Source: Hellea sp. | GTDB taxonomy: Bacteria > Pseudomonadota > Alphaproteobacteria > Caulobacterales > Maricaulaceae | DNA: 64,000 bases | Assembly: GCA_029250925.1 (NCBI GenBank) | Contig: JAQXEH010000012.1 | Span: 20,438 to 84,437 of the forward strand | Direction of reading: 5' to 3' | In this document: piece by piece, positions 1-64,000 of the stretch | How the letters are laid out: each line of letters begins with the position of its first letter | How positions within the stretch are numbered: the first letter of the stretch is position 1 | The notes under the pieces: generated by a model | Seen by the model: only the letters and a program-made list of their open reading frames with translations | Database searches by the model: none | What the model was told of the DNA's origin: nothing | Position numbers and translations under genes: made by a program

Positions 1-2
1 GG

Positions 3-497
3 GTGAAAGGTAATAAAATTCCAAACTTTGATATTCCTGAGGCTCTTGATTTTAACTTACTATTAGAAAACCTTAAATGCCTGAAGGATAAAAAGTCAGT
101 TATTTTACCGAGATATGATTTTTCAATGCATCAAAGAATTGCAAATAAAATTCCTACAGATCCAAAAGATTTCATAATCGTGGAAGGATTATTATTGTTA
201 GATAACAAAGAAGTTAGAAATTTTGTTGATTTGTCTGTGTATATATCTTGCCCTCGAGATATCCGGTTTGAGCGGAGACTTGATAGAGATGTTACAGAGA
301 GAAAAAGAACAAAAGAATTTGTTATTAAACAATTTTCAAATGATGTTGAGCCAGCACATGTTAAGTATATTCTACCCTCTTCTGCGCATGCAGATTTAAT
401 AATAGATCAAAATGATTTTATAAACTCTGTTGATCAGGTGCTTGATACTATTATTGACTGTCTATTAACGATTGATTCTAAAAAATTAGTTTGTTAA
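3..497 (+). CDS. udk: Uridine kinase family protein, C-terminal part (truncated by the left window edge)
   Basis: [38 protein letters not shown] resembles the uridine kinase NFDHPDAFD...PxYDF region; frame is open to the window edge. Confidence 0.8.
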
Positions 498-519
498 ACA
501 CTGTTTTTTAGGGGCTTTC

Positions 520-1752
520 ATGGATCATCCAGCTTTTGGCTTAATCGGCGTTTTTCTAATTCTTCTGATGGCATGGCTCTTTTCAGAAAATAAGAAGGCT
601 ATAAGCCCTAGGACAGTCTTAGTTTGTTTTGCGCTGCAAGTTTTTATAGCTGTTTTAGTATTATATGTACCTTTTGGTCAAAACTTACTAACAGGGATGT
701 CAGATTTAGTAATCACTTTGCTCTCCTATGCTGATGTTGGAATAGATTTTGTTTTTGGCGGTTTAGCTTCGGAGAATATCGGCTTCAGCTTCTTGATTAG
801 AGTACTGCCAGTTGTTATTTTCTTTGCTGCCCTCATGGAGGTTATGTATCATTTAAAAGTTATGCAGTTCGTTGTTCGCCATGCAGGAAAAGCAATATGT
901 AGGCTGACAAATTCAAGACCTGTTGAATCTTTGAATGTGGTAGCCAATATCTTTGTTGGGCAGACTGAAGCTCCATTAAGTCTTAAGCCATATTTGCCGA
1001 GTATTTCTCGGGCTGAACTCTTCACTATAATGGTATCCGGTATGGCTTCAATCGCAGGAACTGTTTTAGCTGGGTATATTCAGCTGGGCATCAAACCTGA
1101 ATATCTTATTGCAGCTTGCTTCATGTCTGCTCCCGCAGGATTATTGATGGCAAAGATAATTATGCCATCAAATGTTGAGGACTTCAATAAACCAGTAGAT
1201 GAAGTTTTTGATCTAGCTGACGACCGTGAACATGCTAATGTAATTTTAGCTGCCGCTGTGGGTGCTCAGAATGGAATGAAACTTGCTGTAAATATAGGAG
1301 CAATGCTGTTGGCTTTTGTTTCTTTAATTGCATTATTCAATGGACTTCTTGGCTGGGCGGGGGGCGTTTTTGGAGCTGATAGCCTATCCATGCAAACAAT
1401 TCTTGGTTTTATATTTGCCCCTGTAATGCTGGTATTAAATGTTCCTTGGTCGGAGGCACAACAAGCTGGAGCTATTTTTGGCGAAAAAATTGTGCTCAAC
1501 GAATTTATTGCATATATAAGCCTTGTAGATGTTCAAGAGCAGTTGTCCGAGAGAACAGTTGTTATATTAACTTTCGCCCTTTGCGGCTTCGCTAATTTTA
1601 GCTCAATCGCTATACTTCTCGGGGGTCTTGGTGCCCTAATTCCTGACCGTATGTCAGAAATGGCAAAAATGGGAATTAAAGCTGTGTTTGCCGCTTCCCT
1701 TGCTAATTTAATGAACGCTGCATTAGCAGGCATATTAATTAGCGGTTTTTAA
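520..1752 (+). CDS. nupC: Concentrative nucleoside transporter (CNT/NupC family)
   Basis: 410 aa hydrophobic protein; [17 protein letters not shown] and [16 protein letters not shown] motifs typical of CNT transporters. Confidence 0.93.
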
Positions 1753-2677
1753 GTCCAATTTCGACTAAACGTTGGGATAAAAATTCCTGAGCGGTGATTG
1801 CTGGTTCGGCTATAACGCCTTCACTCAAGCAACTATCCAATGGTTCAATAATTGCATCATTGTTAAGGTGTAAAAAGAAAGGTTTTGAATACCTAGAGAA
1901 CATTGCTCTATTTGGTTTCGGATTTATAACTCGATGTGTTGTTGAGGGTAAAACACCAGATGTTATTCTTTGAAGCATATCGCCAACATTTACAACCACT
2001 GCGCCTTGTTTTGCATTAATATCTATCCAGTTTCCAGATCTATGTTTGACTTGAAGTCCTGACTCTGATGCTCCGAGTAGCAATGTAATTAGATTGATGT
2101 CTTCGTGAGCACCAGCTCGTACTGACCCATCCAAAGGAGGTACTTTTTGGGGTGGATAATGTAAAAGTCTTAAAATAGAGTTTCCATAGTTTATCTTATC
2201 TTGAAACCAGCCTTCATTTAAGTTTAAATAAATTGCTATTGCTTTCAGTAGCTCTTTTCCAAGTTCATCAAATTCTACATATAATTTAGATATATTTTGG
2301 TCGAAATTCAATATTTCATCAACGCTAGGAGTTTGTTTCATAGTTGCATTATACTTTGACGATGGAAGGAGCTTTCTTCCCGTGTGCCAGAATTCTTTTA
2401 AATCGGCTTCTTTTTTATTCTTTGCGTTTTCTGTACCAATTGGTGAGTAACCGCGCTGAAAGCCGTCTTCTGGGTCGGAATATTTTTGTTTAACGTTTAG
2501 CGGCAATGAAAAAAAAGCCTCAGATGATATATCAGCATTATGAATTATTTTTTCTGATATTCTATGATTTTCAATTATTGCAAATCCAGTTTCTTTGAAT
2601 GATTTTCCGAGTAACTCAGAGAAAGAAAACTTGTCTAAGCTCCAAAGCTGATAATCAATTGGATCAAGTTTGATCAT
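1739..2677 (-). CDS. 2-oxoglutarate/Fe(II)-dependent oxygenase, isopenicillin N synthase-like
   Basis: HxD ([12 protein letters not shown]), distal His (PSTTHRV) and RxS (SRYSKPFF) motifs; 312 aa. Confidence 0.9.
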
Positions 2678-2775
2678 ATAATTCTTCCAGTTAATATTTT
2701 TATAGTTTATTATGTGTGTTGTAATTTATATAACAAGCCAATCAAAATCAATTTAGAAGTTTTTCTGAGGATAAT

Positions 2776-3633
2776 ATGGTAAGTCTAAAAGTTTGCTCTC
2801 TAGGGTCTATAAATTTGGATTTCACTATTCAGACGCATTCTCTACCAACAGCAGGTAAGACTGTGGGAGGCGGACACTTTAATACATTTCCCGGTGGCAA
2901 AGGTGCCAACGTTGCATTAGCAGCCAAAAAAATGGGCGTAGACACGACCCTTTTGGGTGCTGTTGGTAATGATGATTTTGCTGATGAGGCTCTTGTTTTA
3001 TTGAAAAAGTCAGGAGTGGACCTTAGTAATTTAGTAATTTTTGATGATATCTCTACCGGCATTGCTTTTATTAATGTCGATGCAGATGGGGAGAATCAAA
3101 TTGCTGTTGCTTCAGGTGCAAATGCTAATTTTTCTCCTGAGCACATCGGAGCTATAGATAGTGATGGTATTATAACTCAATTCGAGATTCCGTTAGAAAC
3201 CATATTTAAAGCTATTAAAGACTATAAAGGATTTGTAGCAATTAACCCATCTCCAGTTTTAGATGGGTTGGATAAGTTGTTACCTTATGCGTCAGTTGTA
3301 ATTGTTAATGAAGGAGAGTATCAGGCCTACAGCGAAACTTTAAGTTCATATACTGGATTATTAGCCGTCACTAAAGGCGCTGAGGGAGCGGTATTATTTG
3401 AAAATAAAATTACTGTTGCATCAATTAAGCCTCCCCATATGACACCAATAGATACGACTGGGGCAGGGGATTGCTTTGCAGCGGCGCTTTCTATATCATT
3501 GATGGAGGGAAAGTCTTATGGAGAAGCACTAGCATTTGCATGTGCTGCCGGAGCATTAGTTACTCAAAAAGTTGGTACTCAACCTGCTATGCCAAGTCGG
3601 TTTGAAATAGAAAAATTATCCAGTATCTTTTAA
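2776..3633 (+). CDS. rbsK: PfkB-family sugar kinase, ribokinase-like
   Basis: GGKGANVALAAKKMG and DTTGAGDCFAAAL PfkB signatures. Confidence 0.87.
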   Translation: MVSLKVCSLGSINLDFTIQTHSLPTAGKTVGGGHFNTFPGGKGANVALAAKKMGVDTTLLGAVGNDDFADEALVLLKKSGVDLSNLVIFDDISTGIAFINVDADGENQIAVASGANANFSPEHIGAIDSDGIITQFEIPLETIFKAIKDYKGFVAINPSPVLDGLDKLLPYASVVIVNEGEYQAYSETLSSYTGLLAVTKGAEGAVLFENKITVASIKPPHMTPIDTTGAGDCFAAALSISLMEGKSYGEALAFACAAGALVTQKVGTQPAMPSRFEIEKLSSIF

Positions 3634-4182
3634 TATTTTGAAGATACGTTCAGGCACTGGTTTTTTTTCTATTATTTCTTTAAGAGTGCAACCTACCATT
3701 TCATGAGGGAAGACAGCCCAAGCATCAGTTTTATGAATAAAGTAATTGGGCTCTCTCTCAGTTTTATTTTTTTCTGGTTTGTAAAAAACTGTGGCCACTT
3801 TAATTTCACAGGGCGTGCTTAATTTGCTGTCCTCTTGGATTGCTTCTATTGTTGCTTTAACCGATCGGCCAGTATCAAAGATGTCGTCAACTAATAAAAC
3901 TTTACTATCGGATGAAATGGTATCAATAACTTGGCTAATCCCGAAAATCTTTACCTCATTTGATTGATTATTAATCCCTTTATATGAAGAGGTTCTTATG
4001 GCAAAGTGTTCTGCGTGAACGCCGAGTAAATCTAATATCTCATGAACGGCGATCCCGACCGGTGCCCCACCTCTCCAAATTCCAATAACATGTGTCGGAT
4101 TAAAACCACTTTCAAATATCTTGAGGCCTAATTCAAATGAACTTTTAAGAAGTTCTTCAGCTGTAATAAATAATTTTTCCAT
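3616..4182 (-). CDS. Purine phosphoribosyltransferase (hypoxanthine/xanthine PRT-like)
   Basis: PRPP-binding motif VLLVDDIFDTGRSVKATIEAI; IWRGGAPVGIAVHE. Confidence 0.85.
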   Translation of the reverse strand: MEKLFITAEELLKSSFELGLKIFESGFNPTHVIGIWRGGAPVGIAVHEILDLLGVHAEHFAIRTSSYKGINNQSNEVKIFGISQVIDTISSDSKVLLVDDIFDTGRSVKATIEAIQEDSKLSTPCEIKVATVFYKPEKNKTEREPNYFIHKTDAWAVFPHEMVGCTLKEIIEKKPVPERIFKILKDTG

Positions 4183-4253
4183 CAGTTCAATTTAATATAA
4201 AGCATTTATACAATCAACTGTTCTCATCTCATAAAATTAAGTTATAGTAATTT

Positions 4254-5192
4254 ATGAAGCGAAAACTTATAATTGATTGCGACCCAGGGCAGGATGACTG
4301 CATAAATCTTTTTCTGGCCTTACCTCACACAGACCAGTATGATATATTAGGAATAACTGTTGTTGCTGGGAATGTAAGTTTAGAAAAAGTTTCAAGAAAT
4401 GCTCGCATGATCTGTGAGATGTCTAACCGTTTTGACATACCGGTCTATGAAGGCTGTGCTTCCCCTTTTGAGGTTCCTTTGGTAACTGCTGAAGAAGTTC
4501 ATAGTGATGAGGGGTTGGAAGGGATAGAGATTTTTGAACCAGAAATCAAAGCTCAAGATAAACATGCAGTGGACTTTATAATTGATACTTTAATGGCATC
4601 GGGAAGCGGGGAAATAACTTTGATTCCTACAGGTCCTCTCACAAACATCGCATCAGCTATTGAGAAGGAGCCATTAATTATAGATAAAATTTCTGAAATT
4701 GTTATGATGGGTGGAGCTATGAGAGAAGGGGGTAATGTTACCCCTTCTGCGGAGTTTAATATTTTTGTAGACCCCAAGGCTGCACAAACAGTGTTTTCTA
4801 GTAAATGCAAAATAACTGTTTTTGGGCTTGATGTAACACACCAAGTTTTATCCTCAGTTGAAGTTCTTGAGAGAATTGGAGCAATCGAAAATAAAGTTGC
4901 CCAGTCGGCTTATAATTTATTAACTTGTTATGGTCGATATGATGCAGAAAAATATGGCAATGATGGCGCACCATTACATGACCCTTGTACAATGGCTTAT
5001 ATACTTAAACCTGATTTATTTGAGTTTAAACAATGCAATGTGAGAGTAGAAGTTCAATCTGAACTTACAAGGGGCCATACCTCTGTAGATTTTTGGAATT
5101 CTACTAGTTTACCACGAAATAGTTTGTGGGCATATAAGGTTGATGCTGATGGCTTTTTTGATTTATTGGTTCACCAGCTTCAAAAGTACTAA
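4254..5192 (+). CDS. Nucleoside hydrolase (inosine/uridine-preferring, IunH family)
   Basis: N-terminal IIDCDPGQDDCINLFLAL motif; MMGGAMREGGNVTPSAEFNIFVDPKAA. Confidence 0.93.
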   Translation: MKRKLIIDCDPGQDDCINLFLALPHTDQYDILGITVVAGNVSLEKVSRNARMICEMSNRFDIPVYEGCASPFEVPLVTAEEVHSDEGLEGIEIFEPEIKAQDKHAVDFIIDTLMASGSGEITLIPTGPLTNIASAIEKEPLIIDKISEIVMMGGAMREGGNVTPSAEFNIFVDPKAAQTVFSSKCKITVFGLDVTHQVLSSVEVLERIGAIENKVAQSAYNLLTCYGRYDAEKYGNDGAPLHDPCTMAYILKPDLFEFKQCNVRVEVQSELTRGHTSVDFWNSTSLPRNSLWAYKVDADGFFDLLVHQLQKY

Positions 5193-5217
5193 AGACTTTA
5201 TTTAGAAGTCTTTTTTT
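5191..5217. terminator. Bidirectional intrinsic terminator between convergent nucleoside hydrolase and tdk
   Basis: AAAGACTT-TATTTAG-AAGTCTTT, 8-bp perfect stem with T-run (plus) and A-run (minus); contains the tdk stop codon. Confidence 0.6.
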
Positions 5218-5782
5218 CTAGCCAATGCCTTCTGCATAAGCTTATGTACTTTTCATTTCCCCCAACTTCAACTTGTTGTCCATCTGTAATGGCATTGCCC
5301 TTAGTGTCAAAGCGCATAGTCATAGTTGCTTTTCTTCCGCACCAACAGAGTGTTCTAATTTCTCTTACATCATCTGCAATTGCGAGCATTGTAGCGCTGC
5401 CAGGGAAAAGATTTCCTTTGAAATCTGTTCTTAGACCATAGCACATAACCGGTATGCCAAAATCATCTGATATACTTGCAAGCTGCCAGACCTGATCTGA
5501 GGTTAGAAATTGAGATTCGTCAAGAAGAATGCAGTCAACTTTTGTATTATTATAATACTTTTTAATAAATTCTTCTAAATTTGTGTTCGTGCTAAAAACT
5601 TCTGCTTGAGCCTTTATACCAATTCTTGAAACTATATGATTTGAAAGTGGATCACGTGTATCAACTTCAGGTTTTAGCAATAGTGTTTTCATGCCTCTTT
5701 CATGATAGTTGTATGCCGACTGAAGCAAAATAGCAGATTTTCCAGCATTCATAGCCGAATAACTAAAATACAATTTTGCCAT
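5198..5782 (-). CDS. tdk: Thymidine kinase
   Basis: AKLYFSYSAMNAGKSAILLQSAYNYHERG P-loop; CILLDESQFL; zinc-binding Cys residues. Confidence 0.95.
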   Translation of the reverse strand: MAKLYFSYSAMNAGKSAILLQSAYNYHERGMKTLLLKPEVDTRDPLSNHIVSRIGIKAQAEVFSTNTNLEEFIKKYYNNTKVDCILLDESQFLTSDQVWQLASISDDFGIPVMCYGLRTDFKGNLFPGSATMLAIADDVREIRTLCWCGRKATMTMRFDTKGNAITDGQQVEVGGNEKYISLCRRHWLEKKTSK

Positions 5783-5858
5783 TATTAAATCTTTCTTGAA
5801 CGAATCTACGTTACATTCATTACACGATTTATTTATTTGCCCAAGATACTAGATGAAT

Positions 5859-6074
5859 TTAAAAACTTCGACTTCTGGCTTGAACTCTGAAAGCTTTTGG
5901 AACAGGAGGTATTAAAGTATGAAATGCTTCTTGCGCAAGAAAAAACCCACGTTCATCAGCGTAGGGGCTATCAGGATGAAAAAATTTAGCTTTTTTACGC
6001 CAAGCAGACCTGATTTCGGCCTCTCTAGCTGACATATTAAGACCTAAAGTAAGTAAGGCTTGTTGACGTGTCAT
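5859..6074 (-). CDS. Small stand-alone J-domain protein (start set at MTRQQALLTLGL; ORF track begins at 6152)
   Basis: AEIRSAWRKKAKFFHPDSPYADERGFFLAQEAFHTL, J-domain with HPD. Confidence 0.7.
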   Translation of the reverse strand: MTRQQALLTLGLNMSAREAEIRSAWRKKAKFFHPDSPYADERGFFLAQEAFHTLIPPVPKAFRVQARSRSF

Positions 6075-6200
6075 TATTATGGGCCTAAATTTTGTACGGA
6101 AACTATTATCAGTCTTTATCGTATTCAATAATAGTAACGACATAGTTAACAAACCGATTAATTATAGAATTAATTATTAATTTTTAACTAGGGGGAAACA

Positions 6201-6857
6201 ATGAGTAAATCTATAATTCCAAACACTCCAAATGAAAAAGATTATGCTTCTAGTCAGTCAAGTGACTTAGGCTGGATAGATAGCAAAGACCCTGTAAGTT
6301 TATTTTCAAATTGGCTGTCTGAGGCCATTGCTACTGAAACAAATGATGCCAACGCGATGTCTGTTGCCACAGTTGATAAGAACGGAATGCCAGATGTTCG
6401 AGTTGTATTGCTTAAAGATATAGATCACCGCGGCTTTGTTTTTTATTCAAATTCAGAAAGCACCAAGGGCCAGCAGTTAAATTTTAGCAACAAAGTGGCT
6501 TTAGGCTTTCACTGGAAAAGTAAAAAAAGACAAGTACGTGTGAGAGGTAATGCCGAGGTGGTTGCTTCAATTGAAGCGGATGCTTATTTTGCATCTAGGG
6601 CACGTGGGTCAAGAATAAGTGCTTGGGCTTCACATCAATCACGTCCAGTAAAAGATAGAAGGACGATGATGAAGGAATTAAGTGAAACCGAAGAAAGATT
6701 CGAGGGGACCTCTGTTCCTCGACCTGGTCATTGGCTAGGCTGGCGCGTTAAGCCCGAATATATAGAATTTTGGCAAGATGGGGCTTATAGATTTCACGAC
6801 CGTATAGTTTTTTCTTTGACTTCAGATGGTTGGGTCAAGAGTAGGCTTTATCCTTGA
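6201..6857 (+). CDS. pdxH: Pyridoxamine 5'-phosphate oxidase
   Basis: DVRVVLLKDIDHRGFVFYSN, SRGSRISAWASHQSRPV, C-terminal RFHDRIVF...W...RLYP. Confidence 0.95.
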   Translation: MSKSIIPNTPNEKDYASSQSSDLGWIDSKDPVSLFSNWLSEAIATETNDANAMSVATVDKNGMPDVRVVLLKDIDHRGFVFYSNSESTKGQQLNFSNKVALGFHWKSKKRQVRVRGNAEVVASIEADAYFASRARGSRISAWASHQSRPVKDRRTMMKELSETEERFEGTSVPRPGHWLGWRVKPEYIEFWQDGAYRFHDRIVFSLTSDGWVKSRLYP

Positions 6858-6862
6858 CCTAG

Positions 6863-7762
6863 CTAGGATTCGGTTATTTTATATCGGCAGTCTAGGCCAT
6901 TATCTGCAGTAGCCATAACTACACCTTTTTCTCGTAGGTGTATCAAATGCGATAGCACGCTATGGGCTGCAGCTGGATATAATCTTTTATCAAGGTCTGA
7001 ATAAAGTTTCTTTACAATATCTAGTATTACACCCGAACCCGTTTTGAGTGCCTCTATAATTTGTTTTTCGCGGTAAAATCTATGATCAATATAGGCGTCA
7101 ATGAATTCATCAACCTTATCAATATATGTCCCATGAGTTGGAAATATTAATGAAAAATTTCTTTCTTTAATTTTTTTTAAACTATTTATGTAATCTCCCA
7201 TATGGCCTTCATATGGAGAAACTACACTTGTCGACCATCCCATTATATGATCGCCTGAAAATAATAAATTTTCTTGTTTGAGTGCGTAACAGACATGATT
7301 GGATGTATGCCCGGGTGTGTGGATAGCTTCGATTGTCCATTCATCTCCCTTAAATAAGTCCCCACATTCTATATCAATATCAGGCTTAAATGTGCTGTCT
7401 TCGCCGGCCTCTAGAGAGGGCAAACCATTTCTTTTTTTTAAATCAATGCTTAGCCCATAAATATTGCACCCGTGTTCAAGTGCCAGAGGTTTTGCCAGAG
7501 GTGAGTGATCGAGATGGTGGTGAGTTAAGAAAATATGAGTAACTTTCTTTCCTGTTAGTGCTTTTTTAATAGCATTTTTGTGTTCAGGTGTGTTCGGTCC
7601 AGGGTCAATGACAGCAACTTCTTTATTTCCGATTATGTAAACTCCAGTTCCAGTATAAGTGAAAGGGCCAGGGTTATTGGCAATAACCCTTTTAACAAGA
7701 GGGCTCATTACAGAGCATTCACCGTATTTAAAATCAAAGTCCTTTACAAACGGAATGCTCAT
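6863..7762 (-). CDS. MBL-fold metallo-hydrolase (LACTB2-like)
   Basis: THHHLDHSPLA, HTPGHTSNHVCY, FSGDHIMGW metal-binding motifs. Confidence 0.88.
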   Translation of the reverse strand: MSIPFVKDFDFKYGECSVMSPLVKRVIANNPGPFTYTGTGVYIIGNKEVAVIDPGPNTPEHKNAIKKALTGKKVTHIFLTHHHLDHSPLAKPLALEHGCNIYGLSIDLKKRNGLPSLEAGEDSTFKPDIDIECGDLFKGDEWTIEAIHTPGHTSNHVCYALKQENLLFSGDHIMGWSTSVVSPYEGHMGDYINSLKKIKERNFSLIFPTHGTYIDKVDEFIDAYIDHRFYREKQIIEALKTGSGVILDIVKKLYSDLDKRLYPAAAHSVLSHLIHLREKGVVMATADNGLDCRYKITES

Positions 7763-7799
7763 TGTATCGGTAGTAAGTAAAATTTGGGCCTTAACATCT

Positions 7800-8465
7800 T
7801 TATCTAACTCGCCTCACGCGTATGGCGACTCCACGTGAGTTAATCCTCAATAAGAAGCTACCTATAGCTCCCTTTGATATTAGTGCTGTATTCACTTTGT
7901 TGTCTTTTGCTCTGGGTATTCTGACTCTGATGTTATCGATTTGCTCCCAAACCTGCCCATTAGTCATGAAAAATCTTGTTTTTTTATAGCCAAATACTGA
8001 TGTCTTTTTGATATTTAGTACAACTTCATCAATATCTTTTACTTTAATTTTTTGCTTCTTTTCTTTTTTCTTTGGTGATTTTTTTAAAGTACTTGGTTTT
8101 TTTACTGGTGCGGTTAGTTGGTTTTTATCTTTTATATCTGCTGCGATAGTGTCACTCTCAGATTTTTCTTTTAATCCAAATATGCGATTGAGAGAGGACA
8201 AGGACGGAATGTTGAAACCGAAGGCCTCACGTTCAACATTTTGTATTTTTGATTTACTAACAGTGACTAGCTCTCCATCATTATCAGCCTTTTCAAAACG
8301 CTCAACCGCGTTATCATAGCATTCAAGCCTTATTTCTGGTTTTTCTATGGATTTACATTTATATATAGCAAGTAATTCATTTGGAGTTTCCCCCACCTGT
8401 GCCGAAGCTACATTAGCCGCGAATAAACCAACTGTTACTGATATTAGAAAGTTTGCTTTGATCAT
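7800..8465 (-). CDS. Exported protein of unknown function
   Basis: Signal peptide (MIKANFLISVTVGLFAANVASAQ), CKSIEKPEIRLECYDNAV motif, basic C-terminus. Confidence 0.65.
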   Translation of the reverse strand: MIKANFLISVTVGLFAANVASAQVGETPNELLAIYKCKSIEKPEIRLECYDNAVERFEKADNDGELVTVSKSKIQNVEREAFGFNIPSLSSLNRIFGLKEKSESDTIAADIKDKNQLTAPVKKPSTLKKSPKKKEKKQKIKVKDIDEVVLNIKKTSVFGYKKTRFFMTNGQVWEQIDNIRVRIPRAKDNKVNTALISKGAIGSFLLRINSRGVAIRVRRVR

Positions 8466-8727
8466 CTACTACTCATTTATATTGTTGAAGCTGTTTTATT
8501 CAGTACACATTTACTCGTCTGTATTTGCTTATATATAGAAAATTAAAAAGAACAACATTCAGGTTGCAATGGGTGGTAAATTTGCAACTATGAAATAAAA
8601 ATACTTTTTTTATTAAATTTTAGTAATTTTTTTCTTGTGACTCTGTTATTTATAGGATTTAAGCAGAGATTACGCACGGAATGAATCCGTCAAAATTATA
8701 TTGAAACCAGTTCGAAGGGGTTCCTTA

Positions 8728-11700
8728 ATGAATATTTTAGACAAAACACGTTTGCTTCAAACTTCTATTTTATCAAGTTTGATGATGGGATTGGGAGGAG
8801 TAGCATATGCACAAGTTGACACTACACCTGCTGAAGTAGAGCAGATCGAAGCCGAAGAGGAAGACGATTTTGCGGAAGAGAAAGGTGAAATAGTTGTTAC
8901 TGGTTCGCGTCTTCGTAGAAATGAATTCACATCTGCATCACCGCTACAAGTTATTGATGGTGAGCTTGCTCGTGATCTCGGTTTGGTTGACGCAGCAGAT
9001 CTATTAGGACAAACAACAGTTGTCCAGGGTCAACAAATTACAACCGGTCTATCCACATCAGCTGGTAACCTTTCAGCTAATGGACCTGGTTCTGCTACTG
9101 CTTCTTTACGCGGTTTGAACCCAGGACGTACTCTTGTCTTGGTTAACGGCCGTCGTCTTGCTCCTGCTGGTGTTCGCGGCGCTCCAAGTGCGCCTGACCT
9201 TAACCTTATCCCAGGATCCCTCGTGCAACGCGTTGATGTGCTTCTAGACGGCGCATCATCTGTATACGGTTCAGATGCTGTTGCTGGTGTTGTAAACTAT
9301 CAGCTACAGAGAGAATTCGAAGGTATCGAAGTTGACGCTTATGCAACTATTCCGGAGCTTCCTGGAAATGCTGGCCACAGAGAGGTTTTCTCTCTTAAAA
9401 CGGGTGTATCAAACGATAAAGGTTTTGTAACTTTCGCCGCAGAGCACAGCCGCATAGCTGGATACAATGAAGCGGCTCTTTCAGATTTCTATTCGCCTTA
9501 CAGTAACGGCTGCCTGAGTTATGTAACCCAAGGTGCAAGTGGTACAATTTACGATCCGGACCGTTGTGCGGGTTCATTTGGTGCTGGCTCTGCTATTACT
9601 CCGCTAGGTTACTTAGGTTACCTCGAAGGTAACACAGGCGAGGTAGTCTCTGGCTTCACTCTTCCTGATAACTTCACTAGAATTGCCGTCACCGGAAACC
9701 TTATTCAGCCTGATGATGCTGATGGTCAGAGACTCTTGATATTCCCAGAAGAGCTTGACGCAGCATTTGCACCAGACTTTAACAGAACATCACTGTTTAC
9801 TTTCGGTGAATATGACACGGGTCTCTATGGTAACATGAAAGCTTATTTTGAGGCTTCATACGCAACACGTGAAACAAAAACTAACACAGCTGGTCAGGGT
9901 GCTATTAACTTACCGGGCTCTTATCCGCTCAATCAGATACAAGTTATTGGTCTCGACTCAACACTTTTCTTCCAGTCACGTTTCATCAATGACACAAATG
10001 TTGCGCAAACACGCTTCATATCTGGTCTTAAAGGAGATCTTCCGTTTCTTGAGTCAGCTGGTTTAAATAACTGGGCATATGATGTTAGTGCAAGTTACTC
10101 ACGTTCGAGTGGGCAAGACGCCGTCAAAGGTATTCCATACTTTCCTCGCCTGGCTCAAACTTTAAACAATACAGTTGTTGATGCCAATACGGGTGAAGTA
10201 TCTTGTACACCTGTAACAGTTGCCGGTGCAGACCAGGATGTACCGTGTCGTCCTTTAGACTTCTTTCAACCGACTTTCTTGTTCACAGGTGAGTTTGATG
10301 ATCCTGACGATACCGAGTATTTGTTCCCAAATCGTTTAACTGACACTATTGTTAAGCAAAACATCTTGCAGGGTTATGTTTCTGGTGATCTTTTCGATAT
10401 TCCAACAGGTGACACAGTAATTGCTGGCTTTGGTGGTGAATATCGTGAAGATATCATTGAAACACGTACTTCTTTGGCAGGTGATTTCGAGGGTTTCTTT
10501 AATGATCCAGGCTCTAACGGCCGAAGAACACTACATGAAGTTTTCGGAGAAATTGAAGTGCCGTTAGTTAAAGAGCGCTACGGTATTCATGAGTTAAGTG
10601 TTAACCTTGCAGGTCGTTATACTGACGAGAGTAATTTTGGCTCAGCTGAAACTTACAGTATTAAGGGTGTATTTGCACCAACTGATTGGTTAAGCTTCCG
10701 CGCTACTTACGGTACATCATTCCGCGCGCCTAACTTAGGCGAGCAATTTGGTGGACGTGTGACTGGATTTGCTAACCCAAGTGACCCATGCCGCGTTCCA
10801 GGTGTGGCTGTTCCATTCCAGGATACAGATGGTGACGGAGAAGATGATCGTCGTATTTATGATGCAAACTTAGATCCGCGTGATCCCGACATAATTGCAA
10901 ACTGCCAAAACGGTGGCGGCCCCTTCGGTCTTGCAGCTACTGATCCGTTTAACCTAGGTGCTAATGGTATCGGTACAAGCTCAACTCCATTTTTCTATGG
11001 TTCACCGACTAGGGTAGCTACTGGTTCAAATCCAGCTCTTAAGCCAGAGACTTCAACAGCGATTTCAGTAGGTGGTTCATTTGATCAACCATGGTTTGAA
11101 GACTTTGATTTCCGCGTTGCTGTAAACTACTTTGAGATTGAAATAACTGATGAGGTTAATCAATTAACGGCTTCCACAATTGTAAACCGTTGTTACAACT
11201 CAGCAGGATTAACAGATCCAACATGTGAATTTATAGACCGTGATGCACGTGATGCTAACGATCCTACATCGGGTGAAGTTACGTTTGTGTCAGCTCTAAA
11301 TCAGAACTTAGGCGCTCAGTTTGTTGAAGGTATTGATTATAACGCTGAATTTGGATTTGACTTTAAAGCTCCTTTCTCAGACGATCAGTTTGATTATGCC
11401 TTAATATTCCGTGCTACTCAGTCTTTGAGACAAGATATTGAGGAAGCTATTATTTCGGGTGTTAATGTAAACGACAACCTTGGTGAGTATGGTAACCCTA
11501 AGTGGCGTCTTAATTTCACTCAGCAACTAACCTGGAAAGACTTCGGTTTATTATTCCAATCACGTTATCTTGATAGCATGGTGGAAAATGTAATTGAATC
11601 CGAAAGAAATGACCCGGTAACAACTGGCTTCTCACGTTGTGTTCAGGAAGAGGGCAGAGGAACTGTTGATAACCGTACTTGTCGTCAATATGATGATTTA

Positions 11701-11889
11701 GCTAGTTATTGGTTACACAGTGCTTCACTATCTTATTCTAAAGATACATATACGCTACGTGCTGGTGTAAATAACATATTTGATACAGCGCCGCCGCTAA
11801 CTGATAATAACAATTTAGGCAGCCTTGCTGGTATTGGTTACGATATTGGTGGCCGTACATTCTTTGTGAATGCGACTAAGAGATTCTAA
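8728..11889 (+). CDS. TonB-dependent receptor (start set at ATG MNILDKTRLL; ORF track begins at TTG 8701)
   Basis: EIVVTGSRLRRNEF TonB-box/plug start, SVYGSDAVAGVVNY plug motif, LRAGVNNIFDTAPP and C-terminal aromatic residue (KRF). Confidence 0.95.
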   Translation: MNILDKTRLLQTSILSSLMMGLGGVAYAQVDTTPAEVEQIEAEEEDDFAEEKGEIVVTGSRLRRNEFTSASPLQVIDGELARDLGLVDAADLLGQTTVVQGQQITTGLSTSAGNLSANGPGSATASLRGLNPGRTLVLVNGRRLAPAGVRGAPSAPDLNLIPGSLVQRVDVLLDGASSVYGSDAVAGVVNYQLQREFEGIEVDAYATIPELPGNAGHREVFSLKTGVSNDKGFVTFAAEHSRIAGYNEAALSDFYSPYSNGCLSYVTQGASGTIYDPDRCAGSFGAGSAITPLGYLGYLEGNTGEVVSGFTLPDNFTRIAVTGNLIQPDDADGQRLLIFPEELDAAFAPDFNRTSLFTFGEYDTGLYGNMKAYFEASYATRETKTNTAGQGAINLPGSYPLNQIQVIGLDSTLFFQSRFINDTNVAQTRFISGLKGDLPFLESAGLNNWAYDVSASYSRSSGQDAVKGIPYFPRLAQTLNNTVVDANTGEVSCTPVTVAGADQDVPCRPLDFFQPTFLFTGEFDDPDDTEYLFPNRLTDTIVKQNILQGYVSGDLFDIPTGDTVIAGFGGEYREDIIETRTSLAGDFEGFFNDPGSNGRRTLHEVFGEIEVPLVKERYGIHELSVNLAGRYTDESNFGSAETYSIKGVFAPTDWLSFRATYGTSFRAPNLGEQFGGRVTGFANPSDPCRVPGVAVPFQDTDGDGEDDRRIYDANLDPRDPDIIANCQNGGGPFGLAATDPFNLGANGIGTSSTPFFYGSPTRVATGSNPALKPETSTAISVGGSFDQPWFEDFDFRVAVNYFEIEITDEVNQLTASTIVNRCYNSAGLTDPTCEFIDRDARDANDPTSGEVTFVSALNQNLGAQFVEGIDYNAEFGFDFKAPFSDDQFDYALIFRATQSLRQDIEEAIISGVNVNDNLGEYGNPKWRLNFTQQLTWKDFGLLFQSRYLDSMVENVIESERNDPVTTGFSRCVQEEGRGTVDNRTCRQYDDLASYWLHSASLSYSKDTYTLRAGVNNIFDTAPPLTDNNNLGSLAGIGYDIGGRTFFVNATKRF

Positions 11890-11914
11890 GTCATTCACTA
11901 ACTTTGTTAAAATT

Positions 11915-11940
11915 AATCCCGCCTAGTGCGGGATTTTTTT
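11915..11940 (+). terminator. Intrinsic terminator after the TonB-dependent receptor
   Basis: AATCCCGC-CTAGT-GCGGGATT followed by T-run. Confidence 0.85.
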
Positions 11941-12112
11941 ATTCTAAATATAAGTCAACTTGATTGCATGGTGATTTCATAGAATTCCATTAAATAAAAT
12001 GCGTAGTATAGAAGTTATTTTTAAAATCATTACATTTTGAGTTAAAAACGAATTGCAATTATAAAAATGAGCAGATAGAAGCCGCAATAATAGCGTCGAC
12101 TCTATTATTTTT

Positions 12113-12186
12113 TGGGGCGTAGCCAAGCGGTAAGGCATCGGGTTTTGATCCCGTGATCGTTGGTTCGAATCCAGCCGCCCCAACCA
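12113..12186 (+). tRNA. tRNA-Gln(TTG)
   Basis: TGGGGCG/CGCCCCA acceptor stem, anticodon loop TTTTGAT, GGTTCGAATCC T-arm, encoded CCA. Confidence 0.95.
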
Positions 12187-12432
12187 TATTAATTTAGGGC
12201 GCTATGTTGTGAACAATATAACAAACCTGCGAAAAATTATATCTTGTAGGGGTGAAATCAAGATTATTCATTAATATGTGATTAGAAATATTGATTTTTT
12301 ATATTAATCCCAAAAAAAACTCATAGATATGCATCCTAACGATTGATTTAATTTTTGAGCACGTGTAAGCGAATTTGTAATAAATAAAAAAAACTCACTT
12401 TAATGAGTTAAAAGATATACTGGAGGGTACTT

Positions 12433-13248
12433 TTGGTGAACTTAGTCATCGCCACTAAATCAATATTTATCGGGGTTGCAGCTTTAGCTGTTTCAATCGG
12501 TGATAACGTTTATGCGCAAAGCTCATCGCTGGATACCTATAAAAGTATTTTACAAGAAATATCGGACTTAAAATTATCTACAGCGCAAAAAGAGATTTAT
12601 TTACAAACTCAAAACGAAAAGATTTCAAATCTTCAGGACCAGATTGAAGGAATACCAGCTACCACAGTTACTGTTGGGCCATTACTCGATAAAATGGCGG
12701 CTGCCATTGAAAGTGAAATATATTCTGACTACCCTTTTAAAATTGAAGAGCGTCTAATTCGACTAGATAAGTTTAGGGAGACCATCGCCGATCCGGAGGC
12801 AACGCCAGGTCAGAAAATGAGACAAGCTCTAAACATATACGATATAGAAGTAAGTTACGGTAACTCAGTTGCTTCATATGCTGGTAATAATCCTAATAAC
12901 CCAGGTGTGCGATATGCTGCTTGTCAAGAAGATCAGGAGAGTCGTAATTGTGGTTTGACGGATGATCATAAAAAGAAAATGGCCTATTTAAATGGAAAGC
13001 CCACGGGGAATGGAGCATCAATTCAAGACTTGAAATCCGAGCTTATGGATGGTGCATACCTTCACTATGGACGACTTTCTTTTGTATATCTAGAATTTGA
13101 TAGTTCAGAAGCCTGGAGATATGATTTAGATAATAAGAATTGGGTGGAGCTTTCTGGCTCTGATGTATTAGATGTTAGGAGAGCAGTTAGAATTGCGCGA
13201 GGACAGTCTGCACCAGGCGTTTTATCGGCTCCCGTGCATCTAGAATAA
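12433..13248 (+). CDS. DUF3450-like periplasmic protein, copy 1 (with internal insertion)
   Basis: Signal peptide, coiled coil, PF.iEERL.RL, EVSYG..V.SY.G, HYGRLSFVYLEFD, RRAVRIARGQSAPGVLSAPV; clear paralogue of the next ORF. Confidence 0.75.
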   Translation: MVNLVIATKSIFIGVAALAVSIGDNVYAQSSSLDTYKSILQEISDLKLSTAQKEIYLQTQNEKISNLQDQIEGIPATTVTVGPLLDKMAAAIESEIYSDYPFKIEERLIRLDKFRETIADPEATPGQKMRQALNIYDIEVSYGNSVASYAGNNPNNPGVRYAACQEDQESRNCGLTDDHKKKMAYLNGKPTGNGASIQDLKSELMDGAYLHYGRLSFVYLEFDSSEAWRYDLDNKNWVELSGSDVLDVRRAVRIARGQSAPGVLSAPVHLE

Positions 13249-13321
13249 TAAAGTGGATACGGAAACGCTCTGGAGCATTCCCGTGGTAAATAAATAACGA
13301 AAGCAAACTTGGAAGGAAACC

Positions 13322-14083
13322 ATGTTAAAATCTTCAATTGCAAAGCACTTTTTGCTGCTAGGGGCTGCCGGGCTTATTATGTCCGGTAATGCTCAAGCTC
13401 AGCTTGAGAGTGCATTAAATACAGCTAAAGCGTCATCGTCTGCAAGTGCAGCATCTCAACAACGCATAGAGGGTCTTGATGATGAGGCTGATCAGGCAGT
13501 TAGAGAGTTTCGTGCTGTTCTTCAACAGAAAGACAATATTGCTCTTTTCATAGCGCAACAGGATGTATTTTTACAGTCACAAAAGTCTGAAATAGCGAGT
13601 TTAGGGCGTCAATTGGGTACAGTGGAGCAAATTAAGCAGGGAATGTCACCTATGATGCTTAAAATGGCGGCAGAGATTGAGGACACTATCAAGGCTGATA
13701 TACCTTTTAATCTTGCTGAAAGGCTCACGAGAGTTGAAAGAATGAAGAATGTTCTAGCTGACCCAGACGTATCGCCCGCTGAACAGTATAGGCAAGTATT
13801 GAATGCTTTTAAAATAGAAGTATCATATGGTCAGGGCATAGACAGTTATGAGGGCATGCACCCTACTCGACCTGGAAACGTTGTTAACTTCCTGCGTTTC
13901 GGGCGGGTATCACTAGTTTATATGACGAAAGATGAGTCAGAGGTTGGTAGATACAATCTAGAGACGAGTTCATGGGATATACTAAAAGGTGCTGATGCTT
14001 TGGCATTACGTAAAGCGATACGTATTTCAAAAGGTGAAGCAGCTCCGGACGTGGTCTTCGCGCCCGTTACAGTTAGCAATTAG
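13322..14083 (+). CDS. DUF3450-like periplasmic protein, copy 2
   Basis: Signal peptide, coiled coil, IPFNLAERLTRVERMK, FLRFGRVSLVYMTKDESEVGRYN, RKAIRISKGEAAPDVVFAPV; precedes ExbB genes. Confidence 0.8.
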   Translation: MLKSSIAKHFLLLGAAGLIMSGNAQAQLESALNTAKASSSASAASQQRIEGLDDEADQAVREFRAVLQQKDNIALFIAQQDVFLQSQKSEIASLGRQLGTVEQIKQGMSPMMLKMAAEIEDTIKADIPFNLAERLTRVERMKNVLADPDVSPAEQYRQVLNAFKIEVSYGQGIDSYEGMHPTRPGNVVNFLRFGRVSLVYMTKDESEVGRYNLETSSWDILKGADALALRKAIRISKGEAAPDVVFAPVTVSN

Positions 14084-14112
14084 GTTTGAGGGATAAAAAA
14101 GTGAGTAACAAA

Positions 14113-15486
14113 ATGAAATTCTTTACTAAGACGACGGCCACAATAGTAAGTGCCGCTTTAATGCTTTCAGCGACTGCTGCGAGTGCTCAAATAAATTCTA
14201 TCAGTGATTTGTTGAACCAAGTGCGTTCAGACTCCTCCAAAACTGCAGCAGAAAACCGTGAGCGTGAAGCTAAATTCAGGCAGAAACGCAATCAGCAATC
14301 TGCTCTTTTGAGGGAGGCTCGTGGAGAGCTAGGGGCGCTTGAGCGTAAAGCTAAAAGTGTTCAATCTACTTTTGATGCTAATGGCAGAAGAATTGCTCGT
14401 CTTGAGGGCGAACTTAGGGCGGCCCAAGGTGATTTTGGAGAAGTTTTCGGACTTGCAAGATCAAAAGCTGGCGAATTTAAGGCTATTTTGGATAGCTCTT
14501 TAATAACTGCTCAGTACCCAACTCGAACTGAAGTTCTTGGTACTGTGTCAGAATCTAAGGCTCTTCCAGATTCCGACCAATTAAATGCAATATGGCAGTC
14601 TATGCTTCAGGAAATTAAAGCGCAAAGACAAGTGGCTACTTTCTCAGCGCCTGTTGCCAATGTTGATGATGGTGCAATGCAGTCAGTAACCCGTGTCGGG
14701 CCGTTTTCTATATTTACGGCTGAAAGTGCTGATTTTTTACAGTATACGCCTCCTTCTGGAAGTGAAGAGAACACACTTCTCGCCAAATTACCTCGTCAAC
14801 CTGGGGGGGCAATCTCCTCTGCTGCTTCTGATGTAACCAAAACAGAATCTGGTGTTGTTTATGCTCCAATCGATCCAACACGCGGTGAGCTTTTAAAGTC
14901 ATTTGAACGTGTTCCGGATACTGGTGAGAGAATTGCACAAGGCGGAACTATTGGTAAGATTATACTCTTGTTGTTGGCCATAGGTGTTCTTTTTGGTGTT
15001 CTTAATATAGTACGCCTTTCATTGGCTAAGATGGCCGTTGGTGGACAAAAGCGTAATGCTCAGCCTGATGAAAAGAATGCTCTGGGCCGTATCATGATGG
15101 CTTATGAGGGTGCAAAAAATAAAGATGCTGATACAGTTGAACTAAAGCTTGATGAGGCTATCCTTCGCGAGTCGCCTAAATTTGAATTTGGATTGAATTT
15201 CTTGAAACTTGCGGCAGGTATAGCTCCTCTATTGGGACTACTTGGTACAGTCACAGGTATGATCAAAACTTTCCAGGCCATGATGATCTACGGTACAGGT
15301 GACCCTCAACTTATGGCTGGTGGTATCTCTGAAGCTCTTGTGACAACGATGCTTGGCCTCATAGCTGCAATTCCTCTCCTTATATTGCATAGTTTCTGTT
15401 CATCTATAGCTCGGTCCATTCAAGGAACACTTGAGGAGCAGTCGGCTGGTATAGTTGCGCGTCATGTTGAAAGCCGTGGTGCGTAA
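14113..15486 (+). CDS. MotA/TolQ/ExbB proton-channel family protein with long N-terminal coiled coil (start set at MKFFTK; ORF track begins at 14086)
   Basis: Signal peptide, coiled coil, C-terminal LAAGIAPLLGLLGTVTGMIKTFQAM...GGISEALVTTMLGLIAAIP. Confidence 0.9.
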   Translation: MKFFTKTTATIVSAALMLSATAASAQINSISDLLNQVRSDSSKTAAENREREAKFRQKRNQQSALLREARGELGALERKAKSVQSTFDANGRRIARLEGELRAAQGDFGEVFGLARSKAGEFKAILDSSLITAQYPTRTEVLGTVSESKALPDSDQLNAIWQSMLQEIKAQRQVATFSAPVANVDDGAMQSVTRVGPFSIFTAESADFLQYTPPSGSEENTLLAKLPRQPGGAISSAASDVTKTESGVVYAPIDPTRGELLKSFERVPDTGERIAQGGTIGKIILLLLAIGVLFGVLNIVRLSLAKMAVGGQKRNAQPDEKNALGRIMMAYEGAKNKDADTVELKLDEAILRESPKFEFGLNFLKLAAGIAPLLGLLGTVTGMIKTFQAMMIYGTGDPQLMAGGISEALVTTMLGLIAAIPLLILHSFCSSIARSIQGTLEEQSAGIVARHVESRGA

Positions 15487-15521
15487 ACTACTAGTGATAA
15501 TGCTATGGAAAGGTTAATCAG

Positions 15522-16043
15522 ATGAATCCCATCAATGTTTATAACGGCCTCCAGGAGTTCTTGGGTGTAGGAGGAGTGGTTCTTTTCGTAATAATGATAG
15601 TAACCTTTGCTCTTTGGACATTTATTCTTGAGCGTTTTGCTTATTACTTTTTTGCTCACAAACCCTCTATGTCTGAGTTAAAATTAGAGTGGAATGCTCG
15701 GTCAGATAAAACATCTTGGAAGGCTCATGCTGTTCGAGATGAAATGGTTTCGCAGATCAAGGAGAAAACAGACACTAATGTTGGTATTATTAAAACATTG
15801 GTTGCATTGCTTCCATTGCTTGGCTTACTTGGGACTGTTACCGGCATGATAGAGGTTTTTGATGTTATGGCTCTCTCTGGCTCATCTAATGCTCGTCTTA
15901 TGGCTGGTGGAGTTTTTAAAGCGACAATTCCAACAATGGCTGGGATGACAGCTGCCTTATCGGGTTTGTATTTCTCCACCGTGTTACCGCGCTGGAGTGC
16001 TCGTGAAACTGCTCGTTTCTCTGATGAATTACAGGTAGGATAG
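15522..16043 (+). CDS. exbB: ExbB-like biopolymer transport protein (short)
   Basis: LVALLPLLGLLGTVTGMIEVFDVMALSGSSNARLMAGGVFKATIPTMAGM. Confidence 0.92.
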   Translation: MNPINVYNGLQEFLGVGGVVLFVIMIVTFALWTFILERFAYYFFAHKPSMSELKLEWNARSDKTSWKAHAVRDEMVSQIKEKTDTNVGIIKTLVALLPLLGLLGTVTGMIEVFDVMALSGSSNARLMAGGVFKATIPTMAGMTAALSGLYFSTVLPRWSARETARFSDELQVG

Positions 16044-16047
16044 AATT

Positions 16048-16467
16048 ATGAGAAGAGGACGACGAAGATCGGGAGGCGAAGAAGCAGAAGTAGATATGAC
16101 ACCAATGCTTGATATTGTGTTCATCATGTTGATTTTTTTCATCGTTACTGCCACTTTTCTAGATGAAAGGGGTGTAGACCTTACTCAGCCTCCGCCTCCG
16201 CCTGACAATGATATACCAACAAAATCTACCCCTGCAATTACTGTTTATGTTGACGGTAGGGATCAATGCTCAGTAGATGGACAGGGTACAACCTGTGATA
16301 GAGTATCATTGCGTGTTGAACGTTTGCTTGCAGATAAGCCAGGAGCCAGTGTTATACTAAGGCTAGATGAGGGCGCTAGGCATGAGTTGATGGTTGGTTT
16401 GAAAGATGAATTGGATACAAAAGGTTTGGCTTCAAAAATAGAAATTCTGAGAACAACTGGTTCTTAA
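16048..16467 (+). CDS. exbD: ExbD-like biopolymer transport protein, copy 1
   Basis: EVDMTPMLDIVFIMLIFFIVTATFL. Confidence 0.95.
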   Translation: MRRGRRRSGGEEAEVDMTPMLDIVFIMLIFFIVTATFLDERGVDLTQPPPPPDNDIPTKSTPAITVYVDGRDQCSVDGQGTTCDRVSLRVERLLADKPGASVILRLDEGARHELMVGLKDELDTKGLASKIEILRTTGS

Positions 16468-16517
16468 AGAAATTATTTTGATGCACGCTCTCTGTTTAAA
16501 CGAAATAAGGTATTAAA

Positions 16518-16916
16518 ATGGCAAGACGAAGTCGCATTCAAATGGATGATGAAGATACAGAACTGAACATGACGCCGATGCTGGATGTCGTATTTATTTT
16601 ATTGATATTTTTTATCGTCACTTCAGTTTTTGTAAAAACCCCAGGGATTGAGCCTTCGAAACCTGAAGCTATTACATCACAAGAGTGGAAGCCTTCTATT
16701 TTGATTGCTGTGAACTCTGCTAACGAGGTATGGATTGATAAGCGTCCTTACGACGTTGATGAAATTAGACCTGTTATTATGTCAATGCAGGCTGAGAATC
16801 CAAAAGCAGAGGCTATAATTAACGCGGATAAAGATTCTGAGGTTGGTGTGGTAATGTCTGTTCAGGAAATGATGCAAGATCTAGGGATTGTCACACGTGT
16901 CGGAACAAGTCAGTAG
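16518..16916 (+). CDS. exbD: ExbD-like biopolymer transport protein, copy 2
   Basis: ELNMTPMLDVVFILLIFFIVTSVFV. Confidence 0.95.
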   Translation: MARRSRIQMDDEDTELNMTPMLDVVFILLIFFIVTSVFVKTPGIEPSKPEAITSQEWKPSILIAVNSANEVWIDKRPYDVDEIRPVIMSMQAENPKAEAIINADKDSEVGVVMSVQEMMQDLGIVTRVGTSQ

Positions 16917-16925
16917 GAACTTAAG

Positions 16926-17555
16926 ATGAAGAATGTAATTAGATGGATACTTGGATTTCCTGTAGCTGCATTGGTTACTATAGGGTTATTTATATTGATG
17001 ATGACGCTGATTGCGGAAGAGTTTAAACCACAAGAAAAATTAGCCTCTGCTTCATTTGAAATCAACCCAACTGTTGAAGACATAAAAGTTATAAAAAGAG
17101 ACACAAAAGTTAAGCAAGTCAAAAAGGTTGTTACACCACCACCACCACCAACTATTGAGAGGCAACAGGCTGCTAAACCGCAAGAACGTATTGCTTCATT
17201 AGAAGGAGCTATTCCTGACTTTGAGGCACCTACGATTGACAGAAAAAACTTTAAAATTGCAGTATCAGATCGTGATGCTCAACCATTAGTTAGAATACCC
17301 CCAATTATGCCTCCGCGTGCTGAGAAGTCTGGACATTGCAGGGTGAAGTTTGATGTGAGTCCTGAAGGTGCTCCATTCAATGTGTTGACTACCTTTTGTA
17401 CTCAGAGACTTTTTGAGCGTGCGACAATTAAGTCTGTTCAAAGATGGAAGTATAATCCTAAGATAGTAGATGGACGCGCTGTTGCGCGAAAAGGTGTTGA
17501 GAATAAAGTGACTTATCGTCTTACCGACGAGCGAGGTCGTATTATTCCAGAATAG
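16926..17555 (+). CDS. tonB: TonB family energy transducer
   Basis: N-terminal TM, VTPPPPPTIE, C-terminal GHCRVKFDVSPEGAPFNVLTTFCTQRLFERATIKSVQRWKYNP. Confidence 0.92.
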   Translation: MKNVIRWILGFPVAALVTIGLFILMMTLIAEEFKPQEKLASASFEINPTVEDIKVIKRDTKVKQVKKVVTPPPPPTIERQQAAKPQERIASLEGAIPDFEAPTIDRKNFKIAVSDRDAQPLVRIPPIMPPRAEKSGHCRVKFDVSPEGAPFNVLTTFCTQRLFERATIKSVQRWKYNPKIVDGRAVARKGVENKVTYRLTDERGRIIPE

Positions 17556-17607
17556 AAATATAGTTTTGCTTTTATAACGAACAGCAATCTAAAACTTGGA
17601 GAAATTG

Positions 17608-19104
17608 ATGGCTCTTTATCGAAAAAAGTCTTCACTTAAAAAACTTATAGCAGCGACCGCTTTAGCGCTCGTTTCAGCCACAACACTTCCTCTTGTAAGT
17701 ACGTCTGGATTTGTTGTTGCACAAGAAGCTACGGAGGGAAGGCAATTTTCTGCTAAAGCAGGAGAGGCTGTAAACGCTGCTCTTCAATTGATTAATAACG
17801 ACCAGCATAAAGAGGCCTTAGTTGCATTGAATGCTGTACTGGTTTTTCCAACACTTAACCCATATGAGCGTTCAACTATTTACCAAATGCAAGGCGCTAG
17901 CCATTACGAATTGAACGACTATGCTGCTACAATAACTTCTTTTAGAAATGCTATTAAAGCTGGAGGGTTATTACCCAATGAGATAAACAGTCTGCAAGTA
18001 AATATTGCCCAATTGATGATAGCAAGCGGTCAATATGCAGAAGGGGCACAAGCCTTAGAGCGATTTATAAATAGAACAGGACAAGTTAAGCCAGCATATA
18101 TTGAAATGCTAACCCAAGCATGGGTTCAATCAGAAAATTATAAGAAAGCTTTACCTTGGGCCGAGAAATGGTTCAAAGCAGCTCGCCCTAAAGAGCGTAA
18201 ACACTTTGATTTAATGAACTTTTTATACAACAACTTAGGAATGCAGGCCCGCCAAGCCGATATTGTCAAACAGATGATAGGTAGATGGCCAGAAGACAAA
18301 AACCTTTGGGATGCTTGGGCTTCTATGCTAGCCAACGGCGGCCGAGAGCAAGAAGCCTTTGAGGTTACTAAGATGCTATATCTTGGTGGTGCTTTAAATA
18401 CTGAGCAAGACTTAATGAAAGTTGTTCAGTATTACTCTTTCTATGATATGCCATTTCAGGCTGCTGAAATTCTTGAAAAAGAAATGAATGCAAATAGGAT
18501 ATCTAGATCTTCAGAAAAGATGGTCCAGTTATCTTCTTTGTTTCGTCAAGCGCGTGAGTACAAGCGGGCTATACCTATTTTAGAAAGCGCAGCCGCAAGT
18601 TCTGGCAAAGCTAAATTATATGCTGATCTAGGAGAAGCACTTTATAATGAAGGTCAGTGCTTAAAAGCTGAAACAGCTTTCAAAAGCGCAATCAATAAAG
18701 GATATGATGCAGGGAAATCCTGGATGTTGATAGCCACCTGTCGTTATGAAGATACTCAAAAACAAGCTAGAATAAACTGTAAGATGTCTGAAGAAGACAA
18801 GCGTTCAGCACCAATTACAAAGTCTCGTGAGAGTGCTATTCAAGCCTTTGAACAAGTTCCGCGTTCATCACGCGAAGGTCGAAATGCAAAAAAATGGATT
18901 TCATTCATCAAAGCAGAACGTCAAGCGGTTGAAAACCGATGTATTTTTGAAGCCAATGTGGTCAAGGAACTTTGTTTTGCAATCATTAAAGGCGCCTATG
19001 ACAATGAGGTTTTCGTTGGAAGATTCGACCTTGATGATCCAAAATGTGAAGCCTTCAAGGATGAATACGATTCCAAGTATCGTGTTAAAATAGTAGAAAG
19101 ATAG
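17608..19104 (+). CDS. TPR-repeat periplasmic protein of the TonB operon (start set at ATG; ORF track begins at TTG 17596)
   Basis: Signal peptide, several TPR-like helices (NPYERSTIYQMQGASHYELNDYAATITSFRNAI). Confidence 0.82.
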   Translation: MALYRKKSSLKKLIAATALALVSATTLPLVSTSGFVVAQEATEGRQFSAKAGEAVNAALQLINNDQHKEALVALNAVLVFPTLNPYERSTIYQMQGASHYELNDYAATITSFRNAIKAGGLLPNEINSLQVNIAQLMIASGQYAEGAQALERFINRTGQVKPAYIEMLTQAWVQSENYKKALPWAEKWFKAARPKERKHFDLMNFLYNNLGMQARQADIVKQMIGRWPEDKNLWDAWASMLANGGREQEAFEVTKMLYLGGALNTEQDLMKVVQYYSFYDMPFQAAEILEKEMNANRISRSSEKMVQLSSLFRQAREYKRAIPILESAAASSGKAKLYADLGEALYNEGQCLKAETAFKSAINKGYDAGKSWMLIATCRYEDTQKQARINCKMSEEDKRSAPITKSRESAIQAFEQVPRSSREGRNAKKWISFIKAERQAVENRCIFEANVVKELCFAIIKGAYDNEVFVGRFDLDDPKCEAFKDEYDSKYRVKIVER

Positions 19105-19170
19105 TAATCAAATGTTGTTTTTCTATTGCTTGCGCGGTTTCAACTTTAAGTAAACGCAGGTAGCTATTTT

Positions 19171-19205
19171 CCTTTATAATTTCTATAAGATAGAAATTAT
19201 AAAGG
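19171..19205. repeat. Perfect 16-bp inverted repeat with 3-nt loop
   Basis: CCTTTATAATTTCTAT-AAG-ATAGAAATTATAAAGG; covers the 3' end and stop codon of the oligopeptidase gene; no U-tract on either strand. Confidence 0.85.
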
Positions 19206-21288
19206 CATATTCTAAAGAAACCTCTTTTAGCGAGTCGTATCTTCCGGGTTGTCCTTGATGTCCTGAGTCCATATTTATTTTTAATAAAATGGGTGCATTA
19301 CCTTTCTGGTTTTCTCGAAGTACAGCTGCCCACTTTGCAGGCTCCCAGTAAGTAACCCTAGGATCGGTTAGCCCTCCCGTAATCAAAATAGGAGGATAAT
19401 CATTTTTGGTTACATTTTCGTAAGGCGAATAGGCTGAAATGCAATCATAGTCATCGGAATTAATTAACGGATTACCCCATTCAGGCCATTCTGGCGGAGT
19501 TAAAGGGAGCTGACTATCTGACATTGTATTTAGCACATCTACAAAGGGAACGGCAGCTACAGCTCCTGCAAATAACTTAGGAGCTTGGTTGATAGCAGCC
19601 CCTACAAGCAGACCACCTGCGGAACCCCCATATGCGCAAATCATACCTGGAGAAGTATATTTTTTTTTACAAAGCCCTATGCCAACGTCTATGTAGTCAT
19701 TAAAAGTATTTTCTTTTTTCTGAAGCTTTCCATCAAGATACCATTGATAACCTTTGGACATTCCCCCTCTGATGTGGGCAATTGCATATGTAATGCCGCG
19801 ATCGACTAAAGGCAGTATGGAAGTTCTAAAACTTGCCGGTATGGTGATACCGTATGACCCGTACCCATAAAGTAAAAGTGGTGATTTACCATCTTGAATG
19901 AAGCGCGAGTGGTAGAGAAGAGTGACCGGAATATCAGAACCGTCTCTAGATTTAATATAAATTCTTTCACATGTGTAATCAGTAGCTGTGTGGCCACTTG
20001 GAACATTTTGTGTTTGTAAAAGAACCCTTTTATGGGTGTACATATCGTAATCATATATTTGTTTTGGAGTTGTGGGTGAGGAATATGAAAAGCGAAGACA
20101 TCGAGTATTGTATTCGTGACCCGTCAAGAGACTTATACTGTATGCCTCTTCATCGAAATTAATTACTTTTTCTGAGTTATCGTTTAAATTCCTAATTATG
20201 ATTTTAGGAAGAGCATTTTCCCTAACGAGTCTAACTAAGTAATTTGAAAAAGTTCTTAATCCTAGAATCAGTGTTCCAGGGCGGTGGGGTATAACTATAT
20301 TCCAATGTTTACTGTCTAGATCGTTGACACTTGTATGCATTACTGCAAAATCTGTGGAGTTGTCGTAATTTGTGAGTATATATAAATTCTCATTATGATC
20401 ATGAATACTATATTCGTGACCCGCAGTTCGTTTATTTACACATATTGGTTTATCGTATGGCTTATCTGCCGGGATTATCCATACTTCATTAGTAGTGTGG
20501 TTATGAATATTAATTTCTATATAATTACCACTATCTGTTTCTCCGACGGATACAAAAAAACTTGGGTCTTTTTCTAAATAAATTAATTTTGGTGCATCAA
20601 ATTTATCATGGATATTTTTGGCATAGACGGCAGAAGGTCTCTGATTATCATCTCGCTCAACCCAAAATAAAACACTATTATCTTTTGCCCATTGGATTTC
20701 TCCATTACTTTTTACTATTTTTGTAGTGTGAGCTTGTCCGTGCATAGGTTTAATAAATATTTCGTAGTTTTCTGCACCTGACCCATCAACTGAATATGCT
20801 AACCATTCATGATTTTTACTATGAGCTACATCGCCAATGTCAAAATAAGATGGGTATAATTTTGAAAGTTTTTCTGCATCAAGTATAACTTGAGGCTCTT
20901 CTGATATTTTCCTTGTTGCTTGATCTATGGGAAAGCGTTGATAGACGCCATGTTCATCATTATCTTTGTATTTATGATTATATGCATAATTATGATCTGG
21001 AGATGGTACAGTTGATGTGTTTGGCTCTAAACGACCCTTCATTTCCTCGAGTATTTTTTCGCATAAAGGTTCTAAGTCTTCAAGTACTTGTTCAGTATAT
21101 AGGTTTTCTTTATGCAGATGTTCGTTTATTTCAGGGCTTAGTTTTGACGTATCTGTCATTACAATTTGCCAGTTATCGTCTTTAAGCCAGCTATAATTAT
21201 CATACCTAGTTTTATCTAGCTGTTTTATAGTTTTTCGGACTTTCTTTGTAACTGGCGGAGTTATATTCGTTTTTAGTTTCTTTATCAT
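19183..21288 (-). CDS. ptrB: Oligopeptidase B / prolyl oligopeptidase family S9A
   Basis: YGSYGITIPASF, AYGGSAGGLLVGAAINQAP catalytic Ser, GGLTDPRVTYWEPAKWAA, DSGHQGQPGRY. Confidence 0.94.
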   Translation of the reverse strand: MIKKLKTNITPPVTKKVRKTIKQLDKTRYDNYSWLKDDNWQIVMTDTSKLSPEINEHLHKENLYTEQVLEDLEPLCEKILEEMKGRLEPNTSTVPSPDHNYAYNHKYKDNDEHGVYQRFPIDQATRKISEEPQVILDAEKLSKLYPSYFDIGDVAHSKNHEWLAYSVDGSGAENYEIFIKPMHGQAHTTKIVKSNGEIQWAKDNSVLFWVERDDNQRPSAVYAKNIHDKFDAPKLIYLEKDPSFFVSVGETDSGNYIEINIHNHTTNEVWIIPADKPYDKPICVNKRTAGHEYSIHDHNENLYILTNYDNSTDFAVMHTSVNDLDSKHWNIVIPHRPGTLILGLRTFSNYLVRLVRENALPKIIIRNLNDNSEKVINFDEEAYSISLLTGHEYNTRCLRFSYSSPTTPKQIYDYDMYTHKRVLLQTQNVPSGHTATDYTCERIYIKSRDGSDIPVTLLYHSRFIQDGKSPLLLYGYGSYGITIPASFRTSILPLVDRGITYAIAHIRGGMSKGYQWYLDGKLQKKENTFNDYIDVGIGLCKKKYTSPGMICAYGGSAGGLLVGAAINQAPKLFAGAVAAVPFVDVLNTMSDSQLPLTPPEWPEWGNPLINSDDYDCISAYSPYENVTKNDYPPILITGGLTDPRVTYWEPAKWAAVLRENQKGNAPILLKINMDSGHQGQPGRYDSLKEVSLEYAFIISIL

Positions 21289-21497
21289 TAGCGTGATGTA
21301 AACGGATGCAGAAAGACAGGCAAGTATTGCTTTACAATAAAGGTTTAAAAACGAGTTATAATAATCAAATGAATTATAATGAAGTTAATTCACAAATTTT
21401 TTGGGTATTTTATTTCTTTTTAAGCTATTTCGCTTCCCCTTGTGAGATCACATGTTTATGAAGTTAAAGTATCAACCGTTTAAATGGAGCGTTTCAA

Positions 21498-21986
21498 ATG
21501 CGTCACGCAGTTCTTTTGTCACTTGTTATGGCGGCGACTTGGCTAGTGCTTTCAGGTTATTTCATCGGCATGATTTTAACTTTTGGTGTGATCTCAATTG
21601 CTTTGGTGGTGTGGATGACAAAAAGATTAGCTATTCTCGATGACGAAACCGTTCCATATTTAAATATAGTAAAGACGTGCAAATATTACGTTTGGTTATT
21701 CATAGAAATAGTTAAGGCCAACATCCAAGTACTAAAAGCTGTGGTAAGCCCTAATTCCGAAATTAGCCCGACATTAGTAAAGATACCTATGCGTAGTAAC
21801 ATTGATATAGCCCAAACAATGTTTGCAAACTCTATTACACTTACGCCAGGGACCGTTAGCGTAGATGTTAGAGAAGACCATATTTTGGTTCATGCTTTAT
21901 TGAAGGAAATGAGTAATCCGGAAGATTTTTATGAAATGCATTCTCGCTCAGCTGGAGCGGTAAGTATTGGTTTAAAAGACAAATAG
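21498..21986 (+). CDS. mnhE: Mrp/Mnh cation:proton antiporter subunit E
   Basis: TMFANSITLTPGTVSVDVREDHILVHAL MrpE motif; operon context. Confidence 0.92.
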   Translation: MRHAVLLSLVMAATWLVLSGYFIGMILTFGVISIALVVWMTKRLAILDDETVPYLNIVKTCKYYVWLFIEIVKANIQVLKAVVSPNSEISPTLVKIPMRSNIDIAQTMFANSITLTPGTVSVDVREDHILVHALLKEMSNPEDFYEMHSRSAGAVSIGLKDK

Positions 21987-22298
21987 ATGCCAATATTTTT
22001 AGAATACTTTAATTTGGGTGCTGCATTTTTTATAATTGTGTGCATGGTGTTAATGTTAGGTCGCTTATTAGGTGGACCAACATTATATGATAGATTATTA
22101 GCGGTAAATTCCTTTGGTACTAAGACAATAATATTTCTTTGTATTTTTTGTTTTATTATTGATAGGCCGGATGGTTTAGATATTGCCTTATTATATGCTT
22201 TGATGAATTTTATAGCAACAATTGCTGTTTTAAAGTTTTTTAATTATCGATGCCTTGGTGTTTCCTTAATAAAAGAACAGATGGAGGCAGAAGAATGA
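21987..22298 (+). CDS. mnhF: Mrp/Mnh antiporter subunit F
   Basis: LGGPTLYDRLLAVNSFGTKTI...DIALLYALMNFIATIA. Confidence 0.92.
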   Translation: MPIFLEYFNLGAAFFIIVCMVLMLGRLLGGPTLYDRLLAVNSFGTKTIIFLCIFCFIIDRPDGLDIALLYALMNFIATIAVLKFFNYRCLGVSLIKEQMEAEE

Positions 22299-22684
22299 TA
22301 ATTTCTACTCTTTCAACAGTTATTTTAGACAGCAACCTTGGGTGGACAGGGCTAGTTCAAAGCAGCCTATCGTGCCTTACTATAGTGACAGGGCTATTTT
22401 TTGTATTTGCAGGAACCATTGGTGTTCTAAGATTTCCAGATTTTTATACCCGATTGCATGCTGCAGGAATGACTGATACTCTGGGGGCGGAGTTAATATT
22501 AGTTGGATTAATTCTTCAATCAGGTTTTACTCAAACGAGCCTTAAGCTTATGATGATTGGGTTCTTCCTATTATTGACTAGTCCCACAGCTACTCATGCC
22601 ATAGCTCATTCAGCTTATACAGCTAATCTGAAGCCTAAGTTAGGAAAGCATAATTTTTCTAAAATCCGCGGAGGGAGATCATGA
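22295..22684 (+). CDS. mnhG: Mrp/Mnh antiporter subunit G (start set at ATG overlapping the mnhF stop)
   Basis: GTIGVLRFPDFYTRLHAAGMTDTLGAELILVGLIL. Confidence 0.93.
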   Translation: MIISTLSTVILDSNLGWTGLVQSSLSCLTIVTGLFFVFAGTIGVLRFPDFYTRLHAAGMTDTLGAELILVGLILQSGFTQTSLKLMMIGFFLLLTSPTATHAIAHSAYTANLKPKLGKHNFSKIRGGRS

Positions 22685-23421
22685 TGCTATCATCTTATGC
22701 TGTAGCTCCAACTATCATTCTGGATTTAGCTTTAATGGCAATCTTGATAATAGTTGCTTTTTCAATAGTTAGGATGCGTAGTTTATTCGCTATAGTTATG
22801 CTTCAGGGAGTTTACTCTTTAGTTTCAGCTGCTTGGTTTGTATCATTAGATGCGGTGGATGTTGCTTTCACAGAAGCTGCTGTGGGCGCTGGTGTTTCTA
22901 CTGTATTAATGTTAGCTGCAATGTTGTTAGCGAATAGAAAGTCAGACCCTGTCCCTATATCCAAACAAATTGCGCCTCTATTGGTTGTAATAGTTGCAGG
23001 ATTAGCGATGTTTTATGCAATTGGAGATATGCCAGCTTTTGGTGATGTAAATTCACCTGCTAACACAGGTGTTGGAATGGACTATATTGAACGCACTACA
23101 AAAGAAATACATATCCCTAATGTTGTTACAGCCGTTTTGGCAAGTTACCGGGGTTATGATACATTTGGTGAAGCAGTAGTTATTTTTTCAGCAGGGTTGG
23201 GCGTCCTCTTATTACTCGGTCTTAACGGAAATGCGGGCCGTTGGACAGCAAGTCCTAGTGGACAGCACACTTACCCGCCTATGGCTCCATCTGCTAATTC
23301 GCGATTGAGAAGTTCACGCGATAATATTAAATCAGTAACAAGTTCTGCGGTTAAAAAAACTTCCGTAAGCACTGCCAGAAAGAGTAAAAAGAAGCGCTTT
23401 AAAGATAAAGGTGATAATTGA
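22681..23421 (+). CDS. DUF4040-type (MrpA C-terminal / MbhD-E-like) antiporter subunit with basic C-terminal tail
   Basis: LQGVYSLVSAAWFVSLDAVDVAFTEAAVGAGVSTVLMLAAML; DTFGEAVVIFSAGLGVLLLL; lysine-rich tail. Confidence 0.87.
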   Translation: MMLSSYAVAPTIILDLALMAILIIVAFSIVRMRSLFAIVMLQGVYSLVSAAWFVSLDAVDVAFTEAAVGAGVSTVLMLAAMLLANRKSDPVPISKQIAPLLVVIVAGLAMFYAIGDMPAFGDVNSPANTGVGMDYIERTTKEIHIPNVVTAVLASYRGYDTFGEAVVIFSAGLGVLLLLGLNGNAGRWTASPSGQHTYPPMAPSANSRLRSSRDNIKSVTSSAVKKTSVSTARKSKKKRFKDKGDN

Positions 23422-23861
23422 TGCACGATCCGCATGTAATTTTAAAAGTTATAAGTAAGTTTCTAGTGCCATTTATTGCATTGTTTGCTTTTTATGTTCA
23501 GTTCCATGGTGATTTCGGCCCTGGCGGGGGCTTTCAGGCTGGGGTTATACTTGCTTCTGCTGTCATTTTGTATGCGCTAATATTTGGTCTTGAGGCTGCA
23601 AAGAAAGCGTTCCCCCCGAGTTGGGTGAGAATAGGTATGTCTTCAGGTGTTTTGCTTTATGGAGGCACTGGAGTTCTTACTTGGATTTTAGGCGGTGACT
23701 TTTTATCTTACGGAGTGCTAGCCCATGATCCAGCTCATGGACAGCATTATGGTATAATAGCTGTAGAGCTAGGTGTTCTATGTTCTGTGACTACTGTAAT
23801 GATTGCAATTTTTTATGCATTTGGTTCGCGGCAGCCTGAAGTAGATGAGGATAATTGGTAA
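23421..23861 (+). CDS. mnhB: Mrp/Mnh antiporter subunit B
   Basis: LFAFYVQFHGDFGPGGGFQAGVILASA. Confidence 0.93.
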   Translation: MHDPHVILKVISKFLVPFIALFAFYVQFHGDFGPGGGFQAGVILASAVILYALIFGLEAAKKAFPPSWVRIGMSSGVLLYGGTGVLTWILGGDFLSYGVLAHDPAHGQHYGIIAVELGVLCSVTTVMIAIFYAFGSRQPEVDEDNW

Positions 23862-24322
23862 TGTCTTCTCTTATATTAGATCAATACAATTATGCAGTTG
23901 TAATAATTTTGATGATGACTGGCCTTTATGTCGTTTTTGCGAGTAGAAATTTAATAAAAAAACTTGTTGGGCTATCCGTTTTCCAAACTTCTGTTTTTTT
24001 GCTTTATATAACGATTGGTAAAGTATCTGGAGGGCAACCCCCTATTGTTGAAAGTCATGGCACTGATCACGTTAATTCAGAAACTACGCTTTTTGCGTCG
24101 ATTGGCGAGCTGGAGTCAGTCGTGCAGTCGAGTTCTGGAGTCTTATATTCTAATCCTCTGCCACACGTTTTAATTCTAACTGCAATTGTTGTCGGTGTTG
24201 CCACACTAGCAATAGGTTTGTCATTAGTAGTTCGTGTACGCGAGGTTTATGGGACTATTGAGGAGGATAAAATAGAAGAATATGACAGGATTTACTATAA
24301 AGAAATAATTGAAAGACAATGA
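23861..24322 (+). CDS. mnhC: Mrp/Mnh antiporter subunit C (NuoK-like)
   Basis: GLYVVFASRNLIKKLVGLSVFQTSVFLLYI; DPLPHVLILTAIVVG-like NPLPHVLILTAIVVGVATLAIGLSL. Confidence 0.92.
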   Translation: MSSLILDQYNYAVVIILMMTGLYVVFASRNLIKKLVGLSVFQTSVFLLYITIGKVSGGQPPIVESHGTDHVNSETTLFASIGELESVVQSSSGVLYSNPLPHVLILTAIVVGVATLAIGLSLVVRVREVYGTIEEDKIEEYDRIYYKEIIERQ

Positions 24323-25857
24323 GTTCTATGTCCTTATTTCCGCAGTGGATTTTTGAACAAGGTCCTGCCTTCCTAATTGTTCTTCCTCTATTAATGGGTG
24401 CAGTTACAGCGATATTACCTAATAGAAGTATGGCATGGTGGGTTACATTTTTCGTTACTTTAATCTGTACCTACACCGCTTTTGGCCTTTTTCAGCATAT
24501 TTATTTTGATGGCTTTTTGCTTTATACCATGGGTGGCTGGGCCCCGCCTCACGGAATATCATTGATCGTTGATGGATTAAGTGCTCCCATTTTACTTCTG
24601 ATTTCTGTGATGGCAATGCTTACAGTTATTTATGCTTTACCTTCTTCAATTTCAGAAATTGAACCTAAGAAAAGGGCACCTTTTTACGCAGCTTTTTTAA
24701 TATGCTTTGCGGGTTTAATGGGAATGGTAATCACCGGAGATGCCTTCAATGTTTTCGTTTTTCTTGAGGTAAGTTCTATAAGCACTTATGTGCTTGTAGC
24801 GATGGGCGCCGCCCGTGACAGACGTTCTTTAGCGGCAGCTTATAACTACCTTATAATGGGTTCGATTGGTGCTACATTTTTTGTAATAGGGTTGGGTTTT
24901 CTATTCATGGAAACAGGAACCTTAAACATGGCAGAAATGTCTGCTATTCTATCTGAACTTAATGGCGGTACTCGTGTGTCAAAGGTTGGTTATGGGTTTA
25001 TAATAGTAGGTTTGGGACTTAAAATTGCGATGTTCCCGCTTCACACTTGGTTGCCCCGTGCCTATGCATATGCTCCAACAAAAATTACAATTTTTTTGGC
25101 ATCTACAGCCACTAAAGCGGCGATTTATTTGTTACTTAGGTTTACATTTACAGTTTTTGATCCAAGTTTTGATTACATTGCTGTAATGCTTAAATATCTA
25201 ATTATGGGTGCTGCTATTGTAGGAATGGTCCTCGCATCGTTTCAGGCTATATTTCAAAGCGATGTGCGTAGAGTGCTAGCCTATTCATCAGTCGCTCAAG
25301 TCGGTTATATTTTACTCGGGATTGGTATTGCAACGTCCTCCGGTCTAGCAGCGGGCTACTTACACCTCCTCAATCATGCAATTATCAAGGGCTGCTTATT
25401 TATATCAGTTGGAGCTTTCTGGTATCGTTTTGGGATCACTCGAGTTAGTGATTTTTCTGGCTTATTTAAGACAATGCCATTGACCATGGGAGCATTTACA
25501 TTAGGAGGTTTGTCATTAGTAGGCGTTCCATTTACTGCTGGTTTTGTTTCAAAGGTTAAATTGATTTTAGCTGCAGCTGAACAAGAAATGTGGTGGGCAG
25601 TATTGGTAATTGTATTTAGTTCAGTTTTAGCAATTGTTTATATAGGCAGAATAATTATAGTAGCATATTTTGGGAGTCCACCCAAGATTAATGGTAGTAC
25701 ATTTATTAAGAATGAAGCCCCCTTTATGATGCTTTTTCCAATGTGGGTATTGGGATTAATGTCAATTGCCATTGGTGTAAATGCATTTGGAATAGGAGAT
25801 GGTTTCGTTTCTGCCTCAGAGATTGCAGCATCAGTATTGCTCGGAGGTAGAGGTTAG
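24319..25857 (+). CDS. mnhD: Mrp/Mnh antiporter subunit D (NuoM/N-like)
   Basis: DAFNVFVFLEVSSISTYVLVA; LKIAMFPLHTWLPRAYAYAP; LAYSSVAQVGYILLG. Confidence 0.93.
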   Translation: MSSMSLFPQWIFEQGPAFLIVLPLLMGAVTAILPNRSMAWWVTFFVTLICTYTAFGLFQHIYFDGFLLYTMGGWAPPHGISLIVDGLSAPILLLISVMAMLTVIYALPSSISEIEPKKRAPFYAAFLICFAGLMGMVITGDAFNVFVFLEVSSISTYVLVAMGAARDRRSLAAAYNYLIMGSIGATFFVIGLGFLFMETGTLNMAEMSAILSELNGGTRVSKVGYGFIIVGLGLKIAMFPLHTWLPRAYAYAPTKITIFLASTATKAAIYLLLRFTFTVFDPSFDYIAVMLKYLIMGAAIVGMVLASFQAIFQSDVRRVLAYSSVAQVGYILLGIGIATSSGLAAGYLHLLNHAIIKGCLFISVGAFWYRFGITRVSDFSGLFKTMPLTMGAFTLGGLSLVGVPFTAGFVSKVKLILAAAEQEMWWAVLVIVFSSVLAIVYIGRIIIVAYFGSPPKINGSTFIKNEAPFMMLFPMWVLGLMSIAIGVNAFGIGDGFVSASEIAASVLLGGRG

Positions 25858-25858
25858 C

Positions 25859-27343
25859 ATGGAATTCACTAATGAGTTAGCATTGCTTCTACTTTTGTTA
25901 ATTCCCTTAATTGCGGGTGGCTTGATACCTTTATTTTCTAATCGCCCGAACATTAGGGAGGCAATTACATTTTTAGCGGGCATACTACTTTTATTAAATG
26001 TATTCTTTTTATTGAATGCTATTAATTCAGGCGCAAAACCTGAATTATATTTATTCAGATTCGCTGGCAATTTCGATGTTAGGCTAGAGTTAGAGCCACT
26101 AGGTGCAATCTTTGCGGCAATTGCAAGTTCTTTATGGATTGTAAACTCGGTATTTACTTTAGGTTACATGAGGGGAAATAAAGAAAAAAAACAAACACGA
26201 TTTTTTGGATTAGTAGCAATCGCTATTTTTGCTGCTATGGGAATAGCAGCCTCGGCCAACTTAATAACATTATTTATATTTTATGAACTATTAACTATAT
26301 CGACATTTCCTTTGGTGACTCATAAGGGTGATATGAAAGCAAAACGGGGCGGCACAATATATGCTTTGGTTTTGATGGGAACATCATTGATGTTTTTACT
26401 TCCAGCAATACTCGGTACGCATATAGTGGCAGGACATTCGGACTTTGCTGTTGGCGGAATTTTCCCAGCAGGAACTAGCAATTTTACTACATCTATTTTA
26501 CTTTTATTATTTGTATTTGGTATCGGTAAGGCAGCCTTAATGCCGATGCACTTTTGGTTACCTAATGCAATGGTTGCGCCTACACCAGTATCAGCTCTTT
26601 TACATGCTGTAGCAGTTGTAAAAGCCGGTGTTTTTTCAGTTTTAAAGATAACTATATTTATTTTTGGCGAGTCTGTAATGGCGGACATGAATATGAGTAC
26701 TTGCTTATCTTGGGTGGCAGCCATAACGATTGTGTTAGCTTCAATTATCGCCTTGAGAAAAGATAATTTGAAAGCTAGGCTGGCTTATTCAACAGTTTCG
26801 CAACTAGCATATATTACACTTGCTGCGATGTTAGCCACACCAGCTGCATTTATAGGTGGAGCATTACAAATTGTGATGCATGCTTGGGGAAAAATAACTT
26901 TATTTATGTGTGCTGGAGCAATTTATACCATCTCGCATAGAACAGAAGTATCTAAACTTGATGGCCTAGGTAGAACTATGCCTTGGGTGTTTGGTGCATT
27001 TCTAGTTGCTTCTATTTCAATTATAGGCATACCTCCTATGGGTGGATCTTGGCCAAAATACTTTTTGATTGTAGGGGCTCTAGAGAGCGGAAAAGGTATT
27101 CTAACTGCTGCTCTTGTACTTTCGTCTATCCTAAATATTGTTTACCTAATCCCAATTTCTATTAGGGCTTTTTTGAAACCTCCCAAAGATATTTCAGTGG
27201 ATAATGGTTTAATAGAGGTAAGAAAGAAAAATATATGGGTAATAGTGCCCCCAGTGATTTCAGCTGCTGGAGCTTTCATTTTATTCTTTTATGTAGGAAG
27301 CATTATTGACTTCTTGCAGCCTGTAGTTTCAGTAGGTGAATAG
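25859..27343 (+). CDS. Second NuoM/N-like antiporter subunit (start set at ATG MEFTNE; ORF track begins at 25799)
   Basis: LITLFIFYELLTISTFPLVTH; KAALMPMHFWLPNAMVAPTPVSALLHAVAVVKAGVF; LAYSTVSQLAYI. Confidence 0.92.
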   Translation: MEFTNELALLLLLLIPLIAGGLIPLFSNRPNIREAITFLAGILLLLNVFFLLNAINSGAKPELYLFRFAGNFDVRLELEPLGAIFAAIASSLWIVNSVFTLGYMRGNKEKKQTRFFGLVAIAIFAAMGIAASANLITLFIFYELLTISTFPLVTHKGDMKAKRGGTIYALVLMGTSLMFLLPAILGTHIVAGHSDFAVGGIFPAGTSNFTTSILLLLFVFGIGKAALMPMHFWLPNAMVAPTPVSALLHAVAVVKAGVFSVLKITIFIFGESVMADMNMSTCLSWVAAITIVLASIIALRKDNLKARLAYSTVSQLAYITLAAMLATPAAFIGGALQIVMHAWGKITLFMCAGAIYTISHRTEVSKLDGLGRTMPWVFGAFLVASISIIGIPPMGGSWPKYFLIVGALESGKGILTAALVLSSILNIVYLIPISIRAFLKPPKDISVDNGLIEVRKKNIWVIVPPVISAAGAFILFFYVGSIIDFLQPVVSVGE

Positions 27344-27345
27344 TT

Positions 27346-27711
27346 ATGAGTTTAATTAAAAAATCAAATCAGCTAGGCAAAGCAATAGATAAACAAGAAG
27401 ATATCCATCCTTTTGCCATTCCATTTCTTTGGTTAGGGAAAAAGAAAGTAATAGATAACTTCATATGGTTTCCTTTTTCCGGTTTAATACTTATGATACT
27501 GATAGGTTTTTTATACCCTCAAAAACACCCTGCTCCTTGGGATGTTGTACCAGGCTCTTGGGCTTTAATAGGGTTTGTTTCATATAGTTTAATAGTTTTG
27601 TGTGCTAAACCCCTTACTTTTCTTCTGGCTCGCCCTGAGAGTTACTATGGAGAAGGAGGGCTGTTAGATCCCGAATTTTCGGTAGAAAATGTGGAAGATG
27701 GACATGATTGA
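27346..27711 (+). CDS. Small membrane protein of unknown function inside the Mrp-type operon
   Basis: 121 aa, two predicted TM segments, tightly packed between antiporter genes, overlaps the next CDS. Confidence 0.75.
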   Translation: MSLIKKSNQLGKAIDKQEDIHPFAIPFLWLGKKKVIDNFIWFPFSGLILMILIGFLYPQKHPAPWDVVPGSWALIGFVSYSLIVLCAKPLTFLLARPESYYGEGGLLDPEFSVENVEDGHD

Positions 27712-29455
27712 TATTCTACAAATTAACCCTGGAATTTGGCTTATACTATCTGGTATTATCTGCACACTAGTTCCTAATGGCCCTTTAACTCAACTAACTC
27801 GCAAATGCTTGGTGATCGGAGCGCCTGTATTTACTGCTTTTATGATAACCCAAATTTTTACTTCTGACATTGTTGTAGCAGGTCTAATTACTATTGCAGA
27901 TATAGAGCTGACAACCTTACGCATTGATAGTCTATCAATGGTTTGGGGTTACCTTTTTTGTTTAATCGGAGTACTCAACGGTATTTTTGGCCTGCATGAA
28001 AAATGTAGGATTACTGATAGTTCTGCTTTAATTTATTCAGGTGCTGCAATAGCTGGAGTCCTCTCCGGCGATCTTTTAACTTTATTTCTCTTTTGGGAGC
28101 TAACTGCCATTTCATCTGTATTTTTAGTATGGCGAGGTGGAGAGCACGCATACGCAGCTGGAGTTCGATATCTGGCTTTACATGTATTGTCTGGTGTTAT
28201 TTTACTAATTGGGGCAGTTATTCATGCAAGGTTTAACGGTGGAAGTTATGTTTTCAACCACATTGGTTTACAAAACCTTGGTGGTTGGCTCATATTACTC
28301 GCCATTGGTATTAAATGCGGTTTTCCTTTTTTGCACATGTGGATGCAAGATGCGTACCCGAAGGCGTCCATTACAGGTACAGTAATATTATCTGCATTCA
28401 CCACTAAAATGGCTATCTACACTTTAGCAAGAGGGTATGTCGGAACAGAAATATTAATTTATATTGGGGCGGTGATGACATGTTTCCCTGTATTTTTTGC
28501 GTTGGTTGAAAATGATCTTAGAAGAGTATTATCATTTTCTTTAAATAATCAATTAGGCTTCATGGTTTGTGGTATTGGCATAGGTACTGAATTAGCAATT
28601 AATGGCGTTGTAGGGCAAGTTTTTGTTCACGTGATATTTAAAAGTTTGCTATTTATGTCTATCGGCGCAGTTATCTACCGTGTCGGTACTGCGAAAGCTT
28701 CTGAATTAGGTGGTTTGTTTCGCTCAATGCCAATAACTGCATTATTTTGTTTAATTGGTGCTGGCTCAATAGCTGCGTTCCCATTGTTGGCCGCATTTGT
28801 CACAAAGGCGATGATTATAAGCTCTGTTATTTATGAGGCACACCATAATTCAGTTTTATATTTAATAGCAGCAATGTTATTGTTTGCATCTGCTGGTGTT
28901 ATGGAACACTCGGGAATAAAAGTTCCTTATTTCACGTTCTTTAGCCATGATAGTGGACGTAGAGTTAAGGAAGCTCCTTGGAATATGTTGGTAGCTATGG
29001 GTCTTGCAGCTTCACTTTGTATATTTTTAGCTTTTCCTTGGGGGGGATACCAAATGCTGTATGATCTTTTGCCCTATGAGGCTGACTATAAGCCTTATAC
29101 AGTAGATCATGTAGTGTTTCAGCTGCAATTATTATTTGCAGCGATTACGGCATTCTGTATTTTGAAAAAATCAGGTTTATATCCTGCAGAAAAACGATCT
29201 GAGATTCTAGACTTTGACTGGTTTTATAGAAAATGTGGTTTCCATATAGTTAAGTCAATTAACCGAGCATGGAACGCCCTTGATGCGAGACTGTTTAGCA
29301 CTACCAGAGATGTATCCAATTCTATTAACAGGCGCTTGTATGGAGTATTTAGTCCAATCGGTGGTTTTAGTAAAACAGCACCTAGCGGACTATCCGCTGT
29401 AATGACCGCGGCTATGCTTATATTGGTGCTTATTTTGGTATACTTCGTAAGGTAA
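27698..29455 (+). CDS. Third NuoL/M/N-like antiporter subunit (start codon uncertain, 27698 or 27704)
   Basis: LLTLFLFWELTAISSVFLVWRGG; IKCGFPFLHMWMQDAYPKAS; RRVLSFSLNNQLGFMVCG. Confidence 0.9.
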   Translation: MDMIDILQINPGIWLILSGIICTLVPNGPLTQLTRKCLVIGAPVFTAFMITQIFTSDIVVAGLITIADIELTTLRIDSLSMVWGYLFCLIGVLNGIFGLHEKCRITDSSALIYSGAAIAGVLSGDLLTLFLFWELTAISSVFLVWRGGEHAYAAGVRYLALHVLSGVILLIGAVIHARFNGGSYVFNHIGLQNLGGWLILLAIGIKCGFPFLHMWMQDAYPKASITGTVILSAFTTKMAIYTLARGYVGTEILIYIGAVMTCFPVFFALVENDLRRVLSFSLNNQLGFMVCGIGIGTELAINGVVGQVFVHVIFKSLLFMSIGAVIYRVGTAKASELGGLFRSMPITALFCLIGAGSIAAFPLLAAFVTKAMIISSVIYEAHHNSVLYLIAAMLLFASAGVMEHSGIKVPYFTFFSHDSGRRVKEAPWNMLVAMGLAASLCIFLAFPWGGYQMLYDLLPYEADYKPYTVDHVVFQLQLLFAAITAFCILKKSGLYPAEKRSEILDFDWFYRKCGFHIVKSINRAWNALDARLFSTTRDVSNSINRRLYGVFSPIGGFSKTAPSGLSAVMTAAMLILVLILVYFVR

Positions 29456-29615
29456 ATATTATTCTTATTCTTAGAATTGAATCGGTTCCGTAATAAAAAA
29501 TAAGGTTAATTCCTTGTTAACCTTTGAATTAAACTAACAAGTCCTTGCCATAAGCACATCCCTGACTCACTTATAGTCTAAGTTATTAAAGCTTAGTATA
29601 AAACGTTCAAAGGGG

Positions 29616-30128
29616 TTGTCGGTGCTTTCTGATGATAATGTTCTTCACCAAATGGTTTTGCCAGAGCAACAAAGCTTTTATAATTATTGGCTGAGTAAAT
29701 GTGACGGAGATATGTTTCCATCAAGGGGGGATATTTTTCCAAGTGATATTTCTAAGCAACTCCCAATGACTAGTATTATCAATGTGGAGAACGATAAAGA
29801 ACGAAGGTTCAAATACAGACTAGCTGGGACTGGTTTTTGGAAACTATATAAAAGTGAGATACAAGGCAAATTTATAGATGAGCTACCTATTGGCGATCGC
29901 TCGGATTATTGGAACCGAGTGCTTGGGCAAGTAGTTGATAAGCGTAAACCGTATGCGGGTGTAACTCAGCCAGGAACAATAAATGCTTCGAACTACGCTT
30001 TATTTTGGGTTAGGTTACCTATTTCTGACAACAAGAAAGATATTAACCTTATACTTGGTTATGATCATTTAGTAAAAATTTCTGAAGTAAAGCAAGATCA
30101 ATCAAGATTTGGTTTGATGTCTGCTTAA
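29616..30128 (+). CDS. PAS domain protein, PAS_5-like
   Basis: LPMTSIINVENDKERRFKYRLAGTGFWKLYKSEIQGKFIDEL pattern typical of alphaproteobacterial PAS_5 proteins. Confidence 0.75.
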   Translation: MSVLSDDNVLHQMVLPEQQSFYNYWLSKCDGDMFPSRGDIFPSDISKQLPMTSIINVENDKERRFKYRLAGTGFWKLYKSEIQGKFIDELPIGDRSDYWNRVLGQVVDKRKPYAGVTQPGTINASNYALFWVRLPISDNKKDINLILGYDHLVKISEVKQDQSRFGLMSA

Positions 30129-30201
30129 AAAACTTTGTTTACTAAAAAGTGATAAAGATAATTTAGTTGGCTCTTGTTATACATTTTTTTATTCTTAAAT
30201 T

Positions 30202-31089
30202 ATGTTAATGGCTAAAGACCCCTATAAATTACTAAATGTACCAACCACTGCTAACGATGCAGAAATTCAAAAAGCTTATAGGTTATTAGCTAAAAAATAT
30301 CATCCGGATGTAAATAAAGATAAGCCTTTAATGGCAGAAAAATTCAAAGAAATTTCCGCAGCCTACACTTTATTATCGGATAAAGAGATGAGAAGGAATT
30401 ACGACAAAGGCCAAATTGATGGCTCTGGGCAGCAAAAAAGTCCTTTTGGCTATGGAGGAGGGGGGTATAGCTCGGGTTTCTCTGGTATGGGCGCGCAAGA
30501 CGATATGGCAAGTATGTTTTCATCTCTGTTCGGTATGAATATGGGTGGCATGCGTGGCGGTATGCAGCAAAGACATCAGCCACCACAAAAAGGTGCAGAC
30601 CTAAGATATAAAATTAATATTCCCCTAAGTAATGCCTTAAAAGGAGGGTCTAAAAGATTATCACCTGGTTTAATCGTTAAAATACCAAAGGGTGTTGAAA
30701 GTGGTCAGGTATTGAGGATTAAAAATAAGGGAAGACCTGGAACCAACGGAGGTCCTAGCGGGGATGTTAAGGTTGAAGTTTCCGTAGACCCTCATAAAAA
30801 CTTAAAAAGAAACGGGAAAAAGTTATTACTTAATCTACCTATCTCACTTGAAGAGGCTCTCTACGGGTGTAAAATTTTACTACCCTTACCAAGCGGTGAA
30901 GTGGAGTTTAAAGTTCCTGAAGGTTCAAATACTGGGCAAAAAATGCGATTAAGCGGTAAAGGAGTAAATGGCGGTGATTTAATAATCACGCTTAAGATAA
31001 CCTTGTCAGATGAAGAAATAAAAAATTTAAAGGGATGGCCGGGTTTAAAAAATAAATTAGATTATAAATATCGCAGGGGTCTTATTTAA
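30202..31089 (+). CDS. DnaJ-like chaperone without zinc-finger domain (CbpA-like)
   Basis: DPYKLLNVPTTANDAEIQKAYRLLAKKYHPDVNKDKP J-domain; DnaJ_C DLRYKINIPLSNALKGG...VKIPKGVESGQVLRIKNKG. Confidence 0.92.
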   Translation: MLMAKDPYKLLNVPTTANDAEIQKAYRLLAKKYHPDVNKDKPLMAEKFKEISAAYTLLSDKEMRRNYDKGQIDGSGQQKSPFGYGGGGYSSGFSGMGAQDDMASMFSSLFGMNMGGMRGGMQQRHQPPQKGADLRYKINIPLSNALKGGSKRLSPGLIVKIPKGVESGQVLRIKNKGRPGTNGGPSGDVKVEVSVDPHKNLKRNGKKLLLNLPISLEEALYGCKILLPLPSGEVEFKVPEGSNTGQKMRLSGKGVNGGDLIITLKITLSDEEIKNLKGWPGLKNKLDYKYRRGLI

Positions 31090-31144
31090 AAGATTTTTTA
31101 TGAAACCACCGATTTATTTATTATTTTAATTTTGAAGGTAAAAT

Positions 31145-31786
31145 ATGAGTAACGAAAATATTATTCATACTGAATTCAGAGGACATGAGGCAGCTAGATT
31201 AATTTCCCCATCGGTAGAGAGGAATAAAATACCTATTGGTAACGCTTTAGTGAATTTTTTGCCAAAAGGAGCAAATATTCTTGAGGTAGCATCAGGAACT
31301 GGTGAGCATGCCATACATTTTTGTGGTTTAAGACCTGACATACATTGGCAACCTTCTGATCCGGATAGTGAAAGTAGAAAGAGTCAAGATGAATGGTCAC
31401 GAGACTTCAGGGACCAAATTAATTTATCTCATAATATAAGCACTTTAAAACCAAATTGGGCCAATAGATTAAATAATTATGATATCGTGTTTTGTGCTAA
31501 TATGATCCATATTGCTCCATGGTCTGCGACAGTTGGATTAATAGAGGGAAGTTATAGTGTTTTACAGAGATTTGGTATGCTGGTTTTGTATGGTCCATTT
31601 TTAGATGGAAAAAATTCAGCACATTCTAATCTTAGGTTTGATGAAAGGTTAAAAGGTCAAAACTCTTGTTGGGGTGTCAGGGAGATTAATGATATATGTA
31701 ATGTTTCAAATGTTTATGGTTTTAAACTTTACAAAACTATAAATATGCCAAGTAATAATAAAATACTTATTTTTAAAAAACTATAA
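31145..31786 (+). CDS. DUF938-type SAM-dependent methyltransferase-like protein
   Basis: ILEVASGTGEHAIHFCGLRPDIHWQPSDPD; NMIHIAPWSATVGLIEGS...LYGPF. Confidence 0.9.
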   Translation: MSNENIIHTEFRGHEAARLISPSVERNKIPIGNALVNFLPKGANILEVASGTGEHAIHFCGLRPDIHWQPSDPDSESRKSQDEWSRDFRDQINLSHNISTLKPNWANRLNNYDIVFCANMIHIAPWSATVGLIEGSYSVLQRFGMLVLYGPFLDGKNSAHSNLRFDERLKGQNSCWGVREINDICNVSNVYGFKLYKTINMPSNNKILIFKKL

Positions 31787-31862
31787 TAACAGCAAACATT
31801 ACATTTTTGTAATTTTTTCGTCATAATCAGGTTATGTTCATATCACCATATTGGTCTTAGCA

Positions 31863-32957
31863 ATGGAGGTTATTTTGAGTTTTATAAACAAAATATTATA
31901 CCCAGTAATTCTCATGTTCACTATCCTCCCGCAATTATCAAGTGCGCAAGATGAAGGAGCTAACCACACTTTCTCTGATATCAATCTAGAAAATAAAAAA
32001 ATTATAGCAAATCTTTCTATTGCTGATTTGGTTGAAGAAGTTAGTCCATCTGTTGTTAATATAACTGTGTCATACATACCAGATTCACCTCAAGCGACCG
32101 GATATGGTTCAGGTTTTATAATTTCAGCCAATAAAGAGGTTGTTACTAATTTTCATCTTGTTGATAATGTTGATAAAATTGAAATTGAGCTCAATGATGG
32201 AAAAATATACCCAGCAACAATACTTGGTACTGATGAAGAGACCGATTTAGCTTTACTCCAATTGCAAACAGATTTTACTCTTCCATATCTCAGTTTGCCT
32301 AAAAATACTAAAAATAGAGTTGGTGAATGGGTTTTTGCAATAGGTAACCCATATGGAATGGGCCAATCAGTGAGTTTAGGTGTAATATCCGCAATAGGCA
32401 GGGCAAGAGAGAATGGTGGCTCATATATTGATTATATTCAGACTGACGCGAGTATTAATAAGGGAAATTCCGGTGGTCCATTAATAAATCTAAAAGGTGA
32501 GGTTATTGGAGTGAATTCTGCTATATATTCGCCAACGGGTGCAAATATTGGAATTGCATTTGTAATACCGCTAAAAGTTGTAAAAAATGTAATTACTGGA
32601 ATACGAGACTATGGCCGTATGAAGCGTGGTTACATAGGCGTAATACTTAAAACTGAAAAATTTCAGGTAGAGGGTGAAAGCCCAAATTATTCGCTAAATT
32701 CTTTATATGGAGCTACAATTAAAAAAATAATACCAAAAAGTCCTTCATATTCATTTGGTTTAAAAGAAGGAGACATCATACTTGATATTAATGGAAGCAC
32801 AATTCGAGACGCCACTCAAGCTACTCGCTTGATAGGTGCTCTAAAACCAAATGAATTAATTGATATAATCATAAGGCGAAGAAATAAGACTTATAAATTT
32901 AAGGTAATGATTGGAGAACGTCCAAGTAAAAGTACTCTGGAGTCCTTTAATGATTAG
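31863..32957 (+). CDS. HtrA/DegP-like trypsin-type serine protease with one PDZ domain
   Basis: VVTNFHLVDN, EETDLALLQL, INKGNSGGPLINLKGEVIGVNSAI catalytic triad motifs; PDZ region. Confidence 0.92.
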   Translation: MEVILSFINKILYPVILMFTILPQLSSAQDEGANHTFSDINLENKKIIANLSIADLVEEVSPSVVNITVSYIPDSPQATGYGSGFIISANKEVVTNFHLVDNVDKIEIELNDGKIYPATILGTDEETDLALLQLQTDFTLPYLSLPKNTKNRVGEWVFAIGNPYGMGQSVSLGVISAIGRARENGGSYIDYIQTDASINKGNSGGPLINLKGEVIGVNSAIYSPTGANIGIAFVIPLKVVKNVITGIRDYGRMKRGYIGVILKTEKFQVEGESPNYSLNSLYGATIKKIIPKSPSYSFGLKEGDIILDINGSTIRDATQATRLIGALKPNELIDIIIRRRNKTYKFKVMIGERPSKSTLESFND

Positions 32958-33002
32958 CCATTTATATATATTTATAGGATAGGTTTAATTTAGGAGATCT
33001 AA

Positions 33003-33674
33003 ATGAGAATATTAGTTATAGAGGATGACAAAGTGGCTGCTGAATATGTCCGAAAGGGATTAATGGAAGCTGGGCATGTAATCGACATAGCCAACGATGG
33101 AGACTTAGGCTTAGAAATGGCGCGAGCTTCGGATTATGATGTATTGGTTATCGACCGAATGCTGCCAAAAATGAATGGTTTGGATATATTGAAAGATTTG
33201 CGTGCTAGTAAAGATAGTACACCAGTTTTAATTTTGTCAGCCCTTGGCGAAGTGGACCATAGAGTTGAAGGATTGAGGGCTGGAGGTGATGATTATCTTG
33301 CTAAGCCCTATTCATTTACGGAGCTTCTGGCGCGAATTGAAGCTATTGGCCGTAGAAGTGACCCTTCTGGAGGAGTAGCAAATCTCAAAGTTGGTGAACT
33401 AGAAATGAACCTTTTATCAAGAACTGTAAAAAGAGAAGGAGAAAAAATATTACTCCAACCTCGAGAGTTCCGCTTATTAGAATGTTTAATGAGAAATTCT
33501 GGAAGGGTTGTCACACGAACAATGTTATTGGAAAAAGTATGGGATTACCATTTTGATCCACAAACTAATGTTATAGATGTTCACATCTCCAGATTGAGAT
33601 CTAAAATCGATAAAGATTTTTCTGTTCCTTTGTTGCATACCATAAGAGGAGCTGGTTATTGTTTGCAGGAATAG
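33003..33674 (+). CDS. OmpR/PhoB-family response regulator
   Basis: ILVIEDDKVAAEYVRKGL, VLVIDRMLPKMNGLDIL, winged-helix REFRLLECLMRNSGRVVTRTMLLEKVWDYHFDPQTNVIDVHISRLRSKI. Confidence 0.96.
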   Translation: MRILVIEDDKVAAEYVRKGLMEAGHVIDIANDGDLGLEMARASDYDVLVIDRMLPKMNGLDILKDLRASKDSTPVLILSALGEVDHRVEGLRAGGDDYLAKPYSFTELLARIEAIGRRSDPSGGVANLKVGELEMNLLSRTVKREGEKILLQPREFRLLECLMRNSGRVVTRTMLLEKVWDYHFDPQTNVIDVHISRLRSKIDKDFSVPLLHTIRGAGYCLQE

Positions 33675-33697
33675 TAAATTACCAATAACCTTTCTTC

Positions 33698-35146
33698 TTG
33701 ATGATTAAAAATTTTAGTAAAATATATAAAAATACACTTTTCAGATTATCCTTGCTTGGCGCTTTGCTATTTGTTTTATCGCTAATGGTAGTAGCCGTTT
33801 CTGTATATTATGTGACCGTTACAGCTGAGTTGAACCGAATTGATAAACTAGTAGAAACCGAACATTCCGAAATCCAGAAAATATATGATGAGAGTGGATT
33901 TCAAGCAGTAGAACGTGAGGTTACTTTACGGACTGCTTCCAGTGAAGGTCTTTATGGATTAGTCAACAAACGTGTAGCCATAGGTAATTTATTTTTTCAG
34001 GAAGTTACCAAAGAGGATGGTGAATTACCTTTGCTAACTGGACTTCAAGCTGATGAGTTTAATAAGGTTGCTTTTTTATATAGCAACCCACTCAGCGAAG
34101 AAAATGATTTTAAGGATAGACGCGCTAGAGCCTTGGTGGGGCCGATAAGAACTGGAAATGGCGTAGCTGCAATTTTGATTGTTGGCCGCGATGTCGAAGG
34201 AACTATGAGGGTAGGGCTTAAGGTTAGAAACGCTATATTTATGTCTTCATGCATAGCATTAATTTTAGGTTTAATATCGAGTTGGTTTCTTTCAAAACGA
34301 TTTACTCGCCGTGTTGATGCTTTTAATAAATTAGCTGATGATGTTAGATCGGGTAATCTGAATAGACGGGCACCAAGAAATTATTCACATGATGAGATGG
34401 ACTTGTTGGCCGAACATTTAAATGGAATGCTTGACCATATTGAACGTTTAATGCAGTCCATGAAGTATGCTGGTGATAGCGTTGCACATGACCTTAAAAC
34501 ACCATTAACGAGACTGAGGACTCGTTTAGAAAGTGCGGGTATTGAAAGGCATAATACTCAAGATGCAGAGATATTTTTTTCTGCAGCTGAAGATGCTAAT
34601 GAGTTATTAAAAACATTTGATAATATTTTGAGAATATCAAGACTTAAAACTGGTGAGCGCAGAGAATTATTAATTGATATCGATCCAAAAACCCTCCTTG
34701 ATGATCTCACTGATTTATATGAACCCTCTTGTGAAAGTGCTGGTTTGGAGTTCCATGCACTCACTACTGAGGGACATATTATCAGAGCTGACAGAGGATT
34801 ATTGTCACAAGCTGTCTCGAATTTAATTGAGAATGCAATAAAATACACACCCAAAGGTGGGAAAGTAAGACTTGAATTATTAAAAAATAGTACAGGGTCA
34901 GTTGAAATATCTGTATGCGATAATGGACTAGGTATTCCTCGAGAGGACCGGGAGCGTGTTAAAGCCCGTTTTGTCAGATTAGATAAAAGCCGTACTCACC
35001 CTGGGAACGGATTGGGCTTATCTCTGGTTGATGCTGTTGCTAACTTTCATAATGCTGACTTTATTATTAGCAGTATAGATGACCATAATGTCAAGCGCCC
35101 GGGACTGAAAGCGGCAATCATTTTCCCAAAAAATAAAATCAAGTAA
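33698..35146 (+). CDS. HAMP-domain sensor histidine kinase
   Basis: VAHDLKTPLTRLRTRLES H-box, NLIENAIKYTPKGG N-box, VCDNGLGIPREDRERV, GNGLGLSLV. Confidence 0.95.
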   Translation: MMIKNFSKIYKNTLFRLSLLGALLFVLSLMVVAVSVYYVTVTAELNRIDKLVETEHSEIQKIYDESGFQAVEREVTLRTASSEGLYGLVNKRVAIGNLFFQEVTKEDGELPLLTGLQADEFNKVAFLYSNPLSEENDFKDRRARALVGPIRTGNGVAAILIVGRDVEGTMRVGLKVRNAIFMSSCIALILGLISSWFLSKRFTRRVDAFNKLADDVRSGNLNRRAPRNYSHDEMDLLAEHLNGMLDHIERLMQSMKYAGDSVAHDLKTPLTRLRTRLESAGIERHNTQDAEIFFSAAEDANELLKTFDNILRISRLKTGERRELLIDIDPKTLLDDLTDLYEPSCESAGLEFHALTTEGHIIRADRGLLSQAVSNLIENAIKYTPKGGKVRLELLKNSTGSVEISVCDNGLGIPREDRERVKARFVRLDKSRTHPGNGLGLSLVDAVANFHNADFIISSIDDHNVKRPGLKAAIIFPKNKIK

Positions 35147-35179
35147 TTCAATTGTAAAGATTTATATAAAAGTATAAAT

Positions 35180-37771
35180 TTACCCAAGTATTTTCGTTGT
35201 AATTTCAAGAATATTGCTGGAGGGATTTGCATTTATAATAGTTTTAAGTAACGATTTAATTTTGATTTGACGGTCATTATCAAGTTTTTCTACAACTTCA
35301 AAAACACCTAAAAGTCTTGATGCTACCGATGGATTTACCCTATCTATTTTTAATATCTGATCAATAAAAAATTCATATCCAGTTCCGTCTTCTTTGTGAA
35401 AAATGATAGTATTTTCGGCTGAAAAACTACCCAACACAGCTCTTACACGATTAGGATTTGTTATTTCAAATAACTTATGCTGGGTTAATTCTATGATTGC
35501 ACTTAATCCTCGTTTATGGTTTCTGCTAGCCTGTAATGAGAACCACTTGTCAAGTACTAGTGGGTTATTTTTCCATTTATTGTAAAATAAATCAATAGAA
35601 TCGTTTGCTAGTTCTCTATCAAAGATATCAAGAGAGTGTAATGACGAAAGCTCATCTGTCATATTAGTTGCTTCATGAAATTGTTTGATTGCTATTTCTT
35701 TAGTGACTGGGTCATGCCGTGAGGCCAGCAGAAATAAACAAAGATTTTTTAGTGCGCGATCACTGATTGAAGACATGCTTTTTGTATTTGGACTATTTTT
35801 ATTAAGCCTTAAATAAGTTTCGACTAATTCTTCGCGTGAAGAATTAGCAATTTCTTTATTAAGCCAATTACGTGCTAGTTGCACAGCAATTGGATTTACT
35901 TTTGTATTTGCGTTTAGTATTTCATTTTGATTGGGTATGGTAAGAACAAGTGTTTTAAATGCATTATTCAGGTTATTATTGTTTAGAATATTGTTAACAG
36001 TCCTTGTGTAACAATCTAGTGGCTTTCCAAGGTCTGGGCTATTATTGTACGTTATTAACTTGGAAGCACTACTGATTAATGTTCGTGATATAATTTGTCC
36101 AGATTCCCAACGATTAAAATCATTTTCATCGCTCTCCATTAGACGAAGCGTATCATCAATGTTTTGTTTAAAATGTAGATTAATTGGAGCAGAAAAGTCT
36201 TGAAGAATAGAAATGCTAAAATCCTTATCTGGATATTTTATTGAAACCGTTTTTGTGAAGCCATCCATTACAGTCAGTCTTTGCTTTGAAATTGGTCCTT
36301 TATTACCAATGATTTGCCATTTAATCGGTATGACTTGAGCTTCCTTTTTTTTACCGGTGGAATTAGTTGTTAAAATTTGATTGAAGGTTAACTCAAGCTT
36401 ATCTTTATTTTTCACATATGAAACGTGAACTTGTGGTGTACCGGATTGGTTGTACCATAACAAAAATTGATCTAGGTTTGTGTCTGAAGCTTCTGCAAAG
36501 CAGTTAATAAAATCTTCTATAGTTACTGCTAGCCCATCTAGTTTTTTAAAGTAAAGGTCACAACCCGCGCGGAAATGATCTGGTCCCAGTAGTGTTTTGA
36601 GCATACGAACAATTTCAGCCCCTTTTTCATAGACAGTAGATGTATAAAAGTTATCTATTTTTATATAACTGTCTGGTCTTACAGCATGAGATAGCGGTCC
36701 AGAGTCTTCAGAAAACTGAAATTTACGTAACCTTTTAACATCTTTAATTCTTTGAACGGTAGCCCCTCGCATGTCTGCCGAGAACTCTTGATCACGAAAG
36801 ACGGTAAAGCCTTCTTTAAGGCAAAGTTGGAACCAATCACGACAGGTTATTCTGTTTCCAGTCCAATTGTGAAAATATTCATGGGCAACTATCGATTCTA
36901 TTCTTTCATAATTTAAATCTGTAGTAGTTTTTTCATCAGCTAAAAGTAAAGATGAGTTAAAGATGTTTAACCCTTTGTTCTCCATTGCTCCAAAGTTAAA
37001 ATCCCTGATGGCAACAATCATAAATCTATCTAAATCATATTCACGTCCAAAATTATCCTCATCCCATTTCATAGCCATTTTAAGGCTTTTCATTGCAAAT
37101 TCAGCTTGTTGTTGTAATCCAGGATCAACAAAGATACTCAATAGTATTTTTCGTTTATTCATCGTGGTAAACGAGCTTTCTAAAATATCAAACTTTCCTG
37201 CTACCAGAGCAAATAGGTATGCAGGCTTTGGAAATGGGTCTTCCCATACTGCGAAGTGTTGACCTCTGGGGAGTTCACCACTTTCGATCATATTTCCATT
37301 TGCTAGAAGATAGGGGCAGTCATTTTTATTAGCTGTAATTTTAACTTTGAATTTGGATAATACATCTGGACGATCTAGATAGTATGTAATTCTGCGGAAA
37401 CCTTCTGCTTCGCACTGGGTACAGAATTTATTGTCGGATACATAAAGCCCCATTAAGGCATTATTAATCGAGGGATTTATTGTGTTAATTATTTCGAGTG
37501 AAAACTTATTAGGAGTGTCATTAATTATTAGTTTTGAGTTGGTTATTTTATATTGTTCTTTTCCAAGAAGCTTATTGTTTATTTTCACGGATATGAGGTC
37601 AATGTTTTCACCATCAAGAACAAGAGGGCCTTGAGAAAGGCGCGAAATTTGCATTGTATTTTTTACAATTGTGTTTGTTTTTTCTAATTGGAAGTCCAGA
37701 TAAACATTATTAACTTCAAAATTTGGTTTGGTATAGTCGGCTAAATTAATTACTTTAGGTGATAAGTTCAT
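35180..37771 (-). CDS. pepN: Aminopeptidase N (M1 family)
   Basis: GAMENKGLNIFNSSLLLAD; zinc motif VAHEYFHNWTGNRITCRDWFQLCLKEGFTVFRDQEF. Confidence 0.96.
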   Translation of the reverse strand: MNLSPKVINLADYTKPNFEVNNVYLDFQLEKTNTIVKNTMQISRLSQGPLVLDGENIDLISVKINNKLLGKEQYKITNSKLIINDTPNKFSLEIINTINPSINNALMGLYVSDNKFCTQCEAEGFRRITYYLDRPDVLSKFKVKITANKNDCPYLLANGNMIESGELPRGQHFAVWEDPFPKPAYLFALVAGKFDILESSFTTMNKRKILLSIFVDPGLQQQAEFAMKSLKMAMKWDEDNFGREYDLDRFMIVAIRDFNFGAMENKGLNIFNSSLLLADEKTTTDLNYERIESIVAHEYFHNWTGNRITCRDWFQLCLKEGFTVFRDQEFSADMRGATVQRIKDVKRLRKFQFSEDSGPLSHAVRPDSYIKIDNFYTSTVYEKGAEIVRMLKTLLGPDHFRAGCDLYFKKLDGLAVTIEDFINCFAEASDTNLDQFLLWYNQSGTPQVHVSYVKNKDKLELTFNQILTTNSTGKKKEAQVIPIKWQIIGNKGPISKQRLTVMDGFTKTVSIKYPDKDFSISILQDFSAPINLHFKQNIDDTLRLMESDENDFNRWESGQIISRTLISSASKLITYNNSPDLGKPLDCYTRTVNNILNNNNLNNAFKTLVLTIPNQNEILNANTKVNPIAVQLARNWLNKEIANSSREELVETYLRLNKNSPNTKSMSSISDRALKNLCLFLLASRHDPVTKEIAIKQFHEATNMTDELSSLHSLDIFDRELANDSIDLFYNKWKNNPLVLDKWFSLQASRNHKRGLSAIIELTQHKLFEITNPNRVRAVLGSFSAENTIIFHKEDGTGYEFFIDQILKIDRVNPSVASRLLGVFEVVEKLDNDRQIKIKSLLKTIINANPSSNILEITTKILG

Positions 37772-37898
37772 TTTCTACATCCATCCTTATTTTATTTCCT
37801 TATTTGCTGAACTGAAATGTAAATACAAGAAAGATTTTGTTCTTGCCTTTTGCCCACTATTCGCTACTGCGACGCAAAGAAGATAGGGTTTATAGAAT

Positions 37899-39752
37899 AT
37901 GACTAATAGTATTCAAACATTACGAAATGTTGCGATTGTTGCTCACGTTGACCATGGTAAAACTACCCTGGTCGATAAATTGCTAAGACAATCAGGTACA
38001 CTTGACGAGCGTGGCGAACGTGAAGAGAGAGTCATGGACAGCAATGATATTGAAAAAGAACGAGGAATTACAATACTTGCTAAAAATACTGCTATTAAGT
38101 GGCATAATAAAAAAGATAAGTCCGATTGGCGCATTAATATAGTGGATACTCCGGGTCATGCTGATTTTGGCGGGGAGGTAGAGCGAGTACTTTCAATGGT
38201 CGACTCAGTTGTATTGTTGGTTGATGCTGTTGAGGGTCCTATGCCGCAAACGACGTTTGTTACAAAAAAAGCTCTTGCACAGGGTTTAAAGCCAATAGTT
38301 GTTGTAAACAAGATTGATAGAAATGGATCTCGCCCCGATTGGGCAGTTGACCAAACATTTGATTTGTTTGATAGATTGGGAGCCTCTGATGATCAGCTGG
38401 ACTTCCCAGTTGTCTATGCTTCTGCATTAAATGGCTGGGCTTCCAATACTATTGACAATGTTGATGGGGATATGACGGCTTTGTTTGAAGCTATTATAAA
38501 TCACGCGCCGGTACCAGATGTTGATCCAGATGGTGACTTGCAGCTTCAAGTGTCTGCCCTTGATTATAATAGCTACACTGGCGTTATAGGCATAGGTAGA
38601 GTGGTACGAGGCACATTGAAAAAAAATCAAACTGTTGTGGTTTCTAAACCTGATAGCTCTGTTCGAAAGGCCAAGGTTGCATCACTTTTTGGTTTTATGG
38701 GACTTGAGAGAGTAGAAGCTGATTATGTATCTGCAGGTGACATATGTTGTTTCACTGGCATTGATAAACTCGAGATATCAGATACGATCTGTGACCCAGA
38801 AAATATTGAAAATCTACCCCCATTGAGTGTTGATGAACCAACAATATCAATGACTTTTCAAGTTAATGACTCTCCATTTGCTGGAAGAGATGGCAAATAT
38901 GTTACATCTAGGAATATAAATGATCGTTTGCAAAAAGAGTTAATTCATAACGTTGCACTGCGAGTTACTCAATTAGAGGAAGCTGATAAATTTCGTGTTT
39001 CTGGCAGAGGAGAGCTTCACCTGTCTATTCTTATCGAAAATATGCGTAGGGAAGGGTACGAGTTAGCGATATCTAGGCCTCAAGTTATAAATAAAGAAGT
39101 TGAAGGTATTTTGTGTGAACCATGGGAAGTACTTACTGTTGATGTTGATTCTGATCATCAAGGTTCGATTATGGAAAAGCTAGGAGAGAGAAAAGGCTTG
39201 CTTAAAGATATGGTGCCTGATGGTAAGGGACGGGTGCGCCTAGATTATGAAATTCCAACCAGGGGTTTGATTGGTTTTAGATCTGAGTTTTTGACATTAA
39301 CATCCGGTACAGGTTTACTCTATCATAACTTTGATGCTTATAAACCCAGAACTAATGCTGGTATAGGGAGAAGGCAAAAAGGAGTCTTAGTCTCTAAAGA
39401 TTCCGGAAAAGCTGCTGGATTTGCTTTGTGGAACCTACAAGAGCGTGGGAAAATGTTTATTGGCCACGCAGAAGAAGTTTATGAAGGAATGATTGTAGGC
39501 ATAAATTCTCGTGATAACGATTTAGTCGTAAATCCCCTGAAGGGTAAGCAGCTCACCAATGTAAGAGCTTCAGGTACAGATGAGGCAGTAGTATTAACTA
39601 CTCCAATCAATGTTACTTTAGAATATGCCTTGGAGTTTATTAATGATGATGAATTAGTCGAGGTTACTCCTAACAGCATAAGAATACGTAAGCGCTATTT
39701 GTTGGAGCATGAACGCAAAAAAGAGTCTCGCCGAATTGAAGCTATAATCTAG
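37899..39752 (+). CDS. typA: Ribosome-associated translational GTPase TypA/BipA
   Basis: NVAIVAHVDHGKTTLVDKLLRQSG, NIVDTPGHADFGGEVERVLSMVDSV, VVNKIDR. Confidence 0.97.
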   Translation: MTNSIQTLRNVAIVAHVDHGKTTLVDKLLRQSGTLDERGEREERVMDSNDIEKERGITILAKNTAIKWHNKKDKSDWRINIVDTPGHADFGGEVERVLSMVDSVVLLVDAVEGPMPQTTFVTKKALAQGLKPIVVVNKIDRNGSRPDWAVDQTFDLFDRLGASDDQLDFPVVYASALNGWASNTIDNVDGDMTALFEAIINHAPVPDVDPDGDLQLQVSALDYNSYTGVIGIGRVVRGTLKKNQTVVVSKPDSSVRKAKVASLFGFMGLERVEADYVSAGDICCFTGIDKLEISDTICDPENIENLPPLSVDEPTISMTFQVNDSPFAGRDGKYVTSRNINDRLQKELIHNVALRVTQLEEADKFRVSGRGELHLSILIENMRREGYELAISRPQVINKEVEGILCEPWEVLTVDVDSDHQGSIMEKLGERKGLLKDMVPDGKGRVRLDYEIPTRGLIGFRSEFLTLTSGTGLLYHNFDAYKPRTNAGIGRRQKGVLVSKDSGKAAGFALWNLQERGKMFIGHAEEVYEGMIVGINSRDNDLVVNPLKGKQLTNVRASGTDEAVVLTTPINVTLEYALEFINDDELVEVTPNSIRIRKRYLLEHERKKESRRIEAII

Positions 39753-39792
39753 AGGTAATTTCTTCAGTTTTTTTTATTTAAGATTTGCAAAC

Positions 39793-39844
39793 TAAGTTTA
39801 TTTTTAATTCGTACTAAATAAGTGAATAAACTTAAACTAGTACG
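39793..39844. promoter_or_regulatory. Interleaved inverted repeats upstream of the rpoE-like gene
   Basis: TAAGTTTATT (39793-39802) pairs with AATAAACTTA (39825-39834); CGTACTA (39810-39816) pairs with TAGTACG (39838-39844). Confidence 0.45.
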
Positions 39845-39852
39845 GATTTTTG

Positions 39853-40515
39853 ATGACTTTTGGAAATGAAGCTGTAATTATTGACAATATGTCAAACAAT
39901 GAATCAAAATCATATTCAGATACAAGTCGCGCCTCCCCTAAAAGCCTCAGTGCAGCAAAAAGAGATGCTCAATGGCTATACTCAATATCCAATAATCAGG
40001 ATGCACGAGCACTATCTGACTTATTTGAGATTTACGGTCCCAAACTCAAAGGTTGGTTAATGGCAAGAGGCGAAGGCAGTGGTACTTCTGAGGACATAGT
40101 TCAAGACGTTATGATCAAAGTTTGGACAAAAGCTGGAAGCTTTGACCCTGTAAAAGCAAGTTTTGCTACTTGGGTTTATCGCATGACTAGAAACCGTTGG
40201 ATTGATCACAAAAGAAAGCACGGGCGAATGGATGTAAGGGACCCTGATTTGATGAAAATTATTGCCGATGACGAGGTTCAATCTGCTGAAGTTAACTTCA
40301 TGGCTCAACAAAACTCGGATATTCTCAGAGAGCAGATCTCGCGCTTAACCAAAGCACAGCAAATGGCTATTCGTATGGCCTTTATGGAATTCAAAACTCA
40401 CAAAGAAATATCAGAAGAAACTGGATTGCCTTTAGGCACGGTGAAAACGCGTATTAGGAGCGCCATACAGGCTTTAAAAGCTAATATGGCTAAACACATA
40501 GGTCAAATGCAATGA
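39853..40515 (+). CDS. rpoE: ECF-type RNA polymerase sigma factor, RpoE-like partner of ChrR (start set at ATG)
   Basis: LFEIYGPKLKGWLMARGEGSGTSEDIVQDVMIKVW; HKEISEETGLPLGTVKTRIRSAIQALK; followed by ChrR-like gene. Confidence 0.93.
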   Translation: MTFGNEAVIIDNMSNNESKSYSDTSRASPKSLSAAKRDAQWLYSISNNQDARALSDLFEIYGPKLKGWLMARGEGSGTSEDIVQDVMIKVWTKAGSFDPVKASFATWVYRMTRNRWIDHKRKHGRMDVRDPDLMKIIADDEVQSAEVNFMAQQNSDILREQISRLTKAQQMAIRMAFMEFKTHKEISEETGLPLGTVKTRIRSAIQALKANMAKHIGQMQ

Positions 40516-41174
40516 TGCTCTCTATGGATAAAAAAATGAACACTTCAGAACATGCAATAACTGAGTACGCTGCAGGTAATCTTAGCCCTGCTAAACACGC
40601 TGTTGTAGCTTGTCAGAGTGAGATCTGTGAAGAAGTTTCAAGTCGTGTTGCGTTTCAGGAGCAAATTGCGGCATCTATGATTGAACAAGTGCAGACTAAG
40701 GCATTATCCCCTTTGTTTATGGGTAATGTTTTAGCAAATTTACCGCTTCAAGATGCACCATCTAGTGATACAAATTCAAAAAACAATGCTCCAGAAACTC
40801 TTAAACACCTACTAGGTTGTGGGTTGGATAAAATTAAGTGGAAGTCCCTCATACCGGGTGTAGCCGTTCACGACGTCCTAGGCGACAGGCACAACAAAAC
40901 CGGTGATAGATTATATCTCTTGAAGGCTAAAGGGGGTATGCAGATGCCTAACCACGGCCACAATGGTGAAGAATGGACACTTATTCTAAAAGGAAGTTAT
41001 AATGTTGGCGACAAGAGTTTCGCTCGAGGAGATCTACACATTGAAGATGAAGACGAGATACACAGTCCGCACATCAATGAAGGTGAGGATTGCATTTGCT
41101 TGGTTATGACGCAAGGTCCACTTAAAATGCAAAGCTTGGTTCCGAGGTTGCTTCAGCCTTTAATTGGTATTTAA
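40512..41174 (+). CDS. chrR: ChrR-like anti-sigma factor with C-terminal cupin
   Basis: YAAGNLSPAKHAVVACQSEICEEV N-terminal domain; cupin PNHGHNGEEWTLILKGSYNVGDKSFARGDLHIEDEDEIHSP; overlaps sigma gene stop. Confidence 0.88.
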   Translation: MMLSMDKKMNTSEHAITEYAAGNLSPAKHAVVACQSEICEEVSSRVAFQEQIAASMIEQVQTKALSPLFMGNVLANLPLQDAPSSDTNSKNNAPETLKHLLGCGLDKIKWKSLIPGVAVHDVLGDRHNKTGDRLYLLKAKGGMQMPNHGHNGEEWTLILKGSYNVGDKSFARGDLHIEDEDEIHSPHINEGEDCICLVMTQGPLKMQSLVPRLLQPLIGI

Positions 41175-41175
41175 G

Positions 41176-44010
41176 TCAACCATATGCATCGTAATGGTGC
41201 GTTATGGCTACAGTTATTTGTCTGACAAGATCTCCAGCTCTCTCTAAAGGTTTTATTATTGACTCAGATATATGCGGAAAACCACCTGTCGGAGCTACTG
41301 GCTCATTAGTTTTCTCTTGTAGCTGTTCTGTCCATTTCAATGCAGATCTTGTTTCCGGGTACCGATCTTTCAATTCTTTGATAATACTGTCTATTTGGAA
41401 TGTCTGTAATTTTTGCAAAACATTTATTGGTGAGCTACTTTCTTCACCAGCAGCAGGTAATTCAGTTACTATTATCATCATTTTCATAATAATAGATAAT
41501 CTAAGTGCATGTAAAATCTCCAAATCTTCATTATTGCGCTTATCAATAGTATTCATTTTATCCTCAAAAAACTTGATAGAATTATAGGAATCTATTCGTA
41601 ATAGATTGGCTAGATCCATTATTTGTGAGCGCCAAGAAAGTGACCTTAGGGTTGCAGCCACTGCCAAGCTCTTTTTTTCCAATCTAGGTTCGTTACCTGA
41701 AAGACCTCTGCTAACCCAAAACCCAGGGTCAAATAGACGGCCGTAAGCACTCAATATTGACATATTTGTGCGTTCTAATGAGCTCATTACCATCGAGAAA
41801 ATTGACCTTGCTCTAGCCGACGCTTGATAGTGATTTGAAAATTTTTCAATATCAATAGAGACTGCTTTCCCAATACCGAAAAAAATATTTGCAGGTACCC
41901 CAAACTGTTGTAAAATTGCATTATGTGGTATGGCACGAAGTTGTCTGGGATCAAACATGCCCGCATTTGATTTCGATCTTTTGGATGCTCTAGAACCTGT
42001 TGGTATAAGAAGGTTTTGCCCAAACCCTGACAGTAGCTTTATGTAATTTGGATCATTATATAGATTCTCTTGTTGGGAGCTTATTGTTCTAAATACGTCC
42101 CATGAAAAATCAGTATCTTTGTAAAATATATCATTATCAGCATCATCTTTTTTAGTATAGCGTGCTTTTAGAAGAGAACTCATGGTAGCTTTTGCTAGCT
42201 CTTTAGTTTGGAACCACATAAAACCATCACCACCCTGAAAGCTTGTTTCGTGACAGACAGGTAACAACCGTTTTTCAAATTGTCTCATTGCCCAGGGACT
42301 CATGACATAATTTACTCTATCTATTACAGAGCCTGGATGCCCACCTCTTCCAAAACTTTCCCCATGAGTATTAAATATAACGGCAGTTACGTTTTTAATG
42401 TCAAATTTTTCGATTTGTGATGCAAAATGAGAGTGCAGACGTTCGATTGCTAAGGTTGCTGGTATTTGCCCCATAAATCTACCAGCATCTGAAAAACCAG
42501 TTTGAATAGCAAATACGCCTCTATCTTTAATGTAATTTCTATAAACTTCATTGCTCAACATTTTACCAATTATACGGCCCCCATTATTTAAGGCATCTGC
42601 TGTTTCAAATAATGGTGAAATATCTAAATGTTTTTCAATTCCATACCTTTTAGCTAAATAAAGCATTCCCATAGGCGTCAAACTATCTTCACATTCAGCA
42701 ATTAAAAGCCTTATGGGCGTTTCATCATCAATATATTTGTGAATTTGCGCAGTTAGTATCATTTTTTCGTGTGCTGTTGACTTTTCTAATGCTAACGAAC
42801 CAAAGTTTACAGGTTGGACTTTCACATTTTTTGTTAGTTTAGAAGCCCTTAGTAGCAAGGTTCGTTTATCTGATGTATGATCGGTTATACCAAATGTTGA
42901 TTTTAGGGCAGAAACAACATGTTGATTGTTTAAACGGAAATGAATTCTAGCTGTACCAAGACCAAAAGCGACCATTTTTGATCGTAAACAAATTAATTCC
43001 TTATTGAGTTCAAATACTTTATTGTTTTCAATGATCTTATTTATAAGTTCTATAGGACTTTTCAGATTTAGGAAACGCCGGGTAGATGCGCGTGTAAGGT
43101 TATTTGCAGCATCTACAAGCTTTTCTGGATTTGTTATATCTTTTTCAAACAGAGTTAAATCTCTCTCAGCACTTTCATGCGCATCTGACATCTTTTTTAA
43201 AAGTTCAATTAAGTTAGTGTTTTTATCTAAACTTTTACTATATTTGTTGCTCATAATTGAGATTGTTTCTTTATATCTAAAAAGCTGATCTCTTTTTTCT
43301 TGAAGTCTTAGCCTTAAAGCATCCCCCCAACTTATGTCTGTTCTACCGTCAATATCATACCCTACCCAACTATATGCGTTTATTAAGTGAGGGGTTATAG
43401 ACTTCCAGTTATTTGGAAAAAATTTTTCACTTACAATAACAATACTACTGTTTATATTATCTAGCTCAATTTGAATTCTTTCAAGCGTTTCTTGTGTATC
43501 CTCATGTTCTTCTTTAAGTGTAGGAGCACGTTTAGGTAAATAAGGGAAATTTTTTAATTTCTCTACTGAACTGGTATATTTGTTGTCTGCACTACTAGCA
43601 ATTTCACCCAAACAATTGCGAACATCACGTGACAATGAAAATGTTGGGTGAGCTGTAAGGACTATTCCAATTCCAGGGTTTTCTGCCCAGCTCTTAAAGG
43701 CTTTAAAACCTTCTTTAGCTTTTTGGTATGCTATTTTTTCGAGTGATTTATTTATTTCATTATCACCGCAAATACCAGCCCTTTTCCGTAACCTACGGCT
43801 TCTGTGAATTGCTGATTTGTCAGATATTGATTTGATTAAACTCTCTATATCTTTGAAAGCTATAGCACGGTCTTCAATGTCTTTTGAAAGATCATAAGCT
43901 AGCAGCTTTATTGAGTTAGATTGCGGATCATAGTTTTTATGATTTCTATACTCGATTAATTTTGTTTTTAATTGAGAGTTTAGTTCTTCTGGTGTTCTTC
44001 TACGGGTGAT
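41176..44010 (-). CDS. ppc: Phosphoenolpyruvate carboxylase; N-terminus extended beyond the ORF track to a proposed ATC start (44010-44008)
   Basis: In-frame extension includes GIGIVLTAHPTFSLSRDV (catalytic His motif); downstream IQTGFSDAGRFMGQIPATLAIERL and FNTHGESFGRGGHPGSV. SD AAGGAG at 44023-44018. Confidence 0.82.
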   Translation of the reverse strand: MTRRRTPEELNSQLKTKLIEYRNHKNYDPQSNSIKLLAYDLSKDIEDRAIAFKDIESLIKSISDKSAIHRSRRLRKRAGICGDNEINKSLEKIAYQKAKEGFKAFKSWAENPGIGIVLTAHPTFSLSRDVRNCLGEIASSADNKYTSSVEKLKNFPYLPKRAPTLKEEHEDTQETLERIQIELDNINSSIVIVSEKFFPNNWKSITPHLINAYSWVGYDIDGRTDISWGDALRLRLQEKRDQLFRYKETISIMSNKYSKSLDKNTNLIELLKKMSDAHESAERDLTLFEKDITNPEKLVDAANNLTRASTRRFLNLKSPIELINKIIENNKVFELNKELICLRSKMVAFGLGTARIHFRLNNQHVVSALKSTFGITDHTSDKRTLLLRASKLTKNVKVQPVNFGSLALEKSTAHEKMILTAQIHKYIDDETPIRLLIAECEDSLTPMGMLYLAKRYGIEKHLDISPLFETADALNNGGRIIGKMLSNEVYRNYIKDRGVFAIQTGFSDAGRFMGQIPATLAIERLHSHFASQIEKFDIKNVTAVIFNTHGESFGRGGHPGSVIDRVNYVMSPWAMRQFEKRLLPVCHETSFQGGDGFMWFQTKELAKATMSSLLKARYTKKDDADNDIFYKDTDFSWDVFRTISSQQENLYNDPNYIKLLSGFGQNLLIPTGSRASKRSKSNAGMFDPRQLRAIPHNAILQQFGVPANIFFGIGKAVSIDIEKFSNHYQASARARSIFSMVMSSLERTNMSILSAYGRLFDPGFWVSRGLSGNEPRLEKKSLAVAATLRSLSWRSQIMDLANLLRIDSYNSIKFFEDKMNTIDKRNNEDLEILHALRLSIIMKMMIIVTELPAAGEESSSPINVLQKLQTFQIDSIIKELKDRYPETRSALKWTEQLQEKTNEPVAPTGGFPHISESIIKPLERAGDLVRQITVAITHHYDAYG

Positions 44011-44021
44011 TTTAATGCTCC

Positions 44022-45032
44022 TTAAAGAAACTTTGACATTTCAGAAGCTGTGTCTAGCATTCGGTTAGAAAAACCCCACTCATTATCGTACCAGCTTAAA
44101 ACCCTGATTAACGATCCGTCTATTACTACTGTCTCGCCAGCGATAAGACTTGATGAATGCGGGTCATGATTAAAATCAATAGAAACTGTTTTATCATCAA
44201 CCACTTGTAAAATATTTTTCAATGTTCCTTTTTCAGCAATTCTAAAGCTGTTTAATATATCGCTTATTTCCACAGTTTTTTCGAGATTTACAGTAAAGTC
44301 AACAACAGAGACGTTAGGTGTAGGTACACGTATAGCCTTACCATCAAGTTTTCCTTCTAGTTCTGGAATTACCAGCCCTATAGCGCTGGCAACGCCAGTG
44401 GATGTTGGGATCATCGACATGGCTGATGCTCTACCACGATTAAAATCTTTATTATGTATTGTATCAAGTGTTGGCTGATCGCCAGTGTAAGCATGTATAG
44501 TTGTCATAAAGCCATTTTTTATACCAAAAGAGTCGTTTAGAACTTTTGCTATCGGAGCTAATGCGTTTGTTGTGCAAGAGCCGTTAGAGACAATCTTATC
44601 ATTCGCGCTTAATTTTTTATGGTTAACACCATATACGATTGTTTTGTCGGCACCAGCGCCTGGTGCTGAGATTAAGACACGCTTTGCCCCCGCTTTTATA
44701 TGATCAGCAGCTTTATCTCTATGGGTGAATATTCCTGTGCACTCCATTACAATATCAATGCCATCATTAGACCAATTCAAATCTTCAAGATTACGCACGG
44801 ATGAAACATTTATTTTCTTTCCATTTACTTTTAAGGTGTCACCTTGGCTCTCTATGTGTCCATTGAACCGACCATGTACAGAGTCATACTTTAAGAGGTG
44901 CGCTAAATTATCCGTTTTAGATAGGTCATTTACTCGCACTATTTCAAAGTCTCTATTATGATTTTCTTCTAAGGCGCGTAATATATTACGCCCAATCCGC
45001 CCAAAACCATTAATAGCAATTCTAATAGTCAT
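44022..45032 (-). CDS. gap: Glyceraldehyde-3-phosphate dehydrogenase
   Basis: IRIAINGFGRIGRNILRAL; SNGSCTTNALAPIAKVL; WYDNEWGFSNRMLD. Confidence 0.97.
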   Translation of the reverse strand: MTIRIAINGFGRIGRNILRALEENHNRDFEIVRVNDLSKTDNLAHLLKYDSVHGRFNGHIESQGDTLKVNGKKINVSSVRNLEDLNWSNDGIDIVMECTGIFTHRDKAADHIKAGAKRVLISAPGAGADKTIVYGVNHKKLSANDKIVSNGSCTTNALAPIAKVLNDSFGIKNGFMTTIHAYTGDQPTLDTIHNKDFNRGRASAMSMIPTSTGVASAIGLVIPELEGKLDGKAIRVPTPNVSVVDFTVNLEKTVEISDILNSFRIAEKGTLKNILQVVDDKTVSIDFNHDPHSSSLIAGETVVIDGSLIRVLSWYDNEWGFSNRMLDTASEMSKFL

Positions 45033-45051
45033 CAGTACATCCTTACAAAAT

Positions 45052-45092
45052 TGACAGCGCTGTCATATTATTAAAACTGGGGTATTATGCAA
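45052..45092 (-). promoter_or_regulatory. Candidate gap promoter with perfect LacI-family-type operator palindrome
   Basis: TGACAGCGCTGTCA at 45052-45065; minus-strand -35-like TTGCAT (45092-45087), 16-nt spacer, -10-like TAATAT (45070-45065). Confidence 0.6.
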
Positions 45093-45205
45093 GTTAAAAC
45101 AATTTCTTTTAGTGATTTTTTATTTCTTTCAAGTGTTTTATAGTTATGTATCATTTGTTAAATGACTTTCCTTTACTTATACTTTAATCTCGTAAGAGGC
45201 GAATT

Positions 45206-46177
45206 ATGACTCAAAATATAGCTATTGTTGGTGCAGGAATCTCTGGTCTTTCTGCAGCTAGAAAACTTATCGAAAAACATAATGTCATAATATTTGATAA
45301 GTCACGCGGTGTTGGCGGTCGAATGTCTACTAGATACTCAGAATCATATGAATTTGATCATGGGGCTCAATATTTTACAGCAAAAGATGAACGTTTTAAA
45401 GTGTTGCTGTCTTCAGAAACTTTTGAGGATGTAATTAAGCCATGGGACTCACGAGCCTTTTATAAAAAAGAAAATAAGCTAATCCCTGATACTGGAGGCT
45501 TTAGATACGTTAGTCAGCCTAGAATGAATAGTTTTACAAAAAAACTTTCAAAAGGTTTGAACATTTCTCTCAACTCTAACGTCTCTTTTATTCATAGAGA
45601 TAAGAAAAAATGGGTTATAGAAACTGCGGATGGTAAGGTTTATAGAGATTTCGATTTCGTTATTTTAGCTCTACCTAACGAACAAGCAATATCTTTAATG
45701 CCAACCGAAACTGAATACTATAACAAGGTACAAGAAGTTGAAATGGACCCTTGTTTCGCACTTATGGTCGGTCTCAAAAAAAAATATGATTTTGGCTGGG
45801 ATAGTTTACGATTGAATAATAATATTAATTCTTGGTTGGCAGTTAATAGCTCTAAACCTGGGCGCTCTCATGATCAGACTGCTTTAGTAATTCACAGTGC
45901 GGTTGAGTGGTCGAAGAAAAACATAAGTAGTGATATAACTTGGGTGCAAGACCAAATGGAAGCAGCTGCTAGCAAAACCTGTGGTATTGATATATCAGAA
46001 GCGCACCACAAAGTAATTCACCGGTGGATGTTTGCATCAGTTAGCAAACCGTCAAATGAGGGGTGTTTTTATGATCATTCACTTAAAATTGCTACATGCG
46101 GTGATTGGTGTAATGGAGGAAGAGTGGAGGGAGCATACATTTCAGGGTTAATGGTAGCTAAAATAATTGAGGAATAA
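45206..46177 (+). CDS. FAD-dependent amine oxidase/renalase-like oxidoreductase
   Basis: NIAIVGAGISGLSAARKLIEKHNVIIFDKSRGVGGRMSTR; HGAQYFTAKDERF; C-terminal CGDWCNGGRVEGAYISG. Confidence 0.9.
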   Translation: MTQNIAIVGAGISGLSAARKLIEKHNVIIFDKSRGVGGRMSTRYSESYEFDHGAQYFTAKDERFKVLLSSETFEDVIKPWDSRAFYKKENKLIPDTGGFRYVSQPRMNSFTKKLSKGLNISLNSNVSFIHRDKKKWVIETADGKVYRDFDFVILALPNEQAISLMPTETEYYNKVQEVEMDPCFALMVGLKKKYDFGWDSLRLNNNINSWLAVNSSKPGRSHDQTALVIHSAVEWSKKNISSDITWVQDQMEAAASKTCGIDISEAHHKVIHRWMFASVSKPSNEGCFYDHSLKIATCGDWCNGGRVEGAYISGLMVAKIIEE

Positions 46178-46316
46178 TTATTAGTAATATTAGTTTACAC
46201 CTATAACTACTTTCTTGACTTAATCATGACATACGATAATGCCCTTTCCATAAAATAAATCGTGTGAAACCTGCATTGGACAGTTTATCCAACATGCGGA
46301 AATGATGGAGAAGCTC

Positions 46317-48131
46317 ATGCACGCTTACAGAACTCATACTTGTGGCGAGATATGCTTAGAAGATGTAGATAAAACAGTACGTCTTTCAGGTTGGGTACAT
46401 AGGAAAAGAGAACATGCTAATGCATTGTTTATTGATCTAAGAGACCATTATGGTATTAGTCAGGTAGTAGTATACCCAACTTCTAATTTTTATGAAGATC
46501 TAAAACGGTGTACTAGTGAGTCTGTAGTTACTATCACTGGTAAATTACTCAAACGTGATCAAGATGCGATTAACTCAGAAATTCCAACAGGGGAAGTTGA
46601 GTTAAGAGCAGATGAAGCGATTATTGAGAGCTCTGCTGCGCCGTTGCCATTACCAGTTTTCGGGGAGCAAGACTACCCTGAAGAAATTAGATTAAAGCAT
46701 CGTTATTTAGACCTTAGACGAGAAACTCTGCATAAAAACATAATAATGCGAGGTGAAGTAATTAACTCGTTGCGTAGTCGCATGATTAAGCAAGGTTTTA
46801 CCGAATTCCAAACCCCAATTTTAACAGCAAGTTCTCCTGAGGGAGCCAGAGATTTTTTAGTACCATCAAGGCTGAATCCGGGTAAGTTTTATGCATTACC
46901 GCAAGCGCCACAGCAGTTTAAGCAGCTACTAATGGTTGCGGGTTTTGACAAATACTTTCAGATAGCACCATGTTTTCGTGATGAAGATGCGCGTGCAGAC
47001 AGATCTCCGGGAGAGTTTTATCAGCTTGATATAGAAATGAGTTTTGTGACTCAAGAGGATGTATTTCAGGCTATTGAGCCTGTTATGGCAGGTGTATTTG
47101 AAGAATTTGCTGATGGTAGAAAGGTTGAGACCCCTTTTCCTAGAATACCCTATAAAGAGTCTATAGAAAAATATGGATCCGATAAGCCAGATTTACGAAT
47201 CCCATTTGAAATTAAAGACGTTTCAGATTTTTTTAATGATGAAGAAAAAACAGGTTTCGGGATATTTTCTAGGATAATAAATGGTGGTGGTAAAGTTATT
47301 GCTATACCGGCTCCCAAAGCAGCTGAAACTAAATCACGTAAGTTCTTTGATAACATGGACAAGTGGGCAAAAAAAGAAATGCAAATGCCCGGTCTCGGAT
47401 ACGCCCGCTTAAAGAAAAATGATGGAGGGGTGGTTGAAAGCCAAGATCCTGTTCTAAAAAATTTCGAAAAAGAACATTTAGAAATACTATTAAATAAAAT
47501 CGGCCTTAATGATGGTGATGGTGTATTTTTTGCAGCTGGTAAAAAAAATGAAGCTTATAAATTAGCTGGGGCAGCTAGAAATAAAGTTGCAAATGAATTA
47601 GAGTTAATACCAGACGGTATTTTTAAGTTTGCTTGGATAGTAGATTACCCAATGTATGAGTGGGATGAAGATCATAAAAAAATTGATTTTTCTCATAATC
47701 CTTTTTCAATGCCACAAGGCGGTTTGTCAGTGCTGAATGAGGCCAAGACTAATGAAGATATTTTAAATATTTTGGCATATCAATATGACATTGTTTGTAA
47801 TGGAGTGGAATTATCTTCAGGGGCAATAAGAAACCATAAGGCCGAAGTAATGTATAAGGCTTTTGAAATAGCTGGATATGGTCCAGAGGTTGTTGAGGAG
47901 AAATTTTCAGGTATGATAAATGCTTTCAAATTTGGTGCCCCCCCGCATGGAGGTATTGCCCCTGGGGTAGATAGAATTGTAATGCTTCTTGCCGGTACAA
48001 ATACGATTCGTGATGTAATTCTCTTTCCTATGAACGGGCAAGCTCAGGACCTAATGATGAATGCCCCTGCTGAGGTTGACCTAAAACAGCTAAAGGAACT
48101 TTCATTGAAATTAATTCCAACGAGTGATTAG
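46317..48131 (+). CDS. aspS: Aspartyl-tRNA synthetase (start set at [14 protein letters not shown] track begins at 46302)
   Basis: [95 protein letters not shown]. Confidence 0.97.
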
Positions 48132-49003
48132 CGTTGCATAGTTTTTCTAGAATTTAATAATTCTTGGCGTATACGGCTTAGTCTTTTGTAGATGTCTCTA
48201 TTCTTAGGCCCGGTTGCTCTTAATAATACTTCAACATCTCTAATTGCTTGGTCAATACCTTTCGTAGAATTTTGACTATCACCGGTAGAATCTTTACCAT
48301 TGCAAAAAGGTATTATAAGGCCGAGTGGAAGCCTTGTATTTAAATTGCCGCAAGCTTTATTGAGTTGATCTTGGTTTAATCCGAACGCCATAGATAGATC
48401 AGCATTAGAAAAAATTGTATTAATCATTGAAGCTTTAGATAAATTTGCATTTCCAAAGCTTACACCTGTAAAGTTAGCATTTTTTAAATTAGAATTTTGT
48501 AAAATAATGTTATTTAGTTTTGCTTTGGAAAAATTCGAGTTTTCAAAGTTTGTATTTGTAGCATCAACGCGCTGTAAGAATGCCATTTGAAAGTTACCAT
48601 TTTTAAATTCCCCTCGGCTAAGGTCTGCCGAACTAAAATTTGTTCCGACGAATTGAGAGTTATTAATTTTACCTTCGATAATAGTAGCGTTCGTTAGGTT
48701 AGCCTGATTCATATTTACATTTTTACCTTCAACTCGATAGAGCAACGCTTTACGGAACTGTGACCCGGTTAATACAGAGTCATCAAAATTACCTCCAGAT
48801 AAATTAGAACTGTTGAATATGGACCCTGAAAAATTCGCATTATTTAGCTTTAATCCATTAAGCTTGATGTTTGATAAATCACACCGATCGCAAGAACCAG
48901 AGGATATTTGTATTCTTCTATCAACGCGTATTTGTGATTCCGCAAAAGTGTTTAAGCACACTACTACGACTAGAAAACACATAAATTTAATAATTCTAAG
49001 CAT
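48128..49003 (-). CDS. Exported pentapeptide-repeat protein
   Basis: Signal peptide; repeated A(N/D)(L/F)xx units such as [44 protein letters not shown]. Confidence 0.88.
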
Positions 49004-49082
49004 AACAGGAACCTGCTATATATCATAAATTTTCTTCTGGCGATTAAATTTATTGTAATGTTTCAGAATAAAAAATAGATTT

Positions 49083-52000
49083 CTAAGAGCACCCTGTTGT
49101 AGAACCACAGCTGTCACATTTTTGACATGTTCCATTTCTAATAAGAGTAAAATGACCACATTCGTTACATGGATCCCCAGTGTATCCACGAAAGCGCGAT
49201 ATTTTTTCATTTGAGCTATTGCTGATACTGTTAATTGGTGTTTCTAGTTTTTGAGTATCGGATAGCTCAACATCTACATCGAGAATTTCTTCTTCGCTTT
49301 GTAGATCTACAGAATTCGAAATATTTGCTTTAATGAATGTAAATGGGACTATATTGTCATCATTATCATCATTTATACCTTCGCGATTAAAACCTTTAGA
49401 ATAAACGGGAAGACTTAATTGGTTTTCAATAATTTCTTCATTTGAATGTCGTTCAGCAGCACCAAGACCAAGTTGATCACCTGCTCCGCTGTTGGGGTCT
49501 ACATGGGCCAGTTCTTCCCAACCTAAATAAGATATTCCCAGCTCACGGAAGATATAATCAAGAATTGAATTAGCGAATTTAATACGGTCATTACCTTGAA
49601 CAGGTCCATTTGGTTCAAAACGCGTAAAAGTATATGCCTCTACAAATTCTTCTAGCGGAACGCCGTATTGGAGCCCTATCGATATTGCAATAGCAAAATT
49701 ATTCATTAGGCTTCTAAATGCTGCTCCTTCTTTATGCATGTCTATGAAAATTTCACCTAAGCTCCCGTCCTCAAATTCACCAGTATGTAGGTAAACTTTA
49801 TGCCCACCTACTGCGGCTTTTTGGATATATCCAGTCCGTCGATCAGGAAGTCTTTCTCGCGTTATCGGTTTTTCGATAACTTTTTCTACTATTTTTTCTA
49901 CAATTCTCTTTGAAGCTGTAAAAGCCCGCTCATGACTTGTCTTATTTAGTGTTTCATCCAACTCATCAATTTCATCTTGATTAAATATAGCTGAGTTCAG
50001 TGGTTGCGAAAGTTTGGACCCATCCCGGTATATCGCGACAGCCTTTATTCCCAAACCGTGGGATTGCTTATAAACTTTTGAGCACTCATCAATCGTCGAA
50101 TCGGCGGGCATATTAACTGTTTTAGAAATTGCGCCGGAGATAAAAGGCTGTGCAGCCGCCATCATTAAGATATGACTTTCATAAGTAAGCGACCTAGTTC
50201 CAAGGAGCCCGCATGGTGTTGCACAATCAAAAACTGGAAGGTGATCTATAAGGAGGTGTGGTGCGCCTTCTAAAGTCATTGCTCCTGAGCAAAAAGTATT
50301 TGCAGCTGTAATATCATCTATGCTGAAACCTAAGACGGCTAACAGGTCTGAGCCACTTTCTTTTAATTCTTTATCTGTAAGACCTAGCGCATCACGGCAG
50401 AATTCATCTCCTAATGTCCAGCGACTGAATGCATAACGTATATCAAAGGCTTCCGGTAGTAAGTCTTCAATTAGATTTAATTCGTAATCGCTAAATCCCT
50501 TCTTTTTAAGAATATCATGATTGATTCCATTAGATCCCTTGAGTGTCCCATGACCTAGCGCATAAGATACTATTTCCTTTATTTTCTTTTTTGAGTACCC
50601 CAATGAAGTCAATGCTCTTGGAACTGAATTATTAATTATTTTGAAATGACCACCTCCAGCCAACTTTTTGAATTTCACTAGTGCAAAATCAGGCTCAATA
50701 CCAGTGGTGTCGCAATCCATTAAAAGTCCTATCGTCCCTGTAGGTGCGATAACTGATACTTGTGCATTGCGAAATCCATATAGGGTACCCAGTTTTTGAG
50801 CCTTAATCCAAACTTTTACTGCTCTTTGACATAAACCTTTAAATGGGCATTCAGATCTGTTAAGCGGCAGTGGTTGATATGATAGTCCCTCATAAGCAAC
50901 TCGTCCTTCTGCCGCTCTACGATGGTTTTTTATAACCTTAAGCATTATTTGGGAATTATGTTTAAATCTAGGAAATGGCCCCATGCTTTCTGCCATTTCA
51001 GCTGAGATTAGATAGGCTGAACCAGTAAGTAAGGCTGTAATTGCTGCTGCAGCTGACCTGCCTGCATTGCTATCATACGCGATACCGCACGACATTAGGA
51101 GGCCGCCTAAATTTGCATATCCTAACCCCAATGTCCTATATTGATAAGACCGTTTAGCAATTTCTTTTGAGGGGTATTGCGCCATCATGACTGATATTTC
51201 TAAAACAATAGTCCATAGACGTGATGCGTATTCGAATGACTTAATATCAAATTCATTGTCTTTATTGCAAAATTTGATTAAGTTTAATGATGCTAGGTTA
51301 CAAGCTGTATCATTCAGAAACATGTATTCAGAGCACGGATTTGAAGCAACAATTTCTCCATCATTAGAACATGTATTCCATGCATTTATTGTATCTTTGT
51401 ATTGAATACCTGGATCTGCTGATGACCAAGCAGCCTTAGATATTTCTTGCCATAAAAGACGAGCAGAGACACTTTTTGCTATCGCTCCGTCAGTTCTTCT
51501 TATTAAGTCCCAGGTTTCATTTTTTTCTACTGCTTCTAAAAAAATATCTGGTATCCGGATTGTATTATTGGCATTTTGACCGGCAACAGTTCTATATGCT
51601 TCGCTGTCCCAGTCTGCATCAAGCTCTGGTACCTCAATTACATCAATGCCTTGCCTAGCAAGGTGTAAGACTCTTTGTATCGCACCGTCAGGAACTCCAT
51701 TAATTCGTGCATTTTTAATTTCTCTTTTTAATGAAGCATTTTCAGATACATCAAAACACTCTTCTTTGGAGCCAGAGCAATTAATACATGAATTTAAAAT
51801 AGCATTTAAACTTGTTTTTAAAACTTTTGAACCTGCTACTAGGGCAGCTACTTTCATTTCTTCTTCAGTTTTCCAGTGAATGAAATCTTCTATGTCTGGG
51901 TGATCAATGTCAACAATAACCATTTTTGCCGCTCGGCGTGTAGTGCCACCTGATTTAATCGCTCCAGCTGATACATCCCCTACTTTTAAAAAGCTCATAA

Positions 52001-52754
52001 GACCAGACGATTGACCTCCTCCTGAAAGAGGTTCGCCTTTAGCTCTAATATTAGAAAAATTAGTTCCAGTCCCTGACCCATATTTAAACAACCGAGCTTC
52101 TTTTTTCCATAAGCTCATTATACCATCTTTGCCAAGTAAATCATCATTTACAGATTGAATAAAACAAGCGTGCGGTTGAGGGTGCTCATAAGTACCTTTT
52201 GACTTTTCTATTTGTCCTGTTTTATGGTTTGTAAAACTATGTCCTTGAGCGGAACCAGTAATTCCATATGCCCAGTGAAGTCCTGTATTAAACCATTGAG
52301 GTGAATTCGGTGCTGCTATTTGTGTGGCTAGCATGTATCTAATTTCATCGTAAAATACTAAAGCGTCTTGTTCTTTGGAAAAATATCCACCCTTCCAACC
52401 CCAATATGCCCAACAACCAGCCATTCTATCAAAAATTTTTCTAGCATCAGTCTCGCCAGATATTATATTTTTTTTTCCTTTTAAATCATTATCATTTGGT
52501 TCGTGTCTACAGAGCCAGGTAGGTACTCCAGTTTCCTTGATTGCTTTTAAATTTGATGATATTCCAGTTTTACGTGAGTATTTTTGTGCGAGAATATCAC
52601 ACGCTACTTGAGACCAATTTTCTGGAACTGAAAATTCAATTTTATTAGAATGCTTAATACCGTCTAAACTGCGAAGCTCACTTTTAACTTTTTTAAAGCC
52701 TATGGAGCTGTAAGGACACTCGTTGGGTTGTGTATAATGACGTTTAATTTTCAT
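49083..52754 (-). CDS. nrdJ: Adenosylcobalamin-dependent (class II) ribonucleotide reductase
   Basis: 1223 aa; [53 protein letters not shown]-terminal Cys-rich CNECGH...[14 protein letters not shown]. Confidence 0.95.
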
Positions 52755-52820
52755 ATGTTTTTATGAATCACTTTTAGTTGATATAAACCTCATTAAATGC
52801 ATAAAATTATAAAAGCGATT

Positions 52821-52852
52821 AAAAAACAAAAAAGCCGCCCATTGGCGGCTCT
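52821..52852 (-). terminator. Intrinsic terminator downstream of glnA
   Basis: Minus strand AGCCGCC-AATG-GGCGGCT followed by TTTTTTGTTTTTT. Confidence 0.85.
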
Positions 52853-52874
52853 CTTATACATATTTATTTACATC

Positions 52875-54278
52875 TTAGCACTTGTAATACAGATCGAACT
52901 CTACTGGATTTGGATGCATAGCTACGCGATGAACTTCTTCCATTTTTAGATTTATGTAAGCATCTATTTGATCGTCATCAAAAACATTGCCAGCTTTGAG
53001 GAAATCACGGTCTGAGTCTAATGAATCCAACGCTTCGCGTAATGAACCACACACTTGAGGAATATCCTTAGCTTCCTCAGGAGATAATTCATACAAATCA
53101 ATATCCATAGCTTCGCCCGGATCAATCTTGTTTTTTATTCCGTCTAAACCTGCCATCAGGAGGGCTGTATAAGTGAGATAAGGGTTTCCAGCAGGGTCAG
53201 GATACCTTACTTCAAGTCGCTTACCGTTTCGTGAAGCAGTCCATGGTATTCTGATAGAAGCTGACCGGTTTCGACTTGAGTAAGCAAGCATAACAGGTGC
53301 CTCAAACCCCGGAACAAGCCTTTTGTAAGAATTAGTCGATGCGTTTGAAAATGCATTGATAGCTTTTGAATGTTTAATAATTCCACCGATATAGTGTAGG
53401 CATGACTTTGATAGTCCAGCATATTCGTCACCAGCGAAAGTTGGTTTACCATCTTTCCAGATTGACATGTGTACGTGCATACCAGTTCCGTTGTCATTCC
53501 ACATAGGTTTTGGCATAAAGGTTGCAGTCTTACCATATGCATGGGCTACATTATGAACAATGTATTTATACAACTGCATATTATCACCCATTTTGAGCAG
53601 CGTATCAAATTTCATCCCTAATTCATGCTGTGCAGGTGCAACCTCATGATGATGTTTTTCTGGGCGAAGGTTTAGTTCTTCCATAACTGAAAGCATTTCA
53701 GACCGCATATCTTGAAGGCTGTCCACCGGTGGTACAGGGAAGTATCCACCCTTTGGTCCAGGTCTATGGCCCATATTTCCTCCTTGATAGGATCTGCCCG
53801 TGTTTGATGGTAGCTCAGTTGAGTCGATCTCATAACCAGTTTTGTTTTCACTAGTATCCCATCGCACGTCATCAAAAACAAAAAATTCTGCTTCTGGTCC
53901 AAAAAAAACATCATCTCCCACTTTTGCTGAACGCATGTATGCTTCGGCTGCTTTTGCAGTTCCTCGAGGGTCTCTGTTGTAAGATTCACCAGTATCTGGT
54001 TCTAGAATGTCACAGAAAACAGCTAGTGTATCTTGCTGGTAAAACGGATCCATTTGAGCTGTTTCAGCATCAGGCAAAAGCACCATGTCAGACTCATTGA
54101 TGTCTTTCCAGCCACCAATTGATGATCCGTCGAACATAGTTCCATCTTTGAATAGGTCTTCATCAACCAAGTCGCTGTGAAAGGTTACGTGCTGCATTTT
54201 ACCTTTTGGATCCGTAAATCGTAAGTCAACAAATTTGATTTCTTCGTCTTTGATCTTTTTGAGTAGTTTATCTGACAT
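52875..54278 (-). CDS. glnA: Glutamine synthetase type I
   Basis: [63 protein letters not shown]. Confidence 0.97.
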
Positions 54279-54337
54279 TTTATGTCCTTTCCCTTGTTAT
54301 GATCTAATACTCTAGAGCTTATTGTGTAGTTTTGGTG

Positions 54338-54691
<354 letters not shown>

Positions 54692-54939
54692 TTATTTAGT
54701 GGATCGCAAATCATTAACTAATACATGTTGAATCCATCACACAGAGTCGAGTCTGATGCTTTCTATTTCCATATTTCCTTAATGAAAGGATATATTTGCA
54801 CTTTTTTTATGCTTCATGTTTAACGCGCGATTAAAACTTGAGCACCTTTATTGGTAATAAACTTGGTTTCTCGAGTCATTAAGTCTATGAAGCTAGGATT
54901 TTTATAGTTAAAGAAGTTTAATAAAAATAGGAGTGCCTT

Positions 54940-57231
54940 GTGGCTAAGCTTGAAGTTCGTCCACCGAAGAAAACATATATAACCGATCAGCAGGCTCTAG
55001 ATTTCCACACTCTTCCTGTTCCTGGAAAGTTATCATTACTTCCGACAAAACCTATGGCAACTCAAAGAGACTTATCGCTTGCATATTCCCCAGGTGTTGC
55101 AGTCCCAGTTGAAGAAATCTCTAGGGATCCTGACTTGGTGTATGACTATACATCTAAAGGCAATATGGTTGCTGTGATTTCAAATGGCACAGCAATACTA
55201 GGATTAGGTAATTTAGGTGCTATGGCATCTAAGCCAGTTATGGAGGGTAAGTCAGTTTTATTTAAAAGATTCGCTGATATTGATAGTTTTGATATTGAAG
55301 TAGAAGAAGAAGATGCAGATAAATTTATTCAATGTGTTGAAAGGTTTGGAAATACTTTTGGCGGCATTAACCTTGAAGATATAGGGTCTCCAGAATGTTT
55401 TATCATTGAGCAGGAATTACGTGAGAAACTTGATATTCCAGTATTTCATGACGATCAGCACGGCACAGCTATCATTGCAACAGCAGGACTTATAAATGCT
55501 GCGCAACTGACGGGTAGAAAATTTGAAGATATGAAGGTTGTTCTTTCAGGAGCTGGCGCAGCTGGTTTATCTGTATTAGGTTTAATCAAAAGGCTTGGGG
55601 TGAAGAATGAAAATGCTATCGTATTAGATAGTAAGGGAGTAATTTATCAGGGCCGTCAAGAGGCTATGGACCAATGGAAAGCTCCCCATGCAGTGGATAC
55701 CAGTCTTCGCACCCTTGAAGAAGCTATGTCAGGCGCTGATGTTTTTTTAGGCCTCTCTATAGCGGGTATCGTAACACAAGATATGATACATTCAATGAAT
55801 GACCAGCCAATTATATTTGCAATGGCAAACCCTGACCCGGAAATAACGCCTGAAGAAATAAAAGAAGTACGAAGTGATGCAATTATTGCAACAGGAAGGT
55901 CGGATTACCCCAATCAGGTAAACAACGTGCTCGGCTTTCCATATATTTTCAGAGGCGCTCTTGATGTAAGAGCACGAAATGTAAACGAAGAGATGAAACT
56001 TGCCTGTGCACATGCACTTGCTGACCTCGCCAGACAGGATGTCCCTGAGGAAGTAGCGGCGGCTTATCACGGGCAAAGACCTAAATATGGGCCTGAATAT
56101 ATTATTCCCGCTCCCTTTGACCCGCGTTTGATATCTGAGATACCTCCTTATGTTGCTCAAGCTGCTATGGATACTGGTGTAGCGCGTAAGCCAATTGAAA
56201 ACATGGACGCGTATAAGAAGTCTTTAGCACAAAGGCAGGACCCAACAGCTGCTATACTTCAAGGAATTACCAGCGCTGTTGTGCAAAATCCAAAAACGAT
56301 AGTTTTTGCTGAAGGTGAAGAACCGGCTGTTATTAGGGCTGCTCAATCTTATCAACAACGTGGCTTAGGAAAGGCAATCTTGATCGGTCGTGAAAAGCCT
56401 ATCTATGACAATATGAAACTATTGGGAATTGAAAAACCAGAAAACTATACCATACTCAATGCCAGACTCTTTGACAGAAACGCTGAATTTACTGAGTACC
56501 TTTATGGCCGTCTGCAACGAAAAGGCTTCTTACGTCGGGATGCTCAGAGATTAGTAAATAATGATAGAAACGTTTTTTCTGCCTTAATGCTTCATCATGG
56601 ATTGGCAGATGGTATGGTAACGGGTGTGACTAGAAGCTATGACATTGCTTTAAGGGATGTTAGATTGGTATTAAACCATGTCGAAAATGAGCGCACTATG
56701 GGGGTATCCATAGTCGTAAATAAAAGCAAAACATTGTTCATCGCAGATACTAATATAACCGAGTTTCCTGCTGCCGAGGATTTAGCCGACATCGCAGAGA
56801 CAACAGCTAGTTTTGCTCGTCAATTTGGCTTTGAACCTAGGGTAGCATTTTTGTCTTACTCAACCTTCGGAAATCCAGTAGGTGAACGTATGCAGAGAGT
56901 GCGTAGGGCAGTTGAAATACTCGATGAGCGTAACATTGATTTTGAGTATGAAGGCGATCTTGCTGCGGATGTAGCGTTAGATCCTCTACATACTCTTACC
57001 TATCCTTTCTCAAGGTTAACGGGTTCAGCAAACATATTAATAATGCCTGCTATTCATTCCGCGTCTATATCTACTAAACTACTTGATACAGTAGGGGGTG
57101 CTACTGTTTTGGGTCCATTCTTGACGGGTCTCGAAAAGCCTGTGCAAATTTGCTCTCTGGGAGCGACTGCTTCTGAAATAGTGCAGATGGCAACTTTAGC
57201 TGCCTTCGCCCCTTCACATCGTGATGATTAG
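54940..57231 (+). CDS. maeB: NADP-dependent malic enzyme fused to a phosphotransacetylase-like domain
   Basis: KPMATQRDLSLAYSPGVAVP, FHDDQHGTAIIATAGLINA, C-terminal PTA-like ANILIMPAIHSASISTKLL. Confidence 0.95.
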   Translation: MAKLEVRPPKKTYITDQQALDFHTLPVPGKLSLLPTKPMATQRDLSLAYSPGVAVPVEEISRDPDLVYDYTSKGNMVAVISNGTAILGLGNLGAMASKPVMEGKSVLFKRFADIDSFDIEVEEEDADKFIQCVERFGNTFGGINLEDIGSPECFIIEQELREKLDIPVFHDDQHGTAIIATAGLINAAQLTGRKFEDMKVVLSGAGAAGLSVLGLIKRLGVKNENAIVLDSKGVIYQGRQEAMDQWKAPHAVDTSLRTLEEAMSGADVFLGLSIAGIVTQDMIHSMNDQPIIFAMANPDPEITPEEIKEVRSDAIIATGRSDYPNQVNNVLGFPYIFRGALDVRARNVNEEMKLACAHALADLARQDVPEEVAAAYHGQRPKYGPEYIIPAPFDPRLISEIPPYVAQAAMDTGVARKPIENMDAYKKSLAQRQDPTAAILQGITSAVVQNPKTIVFAEGEEPAVIRAAQSYQQRGLGKAILIGREKPIYDNMKLLGIEKPENYTILNARLFDRNAEFTEYLYGRLQRKGFLRRDAQRLVNNDRNVFSALMLHHGLADGMVTGVTRSYDIALRDVRLVLNHVENERTMGVSIVVNKSKTLFIADTNITEFPAAEDLADIAETTASFARQFGFEPRVAFLSYSTFGNPVGERMQRVRRAVEILDERNIDFEYEGDLAADVALDPLHTLTYPFSRLTGSANILIMPAIHSASISTKLLDTVGGATVLGPFLTGLEKPVQICSLGATASEIVQMATLAAFAPSHRDD

Positions 57232-58610
57232 TGGCTGCTGGCGCTGTAGTTGATCTAACAGAAGGCAAGGTGTCGAATCATGTGTTACGCATGCTTGGCC
57301 CATTTTCTATTGCTGTTATTGCACTTATCTCAACTGGTATTGTAGATACGATATATTTAGGAAATTTAATTGACGTGAGTAGACCTAATTTGGGCCGTTT
57401 TGCGTTAGCTGCTCTGGGTGTTGCATTTCCAATTACTTTTGTGGGTAATTCTGTGAATATAGGTTTGGGGGCGGGGACAATGTCCGCAATTTCGCGTGCT
57501 CTGGGTCAAGGTGATTATCAAAAAGCTAAGCGTCATGGAGCTGCAGCAATAATGTTTGGATTGCTAATAATGACCTGCTTAATAAGTTTTTTATACTTAC
57601 TTATGCCACTACTCCTTGGTCTTACAAATGAAAGCAATGAAGTATTAAAGATGGCAACGGATTATCTTGTAATATCACTTCCAGGATTAGCTATAGTATC
57701 AGTAGCTATGATGAGTAACAATATACTTCGTGCGGGAGGAGAAGCTCTATTACCAAGCTCGATAATGATAACTGGTGCCGTTATAAATATTATACTTGAC
57801 CCATTTCTAATATTTGGCTGGGGCCCTTTCCCTAGGTTGGAGGTTCAAGGCGCTGCATTGGCTACGGTTGTAGGCAATGTGATAGCGGCACTTTTTGGTT
57901 TATATGTCATTCTATATCATAGAAAGGCTATAACCTTTGTTAACATGACAAAGGGGTCGGTTGTAAGAGCTTGGAGTATAATTGGACGCGTTGCTATACC
58001 TGCCGCTGGAACAAATGCTATTGTACCAGTTTCAGCATGGATAGCTGTTCTAATAATAAGCAATACATTAACTACAGCTGACTTGGCAGCCTTTACAGTG
58101 GCCAGCCGGGCTGAGTTAATATCCGTTGGTCTATTGTATGCGTTGTCTGCATGTGTTGGAGCTATAACTGGCCAAAATGGTGGTGCAGGTTACACGGTAC
58201 GAGTTCGTTCAGCGTTTATTTTTTGCTATTGGATATGTATTTTATGGAGTACTTTTATGGCAGTTATTTTGGCTTTATTTGCAGTAGATATTGCAAGTAT
58301 ATTCTCTAATGACCCAGAAGTAGTATCAAAAACTATTTCTTATTTTTATATTGTTCCAATAACTATATTTGCCTATGGGTTTGTTTTTATAAGTGCTGCA
58401 GGATTCAATGCCTTAGGTCGACCAATTTATGGGCTAGTCTATACAATTATCAGATCATTAATTCTTTATGTTTTATTCATTTATATTGGTGTTCATTTAG
58501 ACGGTTTAAGGGGAGCATTTTTTGGTATGGCGATAGCAAATATTATTTCTGGTCTTATTGCTGCCTCATGGTCACTACTAAAAGCTCCAATGACGGCAAA
58601 AAAGAGCTAA
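57231..58610 (+). CDS. MATE family efflux transporter (GTG start overlapping maeB stop)
   Basis: 459 aa, multi-TM, IGLGAGTMSAISRALGQGDYQKAKRHGAAAIMFG; SNNILRAGGEALLPSSIMITGAVINIILDPFLIFG. Confidence 0.93.
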   Translation: MAAGAVVDLTEGKVSNHVLRMLGPFSIAVIALISTGIVDTIYLGNLIDVSRPNLGRFALAALGVAFPITFVGNSVNIGLGAGTMSAISRALGQGDYQKAKRHGAAAIMFGLLIMTCLISFLYLLMPLLLGLTNESNEVLKMATDYLVISLPGLAIVSVAMMSNNILRAGGEALLPSSIMITGAVINIILDPFLIFGWGPFPRLEVQGAALATVVGNVIAALFGLYVILYHRKAITFVNMTKGSVVRAWSIIGRVAIPAAGTNAIVPVSAWIAVLIISNTLTTADLAAFTVASRAELISVGLLYALSACVGAITGQNGGAGYTVRVRSAFIFCYWICILWSTFMAVILALFAVDIASIFSNDPEVVSKTISYFYIVPITIFAYGFVFISAAGFNALGRPIYGLVYTIIRSLILYVLFIYIGVHLDGLRGAFFGMAIANIISGLIAASWSLLKAPMTAKKS

Positions 58611-58670
58611 TAATCGGCTTGATTTTTATTTAAAATCAAAGCATACGCCTCATGAAATTGTTACTCCTGT

Positions 58671-58755
58671 GCGGGTGTGGCGAAATTGGTAGACGCGCCA
58701 GATTTAGGTTCTGGTATCGAGAGATGTGAAGGTTCAAGTCCTTTCACCCGCACCA
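58671..58755 (+). tRNA. tRNA-Leu(TAG)
   Basis: GCGGGTG/CACCCGC acceptor stem, anticodon loop TTTAGGT, long variable arm, GGTTCAAGTCC T-arm, encoded CCA. Confidence 0.95.
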
Positions 58756-58851
58756 CTTTCTTTTTTACTCAAAATATTAATTTACAAAATATTGGTATTG
58801 CCGCAAGAGTATTAAGCTTGAGTACTTTAGATGCACGAAAATTGATAAAAT

Positions 58852-59487
58852 ATGAAATTTGTAATTGGTTATGCGTCATTATTATCAGAAATCAGCATAA
58901 GTAGGCTTTTTCCAAATGTGAGGGAAATTACTCAAGTTAAACTTTTTGGTTATGCACGATGCTTTAATTCATACGGAACACTGTCAGTTGATAAAGGCTT
59001 AGTAAATGCAAAGGATAAATGTATATCACATGCCTCTGCTATAATTCACCCAGATTCAACTATGTATGCTTTAGCATTCCAGCTTGACGAAAAGGATTTT
59101 AATACTTTTGAAAAACATGAATTTAGGTATGAATTCCATGAAGTGCAGGCTCATGTGAGGAATTCAGAAGAAGTTCTTAGCGCCATTATGTGTTTTGAAA
59201 GCTTGGATAGTAAAATACAACTGCCGCATATGAATTATTTAGATATTCAGTCTTTAATGGATCATTATGGTGTCAAAACATTTTGGAATAGAAATGATTT
59301 TCCAGCTGCGGTGTACCTAAAACACTGTATTGCTGCAGCAAAAAGCATTAGCAAGGAGTACTTGAATAATTTTTTAGACACATCTTATCTGAATGATCGA
59401 GAGGTTACTTTGAGGGAGTATTTGGAATCCACAAGAATCTGTATCGATTCTTACATCGACGATGCGTGTATTTCAGAGATATTTTGA
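58852..59487 (+). CDS. Gamma-glutamylcyclotransferase-like protein
   Basis: N-terminal VIGYASLLS resembles the GGCT-fold GYGSLL motif; 211 aa. Confidence 0.55.
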   Translation: MKFVIGYASLLSEISISRLFPNVREITQVKLFGYARCFNSYGTLSVDKGLVNAKDKCISHASAIIHPDSTMYALAFQLDEKDFNTFEKHEFRYEFHEVQAHVRNSEEVLSAIMCFESLDSKIQLPHMNYLDIQSLMDHYGVKTFWNRNDFPAAVYLKHCIAAAKSISKEYLNNFLDTSYLNDREVTLREYLESTRICIDSYIDDACISEIF

Positions 59488-59513
59488 ATATTAGAAATAA
59501 ATTAAATGTATTT

Positions 59514-59885
59514 TTACTTAGGTCTTTTAGCGCCATATTTGGAACGTTTTGTTTTACGGTCTTTTACTGGTTGAGCATCAAGGCTACCTCGAACTATGGT
59601 ATATCTAACACCAGGTAAGTCGCGTGGTCCTCCGCCCCTCACGAGAACTACACTATGTTCTTGTAAATTGTGACCTTCACCAGGAATATAACTTGCGACT
59701 GTGTAGCCGTTGGTCAGTCGTACTCGAGCAACTTTTCTAAGGGCTGAGTTAGGTTTACGAGGAGTTGTTGTGTAGACCCTTGTGCAAACGCCACGCTTTT
59801 GTGGATTAGCCTGAAGAGCGGGATTTTTTGTTCCGCGTTTTTTTGGCTGACGTGGCTTACGTATTAACTGTTGAATAGTTGGCAT
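59514..59885 (-). CDS. rpsL: 30S ribosomal protein S12 (start set at [15 protein letters not shown] track begins at 59933)
   Basis: [76 protein letters not shown]. Confidence 0.98.
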
Positions 59886-60045
59886 AGTTAGTCTTCTAGA
59901 TGTAGCTTTATTTTTATAATTATTTGCGCTCATTTATGTATTTAAGCGCTCGAAGTCAATCAATTATTTCGTTTATAACTGTATATATTTTTTTACTTTT
60001 TTAAAGGTGTGTGAAATTACAATTATAATGGGTTATCAAGTATCC

Positions 60046-61422
60046 TTATTCGCGTATTCCCCACATATCATATTCATCGGTATGTTTTATCTTAACGGAA
60101 ACTATGTCACCAACTTTAACTTCAGTATCTCCATTGAGAAATACACAGCCATCTATTTCAGGTGCATCTGCCATTGAACGTCCAAAAGCTCCGTCTTCAT
60201 CAACTTCATCAATAATTACATCGTAAGTTTCTCCGATTTTTGCATTCATAATTTCAAAACTAATTTCTTGTTGGGTTTCCATTAACCTTTCGTATCTTTC
60301 ATCGATTATATTCTGTGGTATTTGATTTTCAAATTCAAAAGCTTGAGCTCCATCTACATTTTCATATTTAAAAGCGCCTACGCGACCTAATTTAGCTTCT
60401 TTTAAGAAATTAATAAGTATTTCAAAGTCTTCTTCTGTTTCCCCCGGAAAGCCAACTATGAATGAAGAACGAATCGTTATGTTTGGGCATATTTTTCTCC
60501 ACGATTTTATGCGTTCCATAAGCTTATGTTGGTTTGCGGGACGTTTCATTCTTTTAAGCACAGACGGGCTTGCATGTTGAAAGGGAACATCAATATAGGG
60601 CAAAATACCTCCATCAGCCATATTTTGTATTATCTTATCTACATGGGGATAAGGATAAACATACTGCATTCTTACCCAAACGCCCAACTTACTGAGTGCC
60701 TGCGTTAGATCAAACAAATTTGATTTATATGTTTCATTTCGCCAAGTGCCTTCCTTATAATTTATATCTAAGCCATAAGCCGAGGTGTCTTGACTAATAA
60801 TTATTAGTTCTTTTACCCCTGAATTAACCAGACTTTCTGCATCTTTCATAACATTTGTGATATTTATACTGTCAAGACTTCCTCGGAGATCTGGTATAAT
60901 GCAGAATGTGCACTTGTTGTTACATCCCTCGGAAATTTTTAAATATGCATAGTGCTTAGGGGTTATTCGTGAGCGTTCATATGGAATTAAATCCCTAAAT
61001 TTATTTCCTGTGATGGGTGCTGCTTTTCTAACCGCCCGGACTACATCATCGTATTGTTGCGGACCTGTTACAGATAGAACCTTAGGAAAATGTTCTTTTA
61101 TAATGGGGTCGTTACCCATACACCCAGTTACAATTACACGTCCATTTTCGAATAGAGCTTCATCAATTGCCGAAAGACTATCTGCTTTTGCCGAATTTAA
61201 GAAACCACATGTATTAACAATTATCGCATCAGAGTCATCGTAAGTGCTACCTATTTTATAACCATCTGCCCTTAAAAGGGTGATAATTCTTTCCGAGTCA
61301 ACCATTGCCTTAGGGCAACCAAGAGATACAAAACCTATGCTTGGATTATCTAGGTCCATGTTATCGCTATTTTTTAATTCTGAATTTTCTGGGGAAACCA
61401 TTATGCAAAGCCTTTTTATCAA
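60046..61422 (-). CDS. rimO: Ribosomal protein S12 methylthiotransferase
   Basis: [27 protein letters not shown]; radical-SAM [17 protein letters not shown]. Confidence 0.96.
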
Positions 61423-61493
61423 GAATCAAATGTTCACATAAAAGGAATTAAGGGTATGTCCAGTATTTAATCTTGGTTACTTAATCATATTTA

Positions 61494-62978
61494 ATGCAAA
61501 AATATGAGTTTGTTTACTTAATTATGGTAATTTTAATGAAAAACAATTATCTTATAAAAATGAAAAATCTATTTATTAATCTATACGTTATTTCTTTTTT
61601 TTTATTTCCGTTTGGAGTTTCTGCTCAAGATTTACTGTATGTAGCACCAGGTACAGACAAAGTAGTGCCTAGTTCAACTTTGCAAGTTGAACTATCATAT
61701 TCTCCAGTAGTCAAATTAACATCTCCCGCAGTTGTAAATGTTTTTACTTCAAGGACAATATCGCGGCGAGGATCTTCATTTTTTGATCAAATGTTTGGTA
61801 TGAGAAGGGCGCCACAAGAACGTACTGAAAGCTCTTTGGGATCAGGTGTTATAGTTCGAGGTACAGGAGTAATAGTTACTAATGCTCATGTGGTTAATGG
61901 CGCGAAAGAATTAAAAATTGTACTTAATGATAGGCGTGAGTTTGAAGCTGTTATTTTAGCGCAAGATGAAGATATTGATATAGCGGTGTTAAAAATAGAT
62001 GTTGGTGAAGAGATCTTACCTAGCTTAGCTATTCAAAAAGATAATACAACAGAGATTGGAGATATTGTACTGGCAATTGGAAATCCTTTTGGAGTGGGAC
62101 AAACTGTTACGAGCGGTATAATATCAGCTTTAGGGCGTACAAATGTAACAGACACATCTTCATTTATTCAGACCGATGCTGCTGTAAATCCTGGAAACTC
62201 TGGAGGTGCTTTGGTGAATTTAACAGGTGAGTTAATTGGAGTAAATACGGCTATATTTTCACGTTCAGGTGGATCTAATGGTATTGGGTTTGCAATACCT
62301 GCAGAACTTGTTTCTCGCGCAGTAGATAGTGCTATTTCAGAAGGTAGAATCGTTCGCCCTTGGATGGGTGCAAGAACCAATGCTGTAGACTCTGTTATGG
62401 CCTCTGCTTTGGGATTAGACAGATCTAGAGGCGCTGTGATAAATGATATATACCCATCTGGTCCCGCAGCTTCTGCTGGTTTGGAGCGAGGGGATGTAAT
62501 ATTGTCGATTGCTGGTACTGAAATTAATGATGATAGTGGTCTTCGTTTTAAGCTTGCCACATTAAGACCTAGTCAAAAAGTGAATGTCAAATTATGGCGC
62601 AGCGGAACAGAAAAATCATTTACTGTTATTGTTGATACACCAAAAGAATCACCTTTGAGAGATCAGAAAAAGCTCAAGGGTTACTATGCTCTTGACGGAG
62701 CGATAATAGTAAATATGTCGCCAGCTTTGGGCGAAGAACTTGGTTTTGACCCATATATGCGAGGGGTTATGGTGCTGAGCGTTGAGAGAGGTTCGGTAGC
62801 GGCTTATAATAGATTTCGTACTGGAGACTTTATTGTTAGCTTGGGCAAAGAGACTGTCACATCTACTCAACAAGTTTTATCTTTATTAAATACGAATAAA
62901 AAACCAGGGACTTTAGAAATAATGATAGACAGGAATGGTAGAATAGGGTCCTTACCTGTTAGGTATCTTCCAAAGTAG
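61494..62978 (+). CDS. DegQ/Do-like periplasmic serine protease with two PDZ regions (start codon uncertain)
   Basis: VTNAHVVNGAKEL, DIDIAVLKID, AAVNPGNSGGALVNLTGELIGVNTAI; two PDZ-like regions. Confidence 0.94.
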   Translation: MQKYEFVYLIMVILMKNNYLIKMKNLFINLYVISFFLFPFGVSAQDLLYVAPGTDKVVPSSTLQVELSYSPVVKLTSPAVVNVFTSRTISRRGSSFFDQMFGMRRAPQERTESSLGSGVIVRGTGVIVTNAHVVNGAKELKIVLNDRREFEAVILAQDEDIDIAVLKIDVGEEILPSLAIQKDNTTEIGDIVLAIGNPFGVGQTVTSGIISALGRTNVTDTSSFIQTDAAVNPGNSGGALVNLTGELIGVNTAIFSRSGGSNGIGFAIPAELVSRAVDSAISEGRIVRPWMGARTNAVDSVMASALGLDRSRGAVINDIYPSGPAASAGLERGDVILSIAGTEINDDSGLRFKLATLRPSQKVNVKLWRSGTEKSFTVIVDTPKESPLRDQKKLKGYYALDGAIIVNMSPALGEELGFDPYMRGVMVLSVERGSVAAYNRFRTGDFIVSLGKETVTSTQQVLSLLNTNKKPGTLEIMIDRNGRIGSLPVRYLPK

Positions 62979-62980
62979 AA

Positions 62981-64000
62981 TTAAAGCCTACTAAATTTCC
63001 ATGGTATATTATTGCCACTGTGAAAAGGTACAATAGTTGTATTTATTATATCAATTTCCATGGGTACAGACGTATTAGTGCGCTCAAGCATTACTTTTTC
63101 TTCGTTTAGAGGTAAACCATAAAATTGTGGACCAAATTCTGAACTAAATGCTTCAAGTTTATCAAGTGAGTTTTCTTCATCAAATATTTTAGCATATGCC
63201 TCCATTGCAAAAGGAGCATTAAACAGTCCAGCACAACCACAAGCACTCTCCTTTGCTCCTTTTGAGTGTGGCGCTGAGTCTGTACCTAGAAAAAACTTAG
63301 GAGATCCGGAAATAGCTGCTTTTCTTAATGCAAGACGATGTTTTTCACGTTTGACTATTGGTAGGCAGTAGTTATGGGGGCGTATTCCTCCTTCGAAAAT
63401 TGCATTACGGTTTAATTCAAGGTGGTGGGGAGTAATTGTTGCCGCTATATTATTGTTTGATTCAAAAACAAAGTCGGCCGCTTCAGAGGTAGATATGTGT
63501 TCAAAAACTATTTTTAATGATGGAAAGTCCTTTATTAGCGATTTAAGAATCTCATCAATGAAAACAGCTTCGCGGTCAAATATATCTACATGTTTTTGTG
63601 TCACTTCCCCATGTAATAATAATGGCATTCCGATTTTTTGCATTACCTCCAAAGTAGGGTATATATTTTTAACATCTGTTACGCCCATAGAGGAATTTGT
63701 TGTTGCATTTGCCGGATAAAGTTTCGCTGCTGTAAAAACACCTTCATTATAGCCAAGCTTTACCTCATCTTTATCAATATCATCCGTTAAATAGCTTACC
63801 ATTAATGGAGTAAAGCTTAGACTTGGATCAACGGATTTAAGGATACGTTCTCGATATTCCATTCCTCTTTTGGCCGTTATTACAGGAGGAGTTAGGTTGG
63901 GCATTATTATAGCTCGCTTGAATTGCTTTGCTGTAAAATTTACAACTTGAGATAACATTGGGCCATCCCTTAAGTGCACGTGCCAATCATCTGGACGCCT
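62981..64000 (-). CDS. pyrC: Dihydroorotase, truncated by the right window edge
   Basis: Window-edge bases translate in frame to RRPDDWHVHLRDG upstream of the ORF-track start; IIMPNLTPPV; LLLHGEVT; GTDSAPHSKGAKE. Confidence 0.95.
   Translation of the reverse strand, partial: RRPDDWHVHLRDGPMLSQVVNFTAKQFKRAIIMPNLTPPVITAKRGMEYRERILKSVDPSLSFTPLMVSYLTDDIDKDEVKLGYNEGVFTAAKLYPANATTNSSMGVTDVKNIYPTLEVMQKIGMPLLLHGEVTQKHVDIFDREAVFIDEILKSLIKDFPSLKIVFEHISTSEAADFVFESNNNIAATITPHHLELNRNAIFEGGIRPHNYCLPIVKREKHRLALRKAAISGSPKFFLGTDSAPHSKGAKESACGCAGLFNAPFAMEAYAKIFDEENSLDKLEAFSSEFGPQFYGLPLNEEKVMLERTNTSVPMEIDIINTTIVPFHSGNNIPWKFSRL

Follow-up and report, generated by a model that had tools for sequence, protein, structure and literature searches.

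The 14-bp palindrome TGACAGCGCTGTCA upstream of gap in Hellea sp. is, with high probability, the operator of a GluR-type LacI-family global carbon regulator encoded on another contig (C49), which is predicted to repress gap-ppc by covering its transcription start and to hold it in one regulon that connects the use of beta-glucans with Entner-Doudoroff glycolysis and gluconeogenesis. Regulons of this type are already known in alphaproteobacteria. The features of the region lie in a 64-kb stretch of DNA (64,000 nucleotides, the whole of which is referred to as the window) and are as follows:

41176-44010, minus strand: ppc, coding for a PEP carboxylase (Pfam PF00311) of 944 aa if translation begins at the ATC at 44010; it is probably second in the operon, with adjacency to gap kept in relatives.
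44022-45032, minus strand: gap, coding for a type I glyceraldehyde-3-phosphate dehydrogenase of 336 aa (NCBIfam TIGR01534, above cut-off).
45052-45065, no strand assigned: predicted LacI-family operator TGACAGCGCTGTCA, present in six exact genomic copies and kept before gap in relatives.
45065-45070, minus strand: putative -10 hexamer TAATAT, a weak match.
45087-45092, minus strand: putative -35 hexamer TTGCAT, at a spacing of 16 bp.

The palindrome at 45052-45065 is perfect and has a central CG, as an earlier note on this DNA had stated, and it is separated from the gap ATG at 45032 (minus strand) by 19 bp, one less than the 20 given there. No other position in the window matches it with fewer than three mismatches. 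LacI-family operators are typically even palindromes centred on CG (PMC4052901), and the site combines these properties with a position near the promoter of its target. The palindrome very probably functions as a binding site for a sugar-responsive repressor. The promoter TTGCAT-N16-TAATAT, which had been described as abutting the palindrome, stood only in part. Both hexamers and the 16-bp spacer are present, with the palindrome on the minus strand beginning at the final T of TAATAT, but the hexamers match the consensus at only 3/6 (TTGCAT) and 4/6 (TAATAT) positions, and a consensus promoter scan did not include the pair among its listed promoters. A promoter before gap is nevertheless plausible as a prediction, because the relative G001 reads TATAAT at the position of the -10 hexamer. 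Downstream, gap and ppc are separated by only 11 bp, compared with about 386 bp suggested by the ORF list, since the open frame of ppc extends to 44010. This short distance indicates that the two genes likely form a single transcription unit, and their adjacency was kept in the nine relatives examined.

A single 14-bp palindrome in 64 kb is not decisive by itself, and it might have arisen by chance or be bound by an unrelated factor. The genome of this strain (G000; 1.84 Mb in 88 contigs) was scanned for sites and for LacI-family genes, as the earlier note had proposed, and the scan recovered six exact copies of TGACAGCGCTGTCA, compared with about 0.003 expected from the base or dinucleotide composition of the window. 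All six were located upstream of carbon genes or of a lacI gene:

Exact site 1: before gap-ppc, in the window.
Exact site 2: before the lacI-family gene on contig C49, about 126 bp upstream of the lacI start.
Exact site 3: before zwf-pgl-edd-glk, directly downstream of the C49 lacI gene; this operator contains the lacI stop codon.
Exact site 4: before a Na+/solute symporter gene with a GH3 glycosidase gene.
Exact site 5: before a TonB-dependent receptor gene beside tryptophan-halogenase-like genes.
Exact site 6: before a GH16 glucanase gene.

Two further sites with one mismatch were found, one about 155 bp before gap2-pgk-fba and the other about 170-180 bp before ppdK. At two mismatches there were eight sites, six of which fell within unrelated coding sequence, while one preceded the paralogous lacI gene on contig C39 and one a peptidase gene. 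No site with up to one mismatch was found at pykA, gnl-gfo or sucABCD in this genome. This distribution is what genuine operators against a low background would be expected to show. As a control, the letters of TGACAGCGCTGTCA read backwards gave no copies across the 61 genomes searched. Together with the coherent functions of the targets and the conservation of the site in relatives, this enrichment leaves a chance palindrome or an unrelated factor with a negligible probability, and a chance origin was ruled out by the genome-wide counts and the reversed-letter control. The earlier note had assigned lower glycolysis and anaplerosis to the regulator; the set is much wider and takes in the Entner-Doudoroff operon, genes for beta-glucan uptake and hydrolysis, gap2-pgk-fba and ppdK.

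A second GAPDH gene heads the gap2-pgk-fba cluster, which has its own conserved near-operator (L021 1177-4422, G000:C78). The two genes suggest separate glycolytic and gluconeogenic GAPDHs for gap and gap2.

The genome contains two LacI-family genes, both on contigs other than that of the window, in agreement with the earlier note, which saw none in the window. The first, at G000:C49:10243-11262 on the minus strand, codes for a protein of 339 aa and lies directly upstream of zwf-pgl-edd-glk. It is flanked by exact operators, one upstream of the gene and one between lacI and zwf. The protein carries a LacI helix-turn-helix domain (PF00356) and a periplasmic-binding-like sugar-binding domain (PF13377), both above cut-offs. 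The exact operators at this gene and the conservation of the site at gap support in the main the reading of the palindrome as a LacI-family operator.

The second LacI-family gene, on contig C39, offers another candidate for the protein that mainly binds TGACAGCGCTGTCA, since it belongs to the same genome and a related operator, TGACAACGTTGTCA, is located upstream of it. However, exact copies of the motif are concentrated at the lacI-zwf locus on C49, and TGACAACGTTGTCA, the site of C39 itself, differs from TGACAGCGCTGTCA by one base in each half-site. In Hellea balneolensis and Robiginitomaculum antarcticum, moreover, both operator types stand near each other, with the AACGTT type before the paralogue. 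The proximity of the two types in these relatives suggests that the C49 and C39 proteins have separate specificities, and C39 is thus very unlikely to be the main regulator at gap, although it could bind there as well. In the Hellea genome, TGACAACGTTGTCA is a perfect palindrome located between the C39 lacI gene and a divergent GH3-like gene (L023 2916-5538, G000:C39), and the neighbourhood also contains an MFS transporter gene and xylose genes.

Footprinting upstream of gap, the other check that had been proposed, covered the 14 nearest gap orthologues (at least 68% identity) from Hellea and other Robiginitomaculaceae. In 9 of the 14, the site was conserved no more than 70 bp from the start, eight times exactly and once with a single mismatch, and in the site-bearing genomes the palindrome was the main conserved block of the upstream alignment. 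The site was missing in the remaining five, G003, G004, G008, G009 and G017, of which all except G004 keep the regulator. The intergenic region is shared with a divergent gene for an FAD-dependent oxidoreductase at 45206, with the operator 140 bp upstream of it, so the site might mainly serve that gene instead of gap. In G006, G014 and G027, however, the exact site has kept a position 20-55 bp from gap even though the other neighbour has changed or is not divergent. A role mainly at the oxidoreductase gene is therefore highly improbable, and this candidate was ruled out by synteny.

Conservation was also observed at the other members of the set. Among relatives whose orthologue of the C49 protein has at least 50% identity, at least 10 carry the exact operator just before zwf on the lacI side, including H. 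balneolensis DSM 19091 and R. antarcticum, and the operator contains the lacI stop codon in G000, G005 and G001. Nearly all of the relatives examined have retained the gap2 site (TGTCAGCGCTGTCA); the beginning of a divergent reading frame overlaps with it, and coding constraint may account for part of its conservation. The ppdK site was kept at varying distances, as TGACAGCGCTGTCT or TGACACCGCTGTCA 134-182 bp upstream, in this genome and several relatives. Elsewhere in the family, exact sites precede pckA, pyk, pyc, glk (glucokinase) and sugar transporter genes, with the pyk site seen in G027 only. When a genome was counted as regulator-bearing if it had a zwf-linked LacI or a LacI with at least 50% identity, 15 of the 61 genomes had both exact sites and the regulator, 3 had sites only, 1 had the regulator only and 42 had neither (Fisher p ~2e-10, without correction for kinship). 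For the 14 nearest gap orthologues, the gap site taken alone showed no association with the regulator (7, 2, 4 and 1 in the same order, p = 1). Only the whole-genome set of sites tracks the regulator, and not the gap site by itself.

In G009 and G003 (L067 and L068, respectively), the LacI orthologue is kept but is not adjacent to zwf and has no sites nearby, while both genomes retain near-operators at gap2 and ppdK. They may have a shrinking regulon or a motif that is changing.

Three non-orthologous LacI-type global carbon regulators, GapR, PckR and GluR, have been predicted in alphaproteobacteria (Ravcheev et al. 2014, PMC4052901). In gene context, the nearest known system is GluR, a predicted LacI-family regulator of Caulobacter (CC2053; PMC4052901). 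The two systems share the LacI family, a regulator gene beside zwf-pgl-edd-glk, palindromic sites before both this operon and the regulator gene, and ppdK among the targets. They differ in that the Hellea lacI gene lies upstream of zwf, whereas the LacI gene at the Caulobacter loci examined lies downstream of glk, with TGACAACGTTGTCA before zwf. The core of the Hellea operator is AGCGCT and that of the Caulobacter sites AACGTT, and the Hellea targets also include gap-ppc, gap2-pgk-fba, GH16 and a TonB receptor. In a tree of LacI proteins, those of Robiginitomaculaceae formed one clade (100/97), but the branches joining it to the Caulobacter clade were weak. For this reason, the C49 protein is named GluR-type here, and the label of a strict GluR orthologue was not adopted.

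GapR of Rhodobacterales, which judging from lineage and targets would be the same protein as that later studied as CceR, is similar to the Hellea regulator in being a global LacI-family switch of glycolysis and gluconeogenesis; its predicted or observed targets include gap, pckA, pyc, pyk and fba (PMC4052901, PMC11323563). Such targets also appear across the family of Hellea. By contrast, GapR/CceR is reported to be non-orthologous to GluR and to have a different motif; here it is set against the Hellea regulator by description. Among solved structures, CcpA of Firmicutes is closest to the C49 protein and has a similar DNA-reading helix, but it belongs to another phylum and controls another regulon. 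No earlier description of the regulon in Hellea was found in a literature search that covered few subscription journals.

From these findings and general knowledge of the LacI family, a mechanism can be proposed. When a glycolytic signal is lacking, a dimer of the C49 protein would bind the operator across the gap-ppc transcription start and block initiation, and a sugar or sugar phosphate derived from incoming glucose or beta-glucans would release it. For CceR, a passage in PMC5507952 that cites Imam et al. (2015) gives 6-phosphogluconate as the reported effector. Further targets of the C49 protein would be the lacI gene itself, the Entner-Doudoroff operon and the genes for beta-glucan use (TonB receptor, GH16, GH3 and Na+/solute symporter). 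From more distant upstream operators, the protein probably activates gap2-pgk-fba and ppdK or modulates them in another way.

We infer the repression of gap-ppc from the position of the site. Regulators of related type can be dual, as has been predicted for PckR (PMC4052901) and indicated for CceR by mutant proteomics in Paracoccus (PMC11323563), and the C49 protein might accordingly activate gap-ppc instead. However, the site covers the expected transcription start, downstream of the -10 hexamer, where bound LacI-family proteins normally repress, and activation at gap-ppc is unlikely. The sites 130-180 bp upstream of ppdK and gap2-pgk-fba, in turn, would suit activation or a second mode, like that of the dual PckR and CceR.

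It has been proposed that GluR arose from local regulators through regulon expansion (PMC4052901), and the beta-glucan genes in the Hellea regulon fit this proposal. With somewhat less than even confidence, we suggest that in Hellea and its relatives a local regulon for beta-glucan (laminarin-type) use and the global control of glycolysis, anaplerosis and gluconeogenesis are brought together under one LacI-family regulator, that repression of gap-ppc and activation of gap2-pgk-fba would form the switch, and that this regulator represents a living intermediate on the path proposed for GluR, which starts from local beta-glucoside regulators. Beta-glucan breakdown would be linked to central carbon flux via one switch, and the Hellea regulon may serve as a test case for the growth of a local sugar repressor into a global one. 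For a marine alphaproteobacterial lineage that is uncharacterised, the analysis also provides a candidate regulator together with its operator and a coherent regulon, and it would extend the LacI-type central carbon regulons (GluR, GapR/CceR, PckR) to Robiginitomaculaceae.

The ppc gene of the window has two further features. No in-frame ATG, GTG or TTG was found between the preceding stop codon and the catalytic TAHPT motif, and the ATC at 44008-44010 (minus strand), located 7 nt after AAGGAG, is the likely start. In a comparison of loci L285-L298, the codon aligned to it was ATC or ATT in ten genomes from three genera (G000, G001, G004-G008, G010, G014 and G028), GTG in G017, and ATG in G003 and G024. 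The gap-linked ppc thus appears to start at AUC or AUU in these ten genomes. For a gene of central carbon metabolism, this would be a rare type of start codon that has been conserved, comparable to those of infC and pcnB. In addition, the PEP carboxylase encoded at 41176-44010 is divergent: its score against the Pfam PEPcase profile is only 72 bits, and the PPCs detected elsewhere in the order, in other families, share about 32-37% identity with it.
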